Made by a program: the position numbers and the translations under genes. From the NCBI RefSeq assembly GCF_000328765.2, contig NC_019954.2, positions 996,501 through 1,060,500 on the forward strand: a stretch of DNA of 64,000 nt, given 5' to 3'. A model generated the notes under the pieces. It worked only from the letters and a program-made list of their open reading frames with translations. It did no database searches and was not told the DNA's origin. This document shows, piece by piece, positions 1-64,000 of the stretch. Source of the DNA: Tepidanaerobacter acetatoxydans Re1. Lineage in GTDB: Bacteria > Bacillota > Thermosediminibacteria > Thermosediminibacterales > Tepidanaerobacteraceae. The first letter of the stretch is position 1, and every line of letters begins with the position of its first letter.

Positions 1-660
1 GACCGTTATCCGTTCTTATTTTAGGAAGTATCATACCTTGTATTGTTCTCTGGGGCTTTAGTATATTTAGCCCTTTACAAAGCCTATAAACCTTTTTACG
101 GTTTATTAGCAAATTATATTCTTCTTTGAGGCAAATGGTAAGCTTATTGTAGCCATAAGGGAAACCGTCACAACATATTAGTTCGTTCAGCCATTCTTTG
201 ATTTGTTCATCAGATATCTTTTTACCGATTTTAGTTAAAGAGTATCCCGGACTTTCCTTTCTCCTACATTTTTGCAAGGAACAGATGAATTATTTTCTTC
301 TTGTTTGCTTTTTTCTCTTGATAAATTAGCATAATATGTGGATGAAGATAGCCCGACAAAGTCCAGTATAAGAGATGCTCTATAGCCTTTACTGATCCAC
401 TTTTTAGCTATTTCAACTTTGTCGGCTACTGAGGGTTTATTCTATCCCTCAAATCCTAGAGCACTGCAAGCTCAAGCTCTTTTTCGCCTAATAGTTTCTT
501 AAGTGTATTATTTTCTTTGCTTATAGCTTCTAATCTGTTCTCTACCTCACGGATACGCTTTGTTTCGTTTCTAGGTAATGGATCTACGGAACCTCTTTTT
601 TGAGCTTTCCTAATCCAATTATGAATATCACTAGATGAAAAGGTGCCAGGGAAGGCTCTG
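1..660 (-). mobile_element. IS3-family element remnant (orfB running off left edge, orfA piece)
   Basis: Read on the minus strand, about 1-460 encodes broken pieces of an IS3-family OrfB (HTH_21-type region). Fragments such as KVEIAKKWISKGYRASLIL and DEQIKEWLNELICCDGFPYG are readable but interrupted by frameshifts. About 465-640 encodes the C-terminal half of the small OrfA with its leucine-zipper-like part (EKELE, ENNTLKKLL). The integrase DDE domain would lie beyond the left edge. A second remnant of the same element lies inverted at 2530-3115. The two share roughly 230 bp at high identity. The element is dead: there are no long frames and the orfA 5' end is missing. Confidence 0.8.
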
Positions 661-805
661 AAAAACTAAGGTTTAAAAAGTGTTTTTGCATAAATATAAA
701 TATAATTTAAAGCTTAAATTTTTATAATGAGGCTTCTCTTATAAAAATATACAAAAAAATGCCCACATTAGGGCTAAAACGTTACGTTATTAGTGATTTC
801 CCGTT

Positions 806-2068
806 TTAAGGCTTAGCTAAACCATAGGCCTTTCTGTCATAAAGCAGATTGACCATCCTAATTATATTGCTCGCAATATTTGCTAATGTAATATGAATCT
901 TTGCCCCAGTTAAAGTAAGATATCTACATCTTCTAATACCATGATTTAATACTTGAGTTGCAAAGCGTCTTTCAATTTTATATCTTTTGTTCAAAGCAGT
1001 TTTGAATTGTTCTGTTTGGTTATGTTTTTTATCCCTTATCATTACATCGTATCTTAAAGGTACAGTTATTTTCTTTATCGCATTTCTTTTTAGTTCATTT
1101 TTAGAATAACACTTAGGTCTTAAAGGGCATGTTTCACATATATTTCTGTCAAATTTGAAGTAAAGTTGGTCTTTAGATTGTGATACATTTTTGGTAATTA
1201 TTCCGTTGGGACATTCAACACTACTTAAATCTGTGGATATTTTGAAATCGTGTAATGTGTACTTTTCAAATTTCTTGCTAGGTTCCTTGTAAAAGTCTAT
1301 ATTGCATGTGATATCGTTGTCTTTCAGATATATACGATTATCATAGGTTCCATATACTTTATCGGCTGTAATTTCTTCGGGAACTATGTTATGCTCTTTT
1401 TTTATCTTTTCTAAAAGCGGTATTAACTGTTTTTCATCACCTACGTTAAAGGGAGTCTGAATAGAACCTAGAATTATTTCGCTTTCTTCATCAATGATGA
1501 TATTGTTTTTATATCCCCGTTTTATATTTCCTGGGGATTTATGGGCAATTCTTGCATCAGGGTCTACTGTGCTTACTATTTTATCTTTAGATTTTTCTAA
1601 GTATTGATGAATAATATCCCACAACAGTCCAAACGCTTTTATGTATTGTTTATTTTCTTGAAGTTCATCATATGTATGGAGATAAAGATGTTCTGCATGT
1701 TCTTTTGCTATTTGAGCAAAAGTTTTAACTTTGACTTTCTGGCTTTTTTCACGTTCTTTATCTAGTGCTTCCTCAAAGTCTTTTAAAATTTGCTTTGAAA
1801 GGTCATTGTTAAATTTAGACGTTTCTTTTATGGTTTTTCTAAAGGCTTGACAAATCAGTTTTTTGTCAGATGGAAAGTTTGCATTTGCTGCAACGTCTGT
1901 TGAGTCTATGATTAAATGTTTGTTTTTTACCAAGTTTTCTTCTATACACTTTTCTAATATTTTATTGAAAAATTCCTCAAAAGTTTTATCTTTTAGTCTA
2001 ATAGCTCTAAAGTAGCTAATTGTAGTATCATCGGGGACTTTATCGTACAACGTAAAGGTGCCTGGCAC
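806..2068 (-). pseudogene. IS1182-family transposase, N-terminally truncated
   Basis: 420 aa open frame. It begins with GTG inside a GGTGCC/GGCACC palindrome and reads LYDKVPDDTTISYFR, which in full-length IS1182-type transposases is preceded by about 90 residues. DDE features are present: DSTD near residue 55, TADKVYG near 250, and an IERRFATQ block near the C-terminus. A CETCPLRPKC zinc-knuckle-like motif, also typical of the family, precedes that block. The frame is uninterrupted, so the loss of the N-terminal domain is the only visible lesion. A GGTGCCAGG motif recurs near 640 on the other side. Family assignment is firm; activity is unlikely. Confidence 0.85.
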
Positions 2069-2080
2069 CGCCCGAATTTT
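2050..2080. repeat. GGTGCCTGGCACC palindrome at IS1182 junction
   Basis: The palindrome GGTGCC-T-GGCACC is followed by GCCCGAATTT. A degenerate copy, ggtgcttggcatcacccgaa, occurs at 24080-24099, and a partial GGTGCCAGG at 640-648. Both full copies mark the edge of a truncated gene (the transposase here, an ABC exporter there). This fits a REP-like or element-end sequence. The mobilising enzyme is not visible in the window. Confidence 0.5.
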
Positions 2081-2242
2081 GTCGAAACTCAGATAAGGAG
2101 AACTGACCTTTTGGGATTGGTTCTTCTTTTTTCATGCGTATTAGTTTTACTTAGTATAATATGTTAAACTGAAAAAAATCTGCTTGAACATTGATTCAGA
2201 CTTTTCATATTATGGTCTAATATTATTAGATGATTCTTTCGT

Positions 2243-2532
2243 TGTGGGAAAATTGAAGTTAACGAAACCCCTCAAGATTGCCTTGTTAGAGAGCTTAAAG
2301 AGGAGCTTAATATAAATGTTTCTATCAGCAAATTTTGTAATGAGGTAACCCACGATTACGGTAATATGAACATTAATCTAATTGCATATTATTGCACTAT
2401 AGTTGATGGAAAAATTCGGGTATCTGTTCATGATAAGTACACAAGTGGGTTAAAATAAATGATTTACTAAAATACGACCTTTTACCAACAGATGTTCTGA
2501 TAGATAAAAAGGTGAAGGAGGAATCTCTATAG
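2243..2532 (+). pseudogene. Nudix hydrolase (MutT-like) fragment, frameshifted
   Basis: The frame from 2243 reads CGKIEVNETPQDCLVRELKEEL, a near-perfect Nudix box (G-x5-E-x7-REU-x-EE-x-G-U) but with no start codon or N-terminal strand before it. It continues to about 2445, where the frame shifts: HDKYTSG gives way to a +1 frame reading WVKINDLLKYDLLPTDVL and ending at a TAG at 2530. This C-terminal pattern (WV.i.eL..YD.LP.D) is typical of small MutT / 8-oxo-dGTP diphosphatase homologues. Loss of the start plus a frameshift mark it as a pseudogene, caught between two inverted IS3 remnants. Confidence 0.75.
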
Positions 2533-3115
2533 CCCCCTAACCAACTTGGACAAAACAATTGTATATGCTAATATAAAAACATGGGGCTGAACTTAAATGA
2601 CAAAAAAATAATATACCAATGAATTTAAAGAACAACTAATCAAAGAATGCCAGAAAACTTATAATGTAGCCTTAGTGGCTCGTAGACATAATATCTCACC
2701 CAATAAAAGAGGCTCCGTAAATCCATTACCGAAAAGCGAAGCAAAGCGCATCCAGGAGATAGAAAATAGATTAGAGGCCATAAGCAAAGAAAACAATACA
2801 ATACACTTAAGAAACTATTAGGCGAAAAAGAACTTGAGCTTGCAGTATTGCAAGACTGGAGGGATAGAATAAACTCTCAGTAGCCGACAAAGTTGAAATA
2901 GCTTTAAAGTGGATAAGTATAGTTTATAGAGCATCTCTTATACTGGTCTTTGTCGGGTTATCTTCGTCCACATATTATGCTAATTTATCAAGAGAAAAAA
3001 GCGAACGAGAAGAAAATGATTCATCTGTTCCTTGCAAAAATGTAGGAGGAAGGAAAGTCCGGGATACTCTTTAACCAAAACCGGTGAAAAGATATCTGAT
3101 GAACAAATTAAAGCT
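2530..3115 (+). mobile_element. IS3-family element remnant (left end, orfA and start of orfB)
   Basis: It begins with a terminal sequence (atagccccctaaccaactt) that recurs at 26164, then a translation start for OrfA (MTKK.YTNEFKEQLIKECQK-like, broken by stops and a deletion). This is followed by the zipper region and the start of OrfB (VADKVEIALKWIS, STYYANLSREKS). Similarity to the inverted copy at 1-660 stops near 3113, inside the HTH_21 region. Frames are interrupted many times. An open frame at 3032-3325 is an accidental read-through of this remnant into the next gene and is not called. Confidence 0.75.
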
Positions 3116-3160
3116 AGGTCGGGTGTTGGGGGTGGGAAAGGGAGTAATAAAAAATGTTCT

Positions 3161-3191
3161 CAAACAAGACAGATGAAACGTCCCCATGTCT
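3161..3191. repeat. REP-like hairpin repeat (copy 1)
   Basis: caagacagatgaaacgtcc followed by ccatgtct. This resembles the dispersed short palindromic sequences in Clostridia and other Firmicutes that read GACAGnnGAAnCGTCCCCnTGTC. Two relatives lie at 4178-4200 and 4214-4241, so the three flank the gene at 3241-3936. Confidence 0.6.
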
Positions 3192-3240
3192 CTGCAGGAA
3201 GTTATTATCATAACATTATGAATATGGAGGGTGAACTATT

Positions 3241-3936
3241 ATGGAGCAGGATAAAATCTGCCAGAATTGTAGCAGCTTTTTTCAAGACAGTAGAGATTTC
3301 AATACAGATTTTGGGGTATGCATGAATGATGAGGCATTTGAACCTTTTCTAGATGAAATAATAGGAAATGATGATTTTTCAAACTGTCACGATATGTACC
3401 GGAAAAAGCGGTTTGGTGGAGGAAAAGAAGCTTGCAGTCAATATGAAGAACCTGAAATCATCGAAATTCCTGATGATGAGGATGTTAATACTTATATTCT
3501 TTTTGAGAAAATGAAACATCAAAACGTCGATGAAATTATCAAATATTTATACAACTCGAATAACGAGATCGTCAATAAGGCGATATCGTCGATTTCAACG
3601 TATGTACGTATTGGAAACAAGGACGCATATGAAGGTTTGATAAATTATTATATGAGTTTGGATTCGGCAGTGAGCCTTGAGGATGTTTACATAAGGATGA
3701 ACATAGTGGATTCTCTTTCTACAAAGGAATCAGAGCAAAATACTATAGAAGCATATGTGAATGAGCTTGTCAGGACACCATCTAATAACACGACACGGCA
3801 ACTATACTCGTTAATACTGAAGCGTTTAGGTAAATGTCCCGAGGAGATGATCCAGGAACCGCTTCTACAATTGCTTGAGAAAAGGCAATATAGCTATAAA
3901 ATGAGGAAAAGGATTATGGAGATTGTGGGGATATAA
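3241..3936 (+). CDS. Hypothetical protein, N-terminal Cys-rich segment and alpha-helical C-terminus
   Basis: 231 aa, start supported by a GGAGGGTG ribosome binding site 7 bp upstream. The N-terminal 65 residues contain cysteines spaced like a small metal-binding module (ICQNCSSFF, then GVCMND, NCHDMY and ACSQYE). Residues about 85-231 look like amphipathic helices in a HEAT-like arrangement (KAISSISTYVRIGNKDAYEGL and later similar units). There is no signal peptide or membrane segment. I do not recognise a named family. It is flanked by REP-like repeats and IS debris but is itself uninterrupted, so it is probably functional or recently acquired. Confidence 0.6.
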   Translation: MEQDKICQNCSSFFQDSRDFNTDFGVCMNDEAFEPFLDEIIGNDDFSNCHDMYRKKRFGGGKEACSQYEEPEIIEIPDDEDVNTYILFEKMKHQNVDEIIKYLYNSNNEIVNKAISSISTYVRIGNKDAYEGLINYYMSLDSAVSLEDVYIRMNIVDSLSTKESEQNTIEAYVNELVRTPSNNTTRQLYSLILKRLGKCPEEMIQEPLLQLLEKRQYSYKMRKRIMEIVGI

Positions 3937-3995
3937 GAAAATTGTAATTGAAAATGTATGAACTAAAAATAGAATTGAGGTGTATATGTATTACA

Positions 3996-4177
3996 TACAG
4001 TGATGCACTTTGGCAGGAAGCTAAAAGGAAGTGTAGATTAAACAATGAGGATATTAAAATAGCTAAAGAGCTTGGTTTAAATTAGGCATTGTCAACGGAG
4101 TTGGTGACAATAAATTTGCACATGATGTGTTGATTAATCGTGAGCAGATGGCAGCTATGCTAAATCCCATTACGTAA
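3996..4177 (+). pseudogene. Remnant with SLH-domain C-terminus
   Basis: Two short frames read as one decayed gene. 3996-4085 gives YSDALWQEAKRKCRLNNED then IKIAKELGLN and a TAG. From 4082, in another frame, GIVNGVGDNKFAHDVLINRE followed by QMAAML matches the signature half of an S-layer homology domain (GIVnGvgdnkFaPdapiTREQmAaml). SLH domains anchor proteins to the cell wall polymer. No start codon, signal peptide or other SLH repeats remain. I am confident about the SLH match and unsure whether both frames came from one gene. Confidence 0.55.
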
Positions 4178-4200
4178 GACAGGAGAAACGTCTCCTGTCT
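4178..4200. repeat. REP-like palindrome (copy 2)
   Basis: GACAGGAGaaacgTCTCCTGTC is a near-perfect hairpin, followed by tttta, so it could also act as a weak terminator. It is related in sequence to the repeats at 3161 and 4214. Confidence 0.6.
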
Positions 4201-4213
4201 TTTATATTTGCCA

Positions 4214-4241
4214 ACAAGACAGCAGAAATGTCCCCGTGTCT
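4214..4241. repeat. REP-like hairpin repeat (copy 3)
   Basis: aacaagacagcagaaatg followed by tccccgtgtctt. Same family as copies 1 and 2. It sits between the SLH remnant and the chemotaxis receptor. Confidence 0.6.
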
Positions 4242-4335
4242 TTAAAAATATTAAAGTTTTGACGATATTTGTCGATAATGTATGAAAAGGAAAAATGTAA
4301 CTATTTTCAAAAATAAATTTATAAAGGGGATGGCT

Positions 4336-6078
4336 ATGAAGAATCTATCAAAATCTAAATTGTCCATGAGCAGAAGCATTAAAGTAAAAATAACCGTGTT
4401 TTTTTTAATTATTGTATTATCCATAGTTACGTTGCTGTCGGTTATACTATACTTGCAATGTGCTGCGATGGTAACAAAAGAGGCATCAGATAGGGCATAT
4501 GAAACAGTTGAAGAAGCTAGCAATGCAATAGACGTTGGCGAGTTTGTTAAATTGCAGACAATAGAAGATGAAAAGAATCCTTCTTATATTCAAATGAGAC
4601 AAAATCTGGAATATATTAGAAAGATAAGTGGAGCTAAATACATATTCACCATGAGAAAAAATGATGACGGTAATTTTATGTATGTAGTTGACGGTTCCGC
4701 TATTGAGGAGATATCGCATATCGGCGATACTGAAGAATCAATGCCTGCCTTTGAAAAGGTTTGGAGTGGGGAAGTTTATAAAGATGAAAAGATTCACCAT
4801 GAGGAAGGATGGGGGTCATTTATTAGTTCATATTATCCATTGAAGGATAATCAGGGAAATGTTGTAGGATTCATCGCGGCTGATTATGATGTTGAAAGCG
4901 TTTATCTTGGACTTAACAAATTCAAGACTACAAGCATTATAATATTTTTGGGATTTGCTGTGATAATCCTTATATGCGGATTATTATTATCAAACAGTAT
5001 TTCAAAACCCATTAAAAATGCAGTGGAATATTCAAAAGAACTTGAAAATTTAAACCTTACAAAGGATGCATCCCAAAGAAATTTAAATCGGAAAGACGAA
5101 TTTGGAGATTTGGCTCATGCATTACATAGTATTACTGACAGCTTTAGGGATATTATCGGTAAAATCAGTGATTCTTCTGAACAAATGGCAGCAGCATCAT
5201 AGGAATTTACAGCAGTATCCCAAGAATCAGCAACTGCAGTGGAGGAAATTTCAAGAACCGTAGAAGAGATTGCCAACGGAGCATCGGATCAAGCCAAGAA
5301 TACTGAGGAAGGTGCTTCTAAAGCGGTGCTATTGGGAGAGATTATAGATACTGACATAGAATATACAAAAAATATAAACAATACTGTGAGCAACGTCACA
5401 CAAATTGTAAATGAAGGTCTCGTTGAAATTGAAAATCTTTCCAGAGTTACAGATGAAAATAATATTACTAATAAAAAGATTTCCGATGTAATCCTAAAAA
5501 CAAATGAGAGCTCTGATAAAATAAGTGAGGCTAGTAATTTTATTGCTTCTATTGCAAACCAAACCAATTTATTAGCGCTGAACGCTGCTATTGAAGCAGC
5601 CAGGGCAGGGGAAGCGGGAAAAGGCTTTGCAGTTGTAGCGGATGAAATTAGAAAAATGGCTGAGCAATCGGCAAATTCAACCCATATCATTGAACAAATC
5701 GTCAATGAATTACAATTGAATGCAAAAAATGCTGTAGATACTATGAAAAGGGTATCTGAAATCACAAATGAGCAGACCCAAAGTGTTATAAAGAACAAGA
5801 ATAACTATAAGCTAATCGAAGAAGCAATGAAAGAATCTCAAAAGGCCATAGAAAGATTAAAAGCCTCAGGGGAAGAAATGTATGATATGAAAAATGAGAT
5901 AATGTCTACTTTAGCAAATCTATCTTCCATTGCAGAGGAGAATTCTGCAGCTACCCAAGAAGTAACAGCATCTATGGAAGAACAAGCTGCATCAATGGAG
6001 GAGATCGCAAGCTCTAGCGGAGATCTATCACAATTAGCTCAGGATCTACAAAATACCATTTTAAAGTTTAAAATATAG
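4336..6078 (+). pseudogene. Methyl-accepting chemotaxis protein interrupted by in-frame TAG
   Basis: The start at 4336 follows an AAAGGGG site; an ATG at 4282 lacks one. Order: TM1 near residues 15-37, an extracytoplasmic sensor region of about 150 residues (YIFTMRKNDDGNFMYVV, later FIAADYDVESVY), TM2 (TSIIIFLGFAVIILICGLLL), HAMP, then the cytoplasmic signalling coiled coil. The tip ([20 protein letters not shown]) and trimer-contact region are intact. One TAG at 5200-5202 splits it; reading resumes in the same frame (AAAS[13 protein letters not shown]). Family members have Q or E there, so a C-to-T change in CAG is the simplest cause. Read-through would yield about 580 aa; without it the receptor lacks its signalling domain. 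Confidence 0.85.
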
Positions 6079-6308
6079 TGTAGCTAGGAAATTATATTTA
6101 GAAGCTATGTACATAAAAGCATGACGGAGCAAAAAAGATAAAAGGCCATATGAGCGTATGAATAAGAGGTAAGTCGATGCAGATTTTGACCTAGGACTTT
6201 ACGGCAAGATAGATGTATACATAGAAAGCAAGGATTATACATTATTAATAGTATTACAATTTTGATGGGTATCATTTTGCTGAAAAAGTCTTTTTGGAGA
6301 AGAAGAGT

Positions 6309-6578
6309 ATGCAGGTTAATATAAAACCCGGTTATTTAAACTTATTAGAAAACGGGCGGTTACATGAAAAGGTAAAAGAAGCTAAACGGCATCTTACGAA
6401 ATGTAATTTATATCCTTACAAATGCAATGTCAACAGGAAAGATCAGTTAGGATTTTGCCATGCTACAGATGGAGTTATAGTTTCAAGTTACAGCCCTCAT
6501 TTTGGCGAAGAAGCACCATTAGTGGGTAAAAATGGATCTTGCACCATATTTTTTAGATATTCGGCACAAAATGGGTAG
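6309..6578 (+). pseudogene. N-terminal fragment of a radical SAM (PflA-like) protein
   Basis: The start is probably the ATG at 6309; a TTG at 6294 is also in frame. The product (LLENGRLHEKVKEAKRHLTK, GFCHATDGVIVSSYSPHFGE, EAPLVGKNGSCTIFF) matches the N-terminal region that precedes the CxxxCxxC cluster in PflA/AmmeMemoRadiSam-like radical SAM proteins. The frame ends in unrelated residues (RYSAQNG) before the iron-sulfur cysteines and SAM barrel. Two family cysteines are replaced (CNLYPYKC where CxLCPxxC is usual). It cannot be a functional radical SAM enzyme. Confidence 0.7.
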
Positions 6579-6640
6579 GAGTAACAAGGTTGACATTGTG
6601 GCATTTGTAATGATTTTGAATTACAATCGTTATCTATGAC

Positions 6641-6765
6641 TTAGAGGGATTTTATATCCACAGTATTGCCGTTGATTGTAAGTTCATAGTTTTTACTTTT
6701 TACTTTTTTATCTCCCTCAAAGACCTCAACCGTAAAAATATGCTTACCTTCTGGTTTTATATCTA
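6641..6765 (-). pseudogene. 3' fragment of an unknown protein cut by an IS3 element
   Basis: The minus frame ends at 6641 and reads ITIDIKPEGKHIFTVEVFEG, then DKKVKSKNYELTINGNTVDI, a beta-rich segment like an Ig-like or amine-oxidase-N-like tail. Its 5' part is replaced at about 6745-6765 by the end of the IS3 transposase gene. No matching 5' half was found beyond the other end of the element. The parent family cannot be named from 40 residues. Confidence 0.4.
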
Positions 6766-7860
6766 TCGTGATAAAGAATCTCACATTTTATTGTCAAAAA
6801 GAATGTTTCCGCACAAGCATTATCATAGCAATTGCCTTTACGGCTCATACTGGGAATCATATAGTATTTGTTGAGTAGACTTTGGTATTCTTTGCTGCAA
6901 TACTGTACCCCTCTGTCGGAGTGATGAATAAGTCCTTTGGGAGGTCTATGTCTCATTGCTGCACTTTCAAGAGCTCTTATGCATAAATCAGTCTTCATAT
7001 TATTTGCTGTAGCCCAGCCTACGATTTCTTTGGTGTATATATCTTTTACAGTGGCTAAATACAGCCAGCCCTCAAGGGTGTCTACATATGTAATATCTGT
7101 CTGTAACCCATACGGTATTGGGTTTATCTATATTAAAGTCCTGGTTAAGCAGGTTTTCTGCCACAGGAAACTTGTGATTGGAGTTTGTGGTAGCTTTAAA
7201 TTTCTTTTTACGCTTGGAGTATAAATTATTCTGTTTTTGCAGTCTGTAAAGTCGATGACGGCTACATTTGGGGAATTTCTCTCTTACATCTGCTAACATT
7301 TTATCTAGGCCACATATTCCTCTGTTGTGTGTATAACTTTCCTTGGCTATTTTAAGGATTTGTTGATTTTCAAGCTCTCTATTACTTGGACCTCTGTCTT
7401 TCCAAGCACAATAGCCGCTCCGGGATACTTCAAGGACTTGGCACATCTTCTCAACAGGGAACTCGGAGCTGTGTTCTTTAATAAATTCATACTTTACTTC
7501 CGATTGCTTGTGGCGAAGATGGCCGTAGCTTTTTTTAATATGGCAACAGTTTCCTCTAAGTCGGCGTTTCTCTTTGTTTCTGCCTTGAGCTAGGCCTCAA
7601 GCTCCAATATTCTAGATGCTTCGGGGTCTTGTTTTTGCCTTGAAGCATTAAGCCAGTTGCGCAGACTTTGATAGCTAATACCTAAATCTTTTGCCACGCT
7701 AGATATTGACCTTCCTTCTTTTACAAGGCTCATGGCATCAGCTTTAAATTCGTCACTATACCGTTTGCCGTTTTTATTCATTGGTAATCCCTCCACAGTG
7801 TTATTTTATACTAACTACTGTGTGTCTGGCAAATCGAGTATAGGTCAGGTAGTATAAAAA
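6745..7860 (-). mobile_element. IS3-family element, degenerate
   Basis: OrfA begins at about 7781 (MNKNGKRYSDEFKADAMSLV, HTH SISSVAKDLGISYQSLRNWL) and is stopped by a TAG near 7590; the reading frame continues after it ([14 protein letters not shown]). OrfB spans 7446-6744 but shifts frame near 7090, between KPNTVWVTD and the downstream [16 protein letters not shown]. The DDE region is otherwise recognisable (HHSDRGVQYCSKEY, NCYDNACAETFF). It is cut short after CEILYHDRYKT, so the last 40 or so residues and the end of the element are missing. At least three independent lesions mark it as dead. Confidence 0.85.
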
Positions 7861-7890
7861 TTCATGTCACCGCATAAGTTTTATGCAGTA

Positions 7891-8006
7891 AAGGTCAAAC
7901 CTTTTACAGCATAATCTTTAAGCTTTAAACAATTATTAAAGTTAATGCAAAAGTACGATTTTATGAGAAATACAAAGATATTGTCCAGAGATAGGGGACC
8001 AGACCG
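7891..8006. repeat. 116-bp dispersed repeat, copy A
   Basis: Runs from aaggtcaaaccttttacagc to ggggaccagaccg. It matches 26403-26518 over 116 bp with two visible substitutions. Its final 21 bp (agagataggggaccagaccg plus g) recur alone at 11451-11471. The right end of the repeat abuts the 5'-truncated gene at 8007. No coding frame runs through both copies in a shared context. Likely an element end or a small non-autonomous repeat. Confidence 0.7.
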
Positions 8007-8339
8007 GAAAAATATACTGATGAAGAACTAAGAAAGTTTCCTAAGATTACATGTAAGATAGCTTCTGAATATCTTGGAATATCCCCAATGGCAGTAAGTA
8101 TAGGACTGAGAAACAATCTGCTGCCGATTGGATTTGCTATTCATAATGAAGACAGATATTCTGAAAGTTGGAGTTACCATATCATTGCCGAAAGACTGAT
8201 TGCTTATAAATATGGAAGGATATCAGAAGTTCAAGTTGAAAATATAGAAAAAAATCTTAACACAATTATATCTCAATTTGAAGGAATGAAAAAAGACTTG
8301 CTTTTTATATTAAGCGGAAACGAGGAACAAGAGATTTAG
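8007..8339 (+). pseudogene. 5'-truncated small HTH-like protein
   Basis: The open frame starts directly after the 116-bp repeat as PEKYTDEELRKFPKITCKIA, then SEYLGISPMAVSIGLRNNLL, and ends at 8339. The SEYLGISP..V..GLR pattern looks like the DNA-binding part of small plasmid or phage proteins that recognise weak HTH sites. A later ATG (8088) would remove that part. The C-terminal half is helical (VQVENIEKNLNTIISQFEGM). The true start codon and ribosome site are missing, apparently replaced by the repeat. Confidence 0.5.
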
Positions 8340-8440
8340 AACTATTTGAGTATGCGTTTTCGCTGAATAATAAAAATAATGATTTATAAATTTTTAAGGC
8401 TTTATATTGTAACTAAGAAATTAGTAAAGAGAGGGGTACT

Positions 8441-10088
8441 ATGGCTGATAAAAATTCATTAAAATGAACAGAGAAGTTTTATATAATGAAATATGGGAAA
8501 TTTCAGCGGCGGGTACTGCAAGAAAATATAATATTCCTTATAGTGAACTTCTTAGACTATGTAAAGAAAAACAAATTCCTATTCCACCTTCTGGATATTG
8601 GACAAAATTAAGCTTTGGAAAATCTGTTGAAAAAATTCAGCTGCCGGAACATCCAGAAAAGGAAGTTATACTTCCTACTGATAACCACGGAATAAAAGCT
8701 TCTAATGGTTCAATCAGATCAGAAAATGCTGATTTAATAAATGAAGAGCATAAAGAGATAGAAACAGAAGATATGGAAGCAAAAACTGTGATTGAAGCTG
8801 AAAGTAATGGGGAAAAGTCAACAACTGAGATCACCGAAAAAAGTGATGAAATGAGTCTTGAATATTCTGGAGCATCAGACAATTTCAATGTATATAACAG
8901 AGAAAAATTATATGAAGAAGTATGGGACAAACCAGTAGTTCAAGTTGCTGCTGCATATGGAGTATCCGATGTCATGATACATAAGATTTGTAAATCACTT
9001 GATATTCCAGTCCCATCGAGAGGATACTGGGCAAGGGTGCGTGCAGGGGAAAAACTTAAAAAAACGCCTCTTCCTGCAAAGGAAGGAGTAAATCAAATTA
9101 TTGGTTATAAAACTTATAAAGAAGTTAAAGTTATTAAAGAGCAAAGTCTGGATTTTTTACCAGAAGACGAGAGACAGAAAGTTTTGCTTGCAGCTGAACA
9201 AATTCAGTTAACAGATTATAAAGAAAAACTACATAAAAAAATTAGGGAATACCATCCAGAGGTAAGAGAATGGAATAAAAATGATAAGAAAGAAGAAAAA
9301 GCTCAAAAAGGCTTTAGAAATTATTCGACTCCCCCTCCATTTTTAGCAGGTGTTATTTCAAGTGAAACACTTCCTCGTATACATCGGATTCTTGATACGC
9401 TCTACCGCCAAATTGAGCTATTAGGAGGATCTGTTAATGATGATCTCTCACTTATAATTAGAAATGAAAGAGTGACTCTTAAAGTATTTGAAGGACAAGA
9501 TGAAGTTAAACATGAACTTACTAGACAGGAAGCTCAAGAATTAGTTGTCTATGAGGATGCGATACGTCATAAAAAGTGGGCAAGCAAACCCAATATCAGA
9601 AAATATGATTATATTTTTAACGGTAAGTTAAAGGTATCTATTCTTAATAACAAGTATTTCAGAGATTCTGAGAAAGTAAAAATAGAATCTCAGCTTGGTG
9701 ATATGCTGATAGATTTATATGAACAATCTGAAGTGGTCAAGAAAAAGCGTGAAGCAGATGAAGAAGCACAAAGAAAAAGAGAAGAAGATATAAGGATTCG
9801 TGAAGAGCGAGAAAAATTATATAGTGAAGAAGCCGATAAGATAGCTAAACTAACAAATATCGCGCAGGATTTGAATTGGCTTGTAAAATTAGAGTTTATA
9901 TAGAAGCATTAGAGTTAAGAGCAGATTTGAGCGATCAAGCAACTGCTGAATGGATTGAGTGGGCAAAGAAAAAAGCAGATTGGTTTAATCCTATAATAGC
10001 AAGAGAAGATGAATTATTTGGAAAAAGAGAGCATGAAAAGAATGCGGAGCAAAAGGTTCTGAAAAAGTCTAGAGGCTATTGGCGGTAA
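8441..10088 (+). pseudogene. Protein with two HTH-like IPxPxxGYWxK modules, frameshifted at both ends
   Basis: A good site (gagaggggt) precedes ATG 8441, which encodes MADKNSLK and hits TGA. The main frame opens at 8464 (MNREVLYNEIWE) without its own site, so one base seems lost near 8460. The main frame (479 aa) holds two copies of the module LY.E.W......A..Y.....L...CK...IP.P..GYW.....G, near residues 5-50 and 147-195, linked by an acidic stretch. The C-terminus is a long charged helix. The frame ends at 9903, but a +1 frame carries on (KIRVYIEALELRADLS, EWIEWAKKKADWFNP) to 10088, the usual C-terminal motif of this HTH-like family. Function is unknown; DNA binding is inferred. Confidence 0.65.
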
Positions 10089-10261
10089 TAGAAATATTAA
10101 AATATTTAAAATTAGGTCAACATAATGAACTAACTATTATAATAAAGCTACATTTATTTGATTCAGAAGCATCAATTTCCATAATTTTATATAGGCATGA
10201 TAATGTTGAATGTCATGATGATTACAACATATAAAGATAAATATTTATGCGGAGGGATTAA

Positions 10262-11356
10262 ATGAAAATAACATTACCCGGAATAAATCTGTTTGAGGAG
10301 AAATTGTGCGATAAGATAAAAATAGCTATAAATGAAGAAATACAGAACTTGGATAAAACCTTAAAATATTCATTAACTTTGGAATTTGATGAATCGCTAA
10401 TATATTGTAGTGAAAGTATACAAGCATTCTTTATCCCAGATGAAAAATTGCCTCAGTATCAGAGAGGGAAAGAATTATATGGTGATGATAAAATGTATGC
10501 AATATTAGGCTATCAATTGAAAGTAGCTGAAGAGGCTGTAGAAAGCTGTGGCATTATTATAAATCATGCCAGTATTCAAGGAAGCCCATTTGATGAAATT
10601 AATTGTATTAATGTAAGGTTGCAGGAGCAAGAAGAAAAGGATTTAAAGCTAGATAAAAAGCGTAAAAATGAAAAAAGTTTAAAATGTAATGTCATTATGC
10701 CTAGCCTTACTGGATTTGCAAAAAATGTTTATAATGCATTTGAAAAATTTGAAAAAGAAATGGATAATGTTTTAGAAAGGGCTTTTAATAGTAAGGAACT
10801 TTATAAAAAATATAAAGTACTGGTGGGTAAAGAAGAGCTATATAAAACTTATCTTGATTTTAAGAGTGAATACGGGGATATGTGGATCGATTCTAAAGAA
10901 CATAGAGATGAACTTTTAAGAAAATTTCATCAAACAGTGAAGATAAAAGCAGGATTAATAACTGATGAAAAGATGAAATCAGAAGTCATAAAACCTTTAA
11001 TCATACCTTCAAAAACAATATTTGAATTGAACGTGTATAAAAGGACTAAAACAGGCAATGGAATACATAAAGATATTGGGCAAGTGTCACTAATGACTAA
11101 TGGTAAGATTATCAAGATAGAATATTGTGCAAGGAGAAAAAATTACGAAATAATAGATGAGAATTTTGATGATTGCTATATTGAGGTAAACGATAGATAT
11201 GATAATTTCAAATTGGTAAATAGTATTCGGGAATTAGTAGAAATGGCAAATACTATATTTGAAAAATACGATTTTACTATCAATCAGGATGCTATGGATA
11301 ATATATTGGATTTTATAGACATTAAACGACTTATAAAAATGGCAAGAGAGGTATAA
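10262..11356 (+). CDS. Hypothetical protein, 364 aa
   Basis: The start is supported by GGAGGGATTAA just upstream. Soluble, lysine- and glutamate-rich, no signal peptide or membrane span. Residues 120-240 are predicted helical (KNVYNAFEKFEKEMDNVLER), while the C-terminal third alternates strands and helices (QVSLMTNGKIIKIEYCARRK). I do not recognise the family. It follows the two-HTH pseudogene by 173 bp on the same strand, with a second repeat core just downstream, so it may be part of the same imported block. Very low GC, like its neighbours. Confidence 0.55.
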   Translation: MKITLPGINLFEEKLCDKIKIAINEEIQNLDKTLKYSLTLEFDESLIYCSESIQAFFIPDEKLPQYQRGKELYGDDKMYAILGYQLKVAEEAVESCGIIINHASIQGSPFDEINCINVRLQEQEEKDLKLDKKRKNEKSLKCNVIMPSLTGFAKNVYNAFEKFEKEMDNVLERAFNSKELYKKYKVLVGKEELYKTYLDFKSEYGDMWIDSKEHRDELLRKFHQTVKIKAGLITDEKMKSEVIKPLIIPSKTIFELNVYKRTKTGNGIHKDIGQVSLMTNGKIIKIEYCARRKNYEIIDENFDDCYIEVNDRYDNFKLVNSIRELVEMANTIFEKYDFTINQDAMDNILDFIDIKRLIKMAREV

Positions 11357-11450
11357 TTTATGGCACGTATAATTGAATTATCAGAACGAAACGATATGTA
11401 GATAATATGGATAATTGATAATGAAAGGGTTATGTGATAGATATTGGGGA

Positions 11451-11471
11451 AGAGATAGGGGACCAGACCGG
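11451..11471. repeat. 21-bp repeat core (third copy)
   Basis: agagataggggaccagaccg plus g, identical to the last 21 bp of repeat copy A and one base different from copy B (26498-26518). It lies 7 bp upstream of the start of a secreted-protein gene. In copies A and B the core is preceded by 95 bp of extra shared sequence that is absent here. Confidence 0.7.
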
Positions 11472-11477
11472 TAAACT

Positions 11478-12010
11478 ATGAAAAGACAATTATCTTTTAT
11501 ACGGTTTAGAACTTATGCATTATCATTACTATTAGTTTTAGTAATGATACCAACGACATTCAGCTATGCACAAACGTATGATAATGACAAATCAATTGTA
11601 TCTATTGATGTGTATGAAAATGCTAAATCCAAAGAGTTGTTAAGTTATCAAGTAGATTTTGAAGGTAATATATCAGGACCAGAAGATTTCTCAATTGATG
11701 GTGATGATTATATTTGTTGAATTCGGCAAATAATTCGATTTTGAAATTGACAGAGGGTTATTTTTCAAATCAAATAGATATGGATGAAATAAAAGCTGTT
11801 AAGATTGCTGGTAAAGATGGAACTCTTTATGTATTAGGGAATGACCATTCAATAATACAAATTAGTCTAGATGATAATAGGGTTATATTACCAGTAGATG
11901 ACATAAATACGGAGGCTATTACAGATTTTAAAGTAATTAATGGGGTTTTGTATATTGTAACACCTGAAGGAGATGCAGGCACAACTTATATACTTAAACT
12001 TCGCACATAA
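11478..12010 (+). pseudogene. Secreted repeat (beta-propeller-like) protein, frameshifted
   Basis: The 5' frame (11478-11720) encodes a signal peptide (positively charged start, then TYALSLLLVLVMIPTTFSYA, likely cleaved after SYA) and the start of a repeat unit (EGNISGPEDFSIDGDDYI). A stop follows. The overlapping frame from about 11705 to 12010 carries on as LLNSANNSILKLTEGYFSNQ and two more blade-like units (DGTLYVLGNDHSIIQISLDD). Family members normally have more repeats, so the 3' end is probably also lost. There is no ribosome site of usual quality; the repeat core occupies that position. Probably non-functional. Confidence 0.55.
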
Positions 12011-12079
12011 ATATTGTCTATGTACCTTGAGAATTCAATATTTGGGATTAAAACAGTATCCCGATTTCTGGCCTTATGC

Positions 12080-13060
12080 GCATAATTATAGCCTTTTCTT
12101 TAGTTCTTTTGGGAGCGCAGCCATAAATGTTTCCACCAGTTGATCTAACTGTTCAGAAGTTAAGAATAACTTATCCGTAACTGTATCCACGAACACCTGC
12201 ATCAGTAAGTGAAAAGCCTGAATCCATGTAATATCGGACATCTCATCCGATATATAGTAAAATAGTTCTACAATGTTCGCAGGTCAGATTGTTGACGATT
12301 CTCTACAGCCAGTAGCATATACCTAGTAAATACGATAGCCACATGTGCTGTCATTGCATCGTAAGATAAGGAGTTACACCCCTTGCCTAGCTTTAAATAC
12401 GATTTGCATACTTTAAAAAATACCTCGATATCCCAGCGCTTCCTACATATACGGATAACTTCATCCTCACTGATGTTCATATCGGTTGTGATAATCGCTA
12501 GATAATCCTTACGCTTATTTCTATTGCGGACATATACAATCCGAGCAGGGATTGAGTAGTCATCCTTTTTAATAGTGACTTCAACGGAAAGAAGATACCT
12601 AGATCTACCTCTACGCTTTTTGTTTTTCTTGTATATCTCTGTTAGTGGTTGCATTTTTCCATCATAGAGATAATGGATTTTTGGTGTTTTCTTTGCCATT
12701 GCAATGATATCATAACCCATTTCCTTGATGGAAATCAAAGAAGATGGTGAACAGAACACAGTGTATCGTCCAGTATTAGAACATTCACTCGCTTTTCAGC
12801 TGTGAGCTTGGTAAGGGTTTCGGATGCAATTCGCGTACTAAGCAAAGTGGTAAACCTAATCCAGTTTATATGGATAGAATTTATAAATCTGTAAACCGTA
12901 TCTTTTCCAAAATCAGCATAAACAGGTATCGGAAAATGGCTATTACAGAAATGCCTTTGCTTTTGTAGGCATTAGATTCTTTCAATGCGTTCTAAATCCT
13001 ATATTCTTTGAAAAAACTTTTTATAGATGACGAAACCTTTGAGTTTCCGCAAAATGTAAA
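12080..13060 (-). mobile_element. IS4-family (IS231-like) transposase remnant
   Basis: Minus frames recover most of an IS4-type transposase in pieces. About 13050-12890 is N-terminal (ESNAYKSKGISVIAIFRYLF), then decayed sequence with NVLILDDT, then the long piece at 12759-12268 with the YREK-like region (ICRKRWDIEVFFKVCKSYLK), and after a frameshift near 12280 the tail (QLDQLVETFMAALPKELKKR). The tail matches that of the IS4 element at 16491-17500 in style, so they are relatives. Several frameshifts make it inactive. Confidence 0.75.
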
Positions 13061-13145
13061 AACTCCAAGGGGAAATTACTCCATTAGGAGCAGGTTCAAG
13101 AAAGTCTAAAATCATAGACCAATAAAAAGATATTTTAGCATCCCC

Positions 13146-13172
13146 AAATAGAGCCTAAATCAGGCTCTATTT
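13146..13172. terminator. Hairpin at the 3' end of the second IS4 transposase
   Basis: AAATAGAGCCtaaatcaGGCTCTATTT, a 10-bp perfect stem. On the minus strand it overlaps the last codons of the transposase ending at 13167, so it may serve as its terminator or insulate the element from outside transcription. Confidence 0.55.
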
Positions 13173-13830
13173 TAAACGTTTAATTCTCAAAGTGCAGTAG
13201 TTACTGTTCATTTTTTCTGCTAGAATACCTAGTAGGCCTATAGCATATGTTAGAAGTTGATTAAGATTATTGATAGATCTTAAACTTCTCACTCTGAAGT
13301 TTTTAAACCCAAAATGTTGCTTTTTAAAACGGAAATACTCCTCAATACGCCATCTAGACATATAGGTTCTAACAATATCTACAACATCTTCTTTACCTTT
13401 GATTATTTTGTTTGTTGCAAGTACTAAATTTACGGGATTTTTACTAGCCGTTAAACCTACCATTTCCGTTACTAAATAACCCTTCTCAATTTTATTGTCC
13501 TTACTGGAATCATCTTTCACCTTACCGAGTGCCTCAAACTTTTTACCATGAGGTTTAATGACATCTGTATCATCTACTAGGATGACCGGGTTATTACCCA
13601 AGACTTTTGCTATTCTTTTTGTGTAGTTTTTTTGGATATCCGGCAATAGTTGCCGCTGAAGGTTTTGACTGAGTCGGTCAATGGTGTTTTTAATTTGAAT
13701 ATGTTCATTTAAAGCTGTTGCGATATCTTTAAGAATAATACTTTCTGATTTTAAAATCCCATAAATTGAATCTGAAACGAATTTGGATTCAACAACATTT
13801 CTTTTCGGAACAAGACCCTTAATCTTGACA
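13167..13830 (-). pseudogene. IS4-like transposase with internal deletion
   Basis: Coding similarity starts at about 13830 (NVVESKFVSDSIYGILKSES) without a start codon and runs to the stop at 13167. The first catalytic aspartates are present (VILVDDTDVIKPHG) and the C-terminal glutamate motif is present (MSRWRIEEYFRFKKQHFGF). Between them GLTASKNPVNL joins directly to VLATNKIIKGKEDV at about 13424. Relatives have over 100 residues here, including the second aspartate. The deletion keeps the reading frame. The product cannot catalyse transposition. The lost start and 5' end abut the promoter of the tetR-type gene. Confidence 0.75.
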
Positions 13831-13863
13831 GTGTAAGGTCTCTAGATTATAATATAGACACTG
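13825..13863 (+). promoter_or_regulatory. Promoter and palindromic operator of the TetR-type gene
   Basis: TTGACA at 13825-13830 and TATAAT at 13848-13853 with 17-bp spacing, a perfect vegetative promoter. ACAGTGT (13828-13834) and ACACTGT (13857-13863) form an inverted repeat that brackets the -10 region. That geometry fits autorepression by the TetR-type product encoded 20 bp downstream. Confidence 0.75.
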
Positions 13864-13883
13864 TAAAGATCGGAGGATTAGTT

Positions 13884-14495
13884 ATGGAAATGGAAAAATC
13901 ATCATACCACCATAAAGACTTAAAAAATGCTCTTATTGAAAAAGGAATAGAACTTGTTGCTACAGATGGCATACACAACTTTTCCATTAGGAAAGTTGCA
14001 GCAGCATGTGGAGTGAGCCATGCTGCACCATACAGTCACTTTCAAAGTAAAGAAGAACTTTTGGATGCCATGCAAGAGCATATTACAAATCAATTTTCAG
14101 AAATATTAGAATTAACTATCAAGGAACACGAACATGACCCTGAACTTTTAGCATATATGGGCTTGGCTTATGCAACCTTTTTCATAAGGAATCCACAATA
14201 TTTTTCATTCCTGTACTCTCAATCCAATTTCACGATTGACTTGTCACTGTCAACGGATGGTCAAAGTAATTATAGACCCTTTGAGATTTACAAAGATATT
14301 GTAATTTCTTTATTGGAACGCACGAATTACCCAAAAGAAAAACAAAAGGATGCAGTCATTGCCATGTGGTCTTTCATTCATGGAATTACCTCTTTGGCAA
14401 CTATGAAAAATGTCCATTATGATGAAGGGTGGGAACAAAAAATAGCTGATTTCTTGGCGGTATTTCAAAGCTCTTTTTTGAATTACAGGAGGTGA
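13884..14495 (+). CDS. TetR/AcrR-family transcriptional regulator
   Basis: 203 aa. An N-terminal HTH of TetR type spans residues about 15-60 (ATDGIHNFSIRKVAAACGVS then HAAPYSHFQSKEELLDAM). The C-terminal ligand-binding helices (about 80-200) are divergent, with a tryptophan/histidine-rich dimer face (IAMWSFIHGITSLATM). GGAGG lies upstream of the ATG. It is translationally close to the EFR1 ferredoxin gene (4 bp gap), whose ribosome site lies inside its last codons. It very likely represses its own operon through the palindrome upstream. The inducer is unknown. Confidence 0.85.
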   Translation: MEMEKSSYHHKDLKNALIEKGIELVATDGIHNFSIRKVAAACGVSHAAPYSHFQSKEELLDAMQEHITNQFSEILELTIKEHEHDPELLAYMGLAYATFFIRNPQYFSFLYSQSNFTIDLSLSTDGQSNYRPFEIYKDIVISLLERTNYPKEKQKDAVIAMWSFIHGITSLATMKNVHYDEGWEQKIADFLAVFQSSFLNYRR

Positions 14496-14499
14496 AATT

Positions 14500-15261
14500 A
14501 TGATTGGAGTTTATTTTAGTGGTAGCGGAAATACAAAATACTGTGTCAACAAGTTTTTGATAGACTGCATTGGGATATCCAACATATTCCCCATAGAGGA
14601 TAGGCAGTCCTTAGAAGAAATAAAAAAGAAGGACAATATTGTTTTGGCTTATCCAATCTATTATAGCAACCTCCCTAAAATTGTATATGATTTTATTGTT
14701 GATAACCGTTCGGTATGGATACAAAAGAATGTTTTTATAATTGCTACAATGGGATTATTCAGCGGGGATGGTGCAGGCCTATCTGCAAGATTGTTGAAAA
14801 GATATGGAGCCAATATCGTCGGAGGCTTACACTTAAAAATGCCTGACAGTGTAGCTGATGTTAAGGCACTGAAACGCTCCTATGATAAAAATGTAAAACT
14901 TATTAAAGATGCTGACAAAAAAATAGAAATAGCTGCAAATAATTTTAAGGCAGGAGAGGCTGCACAAGAGGGATTAAATTTTCTGTATCATATAGCTGGA
15001 CTATTTGGGCAACGACTGTGGTTTTATAACAAAACAAAGGACTATACAAACAAATTGAAAATTGATCATGATAAGTGTGTTGGCTGTGGAAAATGTGCGT
15101 TGCACTGCCCAATGAAGAATTTACAAATGGTGAATAAAAAAGCTGTTTCAAACAATCGCTGTACTATGTGTTACCGATGTATCAATCAGTGTCCCCAAAA
15201 GGCAATTACGCTTCTAGGTGATAAGGTTATTAGCCAACATTGTATGAGTAGCTATATTTAA
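14500..15261 (+). CDS. EFR1-family ferredoxin (flavodoxin-like plus 2[4Fe-4S])
   Basis: 253 aa. Residues 1-160 form a flavodoxin-like domain with the FMN loop FSGSGNTKYC at 5-14. Residues about 185-235 carry two 4Fe-4S motifs, CVGCGKCALHCP and CTMCYRCINQCP. Such proteins shuttle electrons between ferredoxin clusters and a flavin. AGGAGG precedes the ATG. The last 11 or so codons (from VISQHCM) lie within a 97-bp sequence that recurs at 24722 and continues into IS110 DNA. So the original C-terminus seems replaced by the end of the insertion element. The catalytic parts are upstream of this and complete. Confidence 0.85.
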   Translation: MIGVYFSGSGNTKYCVNKFLIDCIGISNIFPIEDRQSLEEIKKKDNIVLAYPIYYSNLPKIVYDFIVDNRSVWIQKNVFIIATMGLFSGDGAGLSARLLKRYGANIVGGLHLKMPDSVADVKALKRSYDKNVKLIKDADKKIEIAANNFKAGEAAQEGLNFLYHIAGLFGQRLWFYNKTKDYTNKLKIDHDKCVGCGKCALHCPMKNLQMVNKKAVSNNRCTMCYRCINQCPQKAITLLGDKVISQHCMSSYI

Positions 15262-15268
15262 CTTTCAA

Positions 15269-16238
15269 TTAGCTAATTGATTTCTTGACGTCCTCTTTGC
15301 ATTTCTTGCTTCCTTTATCGCTTGAGTAGATCTGATTTTTAGTCAGCAAGCTAAAAATCAACCGAACTAATTTACGAGCTGTAAGTGCGAGTGCTCTTTT
15401 GTGTTGGTGAGTAGTTACTTCACCGAACTTCTTGTAGTAGTATTCCTTATATTCAGGTATATGGTTTTTAACGCTGTTTGCAGCCTTTTGAAGTAATTTA
15501 GCTGTTTCATAAGGATCACTAAAACGGTTTTTACCCTTTTCCCTTACAAAAGCTACAAGATCTTGAGTGGGAGCATATGCAATATCATCTAAAGACAAAA
15601 ACTCAGTTAAAACCGCAGCCAAGGTAGCACCATAAGTATTAGAGAAAGGCTTATCATCCTTATCCAAAACCGCCAGATCACTAAACTTTAGATAAATATT
15701 AGAAACCATATAGGCCTTCTCACGAGCGATAGACTCCACCAAATGAAGCCTGTGCCGAGAAAGCCTTTGCAGAGAAAAAACTTGCCCCGCGCCAGGGTTT
15801 ACAAGTGATCCTGCCGCATCTTGCAAAATCGGCGATGATAAAAGCATCGAGGGGATCAGTCTTATCCATATCAACAAAAGACTTCCTGTAGTTTGCAACG
15901 GTTTTGGGATTGAGACAGTAAACGAGAGGCTTAAAAGGCAAAAGCTCTTCACTTGAAGACAAGAAATTTGCTATATGAGTACTGTAAAAAGAAGTAGATT
16001 CCAAAGCAATAACAACATATTTTAGGCCATTAGAATTCAAACAGTCGATGATACTATCTAAAAAAAACTTAGCACCTGGCTGATTATTCGCAGCCTTTAG
16101 ATTAAGAAGTTTATTACCTTCGAAATCAAGAGCACACAAGACATTAGTCTTAGAACTTACATCAAAACCAACGAATAAAGTTGAAAGAAAATTGTTCTTC
16201 ATTAAAATCACCACCTTTCCAAAGAAATAGAAGAACAA
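15269..16238 (-). pseudogene. IS110-family transposase, frameshifted and internally deleted
   Basis: The N-terminal frame (16238 to about 15775) has the RuvC-like DEDD domain: LFVGFDVSSKTNVLCAL, VIALESTSFYS, KTDPLDAFIIADFARCG. A shift in a run of six A at 15775-15780 moves reading to a second frame (LQRLSRHRLHLVESIAREKA). At about 15475 LLQKAANS joins directly to VKNHIPEYKEYYYKKFGEV. In relatives these blocks are separated by the Transposase_20 domain with the catalytic serine (the PGIG.. region), which is missing. The C-terminal tail (THQHKRALALTARKLVRLIF) is normal. Inactive. Confidence 0.85.
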
Positions 16239-16242
16239 TTAG

Positions 16243-16480
16243 TAAAAGAGATATCCTAATCCCAGCCGCTAACTAACCTTACACTATTAGCATTCACCTT
16301 TGGAAACTACCATGCTGATGGTCTAATCAAAGGGATGCGGCATCTGAGTTAGCAGGTTATGACAGCTAAGTCAGGAAGCACGCTTTCCAGGCAATAACCA
16401 AATGGTTTTGCAGGAGGAAAAAGAATTATCCTTTGCTAATCATCCTGTAGCTTTATTTTAGCATTAGGATATCTCTTTTA
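16243..16480 (-). ncRNA. Candidate IS110 bridge RNA region bounded by an 18-bp inverted repeat
   Basis: The 238-bp segment upstream of the IS110 transposase is flanked by taaaagagatatcctaat (16243-16260) and its exact reverse complement (16463-16480). The inside is GC-richer than its surroundings and non-coding, and carries further stem elements: ggaagc-a-cgctttcc near 16376-16390, and ggttat/ataacc around it. IS110-group elements are known to encode a bridge (seek) RNA in this position that guides the recombinase to donor and target. Position and structure fit. Exact RNA ends and loops are not proven. Confidence 0.5.
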
Positions 16481-16490
16481 AACTAAGTAA

Positions 16491-17500
16491 CTCAACTTTC
16501 CCACCAACAAAATAGGCTTGAACCTTGAAAAATTCATATAGAAACGCACATTAAAACAACAAGAAACCCCCTTAACGTGGTATAATTAAAGTAAACCAAA
16601 CCCAATCATACCAGCCAATAAGGAGGTTTCCCTATGACCAGTATATCAGATTTACAAAACAATGACCAGATGCTTGAGTCGCGAATTGATTATTTTTTTA
16701 AGAAGTTAAATCTGTCAAAAATCCTGCTTAAATACAATTTCTACAAAGAGTCGGGTATTCACTGCGTAACCATTTTAAAAACATTATTTTCTCTGGTTTT
16801 TCACGGCAAAAATCTTTATCGAACCTTATCTGTAAACAGTCAGGACTTACCTTTTAAGAAAAATACCGCTTATCGTTTCCTTAACGACAGCCGCTTTAAC
16901 TGGGAAAAGCTACTTCAATTGATAATGACACGGCTGATTTTATTCATTGATGGTCTAACCGGAGAAAATCGGCAATCTGTAATAATTTTCGACGATTTGC
17001 TCTTCAGCCGCAACCGCAGTAAGAAGGTAGAACTTTTGGCTAAAGTATTTGATCACACCAGCCACAAATTCTGTACTCAGGGAAGATAAGACCACAACTC
17101 CTGATAGATTTATTGATGCCAAAATTGTTTTTGTGAAGGACCGCAGTTCGGATAATTGGCTTGCTCTTCTTTATACTGACATTTCTGTTAGTGACGAAGA
17201 AGTCGTCCGAGTCTATGGAAGCTAGAAATGCTACAGATGATAGAACGTTAAGAGACCTGTTTTTCTACCTCAAAGAAGAATTGCAAGACATAAAGCTTTA
17301 TCAGTCTCTGATACTCTTGGTTGATACCCTTCGCCAGACTCTAAGTAAATTGCCTTTGATTAGCCAAGAAATGGCTAACAAGATTATGAATACATTTTTG
17401 GATACAATACCGCATCCTTTGAAACAAAAATTATTGTTGTGTGCGTGACTATATAGATTTTTCAAGGATCAAGTTGCTATTAGCAGGTGGGAAAGTTGAG
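16491..17500 (+). mobile_element. IS4-family element with intact ends and deleted transposase
   Basis: The ends are CTCAACTTTCCCACC (16491-16505) and its exact reverse complement (17486-17500). Imperfect complementarity extends to about 50 bp on each side (shared CTTGAACCTTGAAAAAT-type tract). The element is 1010 bp, short for an IS4 member with this transposase type (about 1.4-1.6 kb), because of internal deletions. I saw no clear direct repeat at the edges; the left edge abuts the IS110 element. Confidence 0.8.
16634..17448 (+). pseudogene. IS4-family transposase, two internal deletions
   Basis: AGGAGG precedes ATG 16634. The first part (to about 17085) is a normal N-terminus with the first aspartates (SVIIFDDLLFSRNRSKKVEL) and ends in DHTSHKFC. 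A middle piece in another frame (TPDRFIDAKIVFVKDRSSDN, WLALLYTDISVSDEEVVRVY) follows directly. Relatives have roughly 100 residues between them. A second join links VVRVYG to MEARNATDDRTLRDLFFYLK, where the YREK region (RWDIEVFFK) should lie. The tail to LLLCA is intact. Second aspartate and glutamate are lost. Confidence 0.8.
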
Positions 17501-17677
17501 ATAGTAATATATATCGTCTCTTGAGGCAGGTAGAGATTTTTTTGAGCAATTTATTTTAAGAAATTAAACTCATTAGCTGCGACCTATTTGTTTACTGTTG
17601 TGTTTTATTTACAATATCGTAATATTATATGGTACATATACCATTAAAACAAATAAATTTATCACTGGAGGAGAGAA

Positions 17678-18232
17678 ATGGAAAACGCTAATATAGGAAA
17701 AAAATTACAATTATATCGTGAACAAAAAAAAATTACTATGCGGGAACTGGCAGAAAAAGCTGGAATTACACCCTCTATGCTTAGCCAGATTGAAAACGGA
17801 CAAGTAAATCCATCTATTAATACTCTAAAAATGATTTCTATAGCTTTAAATGTTCCTATGTTCAAGTTTTTTATTACAGACGATGACACAAAAAAATATA
17901 TCGTAAGGAAGGATAGCCGTAAAACAATTGGTTGGCCTAGTGAAGAGGATATTATTTACTGGCTACTGACACCGGGTATTTCAGGTGATATCGAATTCTG
18001 CATAATGGAGATCCCACCCCATAAGAACCAAGAAGGAGTAGTACAAAGCCATGTTGGGGAGGAAGTTGCATATATTCTAGAAGGCCCGGTTAACATCTTA
18101 TTAGATGGAAATCTCTATACTTTGTACACAGGCGACAGTTTAGTCATTCCTTCTTTTACAAATCATCGTTGGGAAAATAATTCCAACCATACGGTTAAAA
18201 TAATCTTTGCGATAACACCGCCCAGTTTCTAA
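17678..18232 (+). CDS. XRE-family regulator with C-terminal cupin domain
   Basis: 184 aa, start supported by GGAGGAGAG. Residues 7-62 are a Cro/CI-type HTH (LQLYREQKKITMRELAEKAG, SMLSQIENGQVNPSINTL). Residues about 105-180 are a cupin barrel (HVGEEVAYILEGPVNILLDG, GDSLVIPSFTNHRW). This architecture is that of SutR/PuuR-like regulators, whose cupin senses a small molecule. It lies 350 bp upstream, on the same strand, of the D-amino-acid genes, with a terminator between. A repeated sequence in the promoter of those genes is a candidate binding site. I infer local control; ligand unknown. Confidence 0.85.
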   Translation: MENANIGKKLQLYREQKKITMRELAEKAGITPSMLSQIENGQVNPSINTLKMISIALNVPMFKFFITDDDTKKYIVRKDSRKTIGWPSEEDIIYWLLTPGISGDIEFCIMEIPPHKNQEGVVQSHVGEEVAYILEGPVNILLDGNLYTLYTGDSLVIPSFTNHRWENNSNHTVKIIFAITPPSF

Positions 18233-18345
18233 TAGATAAAATTAGAATTTAGGTAGTCGGTTGTACATTATCTGAGTAGTCGATTTCCCACAGCACTGTA
18301 TGTCTAAAGTCCGGCATGCGGTGCTTTTAAGGTGCTTAAGCATCA

Positions 18346-18383
18346 AACTCAACCACCTGCTCTGAGCAGGTGGTTGAGTTTTT
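18346..18383 (+). terminator. Strong Rho-independent terminator after the XRE-cupin gene
   Basis: AACTCAACCACCTGCTC and its exact complement separated by one base, followed by TTT. An unusually long perfect stem of up to 17 bp (effective loop in CTCTGAG). It separates regulator and catabolic operon into two transcription units. Confidence 0.9.
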
Positions 18384-18503
18384 AGCTGTCGAATTCCTTC
18401 CTTCATGGTCGGTGCTTTTTACAAGATATACTGCATGGGTTTAGGCAGTATTAGACCTTATTTTATTATGTAAACTTGTCCTCACTAATTGTTTATCTTT
18501 TTC

Positions 18504-18565
18504 TTGACTTTAATCAATATACTTGTTAATATATACTTATACTTGTTAAGTATACATTAATAAGT
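18504..18565 (+). promoter_or_regulatory. Promoter and repeated operator of the D-amino-acid operon
   Basis: TTGACT (18504-18509), 17 bp, TAATAT (18527-18532) is a plausible promoter. Overlapping and following it are two direct copies of TATACTTGTTAA (starting near 18519 and 18539) and a third related TTAATAAGTAT in opposite sense. Repeats over and just downstream of the -10 point to repressor binding, with the upstream XRE-cupin protein as the natural candidate. Confidence 0.55.
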
Positions 18566-18584
18566 ATTAGAAAGGGTGAATTGT

Positions 18585-20177
18585 GTGTTAGATACGTTAA
18601 TCAAAAATGTCAAAATCCTGGATGGTAGTGGAGAAGCTGCTTATACAGGCAATGTTGGCATCAAGGATGGTAAAATCTGCTTGAAAAACTTGGACGATAA
18701 AGCCATAGAAGTAATTGAAGGTAAAGGGCGTTATCTTACACCTGGCTTTATTGATTCCCATTCACATGGTGATATGGTGGTGGGAAAAGACTTTGCTAGA
18801 CTGAGTAAATCCTGTCAAGGAATTACTACTGAAATCGCCGGACAGTGTGGCTTGTCAATGGCGCCAACTAGCAGAGAATATCTTGAATATTATCAAAACA
18901 ATCTACTTATTGCTCCTGACGCTGTTCCGAAAGAATCCGAGCATTGGAATGATTACGCCAATTTTGTCGAGTATGTGCAAGCACAGCCAAAATCGGCACA
19001 CATCAAAATATTCGTAGGACATGCCACGCTTCGTATTGCGGTTATGGGTATGGCAAATCGTAAAGCTACTGAAGAAGAACTCAGCAAAATGAAAGATTTG
19101 CTGGTGTATGCTATGGAAAATGGTGCGGTTGGAATGTCAACCGGCTTGATTTATCCACCAAGCACTTACGCACCTACTGAAGAGCTTATAGAGCTTGCTA
19201 AAGCAATGAAACCCTACAACGGTATCTATGCATCCCATATGCGAAATGAATCTGACGAAGTAGTTGAAGCTGTTAAGGAAACGATTGACATCGGGCGCCA
19301 GGCTGGTGTTCCTGTATTTATATCCCACCACAAAGTGTTGGGCAAAAATAACTGGGGACTACAAAAGGAGACCTTGCGTCTGGTAGACGAGGCTGCCGCA
19401 GAAGGTATTCAGGTTACTTTAGACCAATACCCTTACACTCGAAACATGACCCATCTAAACGCTTGCATTCCACCTTGGTATTACAGTGATGGTACCAAGG
19501 AGCTTACAAAGAGGCTGGCAGATCCAAAGGTACGTGCTACAATCAAGGCGGAGATGACCAATCCAGAAACTAAGTATGATAACTATTATCTTAATGCCGG
19601 CGGTTGGAGTGGCATTTTAATCACTACATCCCCTGTAAGGGAAGCAGAAGGTCTTACTATTAGCGAATACGCCAAAAAACTGGATAAAGATGAATTTGAA
19701 ACTTTTTTTGACCTAATGCAGGAAAGTGGCTGCTACGGCACTGCGGTATATAGTAGTATGTGCGATGAGGATGTCTTTGATATCATAAAAAATCCGAACA
19801 CAGTTGTCGGCACAGATGGCATCACTCAGGCAGCTAACGAAAAAGGTCATCCTAGAGCCTATGGTTCATTTCCACGGGCACTCAACTACTTTGTCAAAGA
19901 AAATAGCATTCTCTCACTTGAGGAAATGGTACATCGCATGACTGGACTTACCGCGGAGCGTATAAGAATTGCCAATAAGGGCTTGATTCTAGAAGGTTAC
20001 GATGCAGATTTGGTGCTTCTAGATTACGACCACTTAGAGGATGTAGCAACATATATCAATCCGCTTGGTCGTGCCAAAGGCATCGATAAGGTTTTTGTTG
20101 ATGGCATTGTCGTCTATGAAGATGGGAAAATGACCGGCAAGACACCGGGCAAATACTTGTATCATTACAAAAAATAA
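18585..20177 (+). CDS. N-acyl-D-amino-acid deacylase (D-aminoacylase family)
   Basis: 530 aa from GTG 18585, chosen because AAAGGGTG lies 7 bp upstream; a GTG at 18576 is in frame but overlaps that site. The metallo-amidohydrolase barrel shows GFIDSHSHGD near 54-63, a cysteine in AGQCGLSMAP near 88 (metal-bridging position in D-aminoacylases), histidines in YASHMRNESD and FISHHKVLG, and an aspartate in VVGTDGIT. The enzyme hydrolyses N-acyl-D-amino acids to D-amino acid plus carboxylate. The next two genes, a GntP-type permease and a D-serine dehydratase, indicate N-acyl-D-serine or a similar D-residue as substrate. Cytoplasmic; complete length for the family. Confidence 0.88.
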   Translation: MLDTLIKNVKILDGSGEAAYTGNVGIKDGKICLKNLDDKAIEVIEGKGRYLTPGFIDSHSHGDMVVGKDFARLSKSCQGITTEIAGQCGLSMAPTSREYLEYYQNNLLIAPDAVPKESEHWNDYANFVEYVQAQPKSAHIKIFVGHATLRIAVMGMANRKATEEELSKMKDLLVYAMENGAVGMSTGLIYPPSTYAPTEELIELAKAMKPYNGIYASHMRNESDEVVEAVKETIDIGRQAGVPVFISHHKVLGKNNWGLQKETLRLVDEAAAEGIQVTLDQYPYTRNMTHLNACIPPWYYSDGTKELTKRLADPKVRATIKAEMTNPETKYDNYYLNAGGWSGILITTSPVREAEGLTISEYAKKLDKDEFETFFDLMQESGCYGTAVYSSMCDEDVFDIIKNPNTVVGTDGITQAANEKGHPRAYGSFPRALNYFVKENSILSLEEMVHRMTGLTAERIRIANKGLILEGYDADLVLLDYDHLEDVATYINPLGRAKGIDKVFVDGIVVYEDGKMTGKTPGKYLYHYKK

Positions 20178-20198
20178 CGATTAGATGAGGAGATTTTT

Positions 20199-21569
20199 AT
20201 GAATGTTTTAATTGCTTTTGTTATTGTAATGACCCTTTTGCTTATTGCTTTGATCAAGTTCAAAATAAGTCCAGGTGTTGGTCTGTTTGCTGCGGCCATT
20301 CTCATGGGCTTTCTCACCTTTATGCCGCTGCCGGATATTCTCAGCAATTTGGGAACTGGCTTCGGCAATACTATGAAGAGCATAGGTATTGTAATTCTCT
20401 TTGGTGGGATTTTTGGTGAGTTACTAGCGATATCCGGCGCGACCGAAGAAATGGCTAAGGGCCTGCTTCGGGTAGTCGGACCCAAAAATGACTTACTGGC
20501 TCTGAACCTAGCCGGATTTATAGTATCTATTCCTGTTTATTTTGGTTCTGCTTACATTATGCTGTCTCCTCTTGTAAACTCTTTGCAAGAATTAACTAAG
20601 AAGAAACGAGGTTCCTATGTAAGCGCATTGTTTGTGGGTCTGTTGCTCACCCACTGCATTGTTGCCCCAACCCCAGGTCCAGTTGCTGTAGCAGGTCAGG
20701 TTGGTGCCAATCTTGGCTGGTTTATTCTATATGGTATCGTCATTGCTCTTCCAGCCAGTTTAATTGCTGGTTGGCAATTTGGTAACCTCCTCAACCACTC
20801 ACAGACTGAAGAGGAGAAAAAAGCTATGAAAGAAGGTATAAAAGCCATTCTGGAAGACGATGAGCTTATTATGCAAGACAGCAATAAGCCTTCTGCTATT
20901 ACTGCGTTTTTACTTATTCTTTTCCCGATTACTCTAATCGTACTTGGTTCTATCTTTTCCATCATTCTTCCGGAAGGAAATATTATTCGCACTATTTTTA
21001 CCTTCTTGGGTGACAATAACGTAGCACTGTTTATTGCTATGTTAGTAACTGGCTTTACCCTTCGCAAGTACATTGTAAACGATGGGAGGACAGTTATGGA
21101 AGCCATTGACCAATCTTCAGACAAACTGGGCAATATTCTTATGGTTATCGGTACTGGCGGATGTTTTGGTACCATTCTACAGTCAAGCGGTGTTGGTGAT
21201 GCGCTTGTTGCGCTACTAAATCGCTTTAATATGCCACTTCTTCTATTGGCTTTCTTACTGGCAATGATTATACGTGCTGCCGTTGGATCTGCGACAGTTG
21301 GTATGCTGACAACTGTTTCCATTGTAGGTCCGCCAGCTCTTGCCATGGGATTCTCCCCGGTAATTGTTGGCCTTGCCATATGTGCAGGTTCTGTCGGTCT
21401 TACTCTACCAACAGATGCCGCTTTCTGGCTACCTGCACGGTATAACAATCTGACCGTTGGTGAAGCATTTGTAACTACGACATATACTACTACAATGGCC
21501 AGTGTTATATCATTTCTAATGCTTTTGATTCTACAAGCGTTTTCCAGTATATTACCCGGTATGTTTTAA
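20199..21569 (+). CDS. GntP-family permease (possibly D-serine importer)
   Basis: 456 aa, GAGGAG site 7 bp before ATG. About 12 hydrophobic segments across the length with a cytoplasmic loop near residues 198-225 (HSQTEEEKKAMKEGIKAIL). Conserved family pieces are visible (PTPGPVAVAGQVGANLGWFI, RAAVGSATVGMLTTVSIVGP). GntP members import gluconate and related acids, but E. coli DsdX of this family imports D-serine next to a D-serine dehydratase, as here. It sits 21 bp after the deacylase and 37 bp before the dehydratase, so co-transcription is clear. Substrate is inferred from context: D-serine or its N-acyl form. Confidence 0.87.
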   Translation: MNVLIAFVIVMTLLLIALIKFKISPGVGLFAAAILMGFLTFMPLPDILSNLGTGFGNTMKSIGIVILFGGIFGELLAISGATEEMAKGLLRVVGPKNDLLALNLAGFIVSIPVYFGSAYIMLSPLVNSLQELTKKKRGSYVSALFVGLLLTHCIVAPTPGPVAVAGQVGANLGWFILYGIVIALPASLIAGWQFGNLLNHSQTEEEKKAMKEGIKAILEDDELIMQDSNKPSAITAFLLILFPITLIVLGSIFSIILPEGNIIRTIFTFLGDNNVALFIAMLVTGFTLRKYIVNDGRTVMEAIDQSSDKLGNILMVIGTGGCFGTILQSSGVGDALVALLNRFNMPLLLLAFLLAMIIRAAVGSATVGMLTTVSIVGPPALAMGFSPVIVGLAICAGSVGLTLPTDAAFWLPARYNNLTVGEAFVTTTYTTTMASVISFLMLLILQAFSSILPGMF

Positions 21570-21606
21570 AATTATAAATATATATAAAGAAAGGATTAAC
21601 AGTAGA

Positions 21607-22941
21607 GTGAATGTTAATATAAAAACACTAATTGAGGAATTCCCAATTCTAAAAAAGTTGATGAACTATGAAGAAATCTTATGGATTAATGATAAAAAAC
21701 AACCCACTCATGTCATACTTGAGCAAACGGCAATAACCGAAGACATGGTGACAGATGCCGAACAACGGCTGGATCGCTTTGCTCCCTGCTTAGAAGAAAT
21801 ATTCCCTGAAACTAGATTGACCAACGGGATTATCGAATCTCCAATTAAGCCTACACCTAGGCTGGGTGAGTATTTGGATACTCATTGGAATACCAATATT
21901 AAGAATACCCTGTACTTGAAATGTGACAATGATTTGCCAATTTCTGGATCTATCAAAGCACGAGGCGGTATCTATGAAGTATTGAAGTATGCGGAAGATG
22001 TTGCGCTGAAAAATAACAAGCTAAAGCGGACTGACAACTATAAAATTTTGGCTACACCGGAGTTCCGCAAATTGTTCGGTAAATATTCTATAGCGGTAGG
22101 TTCTACTGGCAACTTGGGTCTTTCAATTGGAATTATTGGTGCAGCATTAGGTTTCCAGACAACGGTGCATATGTCACAGGATGCTCGCCAGTGGAAAAAG
22201 GACATGTTGCGAGAAAAAGGAGTTACGGTGATAGAATATGAAAATGACTATAGCGTTGCTGTTGCCAAAGGGAGAAAACAGGCTGAAGGCGAACCTAACA
22301 CTCACTTCGTTGATGATGAAAATTCTATAGATTTGTTCCTTGGATATGCAGTAGTAGCACGGAGGATTAAAAAGCAACTACTAGAAGCCAATATTGTAGT
22401 CGATGACAATCATCCGCTTTTTGTTTATCTTCCTTGCGGGGTTGGCGGCGGTCCTGGTGGAGTAGCTTATGGTTTAAAACAGGTCTATGGTGATTTGGTT
22501 CACTGTTTCTTTGCCGAACCCACCCACGCGCCCTGTATGATTCTTGGTATGGTTACCAATTTGCATAACCAAATTTCTGTGCAGGATATCGGGATTGATA
22601 ATAAAACGGCGGCAGATGGTCTTGCAGTAGGAAGGGCTTCGAGTTTTGTTGGAAAAACATTAAAACCTTTGCTCAGTGGTTCCTATACTCTAAGTGACGA
22701 ACGGATATATCGCTATTTAGCGAATGTTTATGATCTTGAGGGGATTCAGTTAGAGCCTAGCGCTCTGGCAGGATTAGATGGACCACGGAGAATTCTTACT
22801 ACGTATGAGGGGCAAAACTACCTTAAACGAGAAGGTTTAGATCATATCCCAGCAGAACATTTCACCCATCTAGTATGGGCCACTGGAGGTAAAATGGTGC
22901 CAAAAGACATTTTTAAGGAATATTATAAACTTGGTAAATAG
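21607..22941 (+). CDS. dsdA: D-serine ammonia-lyase (D-serine dehydratase)
   Basis: 444 aa from a GTG start. Fold-type II PLP enzyme: the Schiff-base lysine is in SGSIKARGGIYE (K117), the cofactor phosphate loops are GSTGNLGLSIG and PCGVGGGPGGV. The N-terminal 100 residues match the DsdA type, including SPIKPTPRLGEYL. The reaction converts D-serine to pyruvate and ammonia. It ends the operon with the deacylase and permease. Together they would release D-serine from an acylated form and turn it into pyruvate, feeding carbon and nitrogen. Ribosome site is moderate (AAAGGAT, 10 bp upstream). Confidence 0.88.
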   Translation: MNVNIKTLIEEFPILKKLMNYEEILWINDKKQPTHVILEQTAITEDMVTDAEQRLDRFAPCLEEIFPETRLTNGIIESPIKPTPRLGEYLDTHWNTNIKNTLYLKCDNDLPISGSIKARGGIYEVLKYAEDVALKNNKLKRTDNYKILATPEFRKLFGKYSIAVGSTGNLGLSIGIIGAALGFQTTVHMSQDARQWKKDMLREKGVTVIEYENDYSVAVAKGRKQAEGEPNTHFVDDENSIDLFLGYAVVARRIKKQLLEANIVVDDNHPLFVYLPCGVGGGPGGVAYGLKQVYGDLVHCFFAEPTHAPCMILGMVTNLHNQISVQDIGIDNKTAADGLAVGRASSFVGKTLKPLLSGSYTLSDERIYRYLANVYDLEGIQLEPSALAGLDGPRRILTTYEGQNYLKREGLDHIPAEHFTHLVWATGGKMVPKDIFKEYYKLGK

Positions 22942-23192
22942 AACGGCACTGGTAAGAAATCATCAAACTGCACTTTTTTCAGTAAACTATAATTAAAATA
23001 GAAAAATTATATTTTGGGATGTTATAGAAAACAGAGAAATCTTCGTGTAATTCAAATAGTTAACTAAAAGTCCCATGGAGATTGACGACAATTCCCTCAG
23101 TTCCAAAAATCATTTTAACGCTCTTTATTTATATGGCTTATATATTATGACTCTTTAAAAGTAGTAAAATAAATATATCTGTTTATGAATAG
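22942..23192. other. AT-rich spacer without recognised gene
   Basis: No frame of note and no clear hairpin directly after dsdA. It leads into the HsdM remnant. Confidence 0.5.
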
Positions 23193-23409
23193 CAAGCCAA
23201 TCCTGCTATTTATCGATTGGCAAAAATAAACCTAGAAATTTGTAATGTTTCATGCGATTTAGGATAAAAATGCATCATCTTTTCTTGATGATCAGCACAA
23301 GGATTTAAAGGTGGACTTTATTATAACAAATCCACCCTCCAATCTCAAAAAGTGGCGTGATCAGGATGAACAAGTAGCAGATGAGATACTTATGACTTAC
23401 AGCCAGTGA
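23193..23409 (+). pseudogene. HsdM (type I restriction-modification methyltransferase) fragment
   Basis: The frame at 23193 reads QANPAIYRLAKINLEICNVS then CDLG and stop. After a shift it continues as SFLDDQHKDLKVDFIITNPP and SNLKKWRDQDEQVADEIL to TGA at 23407. These are the adenosine-binding neighbourhood and the catalytic NPPF-type motif (here NPPS) of type I N6-adenine methylases. About 70 codons remain of over 450, and the final motif residue is changed. No HsdS or HsdR pieces were seen, so the system is lost at this site. Confidence 0.75.
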
Positions 23410-23554
23410 GAACTGCTAACTACGTATGAATTGTGCATATATTTTCTAAACTTGATTTTATAAATGCTATAGCCAATGCATTACTATGTTGACATAATAC
23501 TACATTGGAAGATGCTCGTGTTATAATCTCATCTTTGACGGTTGTGAAACAATA

Positions 23555-23594
23555 AAACTCTGGAACGCCTTATTTGCAAGGTGTTCCAGAGTTT
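23555..23594. terminator. Perfect hairpin at the 3' edge of a transposase fragment
   Basis: AAACTCTGGAAC-GCCTT...AAGG-TGTTCCAGAGTTT with a short loop. It lies 10 bp beyond the stop of the minus-strand transposase fragment, so it probably served as its terminator. Confidence 0.65.
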
Positions 23595-23603
23595 CTCGAT
23601 TTT

Positions 23604-23909
23604 TTAAATTTTGCGTAATATCCTTTTCTTTTTCGTATCTTTTAATATTTTTTTCATTTCCCTTAAACTGACTATTTCAGTATCTGTTCTAAATCCAAAT
23701 ACTTCATGTAAGATATCGGTTAAGTCAGTCATTGTATATGTTGGAATATACCCTTCAGTAGGAATGTAATTGAAATCCATATTCCTTAAGCTATGAATTA
23801 TCTCAGAGCTTGTAAATTCTTCGCTTAGATATTTTTCAAGATATCTATATATAAGTATTGCAAGAAAACATGTAGTAAAATGTGCTTTTATTCTATCATC
23901 ACGACTCAA
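23604..23909 (-). pseudogene. C-terminal fragment of a DDE transposase (IS1634 type)
   Basis: 101 codons open, from MSRDDRIKAHFTTCFLAILI to the stop. The pattern RDDRIKAHFxxCFLALLIYR, then EGYIPTYTMTDLTD and FGFRTDTEI is the C-terminal tail of IS1634-type (IS4 superfamily) transposases, after the catalytic glutamate. Everything upstream is missing; sequence beyond 23910 does not continue it. Family call is good, subgroup less so. Confidence 0.7.
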
Positions 23910-24113
23910 ATAAACATCTAGCTTTGCATTCGCTTTTCATAATTCTAAAGCATTCCTCCTCCTCTATAGCCCCCACGGTAAACGCATGAAAAATTATCAT
24001 TAACTGAGTTGAAAAAACGTGCAGAGCAAAATAAAAGGACGCTTTTCGCAAGCAGATGTTGACCAAGTATCTGTATAAAGGTGCTTGGCATCACCCGAAT
24101 TTGAGAGAATAGT

Positions 24114-24371
24114 AAAATATTAGTTATGGACGAACCGACTGCCAGCTTAGATCCTCTTATTGAGAGTGAAGTATATGAGGATTTCACACGTATAGGAAAA
24201 GATAAAACGGTAATTCTTATTAGCCATAGATTAAGTGCTGCTAAGCTTTGTGATAAAATTATAGTGCTTAATAATGGTGAGATAATAGAACAAGGAAGTC
24301 ATGCCGATCTAATGGGTACTAAAGGCAAATATTATGAAGTGTTTACGTTACAGAAACATCTATATACATAA
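24114..24371 (+). pseudogene. C-terminal fragment of an ABC exporter ATPase
   Basis: The frame opens at about 24114 as KILVMDEPTASLDPL (Walker B and D-loop) and continues with the H-loop (VILISHRLSAAKLCDKIIVL) and a normal tail (GEIIEQGSHADLM) to the stop. The pattern fits ABC transporters with fused membrane and ATPase parts (bacteriocin or drug exporters). The membrane domain, Walker A and signature motif are gone. The join at about 24100 follows a ggtgcttggcatcacccgaa sequence like that at the IS1182 edge (2057). Confidence 0.75.
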
Positions 24372-24402
24372 ACCTCCTTATGATTAGCCATAGGGAGGTT
24401 TA
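24369..24402 (+). terminator. Terminator after the ABC exporter fragment
   Basis: TAAACCTCC-ttatgattagccatag-GGAGGTTTA. A 9-bp stem with a 16-base loop that overlaps the stop codon of the fragment. Confidence 0.55.
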
Positions 24403-24469
24403 TGTTACAACTTATTAGGATATAATTTTCTACTCCTCGCTATTAAAACAGCATTCATTAGAACCTCTG

Positions 24470-24733
24470 TTATTGTTTTTCTACTCCATTCAGTTTGTTA
24501 TTTTTATCATAAGTTGTATGCACAACAATATCACCACCATCAGCAGATTCAAAACTGAAAGCTCCGCCGCATTTATTTTCGTCTACAAACAGCTTAACTA
24601 ATTCGCCATTGTAGTAGACATTATCAATACTGCTGTTTTTCTGCTCTTTGTATTCGATTCCATAGCTTTTATATTTGGAAAACTTCTGTGCAAAAGTTTC
24701 GCCACCTGGTGCACTTTCTGAATTAGCCAACAT
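24470..24733 (-). pseudogene. 5'-truncated extracytoplasmic-type protein fragment
   Basis: About 84 codons, read as SESAPGGETFAQKFSKYKSY, GIEYKEQKNSSIDNVYYNGE, LVKLFVDENKCGGAFSFESA and so on. The pattern FSKYK.YGI.Y....D...YNGELV..F.D....GG...F.S.DGG...V.T.YD resembles the C-terminal domain found after BlaR1-type M56 peptidases and related secreted regulators, a tentative match. The apparent start (MLA at 24733) lies in the 97-bp IS110-end repeat, so the real 5' part has been removed by that element. Confidence 0.4.
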
Positions 24734-24818
24734 TGTATGAGTAGCTATATTTAACTTTCAATTAGCTAATTGATTTCTTGACGTCCTCTTTGCATTTCTT
24801 GCTTCCTTTATCGCTTGA
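24722..24818 (-). repeat. Solitary IS110 end (97 bp), identical to 15229-15325
   Basis: Matches the end of the IS110 element over 97 bp from attagccaacattgtatgag to ttatcgcttga, then diverges. Since the repeat includes sequence beyond the transposase stop and continues into its last codons, it marks the element's end. The rest of this copy has been lost. Confidence 0.8.
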
Positions 24819-25004
24819 CCTACTTAACCTAAAGCCTTAAAATCATATTTTTTAACTTTTCGTTTCATAATTTATTTCACCCTACTGAAATGGAGTGGCC
24901 TATGCAAACTGGACACGCAAAACGGTTCTTCCCTCATCTTATCGCAGGATATCTTATAAACATATTTTCATTTTCGTAACACCGGATTATATATTAACTG
25001 GCGG

Positions 25005-25090
25005 CTAACCCTTGACGAAACCAATAGTATTTCTCAAATTCCATGGGGGACATATCACCTAGGCTACTATGAATCAGCTCTTTTTTAAGC
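25005..25090 (-). mobile_element. IS3-family orfB tail remnant
   Basis: On the minus strand about 25085-25020 reads IHSSLGDMSPMEFEKYYWF, the hallmark C-terminal end of IS3 OrfB (RIHSSLGYMSPxEFE). Nothing else of the element is near. The 24820-25005 stretch is AT-rich with no recognisable gene. Confidence 0.65.
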
Positions 25091-25450
25091 GAAAACTGGA
25101 TAATAAGGAATTATACCCGTTTGGGTTGTACTATTTATTGACATTGTATTGTACCAACTTGGTATTAGTGAACTAAATAAATAGTTCACTAATACTAAAG
25201 CCATGTCAAGTATTAAAGCTAAAGCGAAATTATTACCGAATTTTACCGAATTGCATCTATTGGCTTGCTTCCGAAAACTGTAAAGGTTATAATAAAGACA
25301 AAATTTAGTGTAATGCCCGTTATAACATTAATTAATTATGGTAAATACCAAAAAATAGGAGGCACAACTTTCGTCAATATACCATTTATAATGAAAAATC
25401 TAAGGAACTAACTAAAAATATTATTTCACAATAAAAGAAGGTAGATTTGT

Positions 25451-25861
25451 ATGGAAAGAAAATATAGCAAAATATTAAAACACATTCCGACGTTGGAAGA
25501 TCATGGTCATTTATATATGTATTATGGGGATCCGTACTCTGAAGAGTGTTATGTGTATGATGATGAAAAAGATGGTAAAAATCTTATCGTATCTTATGAG
25601 TGTGACAATTTATGCAAGGCTATTGCAGATGAATTTCAATATGAATATGAATGGCTTGATATTGTGGGAGATAATAACATTAAACTTGAAGAGGTGTTTA
25701 ATATAGACGTTGAAACACAAGAGCTCAATGTAATTATCGCTCTTCTGCTTTACTTGGTTGGTAGCATACCTTTCGAGGATAAATTCATAGATGCATTGAA
25801 TAATGGGTACCTGCTTCGCATGTTAAAAAGATTGGAGCATTTAAGCTATGAAGCTAATTAG
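25451..25861 (+). CDS. Small hypothetical protein (DUF6508-like tail)
   Basis: 136 aa, acidic, no membrane part. An AGAAGG site is 7 bp upstream. The N-terminal half has many aromatic and acidic residues (LYMYYGDPYSEECYVYDDEK). The C-terminal IIALLLYLVGSIPFEDKFID then NGYLLRMLKRLEHL resembles the tail of DUF6508 proteins (IxALxTYxxxxexFxxGxxxxxxxxGxxxxxLxRLkxL). The similarity is by eye and weak. It is complete and surrounded by degenerate DNA. Confidence 0.5.
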   Translation: MERKYSKILKHIPTLEDHGHLYMYYGDPYSEECYVYDDEKDGKNLIVSYECDNLCKAIADEFQYEYEWLDIVGDNNIKLEEVFNIDVETQELNVIIALLLYLVGSIPFEDKFIDALNNGYLLRMLKRLEHLSYEAN

Positions 25862-26160
25862 CCAAAAAGCAAATTGTATACAATGCCATCTTCGGCAATC
25901 GAGCTCCTGTTAAAGGAATATCTTATGTAGCTTAAGGAACAATTGTTGTTTACAAGAAATGCTTATAAAACCGCTTTGACTATTCCCGCGAACGCAAAAA
26001 CGACTTAATAGGGCTTTCTAGTATTTTGCCATCTGTAAATAAATTGTTTGCAGATAGCTGGAAGACAGGAAAGCCTTTTTTATTAACATGGCAGTTCGAG
26101 AAAACACGTCCACAGACTTTTCAAGGCAGCCTTTAGCAGCGAGCCATTTTTGATGTCACA
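25862..26160 (+). other. Degenerate coding-like stretch
   Basis: From about 25975 one frame reads RFDYSRERKNDLIGLSSILP then SVNKLFADSWKTGKPFLLTW and QFEKTRPQTFQGSL before a stop. No start or ribosome site is present, and I do not recognise the family. Codon use looks real, so it is probably a piece of a lost gene. Confidence 0.3.
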
Positions 26161-26395
26161 ACTCTATAGCCCCCTAACCAACTTAGAGAAAATCTTTGTA
26201 TATGATAGTATAAAAACAGGGGGCTTGCTTAAATGACAATAAAACAATATACAGAAGAATTTAAAGAGCAAATAATTAAAGAATGCCAGGAAGTAAAACG
26301 TAACCTCAGCAGCTTGAAGGCACGATATTCCATCTTGAAGGATGAATGCTACAGTCAAAACGAGTTTGAAAGTTTTATGCAGCATTTATAGATGA
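26160..26395 (+). mobile_element. IS3 end and orfA start fused to unrelated sequence
   Basis: tatagccccctaaccaactt (26164) matches the IS3 end at 2531. The OrfA start follows (MTIKQYTEEFKEQIIKECQE). After about 60 bp the similarity ends and a frame EVKRNLSSLKARYSILKDEC continues to a TAG near 26388. So this is an IS3 left end joined to a fragment of another gene. It runs straight into the second copy of the 116-bp repeat. Confidence 0.6.
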
Positions 26396-26402
26396 TAAAG
26401 TT

Positions 26403-26518
26403 AAGGTCAAACCTTTTACAGCATAATCTTTAAGCTTTAAACAATTATTAAAGTTAATGCAAAAGTACGATTTTATGAGAAATATAAAGATATTGTCCAG
26501 AGATAGGAGACCAGACCG
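26403..26518. repeat. 116-bp dispersed repeat, copy B
   Basis: Matches 7891-8006 with two substitutions (position 83 c/t and a g/a near the end). The flanks differ completely on both sides, so the 116 bp behave as a unit. Confidence 0.75.
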
Positions 26519-26708
26519 ATTTTACGCTTACGTCTCAATGGGGCAGCCATCTTGTTACGGTTGTTAGAAGGCGCTTGGAATTTGTTCAATGGACATTAGC
26601 TAAAATAATTTTTAATATGCGGAACTTTTAATTATGAATTGAGTCTAAATATATTAAGTGTATTTCCGTATAAATAAGTTATAATTAAGAAAGGAAGGTA
26701 TATTTGCT

Positions 26709-28424
26709 ATGAAAATAACTGGATTGCGCAGCTTTGCCGCTTTGCTGGCAGGGCTTATGGTATTGATGTCGGCGACACTGCCTGTCACAGCTGATGTCAA
26801 GATACCGACGCTTATGGTGGACGGTCAGCTTATGGCACAAGCATCACCCATTTGCTGGGACAATGGATCGATTTTAGTATCATTAGAAGAGCTTGCTGCA
26901 TATCTTAATGCCGGCTTTCAGTGGAATGAGGTTGAGGGGACAACCTGGATTCAAAAAAACGGACGCACAATTTTCTTCAGGCCTTCTACGGGAGAAGTGC
27001 GCAAAAATGGCGAGCCAATTTCCATCCCAGTACCTCCTCGATTGATCAATGGCACGTTCTATGTGCCGCTTCGCTTCGTAACGGAAAATTTAGGAGTCAC
27101 TGTGGCCTGGGATAATAGTGCTTATCAGGTTCAGATTATTACAGGCGAGCGCCGCACCCCGCCGGAACGGATAAGTGATGAGGCGTTTAATGCTGTAGTA
27201 GCATATACTGATAAAGGCAATTTGTGGCTGCTTGACGGACGGAAACGGGATGTTCTACCAAAGCAGCTTACAGACTCAGGCTATGTGGAATTAATAGGCT
27301 GGTCAGCCGACGGTGAATGGCTTTCCTATAAATATGCAAGTAGCGAAAGCGCACCCGCTTATTTATGGGTGGTGCGGGCTGATGGAAAGGCTGCAAGTCA
27401 GGTGGATACGGAGCCTATTTACGGTGACCCGCTATGGTCTCCTAAGGATGACAGGATAGCCTATACTGTTATGAAAGACAGCACCGATGGCTACATTCCT
27501 GCGGGCGTTGTTAGATATGCTGATATTACAGCAGAAGGAATCAAAGCCAATACCTTGCTGGAAGAAGACTCCATTACGATTCCATCTTTGGCTTGGCATC
27601 CGGGCGGGGAAAGCATAACTATTTCTTTCCCGCGCACTGCGGAGCAACCGCCCACGCTGGTGCAAGTAAACCTTGCCGGCGAGCAGACTGTGCTTTATAC
27701 TCTAAAGGATGAGGCGCCCATGGATCTTGAGGGCATTTATAGCTGGGCCTTTATTAGTCTAAAATGGTCACCGGACGGTCGTCACCTTGCCTATCATCTT
27801 GGAGTGAATTCCAGCTCCATCACAGCCGATAGCGTTGAAACGGGTGTGCTAAATGTTAAAACCGGCCAATCCCTTAACTTGAGCGGCGGTCTAAAGTATC
27901 TCCAATGGCTGGCATTTTCTCCGGATAACACAAAGCTGGCTTATATTGCCGGCGGAGGTCGGGACGTTATGCTCAACAAGAGCTTGGAAATAGTTGATCT
28001 TATCAGCGGCAAGATTACTGATTACAGTCAAAAGGGCTATGCGGATACCCAACCTATATGGCTTTCGAATAAAACTAATGAACTACTCTTTTGCCGCGGC
28101 CCCGAAGCAGAGACCTTATACCTATCGGAAATCTTGCCGGGGACTTTGGTTCCTAACCAGCGGATTTATAAGCTGAACAAGGATGGTAATGCCGTACCTG
28201 TTACAGCAGGGCCCGCCGATACAGCCGACTATTTTCCCAACCCGTCGTCCTCTGGGGAAGAAATTATCTTTCTGCGGTTGGAGCGCTATGACCAAGGGTC
28301 GCTTTACTTACAGCCGATAAATGCGCCGGAAGAGGCGGTAGAGATTTTGCGGGGCTTAAGAGGTGGGCCCGGTTACTACGGAAATTATTACCCGGAGTGG
28401 ATTAGCGTCCATTGGTTTGAATAA
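26709..28424 (+). CDS. Secreted protein: copper-amine-oxidase-N domain plus TolB-like beta-propeller
   Basis: 571 aa; AAGGAAGG upstream of ATG. Signal peptide at residues 1-28 (SFAALLAGLMVLMSATLPVT then ADV). Residues about 33-148 form an amine-oxidase-N / stalk-type domain common in Clostridia exoproteins (WDNGSILVSLEELAAYLNAG, NGTFYVPLRFVTENLGV). Residues about 160-560 hold repeated WSADGEW, WSPKDDRIAYT, WSPDGRHLAYH, FSPDNTKLAYI strands, typical of PD40/TolB propellers. Role probably extracellular binding or sensing of peptide or cell-wall ligands; not known. It is GC-richer than the surrounding IS debris and is uninterrupted, a likely later arrival. Confidence 0.75.
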   Translation: MKITGLRSFAALLAGLMVLMSATLPVTADVKIPTLMVDGQLMAQASPICWDNGSILVSLEELAAYLNAGFQWNEVEGTTWIQKNGRTIFFRPSTGEVRKNGEPISIPVPPRLINGTFYVPLRFVTENLGVTVAWDNSAYQVQIITGERRTPPERISDEAFNAVVAYTDKGNLWLLDGRKRDVLPKQLTDSGYVELIGWSADGEWLSYKYASSESAPAYLWVVRADGKAASQVDTEPIYGDPLWSPKDDRIAYTVMKDSTDGYIPAGVVRYADITAEGIKANTLLEEDSITIPSLAWHPGGESITISFPRTAEQPPTLVQVNLAGEQTVLYTLKDEAPMDLEGIYSWAFISLKWSPDGRHLAYHLGVNSSSITADSVETGVLNVKTGQSLNLSGGLKYLQWLAFSPDNTKLAYIAGGGRDVMLNKSLEIVDLISGKITDYSQKGYADTQPIWLSNKTNELLFCRGPEAETLYLSEILPGTLVPNQRIYKLNKDGNAVPVTAGPADTADYFPNPSSSGEEIIFLRLERYDQGSLYLQPINAPEEAVEILRGLRGGPGYYGNYYPEWISVHWFE

Positions 28425-28435
28425 ACATAATGTGC

Positions 28436-28580
28436 AGTCATGTACCACCAGCTAAGCTGGTGGTACATGACTATCTCTATCCCATTCCTTACATATATCT
28501 CGCGTAATATTTTCCAGATCTCCGTTTTATACTTTCCATAGATTATTTGTCTTCTATACTTCAGTGCAAACATTATGTGT
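28436..28580 (-). mobile_element. IS200/IS605 tnpA remnant with terminal hairpin
   Basis: GTCATGTACCACCAGCT-AAGCTGGTGGTACATGAC at 28436-28471 is a long hairpin like those recognised by Y1 transposases. On the minus strand 28573-28485 reads FALKYRRQIIYGKYKTEIWK and ILREI, the N-terminal part of IS200-type TnpA (PKYRRQVIYG). The HUH and tyrosine motifs are missing. The end lies 10 bp after the stop of the propeller gene. Confidence 0.7.
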
Positions 28581-28982
28581 TAGAGTTCTCCCCATTTTTT
28601 TGATGAAGTTAAAAATTAATCCTTGTGGATAAGATAATTGCTAATTATATATCTTATAAAGATGTAAATTTTTGCATAATCAGATTTTAAGAGGAGATAG
28701 CGAAGGTTCTACCTGGTTTTCTGCAAATATAGAATAGAATATATTCTAAAAACGCCCGAGCGGGAGTTTAAAGTTTCCAACCTAAAAACAAGGGAATAAG
28801 GGCTCGATAAATAAACATGCTTTCCTTAGCACTATCGCCCAAGTACCTTAAAGGTTGTAATACAAAGTTTAGTGTTGGATTGTAATGAGGCAAAAATACC
28901 CCCTCCCCTTTAGGTATAGGGATACAAATTTCTACAACAGGCGTCATGTATTCATTACAATATATGCATGGAGATGAAACAA
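28581..28982. other. 400-bp stretch without recognised gene
   Basis: AT-rich first half. The second half holds a 78-codon minus frame with proline/tyrosine-rich sequence that matches nothing I know and lacks a ribosome site; I do not call it. No convincing RNA structure seen. Confidence 0.4.
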
Positions 28983-29283
28983 TGCAAAATACAGATATCG
29001 GCAATATTATTCGTAAATTACGGATAGAAAAGGAAATTACGCAAAAACAGCTTGCGGATTAATGCGAAAATCCATACTACTGGATATCCTGAACGTCTTA
29101 CTCATTATGAAAGACCAAAAAACAGATGAAGTAGAAAGCTTTATCTTAAATGCACTGTCAGGTGAAATATTGGATAAAAATCAAAGAAACAAATTGAAGC
29201 TCTTTTATAGTGGACTTGATAATTTTTCTGAAAGGGAGATTGTTATACAATTAGCAAATACAGTTCTTTGTGGGAATATGTAA
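28983..29283 (+). pseudogene. XRE-type regulator, broken after the first helix
   Basis: ATG 28983 follows GGAGATGAAACA and encodes MQNTDIGNIIRKLRIEKEIT, QKQLAD, then TAA: the first half of a Cro/CI HTH. A following frame (29062-29283) gives LDILNVLLIMKDQKTDEVES, ILNALSGEILDKNQRNKLKL and so on, the helical C-terminal part of such regulators. The second half of the HTH (recognition helix) is missing, so about 35 residues are deleted. A further open 44-codon stretch to 29418 (SQSFKLTFDEIRNCHNSKNP) may be the distal end. No function is expected. Confidence 0.6.
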
Positions 29284-29501
29284 AACGCAACGGAAGTCAG
29301 TCATTTAAGCTGACCTTTGATGAAATAAGGAACTGTCACAATTCTAAAAACCCTTGCTTTAGTTATATTCAGATAGGTTGTAGCAGTGAGTTGCTTATTG
29401 AAGATATTAAAAAGTAAAAAGCTTATTTTAATTAAGGAAAACCCATCTTATTCCTAAAAATGCCATCAAGTCGGAGAACAAGAGATACGGGAGGGAAAAA
29501 C

Positions 29502-30200
29502 ATGCCAAATAGAGTTTTAATCATAGACGATGATGCAGAGCTTTGCGCATTGATGAAAAAATGCATCAAACAAGAGGGATTGGAAGCGGATATTACCTAT
29601 ACGGGCAGGGACGGACTGACAAAAATCGCAGAGCAAAACGGTGCATATTGCCTTGTGATTTTGGACGTTATGCTGCCCGGCATAAACGGCTTTCAGGTGT
29701 TGTCCGAAATACGAAAAGGCAGCATGGTTCCCATACTTATGCTTACGGCTAAAGGCGATGAAATCGACAAAGTGACCGGTTTACGTCTTGGCGCGGACGA
29801 TTACCTGACAAAGCCCTTCAGCATCAATGAACTGATGGCGCGAATAGAATCCCTGATACGGCGATACACGACATTCAATCAATCGACGCAGCTTGATATT
29901 CTCAATCTTAAAAATATGGTGATTGACAAGGAAAACCGAACCGTCTGCGTAAATGGAGAATCAGTCAATCTTACCGGCAAGGAATTTGATTTACTGGTAT
30001 TTCTGGCCTCCAATAAAGGGCGCGTATTTACGAAAAAGCAAATCTACACGCAGGTTTGGGAGGGTGAATATGCCTTTGACGATAACAACATCATGTCTTT
30101 TATCAGTAAACTGCGAAAAAAGATTGAGCCTGACGTAGAACACCCCTTTTATATCCTGACCGTGCACGGCGTCGGTTATCGCTTTAACAAGGAGGTGTAA
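29502..30200 (+). CDS. OmpR/VanR-type response regulator
   Basis: 232 aa from ATG 29502, chosen for the GGGAGGG site; an upstream ATG at 29460 lacks one. Receiver domain 1-120 with DDD at 9-11, phospho-acceptor D55 (VILDVMLPG), T in MLTAKGDE and K in YLTKPF. A winged-helix effector domain follows (NLTGKEFDLLVFLASNKGRV, ILTVHGVGYRF). It is 3 bp from the histidine kinase gene. The likely target is the ABC transporter promoter at 31165-31206, which has 11-bp direct repeats as OmpR-type proteins prefer. Confidence 0.92.
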   Translation: MPNRVLIIDDDAELCALMKKCIKQEGLEADITYTGRDGLTKIAEQNGAYCLVILDVMLPGINGFQVLSEIRKGSMVPILMLTAKGDEIDKVTGLRLGADDYLTKPFSINELMARIESLIRRYTTFNQSTQLDILNLKNMVIDKENRTVCVNGESVNLTGKEFDLLVFLASNKGRVFTKKQIYTQVWEGEYAFDDNNIMSFISKLRKKIEPDVEHPFYILTVHGVGYRFNKEV

Positions 30201-30203
30201 GGC

Positions 30204-31127
30204 ATGAACTGGGCACTGATTTTCTTTTTCACTACCCTTTTATGTATCTGTGTGATTGCCTATCTTGCGACAAGGTTCTGCCGTGTCAGGGAACAGCTTT
30301 CTATTATCAAAGACGTACTGGAAGATATAAAAAAAGGGAACCTCAACCGCCGTATTCTTACAAGAAAAAACGATATGACAAAAACGATTTGCTACAATAT
30401 CAATGAAATTGCTGCAAGCGATCAAGCACAGCTTATCAGACAGAAACAATCGGAGCAAGCCTATAAGCGCCTTATGACAAGCCTTTCCCATGATGTCAAA
30501 ACCCCTTTGACCTCCTTGGTCGGCTACTTGGAGGCCATTCAGGAAAAAATTGTGACGGGAGAGGAGAAAGAGGAATATATCAGAGTAGCTTTAGACAAGG
30601 CCAATCACTTAAAGGGCTTTGTGGAATCCCTGTTCGAGTGGGTGAAACTGGACGCCAAAGAACAAATATTCCAATTTGAAACCTGTGATTTGAACGAGCT
30701 TTCCCGCGACGTTTTAGCAGACTGGATACCCACGCTGGAGGATAAACAATTTGCTTATGAAATAGACATTCCCGATGCGGAATACAGCATACGGTTAGAC
30801 CGTAATGCGTATACGCGCATACTCAACAACCTGCTTCAAAATGTTCTTTTACACAGTGAAGGTAATGAAGTATCCATTCATATTTCAGAGGATGAAAAGC
30901 AAGCAAATATCATTGTAGCGGACAACGGCAAAGGGATACCCGAAAAGGATTTGTCCCATATTTTTGAACGGCTGTATCAGGGTGATGAATCCCGTGGGGG
31001 TATCGGAAACGGCCTTGGGCTATCCATTGTTCAGGAACTTGTCGCCGTACACGACGGCACGATTTGTGCGGAAAGTCTCCCGCATGGCGGCACAACATTG
31101 ACTATATCACTTCCGAAAGCCCTGTGA
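30204..31127 (+). CDS. Sensor histidine kinase of short-sensor type
   Basis: 307 aa; AAGGAGGTG site overlapping the end of the regulator gene. One clear N-terminal membrane segment (ALIFFFTTLLCICVIAYLAT), almost no extracellular loop, a HAMP-like linker, HisKA with SHDVKTPLTSLVGYLEA near residue 95, and HATPase (NLLQNVLLHS, DNGKGIPEKDLSHIFER, GNGLGLSI). Kinases with such tiny sensors and adjacent ABC-2-type transporters respond to cell-envelope peptides such as lantibiotics (CprK, VanS-like). Signal inferred from context only. Confidence 0.9.
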   Translation: MNWALIFFFTTLLCICVIAYLATRFCRVREQLSIIKDVLEDIKKGNLNRRILTRKNDMTKTICYNINEIAASDQAQLIRQKQSEQAYKRLMTSLSHDVKTPLTSLVGYLEAIQEKIVTGEEKEEYIRVALDKANHLKGFVESLFEWVKLDAKEQIFQFETCDLNELSRDVLADWIPTLEDKQFAYEIDIPDAEYSIRLDRNAYTRILNNLLQNVLLHSEGNEVSIHISEDEKQANIIVADNGKGIPEKDLSHIFERLYQGDESRGGIGNGLGLSIVQELVAVHDGTICAESLPHGGTTLTISLPKAL

Positions 31128-31164
31128 CGATACAGGGCTTTCCTCTTTCAAAACAAGAAATAAG

Positions 31165-31206
31165 CAAGGTTTTGGCAAAGTTTTGGCAAGGTTTGTACGC
31201 TATACT
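31165..31206 (+). promoter_or_regulatory. Response-regulator box and promoter of the ABC transporter
   Basis: Three 11-bp direct repeats: caaggttttgg (31165), caaagttttgg (31176), caaggtttgta (31187). They are followed by TATACT (31201-31206). The repeats fill the place of the -35 element, and no good TTGACA is present. This is the usual layout for activation by a phosphorylated OmpR-type regulator, and the adjacent regulator is the obvious candidate. Confidence 0.7.
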
Positions 31207-31300
31207 AAAAAGTGGCAAGGAGAAAAGCTATGTGAACAATTCCAAACGGAAATTTATACAATTACGTTGTCTGGAAAAACAGTTAGGAGAGGAAATCAAA

Positions 31301-32224
31301 ATGGATCATCTGATGATTGAAACCCGGCAGTTGACCAAGGTATACGGAGAGCAAACTGTCGTAAGTAAAGTAAACCTCCATGTGCAAAAAGGCCGCATTT
31401 ACGGGCTGCTTGGCCGAAATGGAGCAGGTAAAACCACGATTATGAAAATGATTTTGGGGCTTACTTCCATTACCTCCGGCGAAGCCTTCGTTTTCGGTCA
31501 AAACATCAAAGGCAACGAGAAACGCATTTATCCCCGGATTGGGGCGATTATCGAAACTCCCGGTTTTTATCCTAATCTGACGGGAACTGAAAACCTTGAA
31601 ATCTTTGCGAAACTGAGGGGAACTTCAAAACCGAACGCCGTTAAGGAGGCCCTTGGAGTTGTGGGCTTGCCCTATAAGGACAAAAAGATTTTCAGCAAAT
31701 ATTCCCTTGGCATGAAACAGCGCCTTGGAATCGCCAATGCCATCCTTCATGACCCTGAGCTTCTCATACTGGATGAACCCACAAACGGCCTTGACCCTAT
31801 CGGTATATCGGAAGTAAGGAATTTTATCCGGGACTTATGCGTGGAACGGGGAAAAACGATTCTGCTTTCCAGCCATATTCTTTCGGAAATTTCCTTACTG
31901 GCTGACGACATTGGGATTATCCATAACGGCGTTTTGCTGGAAGAAAACAGCTTGGCGGAGCTGCAAAAGAAAAATGGTAAGTATATCCTGCTGCAAGTTT
32001 CCGATACGGCAAAGGCCGCTTTGGTGCTGGAACGCAGGTTCCATGTGAAAGAATACTCAGTACAGGATGACCATACGCTGCGGCTTTACGAAACGGCCCT
32101 TGACATGGCTGAAATCAACAAAACGCTGATGCTTGAAAATATCTCCGTAACCAGTTCACAACTTTGCAATGACACTCTGGAGGATTATTTCAAAAAAGTC
32201 ACAGGGGGAGAAGGCATTGCTTAA
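31301..32224 (+). CDS. ABC transporter ATPase, lantibiotic-immunity-like
   Basis: 308 aa from ATG 31301 (AGGAGAGG site); the open frame extends upstream to 31064 but without a site. Walker A GLLGRNGAGKTTIMKM, signature YSLGMKQRLGI, Walker B LLILDEPTNGLDP, H-loop LLSSHILSEI. The C-terminal 80 residues match the BcrA/LanF group. With two ABC-2-type permeases it would remove or detoxify peptide antibiotics at the membrane (LanFEG, CprABC, BcrAB). The last 8 bases overlap the next gene's TTG start. Confidence 0.88.
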   Translation: MDHLMIETRQLTKVYGEQTVVSKVNLHVQKGRIYGLLGRNGAGKTTIMKMILGLTSITSGEAFVFGQNIKGNEKRIYPRIGAIIETPGFYPNLTGTENLEIFAKLRGTSKPNAVKEALGVVGLPYKDKKIFSKYSLGMKQRLGIANAILHDPELLILDEPTNGLDPIGISEVRNFIRDLCVERGKTILLSSHILSEISLLADDIGIIHNGVLLEENSLAELQKKNGKYILLQVSDTAKAALVLERRFHVKEYSVQDDHTLRLYETALDMAEINKTLMLENISVTSSQLCNDTLEDYFKKVTGGEGIA

Positions 32225-32948
32225 TCTTGTTCAGACGGAGTTCCTAAAGCTCCGGCGAAGAAAATTTATCTGGCTGATGTTCCTTGCCTCATTGCTTATG
32301 CCCCTTGTTGCCATATTCTATTTTGGCACGTCGAGTATGGCAGGGGTTACGCCCATACAGTTTTACAAGTGGGCGGCCTTGTCCTATACGCCTTGGATTA
32401 TCCTTCCTCTTGTGCTGGGGATGTTCTGCACTATGCTGATTTACGACGAAAACCAAAATAATATGTTAAAGCAGCTATGGATTGTTCCTGTCAGCAAAAC
32501 AGGTTACTTTTTTAGCAAGTTTACGGTTGTAATGGTTTATTCGCTCTGCTTTATGCTCCTTACAGCAGTTAGCTCCATTTTGGCGGGGATTGTACCGGGG
32601 ATGATTGCATTTACAAGCGACAGCGTTTCTTTTTTGTTTATCAAGTGCTTGGAAATCGGGGTTTTAACGCCTTTCGCCATGATACCCGTACTTGCCGTGG
32701 CCGTTTCGCAGAAAGGCTATATCCTGCCGGTATGTGTGACCATCGTTTATACATTCCTTGGCTTTATCCTGCTCATGGTGAACATGTACGTCCATCCTCT
32801 TTCCAGTACGGCGGCTATTATCATGCGGAATATTGAGGGAGTTGTTATGAACGAGCCAATTCACATAGGAAAAGCCTTTCTATGTATCGGCATATGGGCA
32901 GCAGCCGGGGCGGTTTGGGCGAGGATTGCGCTGGGAAAAGGAAACTAG
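32217..32948 (+). CDS. ABC-2-type permease subunit (LanE/MutE-like)
   Basis: 243 aa from TTG 32217 (MLNLVQTEFLKLRRRKFIWL), with GGGGGAGAAGG just upstream and overlap with the ATPase stop, which suggests translational coupling. Six hydrophobic segments, of which the first (FIWLMFLASLLMPLVAIFYF) follows a basic N-terminus typical of LanE/LanG proteins. It should pair with the ATPase and the second permease. Confidence 0.82.
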   Translation: MLNLVQTEFLKLRRRKFIWLMFLASLLMPLVAIFYFGTSSMAGVTPIQFYKWAALSYTPWIILPLVLGMFCTMLIYDENQNNMLKQLWIVPVSKTGYFFSKFTVVMVYSLCFMLLTAVSSILAGIVPGMIAFTSDSVSFLFIKCLEIGVLTPFAMIPVLAVAVSQKGYILPVCVTIVYTFLGFILLMVNMYVHPLSSTAAIIMRNIEGVVMNEPIHIGKAFLCIGIWAAAGAVWARIALGKGN

Positions 32949-32970
32949 AAAGGAAACTAGGTGGATTGAA

Positions 32971-33706
32971 ATGAGAACATTGTTATGGGCGGAACGACTA
33001 AAGCTAAAACGCTCAGAGGTTATATGGATTGCTGTCTTTTCTGTTATCATGGTAGCATTTATCGTATTTATGCAGGGGCAGTTTCAATATTACGGCAAGC
33101 GCTATGTAGACAAAGCTACATGGTACATGACCGCGACACAATCCCTGGGGAGCTTGTATGTGTTCCCGGCCATCATTGCGCTTATGGGAAGCTACATGAT
33201 TTGCAGGGGATCAGGACGATACCATGAAATCCCTCTCCCTTATCCCTGTCAGCGTTTCAGATTTAATACGGGCAAAGCTGATTATGACGGCAGTTTTTTC
33301 CGTTGTCCTGTATGCTTTTTTGTTTGCGGTCACATTGACCGTAGAAGCGGTGCTTCATATTTCTTTGCTTGATTTGGCTATGGTGCTTAACTTCGCTAAA
33401 ATATATCTTTTAGAAGGGATTTGCCTGTTTCTGGCCGTATCTCCCATCATAGCCATTGTATACAGGCTAAAAAAAGGTTACTGGCTTGCTCTCGTATACG
33501 CTGAAATCTATTCATTCCTTGGCCTTTTTTTCGGGATGCCAAGCACAATGCGCTACATTTATCCAATTACAGCGGCCTTTTGCGTGGCAGGTTATTATGA
33601 AACAACACCTGTTCAATTGGTTATCAGCTTGTTCAGTCTATTAGCTTGTGGCGGTTTATCGCTGCTGTTTTTACACGGGCTGAATAGAGAGCATGATATT
33701 CATTGA
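32971..33706 (+). pseudogene. Second ABC-2 permease (LanG/MutG-like), frameshifted
   Basis: The start at ATG 32971 (MRTLLWAERLKLKRSEVIWI) follows AACTAGGTGG. The first frame carries the first membrane segment, a loop and a second segment (YVFPAIIALMGSYMICRG), then becomes nonsense. The downstream frame picks up at DQDDTMKSLSLIPVSVSDLI and runs to 33706 with four more hydrophobic segments. The shift lies in the run of four G at about 33205-33210; with three G the two halves join as ICR-DQDDTMKSL. It may be a true mutation or a sequence error; the rest is intact. Confidence 0.75.
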
Positions 33707-33783
33707 AGCGGCCATCAGGCCGTGAGCCGTCGCAGGCAATTAGATTTATTGCAGCAACCTTTCTACAAAGGATGCAACAAAGA

Positions 33784-33818
33784 AGAAGGTAACTTCCATG
33801 TATGGAGTTACCTTCTTT
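33784..33818. terminator. Bidirectional terminator between the ABC operon and rocD
   Basis: AGAAGGTAACTTCC-atgtat-GGAGTTACCTTCT followed by TTTT; A-rich on the left side as well. It lies just after the rocD stop on the minus strand. Confidence 0.85.
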
Positions 33819-33824
33819 TTGATT

Positions 33825-35015
33825 TTAGCCTAAAACTGATTTTATTTTTTCCATTGCCCAATCAATTTCTTCTTTTGTAATAATTAGTGGTGGAGCAAAG
33901 CGGATAACGGCAGCGTGGGTGTCTTTGCAGAGAAGTCCTTTTTTCATCAAAGCTTCACAGTATGGTCGAGCTTCTTCTGTCAATTCAACACCTATAAGCA
34001 GACCTTTACCGCGAATGTCTTTTATAATCGGGTTTTTGATTTCCTTGAGCTTTTCTTGAAAATATTCGCCCATTTTTAAGGAGCGTTCAACAAGATTTTC
34101 TTCTTCTATAACCTCCAGCGCTGCTATAGCACATGCACAAGCCAAGGGGTTTCCTCCAAAAGTAGAGCCGTGGGAGCCTGGCTCAAAAAGACCAAGGATT
34201 TCTTTGTCTGCCACAACGGCAGAAACAGGCGCTACACCACCGCCAAGGGCCTTACCCAGTATATAGATGTCAGGCACAACGTTTTCCCAATCACAAGCAA
34301 ACATTTTTCCGGTGCGTCCCAAACCGGTTTGAATTTCATCGGCGATAAAAAGCACGTTATTTTGTTTACATAAATCATATGCATCTTTTAAATATCCATC
34401 ATACGGCACATTTATTCCCGCTTCACCCTGAATGGGCTCCAAAAGGAAAGCGGCAGTATTTGGCGTGATAGCCGATTTAAGTGCGTCGATGTCACCATAA
34501 GGGATAATTTTAAAACCGGGGGTAAATGGGCCAAAACCTCTCTTATAATCCTCTTCTGAAGAAAAAGAGATTATAGTTGTAGTGCGGCCGTGAAAATTAT
34601 CCTCACATACGATAATTTCTGCCGAATTTTCGGGCAATTTCTTCACATCATAGGCCCAGCGCCGAGCAGCTTTTATTGCCGTTTCTACAGCTTCTGCGCC
34701 TGTATTCATTGGAAGTACCATATCTTTACCGGCAAGATTGGCGACCTTTTGACAGAATGGCCCGAACTTATCATTGTGGAAGGCCCTAGATGTCAGTGTT
34801 ACCTTATCAGCCTGTTCTTTAAGCACGGATATTATTTTTGGATGGCAATGGCCCTGACCTACTGCTGAGTATGCGCTGAGCATATCCATGTATTTGTTGC
34901 CATCCAAATCTTCAACCCAAACTCCTTTAGCCTTACACACAACTACCGGTAATGGATTGTAATTGTGGGCACTGTACTTTTCTGTAATCTCAATTATTTT
35001 TTCACTTTTAGACAT
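33825..35015 (-). CDS. rocD: Ornithine aminotransferase
   Basis: 396 aa, a normal length for RocD. Class III aminotransferase fold: [29 protein letters not shown], the PLP-binding [28 protein letters not shown], and the Schiff-base lysine in [15 protein letters not shown]. It converts ornithine and 2-oxoglutarate to glutamate semialdehyde and glutamate in arginine catabolism. GGAGGC site before ATG. No other arginine genes are nearby. Upstream, an ATTATGCATAAT palindrome (35047-35058) might be part of an arginine-repressor-type site. Confidence 0.9.
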
Positions 35016-35046
35016 TAAAAAGCCTCCTTGTTTATTTTTATAAAAT

Positions 35047-35058
35047 ATTATGCATAAT
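35047..35058 (-). promoter_or_regulatory. Possible ArgR/AhrC half-box upstream of rocD
   Basis: ATTATGCATAAT palindrome, 32 bp before the rocD start, resembles ARG-box halves (TGCATAAT). A single box only, so the call is weak. No sigma-54 type -24/-12 pair was found. Confidence 0.3.
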
Positions 35059-35373
35059 TATTAAAGTTTCTGCACAACAAAATATATATCAATGAAAGTT
35101 AAGAACGATGAAAAAGTGCACAGTGTCAAGATTTACCCATAATAATCAGAAAAAATCAATATATCAAAGGATGTATATATATACAATATATTAATTAATA
35201 TATCCCTTTATAGACTGGTTGTCAACAGTAAAATCATAAAATAACATCTATATTAAAGAAATGTTTTCAAGTATAATACTTCTATAGTAAGTAATTTTCT
35301 ACAGTATATAAAACAAAGTAAGATAATTATTTATAGCAGCATATTAATAATTATGACAATGTGAGGTAAATCT

Positions 35374-36732
35374 ATGGAGATATTCAACAATGATGTACAA
35401 AACAAGACTTCGCTTAATCGAATCATATTCAGATTAGCTATGCCGGCTATTTTGGAAAATATATTACATACTGCTGTATGGATGTTTGACACAGCCATGG
35501 TAGGAAGGTTGAGTGCTGAAGCACTTAGTGCAGTCGGATTTGGTTCACAACTGGCTTTTACATTGGTAAATATAATTGGAGCTATGGGGATTGGAACTTC
35601 GGCACTGGTAGCTCGCCATGTCGGTGCGGACCAGCCCGAAAAAGCGAATAAGGTTATTGCTCAATCTTTTTTGATTTCAGTAACTGTAAGTATTGTGTTA
35701 ATGGTAATTAACATTTTATTAGCAAGACCATTTTTTTCTTTAACCATGAAAGACCCTGAAGTTATTTCACTGGGAATTACTTATGTAAAGATAGTTTCTT
35801 TCGGTATTATTTTTCTTATACCAACAATGGTTTTAAATGCTGCTCTAAGGGGTGCCGGTAATACGCGGCTTCCGATGCTGTCCGCATTGGTGGCAAATAC
35901 GATAAATATAGTTGGCGATTATGTATTGATTTTTGGTTATTTTGGTTTTCCCAGAATGGAAATAAAGGGTGCTGCATTAGCTACAGTGTTATCACAAATA
36001 GTGGGCGGTATAATAACCTTTAGTTATTTATTATTAGGAAAAGACATAGTTAAGTTGAATCTTAAGCAAGCTGTAAAAATTGATATTGATGTAGTAAAGC
36101 AGCTTTCCAAGTTGAGCTTGCCTTCATGTTTAGAAGAATTTTCCCATAGTGGCAGCCGACTTATTTCTTCCATCTGGATAACGCGCATGGGAACTGTGCC
36201 TTTTGCAGCTCACCAGGTAGCTGTGAGCGCAGAATCTATGTCATTTATGCCCGGATATGGTTTTTCGGTGGCAGCTTCAACACTAACAGGACAGTGTCTT
36301 GGTGCAGAACGCCCCGATGAAGCTGAAAAAAGTGCCTTAGTTGCTATGAAATTAGCACTAATTTTGATGGGCGGTGTCGGCTTGCTTTTTCTACTATTTT
36401 CCCATCAATTAATGAGTTTATTTACCAATATTGATGAAGTCAAAAATATAGCAGCTGCTTGTATAAGGATTGCAGCATTTGAACAGCCTACACTTGCAAT
36501 TTCCATGGTTATGGCGGGAGCATTACGTGGAGCCGGAGATACTCGAGGCACTTTTAAGGTAGGTATTATAGGAACATGGCTGGTTCGTTTGCCACTTATA
36601 TTCATGATAGTATTTGTATTTAAAAAACCGATAGTCTATGTTTGGATGGCAACTGTGGTCCAGTTTGTTGTAGAAGCATTTTTTATGTTTTTAAGATTTA
36701 AAAAGAATAATTGGAAGAAAATCAAAATTTGA
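35374..36732 (+). CDS. MATE-family multidrug/Na+ efflux transporter
   Basis: 452 aa with 12 hydrophobic segments in two homologous halves. MATE motifs: LAMPAILENILHTAVWMFDT, MVGRLSAEALSAVGF, and the second-half TLTGQCLGAERPDEAE and GALRGAGDTRGTFKVGI. GTGAGG site 9 bp before ATG. The product sits in the cytoplasmic membrane and exports cationic drugs or related compounds in exchange for Na+ or H+. Divergent from rocD with a 358-bp AT-rich spacer; monocistronic as far as seen. Confidence 0.9.
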   Translation: MEIFNNDVQNKTSLNRIIFRLAMPAILENILHTAVWMFDTAMVGRLSAEALSAVGFGSQLAFTLVNIIGAMGIGTSALVARHVGADQPEKANKVIAQSFLISVTVSIVLMVINILLARPFFSLTMKDPEVISLGITYVKIVSFGIIFLIPTMVLNAALRGAGNTRLPMLSALVANTINIVGDYVLIFGYFGFPRMEIKGAALATVLSQIVGGIITFSYLLLGKDIVKLNLKQAVKIDIDVVKQLSKLSLPSCLEEFSHSGSRLISSIWITRMGTVPFAAHQVAVSAESMSFMPGYGFSVAASTLTGQCLGAERPDEAEKSALVAMKLALILMGGVGLLFLLFSHQLMSLFTNIDEVKNIAAACIRIAAFEQPTLAISMVMAGALRGAGDTRGTFKVGIIGTWLVRLPLIFMIVFVFKKPIVYVWMATVVQFVVEAFFMFLRFKKNNWKKIKI

Positions 36733-36857
36733 CAACCTATGTATACTTTTGATATAAGTATTATATAATATATAAAGAGAAAGAATTAAATGGTAAAAGG
36801 CTCTTTAAATGGTAGTAAAAACCTTTTAAAAGACCTTTTACAAAGAGGGGGAATTTT

Positions 36858-37814
36858 GTGTTTTCGCTGAAAGCCCGATGGGCTATTGCATCCGGTATTG
36901 CAGTAATAGTTTTCACCGGAGCAGTTGTTTGTGCCACTTTGGAAAAAGAGGTGATTATTAGAGAGAAGGATAAAACGGTTGAGGTTTCAACTTTTGCTAA
37001 AACCGTAAAAGAGCTGCTCGCTAATGAGAATATAGTCTTAGAACCTGAAGATGTGGTGATGCCAAGCCTTGATACAAAATTGACGGAAGGCATGCAGATA
37101 ACGATAAAAAGGGCTTTTCCGGTAAAGATTGCTGTTGATGGCAAGGAAGTGACAGTAAAAACCCAACCTAATGCTGTAGTAAATCTTTTGGCAAAGGCCG
37201 AAATCAGCCTTAATGAAAAAGATAAAGTTCAACCGTCTCTTTGTGAATTTGTATCAGAAAGCGGAGAAATAACCATAACTAGAGTCGAGCAAAGAGTTAC
37301 AACTGAGGTTAAAACAATACCGTTTGAGGTTGTATCAAGGAAGGACTTTAATTTACCCCTTGGTGAGAAAAAAGTGATCCAAGAGGGAGAAGAAGGTCAG
37401 GAAGAAGTAAAAACAATAGAAGTAATTGAAGATGGTAAAGTTGTTTCAACATCAACACAATCAAATGTATTAAAAGCACCCAAGCCTCAGATAGTACTTA
37501 CAGGAACAGTGCAATTGGCATCGCGTGGAGGCGTAGATTTTTCCTATACTGAAAAACGCCGAATGTTGGCTACAGCCTATACTCATACAGGAAACCGAAC
37601 TGCTACTGGTACAACGCCAAGAGTGGGAGTGGCAGCTGTAGATCCAAAGGTTATCCCGTTGGGAACTAGAGTTTACGTGGATGGTTATGGTTTCGCACGG
37701 GCTGAGGATACGGGAGGAGCCATAAAAGGTGAAAAGATAGACTTGTTTTTCAACACAAGTGAAGAAACAAAGCGCTTTGGAAGGCGCTGGGTAACAGTAT
37801 ATGTTTTAAAATAA
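36858..37814 (+). CDS. Cell-wall protein with DUF348 repeats, G5 and 3D domains (YabE-like)
   Basis: 318 aa from GTG with an AGAGGGGG site. One N-terminal membrane anchor (IASGIAVIVFTGAVVCATLE). Two DUF348 repeats (DKTVEVSTFAKTVKELLANE; then VKIAVDGKEVTVKTQPNAVV), a G5 domain (TEVKTIPFEVVSRKDFNLPL), and a C-terminal 3D domain with the three conserved aspartates (VAAVDPKVIPLGTRVYVDGY, ARAEDTGGAIKGEKIDLFF). Such proteins (YabE, YuiC-like) act as lytic transglycosylases on peptidoglycan. Full length and intact; monocistronic with a downstream hairpin. Confidence 0.9.
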   Translation: MFSLKARWAIASGIAVIVFTGAVVCATLEKEVIIREKDKTVEVSTFAKTVKELLANENIVLEPEDVVMPSLDTKLTEGMQITIKRAFPVKIAVDGKEVTVKTQPNAVVNLLAKAEISLNEKDKVQPSLCEFVSESGEITITRVEQRVTTEVKTIPFEVVSRKDFNLPLGEKKVIQEGEEGQEEVKTIEVIEDGKVVSTSTQSNVLKAPKPQIVLTGTVQLASRGGVDFSYTEKRRMLATAYTHTGNRTATGTTPRVGVAAVDPKVIPLGTRVYVDGYGFARAEDTGGAIKGEKIDLFFNTSEETKRFGRRWVTVYVLK

Positions 37815-37842
37815 AAAAACAGCAAAAGTTGAAGCAATAATT

Positions 37843-37911
37843 AATATGCTTCCATTAAGATAGACAGTTAAAATAAAGAAACTGTTTATACTCTAAGTGG
37901 AAGCATATTTT
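37843..37911. terminator. Nested bidirectional terminator hairpin
   Basis: AATATGCTTCCATTAAGATAG... pairs with ...CTCTAAGTGGAAGCATATT, with an inner hairpin ACAGTT/AACTGT, then TTTTT. It serves the converging 3D-domain and carboxypeptidase genes. Confidence 0.8.
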
Positions 37912-39168
37912 TTATCTGTACCTTTTTACGTAAGAAGAAACATAGTGAACCCGCCTTTTATTTCTTTTGTACCGCCTTATGCCCACCATTATTCTAAAAG
38001 GTGTATATATAATAAGTAATAAGGAAACTATCCAAAACCACCAATATGTGTAGATCTTTCGTTTTACATCATTAGCGGCAATTAGATCAACGCTCCCAAG
38101 CTTTTCATTTCCTTGATAAAATATTACTTGCCCAAGAATTTCTCCTTTTATAACAGGGGCTTTTATATCCGGATTAATAACAACCTTTTGTGTGACATCT
38201 GGGCCGTTTTTTGGCAATACGGTAATAAATGAGGTGTTAGCAAGTAATCCGATTGAATCTCCATACTTAACCTTTTCTTCGGTTATTAATGTATTTTCGC
38301 TCAAAATATTTTTTCTTTCAAAATTTGTAAAACCATAGTCCAATAAGGCTGCACTGTCATGCCAAACATTAATGGCATCGGATTTCAATATAACCGAAAT
38401 AAGCTGCCATCCATTTCGAGTTGCTGAAGCTACTAATGTAGAGCCGGCAGTACTGGTATATCCGGTCTTAACTCCGTCTGCTCCTTCATAATTCCATAGG
38501 AGTTTATTTAAATTTATAAGTTGTCTATCAGAGTCTTGAGCCTGCCAAGGGATTTCAGCATTTTTAGTTGATACGATTTTTCTAAATTCCGGCAGATTTA
38601 AAAGGGCATATCTGGATATAAGAGCTAAATCATAGGCAGTAGTCAAATGCCCTTTCGCAGGCAATCCGTTGGGGTTTACAAAGGTAGTATCTTTAGCTCC
38701 GATTTCGCGAGCTTTTTCATTCATCATTTCAACAAAGGCTTCAACACTTCCACCAATATGCTCTGCTATTGCGATTGCCGCATCATTGCCGGAGTTTAGC
38801 ATCATACCATAGAGCATCTGCTCTAAAGTGAGCTGCTCCCCTTCTTCAAGGTAAATCCTTGTGCCATCTGCCAAGGTAGGTTGTTTGCCAGTTGTGACTA
38901 CATCGGAAAGATTTCCTTTTTCAAGAGCCAAAATGGCTGTCATGATTTTTGTAGTACTGGCAGGTTCCATACGGGTATAAGCATTTTTTTCATATAGCAC
39001 TTTTCCGGTTGAGGCATCTATCAATATTCCTGTCTCGCCTGATATAGACGGAAGAGATTCTGTTTGCTCCGCCCCGTTAGCAAAAGATATAGGTATCAAA
39101 AAACTAAATAAAAAAAGTACAACTGCTATTGATATTGTGTATGTATACTTTTGTCTCATATGTTTCAC
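37912..39168 (-). CDS. D-alanyl-D-alanine carboxypeptidase (S11 family, DacF-like)
   Basis: 418 aa. Signal peptide at 1-33 (TYTISIAVVLFLFSFLIPIS). Active-site motifs: S71-x-x-K74 in PASTTKIMTA, SGN at 126-128, KTG at 233-235 in DGVKTGYTS. The PBP5-type C-terminal domain and a late membrane segment (WFWIVSLLLIIYTPFRIMVG) with a basic tail follow. It trims the terminal D-alanine from peptidoglycan stem peptides. The transmembrane C-terminus instead of an amphipathic helix is typical of many Clostridia DacF types. It is convergent with the 3D-domain gene. Confidence 0.9.
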   Translation of the reverse strand: MKHMRQKYTYTISIAVVLFLFSFLIPISFANGAEQTESLPSISGETGILIDASTGKVLYEKNAYTRMEPASTTKIMTAILALEKGNLSDVVTTGKQPTLADGTRIYLEEGEQLTLEQMLYGMMLNSGNDAAIAIAEHIGGSVEAFVEMMNEKAREIGAKDTTFVNPNGLPAKGHLTTAYDLALISRYALLNLPEFRKIVSTKNAEIPWQAQDSDRQLINLNKLLWNYEGADGVKTGYTSTAGSTLVASATRNGWQLISVILKSDAINVWHDSAALLDYGFTNFERKNILSENTLITEEKVKYGDSIGLLANTSFITVLPKNGPDVTQKVVINPDIKAPVIKGEILGQVIFYQGNEKLGSVDLIAANDVKRKIYTYWWFWIVSLLLIIYTPFRIMVGIRRYKRNKRRVHYVSSYVKRYR

Positions 39169-39343
39169 CTCGAAATATTGTTAAAATAAGTGCTCCTATT
39201 AATGCTAAAGTAGTTTCAATCAAAATTAAGTATATCAAATTAATCAATTTATTCCAACTGTATATTTATTGAAAATGCAGGTGCATAAAAACTGCTATAA
39301 TCCTTAAAATAAATAAAAGAAACAAAGGGAAGGATAAAAAAAC

Positions 39344-39766
39344 ATGAAAAACCCGACTACGTTGGAATTTGCAGGTAATATGCTTGCATATAAAGATAAT
39401 TTGAAATCCTTGACAGATTCTATAAGAGATGTAGAGAGTCAAGTTGATGACAATCTACAACAGGCATTGATTAAATCTTCAAGCCTTATAAAATTAAGTA
39501 AAGATATCAAAGAGATAGAACTTATGAGTCAGGCTTTAGTGGATTTGCCAAATGATTATAATCAATTATCTAAAAAAAAGCTTTTGATTTCACTGAGGCA
39601 TATGGTATTTGAAAGTCAGTGTATGTTAATAAAGGAAGTGCAAAAATCACTGTTAAAGGCAGCCGAAGCTATGACAGACGCTGGAAATGGAATAACATTA
39701 ATGTCTGATTTTAACATTATGATTAAAGCTCTTGATAAAATGAATGAAAAGGTGAAGAATACATGA
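39344..39766 (+). CDS. Conserved hypothetical helical protein next to DUF421 gene
   Basis: 140 aa, all helical, no membrane segment. AGGGAAGG upstream of ATG. Its stop overlaps the start of the DUF421 gene by 4 bp (ATGA), so the two are translationally coupled and should act together. The sequence (DVESQVDDNLQQALIKSSSL and so on) resembles no family I can name. Confidence 0.65.
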   Translation: MKNPTTLEFAGNMLAYKDNLKSLTDSIRDVESQVDDNLQQALIKSSSLIKLSKDIKEIELMSQALVDLPNDYNQLSKKKLLISLRHMVFESQCMLIKEVQKSLLKAAEAMTDAGNGITLMSDFNIMIKALDKMNEKVKNT

Positions 39767-40467
39767 GTATATTAAAAGATTTACTCCTGCATGCATATAA
39801 GTCCTTAATACTTTTTATGGTAAGTCTTACATTGGTAAGACTTATGGGTAAGCGAACAGTTGCTCAACTTTCACCATTTGACCTTGTGTTTATGATTATA
39901 ATGGGATCCGCTATTGCAATACCACTGGAAGACCATGATATCAGGCTAACGCATGGCATTTTTCCTGTTGCTATTACATCCTTGCTAAACTATTTACTTG
40001 CCATCATAATTACTAAGAATCGCAAGGTGGAAAATATCTTACAGGGAACATCAAGAATTCTCATAAAAGATGGCGAAGTTGTGGTATCAAATTTAAAAAA
40101 AGAGCGAATTACAATCACAGATTTACTCGTTTTGCTCAGAGAAAAAGATGTGACTAACATCAATGAAGTTGAAGAAGCGGCCATAGAGCCTAATGGCAAA
40201 TTAAGCGTTATAAAGAAAAAATATATGCAGACTGTAACTCCAAGGGATTTGGGTTTATGGTCAAATCAGGGGATTTTTCCGACTTTAGTAATAGATGGGG
40301 GTGAAGTGATTCAAGATAATTTAGATAGGGTTGGAGTGAGTATAGATTTAATGCTTAGGCAGTTAAACCAAAAAGGTATAGGAAGACTAAAAGAAGTGAA
40401 GTCTGCATGGATTGATGAAGATGGGAATTTGAGTATCGAAAGAGTGACGGAAACAACTTCTAAGTAG
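39763..40467 (+). CDS. DUF421/YetF-type membrane protein
   Basis: 234 aa. Three membrane segments in the first 85 residues (LILFMVSLTLVRLMGKRTVA, FDLVFMIIMGSAIAIPLE, FPVAITSLLNYLLAIIIT), then a soluble DUF421 domain (ILIKDGEVVVSNLKKERITI, DLLVLLREKDVTNINEVEEA, PTLVIDGGEVI). The family, in spore formers including YetF and YrbG, is implicated in spore-membrane and germinant-receptor function. Start coupled to the previous gene. Function in this organism unproven. Confidence 0.85.
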   Translation: MSILKDLLLHAYKSLILFMVSLTLVRLMGKRTVAQLSPFDLVFMIIMGSAIAIPLEDHDIRLTHGIFPVAITSLLNYLLAIIITKNRKVENILQGTSRILIKDGEVVVSNLKKERITITDLLVLLREKDVTNINEVEEAAIEPNGKLSVIKKKYMQTVTPRDLGLWSNQGIFPTLVIDGGEVIQDNLDRVGVSIDLMLRQLNQKGIGRLKEVKSAWIDEDGNLSIERVTETTSK

Positions 40468-40495
40468 AGTCATGTATAGATTGGGGCGTAGTAAT

Positions 40496-40726
40496 ATGAC
40501 CGATAACAGGAAAGGCTCATTAAGCAAAATAGATGTAAGTGCAAGTCAGATAAAAAAGGAATTCGGGGTGGACTTGTATCTGTTTTTGGATGCTGTGTCT
40601 TTAGGATTGAGAGATGATGAAATAGCGGATCTCATAGGCATTGATTTTGATAAGGTAAAAAAAATAAGAGAGCGTTTGGGAAATATTAGCAGTGAAATCG
40701 GTATAAACTTCAAAAAAAACATTTAA
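40496..40726 (+). CDS. Small HTH-like protein
   Basis: 76 aa from ATG 40496 with a GGGGCG site; an ATG at 40472 is also in frame. Residues about 20-65 (KEFGVDLYLFLDAVSLGLRD, DEIADLIGIDFDKVKKIRER) form a helix-turn-helix-like pattern. It follows the DUF421 gene by 28 bp, so it is likely the third gene of that operon. It may be a regulator or a small structural protein; I do not know the family. Confidence 0.6.
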   Translation: MTDNRKGSLSKIDVSASQIKKEFGVDLYLFLDAVSLGLRDDEIADLIGIDFDKVKKIRERLGNISSEIGINFKKNI

Positions 40727-40746
40727 AGGTGATATAAAAGCAATAG

Positions 40747-40806
40747 CGTTACAGGTAACGAGGTGATTGTGAAATATTTGACAATACCTTTTTTTATTTA
40801 TATAAT
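40747..40806 (+). promoter_or_regulatory. Consensus promoter with upstream palindrome for the sensory hydrogenase operon
   Basis: TTGACA (40778-40783), 17 bp, TATAAT (40801-40806): a perfect vegetative promoter. CGTTAC-AG-GTAACG (40747-40760) is a perfect inverted repeat 17 bp upstream of the -35, a candidate activator site. A leader of about 105 nt lies between the promoter and ATG 40915; no riboswitch class is recognised in it. Confidence 0.8.
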
Positions 40807-40914
40807 AACTTTAGAGCAAATTCTGTTATCTGTAAATTGAAGTCTGAATAGTTTTATCAAATATGCAGGTAATTTCGCGTTATTAAAAAATTAAATGAAT
40901 AGAGGGGAGAGTTT

Positions 40915-41157
40915 ATGAGAGCTATAAGTGTATGTGTGGGCAGTTCGTGTCATTTAAAGGGGTCCTACGATATTATAAGGATTTTTAAAGAATTGATAAA
41001 TGAGTATAATCTTGATAAGGAGTGGGAGCTAAAGGCCGAGTTTTGCTGTAACAACTGCCGCAATCCTGTTTCGGTCAGGATAGAAGATAGCAAGCCCTAT
41101 TCAGTTGATGTAGATAGTGCTGAAGCTTTTTTTAAGGAGAAAATACTGGGGGCATAG
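40915..41157 (+). CDS. Thioredoxin-like [2Fe-2S] ferredoxin (NuoE/HydC-type, small)
   Basis: 80 aa, GGGGAG site. C7, C12, C44 and C48 are in the thioredoxin-like 2Fe-2S pattern (CVGSSCHLKGS... CCNNCRNP). The N-terminal helical part of NuoE is missing, so it is the minimal domain. It lies 3 bp from the hydrogenase gene and probably passes electrons to or from it. Confidence 0.82.
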   Translation: MRAISVCVGSSCHLKGSYDIIRIFKELINEYNLDKEWELKAEFCCNNCRNPVSVRIEDSKPYSVDVDSAEAFFKEKILGA

Positions 41158-41160
41158 CTG

Positions 41161-42882
41161 ATGGAAGTAATTAACTTTTCCAGAGCAAATTGTAAAAATT
41201 GTTATAAATGCATAAGGGCATGTCCTGTAAAAGCAATCCGCATGAAAGATGACCAAGCGGAGATAGTCGATGAAAGGTGTATAACATGTGGCACATGCCT
41301 TACCATATGTCCGCAAAACGCTAAAACCGTTAAAAGCGATGTTCAAAGGGTAAAGCATTTACTTAAAAATGATAATGATATGGCTGTCAGCCTTGCACCC
41401 TCGTTTGCTGGAATTTTTTCCTTTCAGCATTATAGTCAAATAGTTTCAGCTTTAAAAAAACTTGGATTTTCGGCTGTATATCAAACTTCTGTAGGTGCCA
41501 GGCTTATTGCCAAAGATTATTTAAAGCATTACAACAACAGATCGAAGCCTAACTTAATCACTACCGCATGTCCTGCTATTAATTACTTAATTCAAAAATA
41601 CTACCCGGAGCTTATTGAATGTTTAGTGCCGGTGGTATCTCCTATGGAGGCACATGGCAGATACTTAAAAAATATAAAGGGACATAAGGAAGTGGCTTTT
41701 ATAGGCCCATGTCTTGCGAAAAAAGTGGAGATTCACGATGAAGGCAATTATGGTATTGATGCGGTATTAACCTTTGAAGAGCTTATGGCATGGTGGGAAG
41801 AAGAGGGAATTGACCCCATTTTAGAGTCTGTAAATGAGGTGGAAAACGGTTTTTGCGATGATGCCAATTTTTACCCGATACCGGGAGGCAGTTATAAAAC
41901 CATTGAACCTTTTATACAAGATAAATGGCGTGAATTTATCGAGGTCAGCGGCAAGGAAAATTGTATTATGATGCTTGATGAGATAAAAAAGGGTGAATTT
42001 CATAGAACTTGGATAGAAATGAATGCCTGTGAAGGAGGATGTATTAACGGACCTGCTGTTGGCAGCATAAACAGAGGCCCTTTTAAGCGTATTAAATGTG
42101 TGAAAATATTTGCACGAAATAACAGCTCATGCGCAGAGCCGATGATGGTAGAACAAACAGATATTCAATTAGATTTTAAAAAGTCCTATAATCCAATGCC
42201 TTTGGAAATCAAAAAGCCCAGCGAAGAAGAAATAAAGCGCATATTAGAAACTACAGGGAAGTATAGGCCGGAACACGAATTAAATTGTGGTGTTTGCGGA
42301 TATAATTCATGTCGGGAAAAGGCTGAAGCTGTATATAATGGTATGGCCGAAATTCATATGTGTATGCCTTACATGAGAAATCGAGCAGAATCCCTTTCGA
42401 ATCTAATTATTGAATCAACACCGAATGCCATTATTGCAGTAAATATGGATATGAATGTTCAGGTATTCAACAATGGTGCTGAAAAAATGTTTAAAATTAG
42501 CAGTACTGACATTATCCATAAACCTTTAAGTTTGCTGTTTGATGATGATGATTTTAAATATGTAAGTAAAACAAAACAAAATATTATAAACAAAAAAGTG
42601 TATTTACCTATGTATGAGTTGATAACTCAACAAGATATATATTATGAAAAAGAACATTCATTGATAATAGGTATAATCACGGATATAACAGCTCAACAAC
42701 AAATCCAAGAAAGAAGCATAAAGCTGCGCAAGGAAACTGTGGAAACCGCTCAGCAGGTCATAGAAAAGCAGATGAGAGTAGCTCAGGAAATTGCAAGTGT
42801 TTTAGGTGAAACCACGGCCGAAACAAAAGTTTTGTTAAATAAGATACAGCGGCTTTTAATTGATGAGATTCCGGGTGAATAA
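41161..42882 (+). CDS. hydS: Sensory [FeFe]-hydrogenase (group C-like) with 4Fe-4S and PAS domains
   Basis: 573 aa. Two N-terminal 4Fe-4S motifs (C11/C14/C17/C21 and C40/C43/C46/C50). The H-cluster domain has LITTACPAI, IGPCLAKKVE, MNACEGGCINGPA in place of the usual TSCCPxW, MPCxxKxxE, ExMACxGGCxxGGG, so the first motif has alanine where catalytic enzymes have cysteine. A further Cys motif (CGVCGYNSCREKA) and a PAS domain (ESTPNAIIAVNMDMNVQVFN) follow, then a coiled coil. This order is that of HydS-type sensory hydrogenases. It likely senses H2 and passes the signal to the PP2C phosphatase encoded 3 bp downstream. Confidence 0.9.
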   Translation: MEVINFSRANCKNCYKCIRACPVKAIRMKDDQAEIVDERCITCGTCLTICPQNAKTVKSDVQRVKHLLKNDNDMAVSLAPSFAGIFSFQHYSQIVSALKKLGFSAVYQTSVGARLIAKDYLKHYNNRSKPNLITTACPAINYLIQKYYPELIECLVPVVSPMEAHGRYLKNIKGHKEVAFIGPCLAKKVEIHDEGNYGIDAVLTFEELMAWWEEEGIDPILESVNEVENGFCDDANFYPIPGGSYKTIEPFIQDKWREFIEVSGKENCIMMLDEIKKGEFHRTWIEMNACEGGCINGPAVGSINRGPFKRIKCVKIFARNNSSCAEPMMVEQTDIQLDFKKSYNPMPLEIKKPSEEEIKRILETTGKYRPEHELNCGVCGYNSCREKAEAVYNGMAEIHMCMPYMRNRAESLSNLIIESTPNAIIAVNMDMNVQVFNNGAEKMFKISSTDIIHKPLSLLFDDDDFKYVSKTKQNIINKKVYLPMYELITQQDIYYEKEHSLIIGIITDITAQQQIQERSIKLRKETVETAQQVIEKQMRVAQEIASVLGETTAETKVLLNKIQRLLIDEIPGE

Positions 42883-42884
42883 TA

Positions 42885-44054
42885 ATGGAAGTAAGAACGG
42901 AATTGTATTGGGAAAGTAATAATAAATATGGTGAAGAGCTTTGCGGCGATAAGGTAGAGGCAGTGCAAAGCGTTGAAGAAACTATTATGGTAATGGCCGA
43001 TGGCTTAGGCAGCGGAGTCAAGGCAAATATCCTTGCGACGCTGACAAGTAAAATAGCCGTGACGATGTTGAAGCAAGGATCTAGTATCGAAGAAACGGTT
43101 AAGACTATAATGGCTACATTGCCTATCTGCAAGGTGCGAAAAATCGCCTATTCTACATTTACCATTATAAGAGTAGATTCATTTGGGAATTGCTATATTG
43201 CCGAATATGGCAATCCTCCGGTAGTCCTTTTAAGAGAAGGTAGTGTTATAAAACTTAACGGAACAGTAAGGAAGATAGAGGGAAAAGAAGTAAGGGAACA
43301 CCGTTTGAAGGTTCAAAGAGATGATATTTTTATAGTTATGAGCGACGGTGTCGTACATGCGGGAATAGGTGGTATATTAAATCTCGGATGGCAATGGGAG
43401 AATATAGCTCAATATATCGAAAAAGTATCAAAAGTTGAACACACTTTAGGAGGTCTTGTTAAATTACTCTCTACAGCCACCATGAATTTTTACATGGACA
43501 AAGCCGGAGATGATGCAACAGTTGCAGCACTAAAAATCATTGCCCCACAATTTGTAACAGTATTTACCGGGCCGCCTCAAAAGCCTGATGATGATGAAAA
43601 GGTAATTGCTCATTTAATGCGAAAGCCCGGGAAAAAGGTGGTATGCGGAGGGACCGCAGCTCAGATTGCAGCACGTGTTCTAGGCAGAGAAATAGAAACA
43701 TCTACAGAATTCATAGATCCTGAGATACCTCCTATTGCACATATCAAAGGGATAGACCTTGTGACTGAAGGTGTTCTGACTTTGGCTCGTACAAGAGAGC
43801 TTATTATGAGGTATTTTGACCCTTGTGCCCAATATAAGGAACTTCGCCAACTGGAACAAAAAGATGGTGCTTCAAGGCTTGCGAGGATTCTCGTAGATGC
43901 CACGGATGTTATTTTTCTTTTAGGCAGGGCTATAAATCCTGCACATCAAAATCCTGATTTTCCTAAAAATCTTTCCATAAAGCTAAATGTAGTAAGAGAA
44001 TTGGCAGAGATATTAGAAAAAATGGGCAAACATATAGAGATTATTTACTATTAA
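42885..44054 (+). CDS. SpoIIE-type PP2C serine phosphatase partner of the sensory hydrogenase
   Basis: 389 aa. SpoIIE/PP2C core: EELCGDKVEAVQ, VMADGLGSGVKANILATL, VIVMSDGVVHAG-like block (FIVMSDGVVHAGIGG), DKAGDDATVAAL, with the acidic metal-binding residues present. The last about 150 residues (KKVVCGGTAAQIAARVLGRE) are a distinct extension I cannot name. Phosphatases of this class dephosphorylate anti-anti-sigma or similar proteins. Here it directly follows the hydrogenase with its PAS domain, the known HydS-PP2C arrangement. Thus H2 level to phosphatase to gene expression is the inferred path. Confidence 0.85.
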   Translation: MEVRTELYWESNNKYGEELCGDKVEAVQSVEETIMVMADGLGSGVKANILATLTSKIAVTMLKQGSSIEETVKTIMATLPICKVRKIAYSTFTIIRVDSFGNCYIAEYGNPPVVLLREGSVIKLNGTVRKIEGKEVREHRLKVQRDDIFIVMSDGVVHAGIGGILNLGWQWENIAQYIEKVSKVEHTLGGLVKLLSTATMNFYMDKAGDDATVAALKIIAPQFVTVFTGPPQKPDDDEKVIAHLMRKPGKKVVCGGTAAQIAARVLGREIETSTEFIDPEIPPIAHIKGIDLVTEGVLTLARTRELIMRYFDPCAQYKELRQLEQKDGASRLARILVDATDVIFLLGRAINPAHQNPDFPKNLSIKLNVVRELAEILEKMGKHIEIIYY

Positions 44055-44323
44055 TTGATTCTAGTGTAAAAACTTCATTTTTAATTTAGTTATCAAAATA
44101 CAATTTACTAATTTAATTGCTAACATACAATTTATGAATGATTCTTATGAACGGTTCTAATATTAAAATCCTATTTTCTTAAACTCATGGTCAACATACA
44201 GCGTGCCTTGTTATAATCAAAACCAATATGTTGACATTTCTAGTTCAAATTAACTTTTTGCAATGGAATAATGGATTAGTTATCAATATATGATTTACTA
44301 ATTCAATTATCCATATCCGGTAG
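44055..44323. other. AT-rich intergenic DNA with degenerate direct repeats
   Basis: ttagttatcaaaatacaatt (44088) and ttagttatcaatatatgatt (44277), each followed by tactaatt.aatt, form an imperfect direct repeat about 190 bp apart. A third partial (gctaacatacaattta) lies next to the first. No gene seen. Confidence 0.4.
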
Positions 44324-44350
44324 GGGCGGTCATCGACCGCCCATTTTTTA
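44324..44350 (+). terminator. Terminator of the sensory hydrogenase operon
   Basis: GGGCGGT-catcg-ACCGCCC followed by ATTTTTTAT. It lies 270 bp after the phosphatase stop, an unusually long 3' distance. Confidence 0.85.
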
Positions 44351-44484
44351 TAATATATTACTTTGCAGATTAAAACTAATTTACATTCACATCGGTTTCT
44401 TATACTAGATTTATCACATGCTGCTTTTTTTCAGTATTTTGGTATGTTATAATAAAGGACGAAGCTGTGGATGGGAGGCATTAA

Positions 44485-46743
44485 ATGAATCTAGAACAGG
44501 TAATGGATCAGTTAAAAACCCAAGAGCGTTTTGCCAAAAACATAACATGTTGGAAAGTTATTCCTGAAAAACACGGTGAATATGAAGATTTTCCCGAATA
44601 TTTGAACCCGAAACTAGTTTCGGCTTTGAAAAAAAAGGGCATATACAGGCTTTATTCTCACCAGAGAAAAGCACTTGACGAAGTAACGGCAAAAAACAAT
44701 ATTACGGTAGTGACTCCTACAGCTTCGGGTAAGTCACTTTGCTATAATCTTCCGGTGCTCAATGATCTTCTTGCCGATAAAAATTCCCGTGCTATATATC
44801 TGTTTCCAACAAAAGCCCTATCTCAAGACCAAGTATCAGAACTTATGAATCTGGTCAATGTGATGGGTGAAAATATCAAGACATTTACCTATGATGGCGA
44901 TACTCCCGTTAATGCCAGGGTAGCTATCAGGAAAGACGGCCATATAGTTGTTACAAATCCTGATATGCTTCATACAGGTATTTTGCCACATCACACCAAG
45001 TGGATGAAACTTTTTTCCAACCTGAAATATGTAGTGATTGATGAGATACATATGTATAGAGGAATATTTGGCAGCCATACCGCAAATGTCCTGCGAAGAC
45101 TCAAGCGAATATGCAGGTTTTACGGTTCGGATCCTATTTTTATTTGCTGTTCGGCTACCATAGCCAACCCTAGGGAACTTGCAGAAAAAATAACCGAAAC
45201 GCCCATGGTATTAATTGACCATAACGGTGCTCCATCTGGTGAAAAAAATATCATCTTTTATAACCCTCCTGTAGTAAATCGACAGCTGGGCATCAGACGC
45301 AGCAGTTTGCTTGAAGCCAAAACGCTTGCTTTAACTTTTTTAAAAAATAAGATTCAAACAATAATCTTTGCCCGCAGCCGCTTGGCGGTAGAGGTGCTGC
45401 TTACATACTTGCGCGATGAGATGAAAAGCATTCCCGGCGGAATGAACTTGGTAAAAGGATATCGCGGTGGCTATCTTCCAAAAGAACGTAGAGAGATTGA
45501 AAAAGGTCTTAGGGATGGGGAAATTTTTGGAGTGGTCAGCACAAATGCCTTAGAACTGGGCGTAGATATAGGCAATTTGGATGCGAGTATTATAACCGGT
45601 TATCCAGGCTCAGTGGCAAGCACCTGGCAGCAGACCGGCCGAGCAGGTCGAAGAAATTCGCTGTCTGCTTCAATTCTCGTAGCTTCCAGCAGCCCATTGG
45701 ACCAGTTTATAATCAATCATCCTGAGTATTTCTTTGAGGCTTCGCCGGAACATGGTTTGATTAACCCGAACAATCTTTATATTCTCGTAAGTCATATAAA
45801 ATGTGCCGCATTTGAATTACCTTTTGCTGACGGTGAAACTTTCGGCAAGGAAAACATATATGAGATTTTGGATTTTTTAGAAGGAGAAAGAATTCTGCGT
45901 CATGTGGGAGGCCGCTGGCACTGGATGGCTGAATCGTTTCCTGCTGAAGAAGTAAGTCTTAGAAGTGCATCGGCGGAAAATTTCGTGATAATAGATATCA
46001 CCAAAGATGCTAAAGTTATAGGGGAAGTAGATCAAAGTAGTGCCCCGATGATGATTCACGAAGAGGCAATATATATTCATGCGGGTCAGCAATATCAGGT
46101 GGAAAAGTTAGATTATGAAGAAAAAAAGGCCTATGTTCGAAAAGTTGATGCAGATTATTATACTGATGCAAATCTTGCTGTAGAAATTAAGGTTTTGGAT
46201 GTGTTTAGAGAAAAGACCGTAGATAATGGCCAAAACTATGTAGGAGAAGTAATGGTTACTAGTTTGGCTACAATGTTTAAGAAGATAAAGTTTTTTACTC
46301 ATGAAAACTTAGGTTTTGGTCATATACACCTGCCGCCTGAGGAGATGCATACGACTGCATATTGGCTTTCAATTCCCGAGAATATAAAGGAACTTTCTCG
46401 AGAGGAGATGGAATCAGGTCTTCTGGGATTATGCAATGTTATGGTGAATATTGCTCCTCTTTATTTAATGTGTGATCCCAAAGATATTCGGGGGGTTGTG
46501 CAAATCAAGTCGCCGTTTACACAAAAACCAACCATATATATTTACGATAATTTCCCCGGCGGTGTAGGTTTTTCCGAAAAACTCTATAATATGGAAGACC
46601 AGCTGTTAAAAGCGGCTCGACAGGTTATAATGGAATGCAACTGTGAGGATGGCTGTCCTTCATGTGTAGGGCCATATGATGAAGTTGGCTTTGGCAGTAA
46701 AAAGTTTGCTTTAAAAATCATTAAAGGGGTGCTTTCCGATTGA
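44485..46743 (+). CDS. mrfA: MrfA-type DEAD/H helicase with DUF1998
   Basis: 752 aa, GGGAGG site. Superfamily 2 motifs: TPTASGKSLCYNLPV (Walker A), VIDEIHMYRG (Walker B), ICCSATIANP (motif III), GVVSTNALELGVDIG and QQTGRAGRR (V and VI). The C-terminal DUF1998/MZB-like region has the four-cysteine motif CNCEDGCPSC. This is YprA/MrfA, the helicase of the mitomycin-C repair pathway known from Bacillus. It overlaps the exonuclease gene. It should unwind DNA next to crosslinks or bulky lesions. Family ratio and motifs are complete. Confidence 0.93.
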   Translation: MNLEQVMDQLKTQERFAKNITCWKVIPEKHGEYEDFPEYLNPKLVSALKKKGIYRLYSHQRKALDEVTAKNNITVVTPTASGKSLCYNLPVLNDLLADKNSRAIYLFPTKALSQDQVSELMNLVNVMGENIKTFTYDGDTPVNARVAIRKDGHIVVTNPDMLHTGILPHHTKWMKLFSNLKYVVIDEIHMYRGIFGSHTANVLRRLKRICRFYGSDPIFICCSATIANPRELAEKITETPMVLIDHNGAPSGEKNIIFYNPPVVNRQLGIRRSSLLEAKTLALTFLKNKIQTIIFARSRLAVEVLLTYLRDEMKSIPGGMNLVKGYRGGYLPKERREIEKGLRDGEIFGVVSTNALELGVDIGNLDASIITGYPGSVASTWQQTGRAGRRNSLSASILVASSSPLDQFIINHPEYFFEASPEHGLINPNNLYILVSHIKCAAFELPFADGETFGKENIYEILDFLEGERILRHVGGRWHWMAESFPAEEVSLRSASAENFVIIDITKDAKVIGEVDQSSAPMMIHEEAIYIHAGQQYQVEKLDYEEKKAYVRKVDADYYTDANLAVEIKVLDVFREKTVDNGQNYVGEVMVTSLATMFKKIKFFTHENLGFGHIHLPPEEMHTTAYWLSIPENIKELSREEMESGLLGLCNVMVNIAPLYLMCDPKDIRGVVQIKSPFTQKPTIYIYDNFPGGVGFSEKLYNMEDQLLKAARQVIMECNCEDGCPSCVGPYDEVGFGSKKFALKIIKGVLSD

Positions 46744-48014
46744 ATCTTTCGGAAAAGTTAAGGGCATATGTATCTAATAAACAGGCAAGTGACAAGAGAA
46801 GCGATGTGCCAATTAAAACCAAGCCTTACTCAGAGATAAGTACATTACTTGGGGCAACAACAGTAAACACACCGCTTGGTGAGCACTTTGTAGTTGAAAA
46901 AAGTTATCCTGGTTCTCATATACACGGTGAAATTGAACTCAATGCCATATTTAATATTTCCGGGGAAATAGTAAAACTCATTGCTAAAAATTGTGCCTAT
47001 AAAGATTTTGACTTTTCTCGAGCGATTTTCATTGACACAGAAACCACCGGCCTTGCCGGCGGTACGGGAACCATGGCTTTTTTGGCAGGAGTTGGTTTTT
47101 TTGAAGGCAGTAGTTTTAAAATTAAACAATATTTTATAAGCGATTATGACGAGGAGGCGGCAGCACTATATAGTTTAAGTGATTTGTTAAAAAATTTTGA
47201 CAGCTTTGTAAGCTTTAACGGAAAATCATATGATATACCCCTTTTATCAACCCGCTATATGCTAAACCGCATGGAAAACCCGGTAGAAAAGACATTTCAT
47301 CTTGACCTTCTGGCTGCTGCACGAAGGCTTTATAGAGAGCGATTGGAGAGTGTAAGCCTTTCATCGCTGGAGGAAAATCTTCTGTCACTTAGGCGTGAAG
47401 GTGATATACCCGGCTATGAAATTCCTTCAGTTTATTTCAGATTTTTGAGGGATAGAAATCCTAATTCTTTAAAGCCCATATTTTATCATAACCGCATGGA
47501 TATTCTGTCTATGGTTTCACTAACAGTTAATATGGCAAAATCCTTTAAAACTCCTTTCGACTCAAAAACCTGTGTAAATCAAGATTATTACTGTTTAGGC
47601 AGAGTTTTTGAAGATATGGGCATGATTGAGCAGAGTATAAGATGTTATGAAATGGCCTTGGATGTGCCGGAAGTCCAAGAAAAATCATATAGGCAGCTCT
47701 CGCTGCTCTACAAGAGATTGAATTGTTGGGAGGATGCTGAAAATCTTTGGATTAAAATGGCTAAAGGTAATATAGATACCGTCTTTGCACTGGAAGAACT
47801 TGCCAAATATTATGAGCACAAACTTAAAGATTACGGTAAAGCTGCTCTTGCAACACAAAGGGCTTTAGAAATAATTTATAAGAAAAATACATTTATTGGA
47901 TACACTTTAAAGGATGATATATGCCGGTTTAAGAAACGACTTGAGCGGATTGAATCCAAACAGGAAAAAAATAAATCATTATTTGAAAAAGTTAGCATTT
48001 TAAACAACAATTAG
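46740..48014 (+). CDS. mrfB: MrfB-type exonuclease (YprB, RNase H-like)
   Basis: 424 aa from TTG 46740 overlapping the mrfA stop (TTGA). DEDD exonuclease motifs: FIDTETTGLAGGTG (ExoI), FVSFNGKSYDIPLL (ExoII), YHNRMDILSMVSL (ExoIII). The last 140 residues form TPR-like helices (YCLGRVFEDMGMIEQSIRCY). The pair MrfA/MrfB acts in repair of mitomycin adducts in Bacillus, independent of UvrABC. Overlap shows they are co-translated. A clear assignment. Confidence 0.92.
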   Translation: MNLSEKLRAYVSNKQASDKRSDVPIKTKPYSEISTLLGATTVNTPLGEHFVVEKSYPGSHIHGEIELNAIFNISGEIVKLIAKNCAYKDFDFSRAIFIDTETTGLAGGTGTMAFLAGVGFFEGSSFKIKQYFISDYDEEAAALYSLSDLLKNFDSFVSFNGKSYDIPLLSTRYMLNRMENPVEKTFHLDLLAAARRLYRERLESVSLSSLEENLLSLRREGDIPGYEIPSVYFRFLRDRNPNSLKPIFYHNRMDILSMVSLTVNMAKSFKTPFDSKTCVNQDYYCLGRVFEDMGMIEQSIRCYEMALDVPEVQEKSYRQLSLLYKRLNCWEDAENLWIKMAKGNIDTVFALEELAKYYEHKLKDYGKAALATQRALEIIYKKNTFIGYTLKDDICRFKKRLERIESKQEKNKSLFEKVSILNNN

Positions 48015-48085
48015 GAAAGTAAGAAGTCAAACTTTAATTTTATTTTATATACTGAAATGAATATTTATAAGGAGGCACTATTCTC

Positions 48086-48607
48086 ATGAAAAATGCATTG
48101 AAAATGGCGGCTGAGTTCATGGCTTTATCTGCCAGAACCGCTCCTAAGACTGCAGGGAAAGACTATATCGAGGTCAAGGTTATAGATGACGAGGCTGAGC
48201 TTGTAAGGTTGGGAGAAGAGATGGCTGCCTATGGAGAAAAACACGGCAAACGAAATTATGACCGGGATGGACGAGGAATTGCAAGTTGCGGGGCTGTGCT
48301 GTTAGTTGCTGTAAAAAATGCGGCAACTGCCGGACTCAACTGCGGAGCATGCGGATATGACGATTGCACAAAACTTCCTAAACCCCACGATGGTGCTGAA
48401 TTTGCAGGCCCGTTTTGCCCATGGAGATTTGTTGACTTGGGTATTGCGGTAGGCTCTGCCGTAAAGACCGCAAGCATGCTGAATGTAGATAACCGAATTA
48501 TGTACCGCATCGGGGTTGTAGCTCGAAAGATGCAGCTTATAGAGGGTGATGTGGTGCTTGGAATTCCTTTGTCGGCTACTGGTAAAAACATATTTTTTGA
48601 CAGATAG
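48086..48607 (+). CDS. DUF2148-family iron-sulfur protein
   Basis: 173 aa, AGGAGG site. An N-terminal helical part (MKNALKMAAEFMALSARTAP) followed by DUF2148 with cysteines in LNCGACGYDDC and GPFCPWRFVDLG, likely an iron-sulfur site. Related to a Fe-S fold seen in anaerobes and often next to electron-transfer genes; its role is not known. Monocistronic with a strong terminator. Confidence 0.85.
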   Translation: MKNALKMAAEFMALSARTAPKTAGKDYIEVKVIDDEAELVRLGEEMAAYGEKHGKRNYDRDGRGIASCGAVLLVAVKNAATAGLNCGACGYDDCTKLPKPHDGAEFAGPFCPWRFVDLGIAVGSAVKTASMLNVDNRIMYRIGVVARKMQLIEGDVVLGIPLSATGKNIFFDR

Positions 48608-48655
48608 GATTTATGCCTTAAAAAATCCGAACTAAAAAATTTAATAAACATTATT

Positions 48656-48690
48656 AAAGAGCGACGGTGCACACCGTCGCTCTTTATATT
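48656..48690 (+). terminator. Terminator after DUF2148 gene
   Basis: AAAGAGCGACGGTG-CA-CACCGTCGCTCTTT: 14-bp perfect stem plus T-rich tail. Confidence 0.9.
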
Positions 48691-48792
48691 TATAAATTCT
48701 TGATACTGATTTTCAATGAGGTAATTTCTGCTCTCAAAAGTTTTAAAGCTTGATAAGTTAAATTATTCAGCTTTACATATCCATAATAATAT

Positions 48793-48835
48793 TTAACAAT
48801 TCCTTAACATTGATATAAACTTCTCTTTTTATAAT
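48793..48835 (+). promoter_or_regulatory. PhoP box and -10 of the pst-pho operon
   Basis: TTAACA (48793-48798), 5 bp, TTAACA (48804-48809): the direct repeat with 11-bp period known for PhoP boxes in Firmicutes. TATAAT at 48830-48835 gives 20 bp between box and -10, with no consensus -35. So transcription should need phosphorylated PhoP, which the operon encodes. Confidence 0.82.
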
Positions 48836-48880
48836 TATAGATGAGGTAAATAATTTTTTAGAATTAAAGGAGGAGAAAAC

Positions 48881-49738
48881 ATGTTAAGACATTATGTAAA
48901 ATCTATTTTTACTTTGTTAATGTTATTAGCCTTATTAGTCTCGGCTGTTGGATGCGGCAGCAGCACAGATTCCCAACCTCAAGAACAGTATGATAATGAT
49001 AACAATGCTGAACTTAGCGGTTCCATCCAAATAGCAGGTTCAACATCAGTTCAGCCGCTGTCGGAAGAGTTGGCTATGGAATTTATGAGCAAATATCCAA
49101 AAGTTAAGATTAATGTTGCAGGAGGCGGTTCCGGAGCCGGCATTAAAGCAGCTCAGGAAGGAACTGCGGATATCGGTGCATCTTCCCGTGAATTAAAACC
49201 TGAAGAAAAAAATGTAAAAGAATTTGTTATTGCAAAAGATGGTATTGCTGTAATAGTAAATCCGGAAAATCCAGTCAGCAACCTGACCATTGAGCAAATA
49301 AGGAGCATTTTTTCAGGTGAGGTGACAAATTGGAAGGATGTAGGCGGCAGTGATGCTTCAATAACTGTAGTCATACGTGAAGATGGTTCCGGAACAAGAG
49401 GTGCCTTTGAAGAAATAGTATTGGGTAAAGATGTAAAATTTACCGAGAAAGCCATTGTTCAGAATTCCACCGGTGCATTGAGAACAACGGTATCAACAAC
49501 GCCTGATGCTATTGGATTTATATCGCTTGGCTCCCTAAATGATGAAGTAAAAGCGCTTCAAGTAGACGGTGTTAACATTTCAAAAGAAAATATTCTAAAT
49601 AATTCTTATAAGCTGGCGAGGCCGTTTATCTATATGACCAAAGAAGAGCCAACAGGTTTGGTTAAAAGCTTTATTGATTTTGTTTTAAGCAGTGAAGGTC
49701 AAAAAATTGTTGAAAAAGACTTTATACCTGTAAATTAA
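48881..49738 (+). CDS. pstS: Phosphate ABC transporter substrate-binding lipoprotein
   Basis: 285 aa. Lipoprotein signal with lipobox SAVGC at about residues 21-25. Phosphate-binding motifs: IAGSTSVQPLSEELAMEF, GGGSGAGIKAAQEGTADIGA, REDGSGTRGAFEEIVLG. It captures phosphate outside the membrane for PstCA. AGGAGGAG site. A hairpin between pstS and pstC (49769-49798) would lower expression of downstream genes relative to this one, a usual design. Complete. Confidence 0.95.
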   Translation: MLRHYVKSIFTLLMLLALLVSAVGCGSSTDSQPQEQYDNDNNAELSGSIQIAGSTSVQPLSEELAMEFMSKYPKVKINVAGGGSGAGIKAAQEGTADIGASSRELKPEEKNVKEFVIAKDGIAVIVNPENPVSNLTIEQIRSIFSGEVTNWKDVGGSDASITVVIREDGSGTRGAFEEIVLGKDVKFTEKAIVQNSTGALRTTVSTTPDAIGFISLGSLNDEVKALQVDGVNISKENILNNSYKLARPFIYMTKEEPTGLVKSFIDFVLSSEGQKIVEKDFIPVN

Positions 49739-49768
49739 GACATAACCTGAGTATACGCACAGACAGCA

Positions 49769-49798
49769 ACAGGTCTTCTTAAAAAAAGACCTGTTTCT
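49769..49798 (+). terminator. Attenuating hairpin between pstS and pstC
   Basis: ACAGGTCTtcttaaaaaAAGACCTGT followed by TT: an 8-bp stem. Probably partial termination leaving excess pstS mRNA. Confidence 0.65.
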
Positions 49799-49858
49799 CA
49801 TAAGCTCGATATTGTTCTGTGCTACTGCCCCATTTTAACAGAATAGGAGAAGCTTGGG

Positions 49859-50725
49859 ATGCAAAAAATACTTTTTTTGTGTGCTGCTTTATCTATAGCG
49901 GCAGTCATTATGATATGCTTATTCGTTTTTATTGAAGGTTATCCGATAATACAAAAAGTTGGATTTTTTAACTTTGTTTTTGGTCAAAAGTGGAGTCCTT
50001 CAGAAGGCTTATACGGGATATTGCCGATGATTATGGGCACTTTTACTACTACATTGGGTGCAATAGTTCTCGGTGTGCCTCTTAGTATTTTTACGGCAAT
50101 ATTTTTAGTGGAATATGCACCAAAAAAAGTTAAAAAACTGATTAATCCTGCGATTGAGCTCTTGGCCGGAATTCCTTCCGTTATATACGGGCTTTTTGGC
50201 ATGACTATGGTTGTTCCTATAATACGAGAATTTCAAAAAGCATGTTTTGGAATAAAACAATCACAGATTCAGTCGGGTTACAGCATACTGGCAGCTTCCA
50301 TTATTTTATCCATAATGATTTCGCCTACTATTATAAACATCACTAGTGATGCTCTGAAATCCGTCGAACATGATTTGAAGGAGGGCTCATTAGCTTTAGG
50401 GGCAACTGATTGGCAGACTACTTGGCACATTATACTTCCGACGGCAAAATCAGGCATTATAGCCGGTGTAGTTTTAGGCATGGGAAGGGCTATCGGTGAG
50501 ACCATGGCGGTGATAATGGTGGCAGGCAATACGGTAGGATTTCCTAAGTCAATATTCTCTCCCGTCCGAAGTTTGACCGGCAATATAGCTATCGAAATGG
50601 CTTATGCTGCTGCAGGCGATCACATGCAGGCATTGTTTGGAACGGGAATAGTGTTATTTATACTAATAATGGTCATAAACATATTTGCACTGAGAATATA
50701 TGAAAAAGGAGTAAAGGTCAAATGA
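49859..50725 (+). CDS. pstC: Phosphate ABC transporter permease PstC
   Basis: 288 aa with six membrane segments. The permease signature (EGSLALGATDWQTTWHIILP) is the EAA-like loop contacting the ATPase. The start gives a hydrophobic N-terminus (ILFLCAALSIAAVIMICLFV), slightly short for PstC but normal in Clostridia. The ATGA overlap with pstA shows translational coupling. Confidence 0.93.
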   Translation: MQKILFLCAALSIAAVIMICLFVFIEGYPIIQKVGFFNFVFGQKWSPSEGLYGILPMIMGTFTTTLGAIVLGVPLSIFTAIFLVEYAPKKVKKLINPAIELLAGIPSVIYGLFGMTMVVPIIREFQKACFGIKQSQIQSGYSILAASIILSIMISPTIINITSDALKSVEHDLKEGSLALGATDWQTTWHIILPTAKSGIIAGVVLGMGRAIGETMAVIMVAGNTVGFPKSIFSPVRSLTGNIAIEMAYAAAGDHMQALFGTGIVLFILIMVINIFALRIYEKGVKVK

Positions 50726-51558
50726 AGCCCAAAACTGCTGAAAAAGTTATAAAAGTCGTATTATGGCTAAGCGGTCTTTTGACATTTTCAATCCTTGCGA
50801 CAATCCTTATTTACATTATTTCTCGCGGACTTAACAAAATCAACATAGAATTTTTAACACAGCTTCCACGTCGGATGGGTATGGAGGGAGGTATTTATCC
50901 TGCTATACTCGGAACATTTTATTTTACTGCGGTTACGATTTTCATTGCGGCACCTATGGGGATTGCTACTGCTGTATACTTAACTGAATATTCAAGACAA
51001 ACTATCTGGGTAAAAGCCATACGTTTCGGAAATGATATGCTGTCGGCCGTTCCGTCTATAGTATTTGGCCTTTTTGGATTTGCATTATTTGTAGTGAAAT
51101 TGAAGCCTATAACAGGCGGATGGTCAATTCTTTCCGGTGCGCTGACCGGTGTATTTATGATATTACCAATCTTAATAAGAGCAAGCGAGGAAGCTATAAA
51201 AGCCGTTCCTCAAGAATATAAGGAGGGAAGCCTTGCTTTAGGAGCAAGTAAAGAGCAGACAGTGGCTCATATAATTATCCCTGCAGCTATGCCCGGGATA
51301 ATTACAGGTATTATTTTGGGGATAGGTCGAATAATAGGCGAAACAGCTGCCTTTCTTCTAACTCTCGGAGGGTCGGTACTGGTTCCACATTCAATTTTTG
51401 ATCCTGCTCGAACATTAGCTATGCATATATATCTTACTGCAATGGAGGTTGGAGCATTGGATGCGGCTTTTGGAACGGCAGCAGTGCTGATAATTACTAT
51501 ATTAATATTAAATATGATTACTCATATAGTTTTAAGCAGATATTCAAGGCTTTCATAA
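50722..51558 (+). CDS. pstA: Phosphate ABC transporter permease PstA
   Basis: 278 aa with six membrane segments and EAA-like loop EGSLALGASKEQTVAHIIIP. Starts inside the end of pstC (overlap 4 bp). Pairs with PstC to form the phosphate channel. The family's GRIIGETAAFLLTLGGSVLV block is present. Confidence 0.93.
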   Translation: MKPKTAEKVIKVVLWLSGLLTFSILATILIYIISRGLNKINIEFLTQLPRRMGMEGGIYPAILGTFYFTAVTIFIAAPMGIATAVYLTEYSRQTIWVKAIRFGNDMLSAVPSIVFGLFGFALFVVKLKPITGGWSILSGALTGVFMILPILIRASEEAIKAVPQEYKEGSLALGASKEQTVAHIIIPAAMPGIITGIILGIGRIIGETAAFLLTLGGSVLVPHSIFDPARTLAMHIYLTAMEVGALDAAFGTAAVLIITILILNMITHIVLSRYSRLS

Positions 51559-51649
51559 AGATTATATAAAAGGATATTTTCAATTTCCACGAAATATGCT
51601 TATAATTGTAGTATGAAACATAATATAGTATATCTTTTGGAGGTATTCC

Positions 51650-52369
51650 ATGGAAATTACCAAGAAGGCAATCTTAGTTGTTGATGACGAGAAAAATATC
51701 CGAGAATTAGTTAGGTTTAATCTTGAAAGCCGGGGCTATAAGGTAAAAGAAGCTATGGACGGCAAGGAAGCTTTAAGCATTGCAAGGACTGATGAACCGC
51801 TCTTGATTATTCTTGATCTTATGTTGCCTAAAATTGACGGATTGGAAGTGTGCCGTATTCTAAAGGGTGACCCATCTACCAAAAAAATCCCGATAATAAT
51901 GCTTACGGCTCTGGGTGACGAAATTGATAAAATCGTTGGCCTAGAATTGGGAGCTGATGATTATATTACAAAACCGTTTAGCCCACGAGAGATGGTAGCA
52001 AGAGTGCGAGCAGTCATTCGACGCGTAGAAGACAGGAGAAAGCCTGAAGAGCCTGAGCATTCAGTAAACGAGTTTAATGATCTTGTTATTGATGAACAAA
52101 AACATGAAGTTTTGCTTAGCGGTTCAAGATTAGACCTTACATTAAAAGAATATGAGCTGCTAAAAGTTTTTGCTGCCAATCCTTTTAATGTATTTAGCCG
52201 TGAGCATCTGCTGGAGAAGGTATGGGGCTACGATTTTATGGGCGATACGCGCACTGTTGATGTTCATGTATGCAATTTGCGCAGAAAGTTAGAAGAAGCC
52301 GATGATAAAACAGGATATTACATTGAAACAGTTCGTGGTGTAGGTTATCGCTTCGGGTATAGGGAGTGA
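51650..52369 (+). CDS. phoP: PhoP-type response regulator of phosphate starvation
   Basis: 239 aa, GGAGG site. Receiver: VVDDEKN near 10, D56 in IILDLMLPK, T in MLTALGDE, K in YITKPFSP. OmpR-type winged-helix DNA-binding domain (LDLTLKEYELLKVFAANPFN, VWGYDFMGDTRTVDVHVCNL). It is inserted between pstA and pstB in the pst operon, 4-bp overlap with phoR. It likely binds the TTAACA repeat upstream of pstS. Confidence 0.93.
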   Translation: MEITKKAILVVDDEKNIRELVRFNLESRGYKVKEAMDGKEALSIARTDEPLLIILDLMLPKIDGLEVCRILKGDPSTKKIPIIMLTALGDEIDKIVGLELGADDYITKPFSPREMVARVRAVIRRVEDRRKPEEPEHSVNEFNDLVIDEQKHEVLLSGSRLDLTLKEYELLKVFAANPFNVFSREHLLEKVWGYDFMGDTRTVDVHVCNLRRKLEEADDKTGYYIETVRGVGYRFGYRE

Positions 52370-54117
52370 GTTTGTTGAGGCGAAATATTTTTATAACATA
52401 TATGATCATCGTATTTATAAGTCTTTCTATGACCGGAGTTTTTACCGTAAGAGCAGTTGAACAATTTTTTACAAAGACTACTGAAGACATGCTTCTAACA
52501 CATGCAAAAGTTCTGCGGACATTCTTAGCTTCCGAACTAGAACAGCAAGAAAGCCTTGATGAAACAGTGAGGGCATTGAGCAAAGATATTAATACCCGAA
52601 TAACTATTGTAGATTTAAAGGGCGACGTGATTGCCGACACCGAAAAAAATCCAGAGGAACTGGAGAATCACAAAAATAGGCAAGAGATAAGGCAAGCATA
52701 TATGGGTAAAATTGGGAAAAGTATACGTTATAGCAGTTCAGTAAAAACTATGATGATGTATGTCGCACTGCCTGTTCTGAAAAACGACGCAATTATTGCT
52801 GTCCTGCGTTTGTCTTTACCGCTTTCAAAAATTAATTATCTTTCTAAATCCATATGGGGAATTATTTTTTCTTCAACTATTGCAGGACTGATTATTGCTT
52901 TTTTTATGAGTACAGTCTTTTCAAAAAGAGTTACAAAACCTATGGAAGAAGTAACTCAAGCTGCTAAAGAGATGGCTCAAGGGAATTATGGCATGAAAAT
53001 ACCTGTCAGAGCTTCCGGAGAAATAAAAATACTTGCCGAGTCTTTTAATTGCATGTCAGATAATTTGCAAAAAACAATTAATGACTTAAAAGACGGAAGG
53101 GATAAGACTGAGGCAGTCTTAAGCAGCATGGCTGAAGGCCTAATTGCGGTGGACCATAACTGCCATATAGTTATGATGAATTCGGCGGCTGAAAAGCTTT
53201 TTAAAATAAAAAAAGACGAATTTTTGGGCAGACATCTCTTAGAAATGCTGAGAAATAAAGAGCTGTATGATTTGGTTAATACTGTTTTAACAACTTCTAA
53301 AAATCTAAGTCAGGAACTTAAAATTATTACATCAACAGAGAAAATATTTTATATAAATATCTCGCCGATAAATAAGATAGAAAACTCTGGAGCAGTGATA
53401 ATACTAAGGGATATTACAGATTTAAGGAAATTAGAAAAAGTTAGGACAGAGTTTGTTGCAAATATATCCCATGAATTAAAGACACCGCTGACTTCTATTG
53501 CAGGTTTTGTTGAGACACTGCTGGATGGTGCGTATAAAAGCCAGGATCACTGTAAATATTTTTTAGGTATTATAAAACAAGAGACTGATCGAATGACGCG
53601 GCTGATTAATGAACTGCTTTACTTTTCTCATATAGAAAAAAATGGCACTGAGATTATTAAAAAACCGGTTGATATGATCGAAGTTATAATGAAAGCACTA
53701 AGTATTTTGCAAACGGCAATAAATGAGAAAAAACACAAAGTAAATCTAAAATTACCTGAGAATATCGCACATATCTTGAGTAATGAGGACAGCCTTCTTC
53801 AAATTATGATAAATCTTTTGGATAATGCAATAAAGTATACACCTGAGGGTGGCACAATTAGCATCATGGTTGAGGAAACTTTAGAAAATGTATTGATTAC
53901 TGTTGCTGATAATGGCATCGGTATTGCCGAGGACGAGCTTGATCGGATATTCGAGCGTTTTTATAGGGTAGATCGGGCAAGGTCGGGTGAAATAGGTGGT
54001 ACGGGGTTGGGGCTTGCTATGGTAAAACATCTGGTTAAAGGCTTGGAAGGTTGGATTAAAGTGGAAAGTGAGCTTGAGAAGGGAACTTCGTTTACCGTTT
54101 ATATACCAAAGATTTAG
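52366..54117 (+). CDS. phoR: PhoR-type sensor histidine kinase
   Basis: 583 aa from TTG 52366 (overlap with phoP; an ATG inside is possible). Order: TM1 (IFITYMIIVFISLSMTGVFT), extracytoplasmic domain about 35-165, TM2 (IIFSSTIAGLIIAFFMSTVF), HAMP (KPMEEVTQAAKEMAQGNYGM), PAS (VLSSMAEGLIAVDHNCHIVM), HisKA (VANISHELKTPLTSIAGFVE), HATPase (NLLDNAIKYTPEGG, DNGIGIAEDELDRIFERFYR). It senses the state of the Pst transporter via PhoU and phosphorylates PhoP. Confidence 0.93.
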   Translation: MSLLRRNIFITYMIIVFISLSMTGVFTVRAVEQFFTKTTEDMLLTHAKVLRTFLASELEQQESLDETVRALSKDINTRITIVDLKGDVIADTEKNPEELENHKNRQEIRQAYMGKIGKSIRYSSSVKTMMMYVALPVLKNDAIIAVLRLSLPLSKINYLSKSIWGIIFSSTIAGLIIAFFMSTVFSKRVTKPMEEVTQAAKEMAQGNYGMKIPVRASGEIKILAESFNCMSDNLQKTINDLKDGRDKTEAVLSSMAEGLIAVDHNCHIVMMNSAAEKLFKIKKDEFLGRHLLEMLRNKELYDLVNTVLTTSKNLSQELKIITSTEKIFYINISPINKIENSGAVIILRDITDLRKLEKVRTEFVANISHELKTPLTSIAGFVETLLDGAYKSQDHCKYFLGIIKQETDRMTRLINELLYFSHIEKNGTEIIKKPVDMIEVIMKALSILQTAINEKKHKVNLKLPENIAHILSNEDSLLQIMINLLDNAIKYTPEGGTISIMVEETLENVLITVADNGIGIAEDELDRIFERFYRVDRARSGEIGGTGLGLAMVKHLVKGLEGWIKVESELEKGTSFTVYIPKI

Positions 54118-54150
54118 TATGTATATTATTATTTAGCCGGGAGGATACCA

Positions 54151-54906
54151 ATGGTAAATAAGTTTAAGGCAGAAAATCTCAATTTTTACTATGGAGAAAA
54201 TCATGTACTTAAAAATATTAATATGGCTATACAAAGCAGTCAGGTGACTTCGCTGATAGGTCCTTCGGGCTGCGGTAAAACTACTTTTTTAAGGAATCTA
54301 AATCGCATGAACGATCTTATAGAGGAAGCTCGAGCTGAAGGCAGAATCTTTCTTGACAACGAGAATATTCTGTTGCCGACTACCGATGTTGTGGAATTGC
54401 GAAAAAGGGTAGGGATGGTGTTTCAAAAACCAAATCCTTTTCCTATGAACATATATGACAATATAGCTTATGGGCCCAGAATCCACGGTATACGAAATAA
54501 AACAGAAATTGACAATATTGTAGAGCGAAGCTTAAAGGCGGTGGGCCTGTGGAATGAAGTAAAGGATAGGCTGAAGGACTTAGCGTTAGGTCTATCCGGC
54601 GGTCAGCAGCAAAGGTTGTGTATAGCTCGAGTCCTTGCCGTTGAGCCTGAAGTACTATTGATGGATGAACCCTGCTCAGCCTTAGATCCAATTTCTACAA
54701 TGAAGGTTGAAGAACTTATTTTAGATTTAAAGCAGCAGTATACTATAGTTGTAGTTACTCATAATATGCAGCAGGCCGCAAGAATTTCCGACTACACTGC
54801 TTTCTTTTTGAGCGGTGAACTGGTAGAACTTGGGCCTACCGTGGAAATGTTTCATACGCCTAAGGACAAACGCACGGAAGATTACATTACCGGAAGATTT
54901 GGCTAG
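54151..54906 (+). CDS. pstB: Phosphate ABC transporter ATPase PstB
   Basis: 251 aa. Walker [18 protein letters not shown]-loop [17 protein letters not shown], signature [16 protein letters not shown], Walker [17 protein letters not shown]-loop [10 protein letters not shown]. All typical of PstB, including the [15 protein letters not shown] region. GGGAGG site. Next gene is phoU, 35 bp away. Confidence 0.95.
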
Positions 54907-54941
54907 AACTCAAAATAATAACTTGAGCGGAGGTATAAAAA

Positions 54942-55604
54942 ATGTCAGCTCCCAGGCAGTGGTTTGATAAAGATTTAGATGAGCTTAATCAAGAGATATT
55001 GAAAATGGGAGGAATCATTGAGCAACAAATATATGATGCTGTCGAGTCTTTAATAAGCAAGGATTTAGGCTTGGCCGAAACCGTTATTAATCGAGATGAC
55101 CAGGTAGACGAACTTCAACAAATAATAGAAGATAAGTGTATCAGACTTGTGATTCGACAGCAACCAATGGCTAAGGATATGCGTGCTGTTTTTGCCGGAA
55201 TAAAATTGGTTACGGATTTGGAACGAATTTCGGATACGGCCGTAAACATTTCCAGAATTGCAAAACGAATTATTGATGAGCAGTATATAAAGCCGCTCAT
55301 TGATATCCCTCGTATGGCAAAGGTTGCACAAGATATAGTAAGGGTTGCGCTAGATTCGTTTGTAAGAAGAGATATAAACATGGCAAAAAGTTTGTTTAAT
55401 ATGGAAGAGGAGATTGACCATCTCTATGCTCAGATTTTTAGGGAACTGCTTGTTATTATGATGGAAAATCCTAAGACTATATCTCAAGCCACGCAACTTT
55501 TAATGGTAGCAAGGCATTTAGAAAGAATAGGAGATCATAGCACCAATATCGGTGAAATGGTGGTTTACTTGGAAACCGGGAAAAGAATAAAATTAAATGA
55601 TTAG
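54942..55604 (+). CDS. phoU: Phosphate signalling regulator PhoU
   Basis: 220 aa, two three-helix bundles with the metal-binding ExxxD motifs (DLERISDTAVNISRIAKRI; RHLERIGDHSTNIGEMVVYL). It connects transporter and kinase and restrains phosphate uptake. Last gene of the operon; a GGAGGT site precedes it. Confidence 0.93.
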   Translation: MSAPRQWFDKDLDELNQEILKMGGIIEQQIYDAVESLISKDLGLAETVINRDDQVDELQQIIEDKCIRLVIRQQPMAKDMRAVFAGIKLVTDLERISDTAVNISRIAKRIIDEQYIKPLIDIPRMAKVAQDIVRVALDSFVRRDINMAKSLFNMEEEIDHLYAQIFRELLVIMMENPKTISQATQLLMVARHLERIGDHSTNIGEMVVYLETGKRIKLND

Positions 55605-55640
55605 GAATATGAGTATTTTGCTGGAACATTTTTAGAAAAT

Positions 55641-55679
55641 AGTATAAAATAGTATAAACAGTATAAGTAGTATAAAGAT
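55641..55679 (+). repeat. Short tandem AGTATAA repeat
   Basis: agtataaaat, agtataaac, agtataagt, agtataaag: four near-identical 9-10-bp units between phoU and the transaldolase gene. It contains several TATAA boxes and may be part of the promoter. Confidence 0.55.
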
Positions 55680-55696
55680 AATGGGGGTTAAATTTA

Positions 55697-56344
55697 ATGA
55701 AATTTTTTCTTGACACCGCTAATGTTGATGAGATCCGTGAAGCAGCCGCTACGGGGATTATTTGTGGCATTACCACAAACCCGACTTTGATAGCCAAAGA
55801 AGGCAGGGATTTTAAAGAAACTATTATAGAAATCACTTCAATAGTTGACGGTCCAATCAGTGCCGAGGTAATAAGCCTTGAAGCGGAGGGTATGGTCAGG
55901 GAAGCTGAGGATATAGCTGCTTGGCATCCAAATATCGTTATAAAAATACCAATGACATGGGAGGGACTCAAAGCAGTAAACGTACTTAGTAAAAAAAACA
56001 TCAAGACAAATGTAACGCTGGTGTTTAATCCAAACCAGGCACTGGCAGCGGCACGAGCCGGAGCTACATATGTAAGTCCTTTCGTAGGAAGATTTACTGA
56101 TATCACTCAAGACGGAATTGCTTTGGTTTCAGACATTGCCGAGATATTCAGCTTGCACGATATTTCAACACAAATTATTGCGGCCAGTATCAGGACACCT
56201 ATGGATGTATTTGAGTCAGCCAGAGCCGGTGCAGATATTGCAACTGTTCCGTATAAAGTGCTTATGCAGATGATAAAACATCCACTGACAGATATTGGTA
56301 TTGAGAGATTTCTGGCTGATTGGGAAAGTGTTCCAAAGAAATAA
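55697..56344 (+). CDS. Transaldolase of the fructose-6-phosphate aldolase (TalC/FSA) type
   Basis: 215 aa, a short form typical of Tal[21 protein letters not shown] and [15 protein letters not shown] at the N-terminus, Schiff-base lysine in [15 protein letters not shown], and [14 protein letters not shown]. It moves a dihydroxyacetone unit between sugar phosphates in the non-oxidative pentose phosphate pathway; in FSA variants it splits fructose-6-phosphate. From sequence I favour transaldolase but cannot exclude FSA. Site AGGGGGTT. Monocistronic with a downstream hairpin. Confidence 0.9.
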
Positions 56345-56372
56345 AATTATTTTAATATATTAGTATATTGTA

Positions 56373-56419
56373 AAAGAAACGGTCCAAAACGCTATATATT
56401 AGCATTGAACCGTTTCTTT
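56373..56419 (+). terminator. Terminator after the transaldolase gene
   Basis: AAAGAAACGGT...ACCGTTTCTTT with a 25-base inner arm, which contains a second weak pairing; followed by AATTT. Long but clear outer 11-bp stem. The following 56420-56632 spacer holds nothing I can name. Confidence 0.75.
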
Positions 56420-56632
56420 AATTTATTTAATTCCAGATTTCTTACTCCAATTCAAACGTTTAGTATTATTTTGCTATGATATAATAACTTAATATGGTAT
56501 AATAATTCACGTAGCATGAGCTGTGATGAGATGGTAAATATAAGTTAGCCGAAGCTGTTAACGAGGTTTTTAATAATATATTAAACCTGATTATATATTA
56601 GTTTAACTCATAGGAAAAGAAGGAGGCAATCT

Positions 56633-57001
56633 ATGAAAAAATATGAAGTTACTGTAACAAATATCGGTGAAATGGCACAAAAGTTCTTTGGTCAAAAAAT
56701 AATTGTGTTATTTTCAAAAAAAGAGATGCCGTTGGAAATGCAAGATATTTCTATAATGCACAGCGGCGGCGAGCTGGCAGAGGATGTTAAAACAGGTGAC
56801 AAACTTTACCTTGGAAGCAGGGCCTACATTGTTACAGCTGTCGGAGAGAAAGCTAATAATAATTTAAGGTTAATGGGTCATGTATGTCTTAAATTTGATG
56901 GCAAGTCGACATCTGAAATGCCCGGCGATATTCATTTAAAGGGTAATGAGCCACTAGCCATAGATATAGGTGAAAAAATCATCATTGAAAATGCCCAGTA
57001 A
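56633..57001 (+). CDS. PTS glucitol/sorbitol-type IIA component
   Basis: 122 aa, AGGAGG site. It matches the GutA/SrlB family: MKKYEVTVTNIGEMAQKFFG, then IMHSGGELAEDVKTGDKLYL with the likely active histidine, and GEKANNNLRLMGHVCLKFDG. IIB and IIC components are not adjacent, an orphan IIA. It would take phosphate from HPr. The neighbours (SAF dehydrogenase, zinc-ribbon protein, enzyme I) suggest a role in a polyol pathway or regulation; direct evidence is lacking. Confidence 0.85.
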   Translation: MKKYEVTVTNIGEMAQKFFGQKIIVLFSKKEMPLEMQDISIMHSGGELAEDVKTGDKLYLGSRAYIVTAVGEKANNNLRLMGHVCLKFDGKSTSEMPGDIHLKGNEPLAIDIGEKIIIENAQ

Positions 57002-57035
57002 TCCGGCTATCAGATGATATAAGGAGTATATAACC

Positions 57036-58331
57036 ATGCTAAATATAAATACAAGACTTAGAAAGCTTGACGAAAGCGGAGAAAAGATCAATGTCGGCCT
57101 TGTTGGTGTTGGTCAAATGGGTCGCGGAATTGTAACTCAGGTGTTAAAAATGAAAGGTATGAATATACCTATTATAGCCAACAGAACCGTAGATAAAGCA
57201 AAAGAAGCCCTTCGGGCCGCAGGCGTTGATTGTAAAGATATTTATGTAACCAATACTGTGTCTGAAGCTGAAAAAGCCATAAAAAGCGGTAAATATGTAG
57301 TAACTGAGGACTTTGAAGTTGTGGCAAAGGCTTTACCGGTGGATGTAGTTATTGAAGCTACAGGTGTACCGGAGGTAGGAGCTAATGCCGCTTTAAAAGC
57401 AATATATAATGGGAAACATATTGTTATGCTCAATGTAGAAACAGATGTGACGGTAGGACCGGTGCTTAAACAAATGGCAGATAGTGCAGGGGTCGTATAT
57501 ACTGTGTCTGCAGGAGATGAACCAGGTGCCATCAAAGAGCTTTATGACTTTGCGGATGCTGTAGGTTTTAATGTGGTTGCCGTAGGCAAAGGTAAAAATA
57601 ATCCGCTAAATCGAGAGGCAAATCCCGATACAATGAGGCAAGAAGCCGATGCAAAGGGTATTAACCCGCGCATGCTCACGTCTTTTGTTGATGCCACAAA
57701 TACAATGATTGAGTTGACTGCGGTATCTAATTCTACGGGTTTTGTTCCATCTCAGAGAGGTTTAATCGGACCTTATGCTACCTTAAAAGATATTCCAAAA
57801 CTTTTTAGCTTAAAGGAGCAAGGCGGATTACTAGACAAGCATGGTGTAGTAGATTATGCATTTGGTATAGCTCCGGGAGTTTTTGTAGTTATTAATTCAG
57901 ACTATCCGGTAACAAAGGAGATTATGTCTTATATTTCGATGGGTGATGGCCCCAATTATGTTTTATATAGGCCATACCATTTAGTGTGTATTGAAACACC
58001 GCTTTCGGCGGCCAGGGCATTTTTGTATGGTGAACCAACAATTTCTCCGGCAGGTGCACCGGTTTCGGAAACGGTTGCGGTAGCCAAGAAGGATTTAAAA
58101 GCAGGAGAGTCTTTGGACGGAATTGGTGGATACACGGTTTATGGTATTATTGATACGGCAGAAAATGCACGCAAGCAAAATGCACTTCCTATTGGCTTGA
58201 TAAACGATAAGACGGTTCTTAAAACCGACGTAAAAAAGGGAGAAACCATATGTTATGATATGGTAAATTTAGATGATGACTCCATTGTTTTGCAGTTAAG
58301 GCGGATACAGGATAAATTTTTTAAAAATTAA
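57036..58331 (+). CDS. Homoserine-dehydrogenase-like NAD(P) oxidoreductase with SAF domain
   Basis: 431 aa, GGAG site. Rossmann fold near residue 20 (VGLVGVGQMGRGIVTQVLKM), catalytic mid-part (SAGDEPGAIKELYDFADAVG), and a C-terminal SAF domain (VAVAKKDLKAGESLDGIGGY, KTDVKKGETICYDMVNLDDD). Related enzymes act on sugar acids or polyols in gut/ery-type clusters. It follows the IIA gene by 34 bp and probably shares its operon. Substrate unknown; the old annotation as homoserine dehydrogenase is not supported, since the aspartate-semialdehyde-specific part is replaced by SAF. Confidence 0.82.
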   Translation: MLNINTRLRKLDESGEKINVGLVGVGQMGRGIVTQVLKMKGMNIPIIANRTVDKAKEALRAAGVDCKDIYVTNTVSEAEKAIKSGKYVVTEDFEVVAKALPVDVVIEATGVPEVGANAALKAIYNGKHIVMLNVETDVTVGPVLKQMADSAGVVYTVSAGDEPGAIKELYDFADAVGFNVVAVGKGKNNPLNREANPDTMRQEADAKGINPRMLTSFVDATNTMIELTAVSNSTGFVPSQRGLIGPYATLKDIPKLFSLKEQGGLLDKHGVVDYAFGIAPGVFVVINSDYPVTKEIMSYISMGDGPNYVLYRPYHLVCIETPLSAARAFLYGEPTISPAGAPVSETVAVAKKDLKAGESLDGIGGYTVYGIIDTAENARKQNALPIGLINDKTVLKTDVKKGETICYDMVNLDDDSIVLQLRRIQDKFFKN

Positions 58332-58375
58332 GGTACAACTATAAAGGTCAAAAAGCAGTGAAACGAGGTGTATAA

Positions 58376-58697
58376 AATGACCTCAAAAATGAAAGCCGAA
58401 CTTTTTTGCCTGCATTGCAACAAGGATACTCCACATACGGTTATATATGCAGGAAACACCTTAAAAAGTATAAAATGTTCAAACTGCGGCAGCGAAATTG
58501 AAATTAGACGAGACAAACTCATTGAAAATTATGCTGTGGATTTTATCGAGCGTATTTTTACAAAACCGTACCGAATGACTCGAGAACTAGAGCAAGACTT
58601 GACCAAGTTCATATTGTCGCTTCCCATTAGGATAATAACAAAACCTTATCGAATTGCAAAAGAGATGGGTGAAATAATTAAAGAAGAGCAGGATTGA
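58376..58697 (+). CDS. Zinc-ribbon protein of the 'bh protein' type
   Basis: About 107 aa from ATG 58377 region (GAGGTG site). Zinc ribbon with C-x2-C pairs: FCLHCNKDTPH and IKCSNCGSEIE. The rest is helical with two repeats of the pattern KPYR(M/I)..E (TKPYRMTRELEQDLTKFILS; TKPYRIAKEMGEII). Conserved across Clostridia as 'bh protein'. The gene lies 16 bp before enzyme I and is likely co-transcribed. Function unknown. Confidence 0.75.
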
Positions 58698-58713
58698 CAT
58701 AGGAGGTTAATGT

Positions 58714-60435
58714 ATGATAAAGGGAATTGCTGCATCACCTGGAATCGAAATAGGAAAGGCTCATGTCATAAAACCTCAAGAGGTTGTGATTAATACCGCA
58801 TCTATTACAAGAGAAGCTGTAGATGAGGAAATAAAGAAGCTGGAAGAGGCCATTTGTGCGTCAAAATTGCAGCTTGAGCAAATTAAGCAAAAGACGGAAA
58901 AAGAATTGAGCCGAGATAAGGCTGAAATTTTTGATGCTCACCTTATGATACTTGAAGATCCGGTTTTTTTAGATGAGATAAAATCTAAAATAAAAACTGA
59001 GTTGATTACTGCAGACAATGCAACAGCCCAAGTTGTAAAAAAGTATATAGAGACTTTTGAAGATATGAAAAATGCATATATGAAAGAAAGATCCGTTGAT
59101 ATCAAAGATGTTGGATCAAGAATAATAAAAAATGTTTTGGGTATTACTTCCGACAGTTTTAGTTTTACCGAAAGGGTTATTATTATAGCAAGGGATTTAA
59201 CACCTTCTGATACGGCTCAAATGGACAAGGATAAGGTTTTAGCCTTTGCAACTGATATGGGCGGCCGTACATCCCATACCGCTATAATGGCAAGGTCCCT
59301 TGAAATACCTGCGGTAGTCGGCTTGAAAAATATAACGGACAAAGTTAAAGATGGAGATATTGTTGTCATAGACGGCAATGACGGAATTGTCTATATAAAC
59401 CCAGATGATTCCATTTTGCAAAAATATAAGAAGCTGAAACAGGATTACCTCGAATACCGTAAAAAATTAAAGGAGCTTAAAGAGCTTCCTGCCGAAACCA
59501 GCGATAAATTGCGGAAGGTAGAAATTTCGGCAAATATTGGAACACCGAAAGACGTCAAAGGTGCCATTGAAAACGGAGCAGAAGGCGTGGGCCTTTATCG
59601 TACTGAGTTTTTATACATGGATCGCGAAACACTTCCGACAGAGGAAGAACAATTTAATGCATATAGAGAAGTAATTGAAAAAATGGCTCCAAGGCCTATT
59701 ATTATAAGAACACTAGACATTGGCGGAGATAAGAAACTAACATATCTTGACATGCCTGAAGAACTCAATCCATTTTTAGGTTGGCGAGCTATTCGCATGT
59801 GTTTGGATAGACCTAGCATACTTAAGACTCAGCTTAGAGCAATTCTAAGGGCTAGCGCTTATGGAAATGCTAAAATTATGTATCCCATGGTATCTGGCAC
59901 CGAAGAAGTCCGCAGAGCTAATGCGATTTTAAATGAAGCAAAGCAAGAACTGAAAGCCGAAGGAATACCTTTTGATGAAAATCTAGAAGTCGGTATAATG
60001 GTAGAAATACCATCAGCGGCTATTACGGCTGATATTCTGGCCAAGGAAGTGGATTTCTTCAGTATCGGAACTAATGATTTAATCCAATATACCTTAGCAG
60101 TAGACCGCATGAATGAACATATATCATATTTATATGAGCCTCTTCATCCGGCAGTGCTAAGACTTATTAAAAATGTCATTGATGCTTCGCATAAAGCAGG
60201 TAAATGGACCGGCATGTGCGGTGAAATGGCGGGGGATACCTCGGCAACGGCTATTCTTTTAGGTATGGGATTGGATGAGTTTTCTATGAGTGCATCCTCA
60301 ATACCGCAAGTTAAGAAAATAATCCGATCTCTTACGTATGATGAGGCCAAACAAATTGCCGAAAAGGCACTATCAATGAATGAAGCGGATGAAATAAGGA
60401 ATATGGTGAATAAAGCCTTAGCAAAGATTATATAA
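58714..60435 (+). CDS. ptsI: PEP-protein phosphotransferase (PTS enzyme I)
   Basis: 573 aa, AGGAGG site. Phospho-histidine domain: MGGRTSHTAIMARSLEIPAV; HPr-binding helices at about 30-140; PEP-utilising barrel with GVGLYRTEFLYMDRETLPTE, IIIRTLDIGGDKKL, VEIPSAAITADIL, SIGTNDLIQYTLAVDRMN, GMCGEMAGD. All catalytic parts present. It phosphorylates HPr from PEP; ptsH is not adjacent. The genes upstream (IIA, SAF enzyme) share its strand and close spacing. Confidence 0.94.
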   Translation: MIKGIAASPGIEIGKAHVIKPQEVVINTASITREAVDEEIKKLEEAICASKLQLEQIKQKTEKELSRDKAEIFDAHLMILEDPVFLDEIKSKIKTELITADNATAQVVKKYIETFEDMKNAYMKERSVDIKDVGSRIIKNVLGITSDSFSFTERVIIIARDLTPSDTAQMDKDKVLAFATDMGGRTSHTAIMARSLEIPAVVGLKNITDKVKDGDIVVIDGNDGIVYINPDDSILQKYKKLKQDYLEYRKKLKELKELPAETSDKLRKVEISANIGTPKDVKGAIENGAEGVGLYRTEFLYMDRETLPTEEEQFNAYREVIEKMAPRPIIIRTLDIGGDKKLTYLDMPEELNPFLGWRAIRMCLDRPSILKTQLRAILRASAYGNAKIMYPMVSGTEEVRRANAILNEAKQELKAEGIPFDENLEVGIMVEIPSAAITADILAKEVDFFSIGTNDLIQYTLAVDRMNEHISYLYEPLHPAVLRLIKNVIDASHKAGKWTGMCGEMAGDTSATAILLGMGLDEFSMSASSIPQVKKIIRSLTYDEAKQIAEKALSMNEADEIRNMVNKALAKII

Positions 60436-60443
60436 TAAAAAAC

Positions 60444-60495
60444 AAAGGTTCATCGTAAAATTACTTTCTAAGTAATTTTACGATGAACCTTTTTA
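60444..60495. terminator. Bidirectional terminator between ptsI and the AEC gene
   Basis: AAAGGTTCATCGTAAAATTAC-tttctaa-GTAATTTTACGATGAACCTTT, a 21-bp perfect stem with T runs both ways. Confidence 0.92.
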
Positions 60496-60498
60496 TGT

Positions 60499-61458
60499 TT
60501 ATATGTAATTTAAGACAAACATGTATAGTGGTATAACCAAGAGAATTGCCAAAGTTGTGAGTGTAATCATTATTGCTACATATTCGCTATCGGCTCCATA
60601 TGCTTTTGAGATAATAGCTGTGTTTGTCATAACCGGCATAGCTGCCTGTATAACAAAAACATCTCTCATAAGCTTTGGAATATAAAATACATTAGATAAA
60701 AGAAGAATGGTCAACGGTGCAATTATAAAACGACCCATTAGCAGTGCGGCCATTTCTTTATTAAATCTTATATTGCGTATATTTACGGCACTGATTGTGA
60801 TTCCTATAAAAATCATAGACAGAGGCGTTGTAAGGTTACCCAGATTTTTAAGAGTATCCATAAGAAAATCCGGAAGATTGATATTTAATAGAATTAACAT
60901 AAGAGCTGCTAATAAACCTATAAGCGGTGGTGAAAGAATTTTTCTTACCGTGTCTATGGAAAAAACAGCCTTAGCAGGTGTATGTGTGCCATTTGCTGTT
61001 CCGTCTTTTTTTATTTCAGAAACACCCAGTGTCCAAAAAAAGAAGGAGTTAACCACATAATAAAAAAGTACATATGGCAGGCTTTTTTCACCAAATAGGG
61101 CCATATTTATTGGCAGTCCCATAAATATAGTATTTGAATTAAAAAACATGGAACGAAAGGCCCCGCGCCTGCTAGAATTAATATTGAGGATATGTGCAAC
61201 AAATATGCTCATTAAATAACACAAAAGCATAGATAACGAAGGGACTATAAGTGCATTGCCTGCAGTTAAGAGGTCATCTTTTCCGAAGTTGCTCATCATA
61301 TTATATATCATAAGAGCGGGTAAAGATATATTAACAACCAGCTTTACCAAAAGGTTGGGACAGTCGCCATCAAACCAGTGTCTAGAGTTTAAAAAACTTC
61401 CCAGTAAAATCATAAGCATTATACTTAGAATACTTTCACTTGCTTTTATTATAGCCAA
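60499..61458 (-). CDS. AEC-family (auxin efflux carrier-like) transporter
   Basis: 319 aa with about ten membrane segments in two inverted halves, typical of AEC/BASS-fold. N-terminal half: LSIMLMILLGSFLNSRHWFD; cross-over region with NSNTIFMGLPINMALFG, C-terminal half with VIQAAMPVMTNTAIISKAYG. Such carriers export or import organic acids such as malate or malonate. Site AGGAGGAT. It lies 12 bp after the GldG-like gene on the same strand and may belong to that operon. Confidence 0.87.
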   Translation of the reverse strand: MAIIKASESILSIMLMILLGSFLNSRHWFDGDCPNLLVKLVVNISLPALMIYNMMSNFGKDDLLTAGNALIVPSLSMLLCYLMSIFVAHILNINSSRRGAFRSMFFNSNTIFMGLPINMALFGEKSLPYVLFYYVVNSFFFWTLGVSEIKKDGTANGTHTPAKAVFSIDTVRKILSPPLIGLLAALMLILLNINLPDFLMDTLKNLGNLTTPLSMIFIGITISAVNIRNIRFNKEMAALLMGRFIIAPLTILLLSNVFYIPKLMRDVFVIQAAMPVMTNTAIISKAYGADSEYVAIMITLTTLAILLVIPLYMFVLNYI

Positions 61459-61470
61459 AAGAATATCCTC

Positions 61471-62895
61471 CTATAAATTTCTTCTTTTTAACCACATAAC
61501 AAAACCGATGATGAGCATTAGAAGTGGTATAAATATTACAGTAGTGTAGAAAATCTTATTTACCATTTCTCCTGTCAAATTTACAAAAGGCGGTTCAGTG
61601 GTTTTGGCGGGAATACTTAGTACATTCGAAGTTTGAAGCAGCCAATTCACACTGCTTGCGGCAAAATCTAGGTTTCCAGCAAGACCTATTGATTGAGAAC
61701 CTAAAAAAGCAAGATTTCCAACCACAACGGCTACAGGCTCACCAAGTTCTAAATCGGGAGCTGTTATCATATTTGGTTCTAAAGGTGCTTGCCTTGATGC
61801 CTCTGCTGTTTTAGATATTGCATAAGCCAAATGCAGCGGTCCGGGAATATCATTTTTATCTAATGAAGCTTGAACTTTTTCAAGCTCTGTTTCTCCAAAA
61901 GCTTTTTTGCTCGTAATTAAGAGCGAATTTACTTGAAGCTTTTCAGGAACTTGCTGTAAAACTTCAAAGCTGCGGGCATATGGAAATACAACCGAAAGTT
62001 TCTTTTCTAAAAGCACATCTGTTACATCATGCTTTTCTACCATAGGCACCGGTGTGAGAGGATCCGAATAAAAAGACCTTTCTGAATCAGCGACTATATC
62101 ATCGTGCATTTTTAAGCCCAAAGTGGCCAGCAGACTCTTCCAACCATCCAGCGGCACTTTAGGGTCGGTCGGGTCAAAAAAGATTAACATCTTACCGCCA
62201 GATTTTATATAATCTTCAAGCAAATCCCTCTCTTTAGATATCAGGTCTTTTTGCGGACCGGCTGCAATAATAAGGTTCGCATCTTCCGGAATTCTGCCTT
62301 CTACGGGTAATTCAAGCTGCTTAGAGGTGTATCCCTCGCCTTTCAAAAACAAATTAAACTTGTCCAGATCCGATATAGGACTAGCTTCACCATGACCTGA
62401 AAGAAAGTAAATAACGGCATTTGTTTGTTCTTTAAGATTAAGGATGGCTCGAGTTACAGCTTGCTCACCGTTAAAGTCCATTGAATATTGATTTGTACCT
62501 GGCGAATAAAGGTTGTATTGACTTATGGTTTGCCTGTGTTTTGCATCTTCAACAACAATAGTGTTGTATTCTTGAACATTATATTTTTTTGCAAGTGCAG
62601 GTTCTTTTTGTGGATCAAAAAAACTTACGTCAATTTTTGAAGAAGCAAAATCATATCCTTTTAAAAGATTTTTTATATCACTGCCCGTACTGCTATTTTC
62701 GGCGATAAAAGCGGTAATTTTTATCTTTTCATTTAACTGATTTATAACTTCAACAGTTTTTTTGGAAAGCGTAAATCTATGTGATTGTGTTAGATCCCAG
62801 CGATAGTGATATTGAGCTGCTGCGATATTGATGCCGACCAATGCAGATATAAGAAAAACTACGACAAATGTATATGAAAGCCCTTTATATTTCAT
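61471..62895 (-). CDS. GldG-like ABC transport-associated protein
   Basis: 474 aa. Membrane segment near the N-terminus (YTFVVVFLISALVGINIAAA), then an extracytoplasmic DUF/GldG domain (KIDVSFFDPQKEPALAKKYN, VIYFLSGHGEASPISDLDKF, IIAAGPQKDLISKERDLLED, GGKMLIFFDPTDPKVPLDGW), and a C-terminal membrane segment (FYTTVIFIPLLMLIIGFVMW). In gliding Bacteroidetes GldAFG is an ABC exporter; in Firmicutes the same trio serves an unknown export or extrusion role. It follows the permease gene by 13 bp. Confidence 0.85.
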   Translation of the reverse strand: MKYKGLSYTFVVVFLISALVGINIAAAQYHYRWDLTQSHRFTLSKKTVEVINQLNEKIKITAFIAENSSTGSDIKNLLKGYDFASSKIDVSFFDPQKEPALAKKYNVQEYNTIVVEDAKHRQTISQYNLYSPGTNQYSMDFNGEQAVTRAILNLKEQTNAVIYFLSGHGEASPISDLDKFNLFLKGEGYTSKQLELPVEGRIPEDANLIIAAGPQKDLISKERDLLEDYIKSGGKMLIFFDPTDPKVPLDGWKSLLATLGLKMHDDIVADSERSFYSDPLTPVPMVEKHDVTDVLLEKKLSVVFPYARSFEVLQQVPEKLQVNSLLITSKKAFGETELEKVQASLDKNDIPGPLHLAYAISKTAEASRQAPLEPNMITAPDLELGEPVAVVVGNLAFLGSQSIGLAGNLDFAASSVNWLLQTSNVLSIPAKTTEPPFVNLTGEMVNKIFYTTVIFIPLLMLIIGFVMWLKRRNL

Positions 62896-62908
62896 CTAAT
62901 CTTTCCTC

Positions 62909-63619
62909 CTAGGACCATACTCGCCTTGATACGCTATACATGGATAAAATCAGCGATACCAGTATGATGCTTATAAAATACACGATATGCGTTGTATCAA
63001 TAACACCTCTTAAAAAATCCGTATAGTGTTCAGAAATCGAAAGCGTTTTAAAAAATGAACCCAGCGGTCCAGAAATACTGTCGGAAAGCCAGCTTGATAT
63101 CCATAAAAGCAGTAAAATGCCGAAACCGGATATACTTGCTATTACTTGACTTTTGGCAAAAGAAGAACATAAAATGCCGATTGAAAGGTATGTGGCAATA
63201 AGTAAAAAAAAGCCTAAATAAGTAGCAAGAATAACACCCTTGTCCGGAGCTGAAAGAGCCAGTAAAATCCCAGGATATATAAAAGTCAGTACTGTTATGA
63301 AAAGAAAAAAGCCTAATGCAGCTAAATACTTACCCAGAATTAATTGCGGTACAGTAATAGGTGATGTTAATAAAAACTCCATTGTGCCATCCTGTTCTTC
63401 TTGGGCTAAAAGTTTCATTGTAAGTGCGGGAGCTGCAAATATTAAGATTACTGCAAGATTCATAAATACACCGGAAAGGTCTGCTATTCGAGTCATAAAA
63501 AGCGTCAATGAGAAGAAATAACCACCTAAAGCAAGGATGACAGCACTAATAACATATGCTAGAGGTGAATAAAAAAACCCCTTGATTTCTTTTTTAAAAA
63601 CAGATATTATCGCATTCAT
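62909..63619 (-). CDS. ABC-2-type permease (GldF-like)
   Basis: 236 aa with six membrane segments (SPLAYVISAVILALGGYFFS, LAVILIFAAPALTMKLLAQE, YLAALGFFLFITVLTFIYPG and so on) and the EEQDGTMEFLLTSPITVPQL cytoplasmic loop typical of ABC-2 permeases. The start lies right at the stop of the ATPase gene (1-bp spacing). It pairs with the ATPase at the right edge and the GldG-like protein. Confidence 0.87.
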   Translation of the reverse strand: MNAIISVFKKEIKGFFYSPLAYVISAVILALGGYFFSLTLFMTRIADLSGVFMNLAVILIFAAPALTMKLLAQEEQDGTMEFLLTSPITVPQLILGKYLAALGFFLFITVLTFIYPGILLALSAPDKGVILATYLGFFLLIATYLSIGILCSSFAKSQVIASISGFGILLLLWISSWLSDSISGPLGSFFKTLSISEHYTDFLRGVIDTTHIVYFISIILVSLILSMYSVSRRVWS

Positions 63620-64000
63620 TTAGTTCGCCTCCCTTTGTGATGCTGCAGTGGGTTCTTCGGTTACAAGTTCTAAGAAGATTTCTTCAAGAGACATAAAAGA
63701 TGATTTCATTTCCAAAATAGGAAAATTATATTCTGCCATCGTATAGAAAAGCGATTCCCTTATATCTTTATCTAATTCAGATTGAACGGTGTATTCGCAT
63801 AAATTTTCCTTTAAAACCTTGCTTACTGTGATGTTTTTAACACCTGAAAGACTCTCTAATGCGGTGCGAATTTTATCTTGAGGGCCTTTTATTTGCACTA
63901 TGATTTCCCGATGCCCCATTAAAGATTTACCTAAATTTTGTGGTGTATTTTCTACTATTAAATTTCCCTTATTGATTATTGCAACTCTGTGACATAAACT
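63620..64000 (-). CDS. ABC transporter ATPase (GldA-like), C-terminal part at window edge
   Basis: The open frame continues across the right edge without a start: read as LCHRVAIINKGNLIVENTPQ, NLGKSLMGHREIIVQIKGPQ and on to the stop. This is the region after the H-loop of an ABC ATPase plus the usual C-terminal extension (SFMSLEEIFLELVTEE). A start at 63919 would be within the protein and is rejected. The Walker motifs lie beyond the window. Confidence 0.82.
   Translation of the reverse strand, partial: SLCHRVAIINKGNLIVENTPQNLGKSLMGHREIIVQIKGPQDKIRTALESLSGVKNITVSKVLKENLCEYTVQSELDKDIRESLFYTMAEYNFPILEMKSSFMSLEEIFLELVTEEPTAASQREAN

Follow-up and report, generated by a model that had tools for sequence, protein, structure and literature searches.

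The closest described relatives of the locus analysed here are the hfs genes of Thermoanaerobacterium. By published description, the hfsABC(D) genes of Thermoanaerobacterium saccharolyticum and T. thermosaccharolyticum (PMC5707799, PMC11837493) have the same order as the genes reported below and encode a small hydrogenase-like HfsA, a PAS-bearing HydS and a serine phosphatase; where hfsD is present, as in hfsABCD, it specifies a catalytic ferredoxin hydrogenase. Deleting hfsA or hfsB in Thermoanaerobacterium raises the adhE transcript and ethanol, whereas deleting hfsC or hfsD does not (PMC5707799). Removing hfsB is by now a proven way of obtaining high ethanol yields. In HydDB, sensory-type hydrogenases lying beside a serine/threonine phosphatase form [FeFe] group C3, labelled "phosphatase-linked (putative)" (PMC5037454); sensing of H2 by C3 HydS proteins and their action on the phosphatase are both putative in the literature.

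We examined a locus of this kind in Tepidanaerobacter acetatoxydans Re1, which oxidises acetate syntrophically and relies for its metabolism on H2 controlled by a partner. The window analysed comprises 64,000 nucleotides of contig NC_019954.2 (forward-strand positions 996,501 to 1,060,500), and coordinates refer to its first letter.

Organization of the hfsABC operon

The features of the locus are as follows.

40747..40760, no strand: palindrome CGTTACAGGTAACG (CGTTAC-AG-GTAACG), judged not functional
40767..40784, plus strand: predicted Rex-type operator TTGTGAAATATTTGACAA, overlapping the -35 box (genome pattern match, family conservation)
40778..40806, plus strand: sigma-70 promoter TTGACA-17-TATAAT (12/12 match, kept in the family upstream alignment)
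40915..41157, plus strand: hfsA, 80-aa thioredoxin-like [2Fe-2S] protein (ORF call, Pfam)
41161..42882, plus strand: hfsB/hydS, 573-aa group C (M2f) [FeFe]-hydrogenase (ORF call, Pfam, alignment of relatives)
42885..43535, plus strand: hfsC phosphatase domain, SpoIIE/PPM family, aa 1-217 (Pfam, Foldseek, metal ligands)
43536..44051, plus strand: hfsC C-terminal domain (EXT), alpha/beta, aa 218-389 (AlphaFold, motif conservation)
44324..44342, plus strand: intrinsic terminator closing the operon (8-bp stem with 7 G-C pairs, then a T run)

The three genes are co-directional and nearly contiguous, with gaps of 3 bp between hfsA and hfsB and 2 bp between hfsB and hfsC, the last of which (ORF 42885-44054) encodes 389 aa. 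A preliminary description of this DNA, made from the sequence alone, had recognized an operon for a 2Fe-2S protein, a PAS-bearing hydrogenase and a phosphatase; these genes are real and correctly placed, and the Pfam domains agree. Its phrase "fused in operon" is apt for co-transcription; as proteins the products are separate. Against the closest relatives, in comparisons free of synonymous saturation, dN/dS lies at 0.03-0.1, the mark of purifying selection. Together with a position retained throughout the family, this argues that the arrangement is not due to chance. hfsABC is the HfsA-HfsB-HfsC triad, which belongs to an already described type of putative hydrogen sensor and is not a new system.

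What sets the locus apart from the Thermoanaerobacterium operon is its isolation. Throughout the family the triad is an orphan, flanked by dacF/YetF genes on one side and a gene for a DEAD-type helicase on the other, and here hfsC is followed by that helicase gene with no linked catalytic hydrogenase. hfsD is missing both from the operon and, by a PF02906 search, from the 2.76-Mb genome, in which the other [FeFe] hydrogenases number three, two of HydA type and one group D HydS. In the absence of hfsD, HfsABC must act in trans. The genome carries rnf, a formate/nitrite transporter gene and hydABC in that order and also has a second hyd cluster, as described for this strain (PMC4374699); that paper treats the two Hyd clusters and nowhere uses the term "sensory".

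Comparison across the phylum drew on the best 80 loci, chosen by EXT. All 80 carry the PP2C phosphatase and the C terminus of HydS, and among those with enough upstream DNA, HydS is found in 70/70 and hfsA in 65/70. A catalytic hydrogenase follows within 2.5 kb downstream in 49/70 loci. Further recurrent neighbours are an APH-type kinase (10 loci), adhE (9) and rex (7), the last two named by reading their sequences; recurrent clusters of minus-strand ORFs near the loci proved to be shadow frames of the hydrogenase genes.

HfsA and the sensory-type hydrogenase HfsB

HfsA has a thioredoxin-like [2Fe-2S] fold, recognized by a sub-threshold match to PF01257 (E 1.4e-4), and its cysteines 7, 12, 44 and 48 are invariant in about 93 homologous stretches. 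HfsB consists of a ferredoxin domain (aa 6-54), the H-domain (74-298), a C-terminal Fe-S domain (374-403), a PAS domain beginning at 415 and a C-terminal helix. In Pfam these appear as two ferredoxin [4Fe-4S] motifs, Fe_hyd_lg_C (2e-50), the Fe-S domain PF04060 (1.2e-9) and PAS (1.5e-5), bearing out the extra Fe-S and PAS domains that had been noticed earlier. The eight N-terminal ferredoxin cysteines, the H-cluster ligands C137, C184, C290 and C294, and a C-terminal Cx2Cx4Cx16C motif (C376, C379, C384, C401) just ahead of the PAS domain are all present, and all are invariant or nearly so in some 76-79 relatives; the four H-cluster cysteines are invariant in 77-78 of these.

The preliminary description had noted that the first cysteine of the H-cluster region is missing, citing the motif TTACPAI. 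The motif is there, but the residue concerned, A136, corresponds to C299 of CpI; it occupies the proton-relay position and is not a cluster ligand. Across group C as a whole, alanine is the residue found most often at this position (about 43%; PMC10055695). Among the phosphatase-linked relatives the position holds Cys in 57/77 and Ala in 11/77, so loss of the relay cysteine is neither a signature nor a strict criterion of phosphatase-linked HydS. The position of Met353, by contrast, is Gly in HfsB (G182) and in 76/77 relatives; judged from this alignment, Gly replacing Met353 is the better signature.

A close known counterpart is HydS of Thermotoga maritima (TmHydS; PMC10055695), which shares with HfsB the relay Ala, the Gly for Met353, the C-terminal four-cysteine Fe-S motif and the PAS domain. 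HfsB differs in having Asn in place of Ser at the Met497 position, and TmHydS reportedly shares an operon with another hydrogenase, unlike the orphan triad described here. The group D proteins, namely TamHydS (PMC8163306) and the 442-aa HydS of the main hydrogenase cluster in the present genome, resemble HfsB in combining an H-domain with a C-terminal four-cysteine cluster, but they have neither a PAS domain nor a linked phosphatase, being linked instead to a DRTGG-HATPase protein. On these sequence features HfsB is a HydS-type sensory [FeFe]-hydrogenase with putative H2 sensing. The linkage of such a protein to a PP2C phosphatase, pointed out in the preliminary description, matches both HydDB group C3 and the hfsABC genes; we saw no difference between the C3 definition and the triad, which is likened to C3 by that definition.

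HfsC and its C-terminal domain

Residues 1-217 of HfsC form a SpoIIE phosphatase domain (PF07228, E 4e-16), and the predicted structure matches 3pu9 (E 1.3e-15) and SpoIIE 5mqh (E 1.6e-14) in Foldseek. The domain shares its fold and metal-ligand motifs with the phosphatase domain of Bacillus subtilis SpoIIE (PDB 5mqh, 5ucg); HfsC differs in having no membrane domain and in carrying EXT, which SpoIIE lacks. The preliminary description had held that a phosphatase without metal ligands would refute its reading. The motifs DGLGSG, SDG and GDD are intact, and D39/G40, D154/G155 and D209/D210 are invariant in 55 homologues, so the reading survives this check. Similarity of residues 91-121 to designed "Pizza" propellers was put down to chance, the matches being short repeats.

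The part of the triad that looks new is the remainder of HfsC, a strictly conserved, unnamed domain of ligand-binding appearance. The preliminary description had seen an extension of about 150 residues that it could not assign and that it thought might be effector-specific. Its length is 172 aa (218-389), and searches of Pfam, NCBIfam and PDB sequences indeed yield no family for it, Pfam and NCBIfam giving no matching model. Far from being a variable tail, EXT is among the most conserved parts of HfsC: its motifs GPP, VCGGT, GIDLVTEG and GRAINPAHQNP have cores that vary little or not at all across 72 sequences. AlphaFold predicts a confident alpha/beta domain (pLDDT 89.9) in which each motif sits where one of the predicted strands (6-11, 33-37, 75-77 and 124-129) ends. 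Folds of this type usually have their ligand site there, and EXT may do so too.

The top rows of a VIA-align comparison of EXT are alpha/beta domains of molybdopterin oxidoreductases, FhcB, NuoG, FwdB and FdhF, with Z 9.2-7.5 and rmsd 3.0-3.9 over 108-125 residues; unrelated rows reach Z of at most 6.5. This hints at a shared fold, though Foldseek gives no significant match (best E 0.018). Two other candidates were discarded, a beta-lactamase whose sequence match (E > 0.3) was judged to be chance and a phosphoheptose isomerase, the sole match of the EXT profile against PDB sequences (E 0.063).

Since the 80 loci had been chosen by EXT and were thus biased, we examined the linkage of EXT to the phosphatase in a further search that used only the phosphatase domain. 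Among 398 genomes sampled over the phylum, EXT occurs in 121 and the HfsC phosphatase domain (E < 1e-20) in 119, nearly always as one frame of 380-400 aa; counted by this phosphatase, C3 systems are widespread, at about 30% of the sampled genomes. Because EXT is invariant with the HfsC-type phosphatase across the phylum, it is not an effector-specific tail. To our knowledge, neither its phylum-wide conservation with the phosphatase nor its stand-alone occurrence (see below) has been published, and in the literature that names HfsC together with "phosphatase" we found "serine phosphatase" and no further description.

A predicted Rex operator

The preliminary description had the operon controlled by a perfect promoter with a CGTTAC/GTAACG palindrome. 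Both elements exist, but the palindrome was dropped as an operator. It is degenerate in the closest relative (CATTAC-AG-ATAACA), whose HfsB and HfsC are 97-98% identical, is absent from the other family relatives in the upstream alignment and occurs in perfect form just once in the genome. This lack of conservation and of a second copy leaves it without support.

The same alignment reveals a conserved block that ends in the -35 box. Here lies TTGTGAAATATTTGACAA, which agrees with the Clostridia Rex consensus TTGTTAANNNNTTAACAA (taken from PMC8457756) at 12/14 positions. The pattern TTGTNAANNNNTTNACAA occurs at exactly 3 places in the 2.76-Mb genome, against 1 for the pattern run backwards as a control: before hfsA, before the rex gene that heads the HydS(D)/HydABC cluster and before the second set, hydC-hydB-hydA. 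Two genomes of the same genus likewise have exactly three such sites each, their downstream genes having been checked in part. A Rex-type site stands upstream of hfsA in most genomes of the family, and more widely a Rex-like site matching at least 12 of the 14 positions precedes hfsA in 13/66 loci, where 0.3 would be expected from shuffles. Rex, a repressor that senses NADH, apparently switches the operon through this predicted site. A site was predicted before hfsABCD, upstream of hfsA, in T. saccharolyticum as well (PMC5886521), so the Rex link is supported by comparison and is not wholly new.

The genome has two Rex-like genes. The second of them and the two deviations of the operator from the consensus are observations that count against the Rex part of the sensor reading.

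A probable redox- and H2-sensing operon acting in trans

We consider it probable that the orphan, C3-type HfsABC is a redox- and H2-sensing signalling operon, its amount set by Rex and its output exerted in trans. Gene content, intact ligands, purifying selection, synteny, the conserved Rex-type site and the lack of a catalytic hydrogenase gene linked to the triad are the observations on which this reading builds. One may envisage HydS equilibrating slowly with H2 and also with reduced ferredoxin, perhaps through HfsA. By way of the C-terminal [4Fe-4S] cluster, its redox state would reach the PAS domain with its helix, which would restrain or release the phosphatase, and HfsC would then dephosphorylate Ser/Thr of a target in the hydrogenase and fermentation network. 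EXT could serve HfsC as a regulatory domain that binds a ligand or a hydrogenase, while Rex, as a sensor of NADH/NAD+, would set the amount of the sensor together with that of the two bifurcating hydrogenase operons. The simplest reading of the published genetics would be that HfsAB restrains an output running through HfsC and/or HfsD. It counts against the sensor reading that HfsC is not always needed for the ethanol output, since overexpression of hfsD without hfsC suffices to restore high ethanol yield (PMC11837493). As the present genome has no hfsD, the likeliest outputs in trans would be the two bifurcating hydrogenases that are co-regulated with the sensor.

Three other explanations deserve weighing. 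In one, HfsC counteracts an RsbW-like HATPase_c_2-DRTGG protein whose gene lies between those for Rex and the group D HydS; the two Rex-linked HydS loci would then supply a kinase/phosphatase pair with a shared target. RsbW-type kinases are usually opposed by SpoIIE-family phosphatases. The protein in question has both DRTGG and HATPase domains, its operon bears the same Rex-type site, and only one other HATPase_c_2 protein in the genome, the SpoIIAB-like one, exceeds the cut-off. The kinase could, however, come from other HATPase families, and PrkC/PrpC-like genes are also present in the genome; we regard the pairing as unlikely. Also unlikely, and a little more so, is that HfsABC is a catalytic hydrogenase module of low activity, in which HfsA carries electrons for HydS and the phosphatase is an accessory. 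The intact H-cluster ligands, the intact electron-relay ferredoxin domain and the relay cysteine kept in 57/77 relatives are all compatible with catalysis, and the proposal that HfsABC might itself act as a residual hydrogenase (PMC13277313) counts against the sensor reading. Yet the activity of TmHydS and TamHydS is low (PMC10055695, PMC8163306), Gly takes the place of Met353 here and in all but one of the 77 relatives, T. saccharolyticum gains benzyl-viologen hydrogenase activity on loss of hfsB (PMC5707799), and the module leaves the PAS domain and the conserved phosphatase unexplained. Classic partner switching, in which HfsC would act on a STAS anti-anti-sigma factor and connect H2 to a sigma factor, perhaps sporulation sigma-F, suits a SpoIIE/RsbU-type phosphatase with all its metal ligands but is very improbable, and the anti-sigma-factor-antagonist partner sought in the preliminary description has little room: the single STAS protein found by Pfam search of the genome is most likely SpoIIAA since it adjoins the SpoIIAB-like kinase, a separate SpoIIE-family protein of 831 aa has the size of SpoIIE, and the genes that recur around the 80 loci include none for a STAS protein.

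In the proposed sensing operon, three features offer handles on the C3 signal path and are worth following up: the strictly conserved unnamed EXT domain, the predicted Rex-linked H2 regulon of three operons and the natural absence of hfsD. It is possible, though we would not put the chance as high as even, that EXT is an undescribed, hydrogenase-linked ligand-binding domain fixed in all C3-type phosphatases and used alone beside bifurcating hydrogenases, maybe as a second input (a metabolite or cofactor) tuning H2 metabolism, and that the sensor and both bifurcating hydrogenases make up one small Rex-controlled regulon dedicated to H2. Apparent stand-alone copies of EXT in two genomes (G401 and G396) are uninformative, as they lie at contig ends where the upstream DNA cannot be read. 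In three genomes of one genus, a protein of about 158 aa with degenerate EXT motifs is encoded directly behind hydB-hydA, so that there the stand-alone form neighbours bifurcating hydrogenases.

Genes beside the hfs triad

Directly upstream of hfsA in the window lies a gene for a small helix-turn-helix-like protein without known family, which keeps this position in most of the organism's family and occupies the same place in one genome outside it.

window 40472-40726, helix-turn-helix-like protein, 84 aa

An APH/RIO-like kinase gene is found upstream of hfsA in ten loci, and its product is a possible kinase partner of the HfsC-type phosphatase. In the window's own genome, a gene flanked by rex and the gene for group D HydS codes for a protein that combines DRTGG with RsbW-like HATPase domains.

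L117:6260-7009, APH/RIO-like kinase
L056:12351-13151 (-), DRTGG/RsbW-like HATPase protein

Many gut or rumen Clostridia carry hfsA in tandem duplicate 5' of hydS (loci L087, L108, L111, L115, L117, L121, L125, L131, L132, L136, L137 and L140).

Variants of the phosphatase extension

In several genomes (also L178, L179 and L180) the reading frame changes between the phosphatase and its C-terminal domain EXT, or within EXT so that it falls into two parts, by frameshift or split; this may be either a sequencing error or a real split.

L149:4787-5298, phosphatase/EXT frame break

EXT-like proteins of about 158 aa without phosphatase, their motifs partly degenerate, are encoded immediately 3' of bifurcating hydB-hydA in three genomes, all of one genus.

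L049:4123-4602, stand-alone EXT-like protein
L050:4457-4912, stand-alone EXT-like protein
L051:4099-4575, stand-alone EXT-like protein

Other features

Two family members have putative Rex-type sites 57 bp 5' of a zinc-type alcohol dehydrogenase-like gene.

L156:1501, Rex-type site
L167:252, Rex-type site

Elsewhere in the window, a co-directional gene series is probably a phosphate-uptake operon.

window 48881-56344, PstS-like phosphate-binding lipoprotein, then PstC-like permease and further genes
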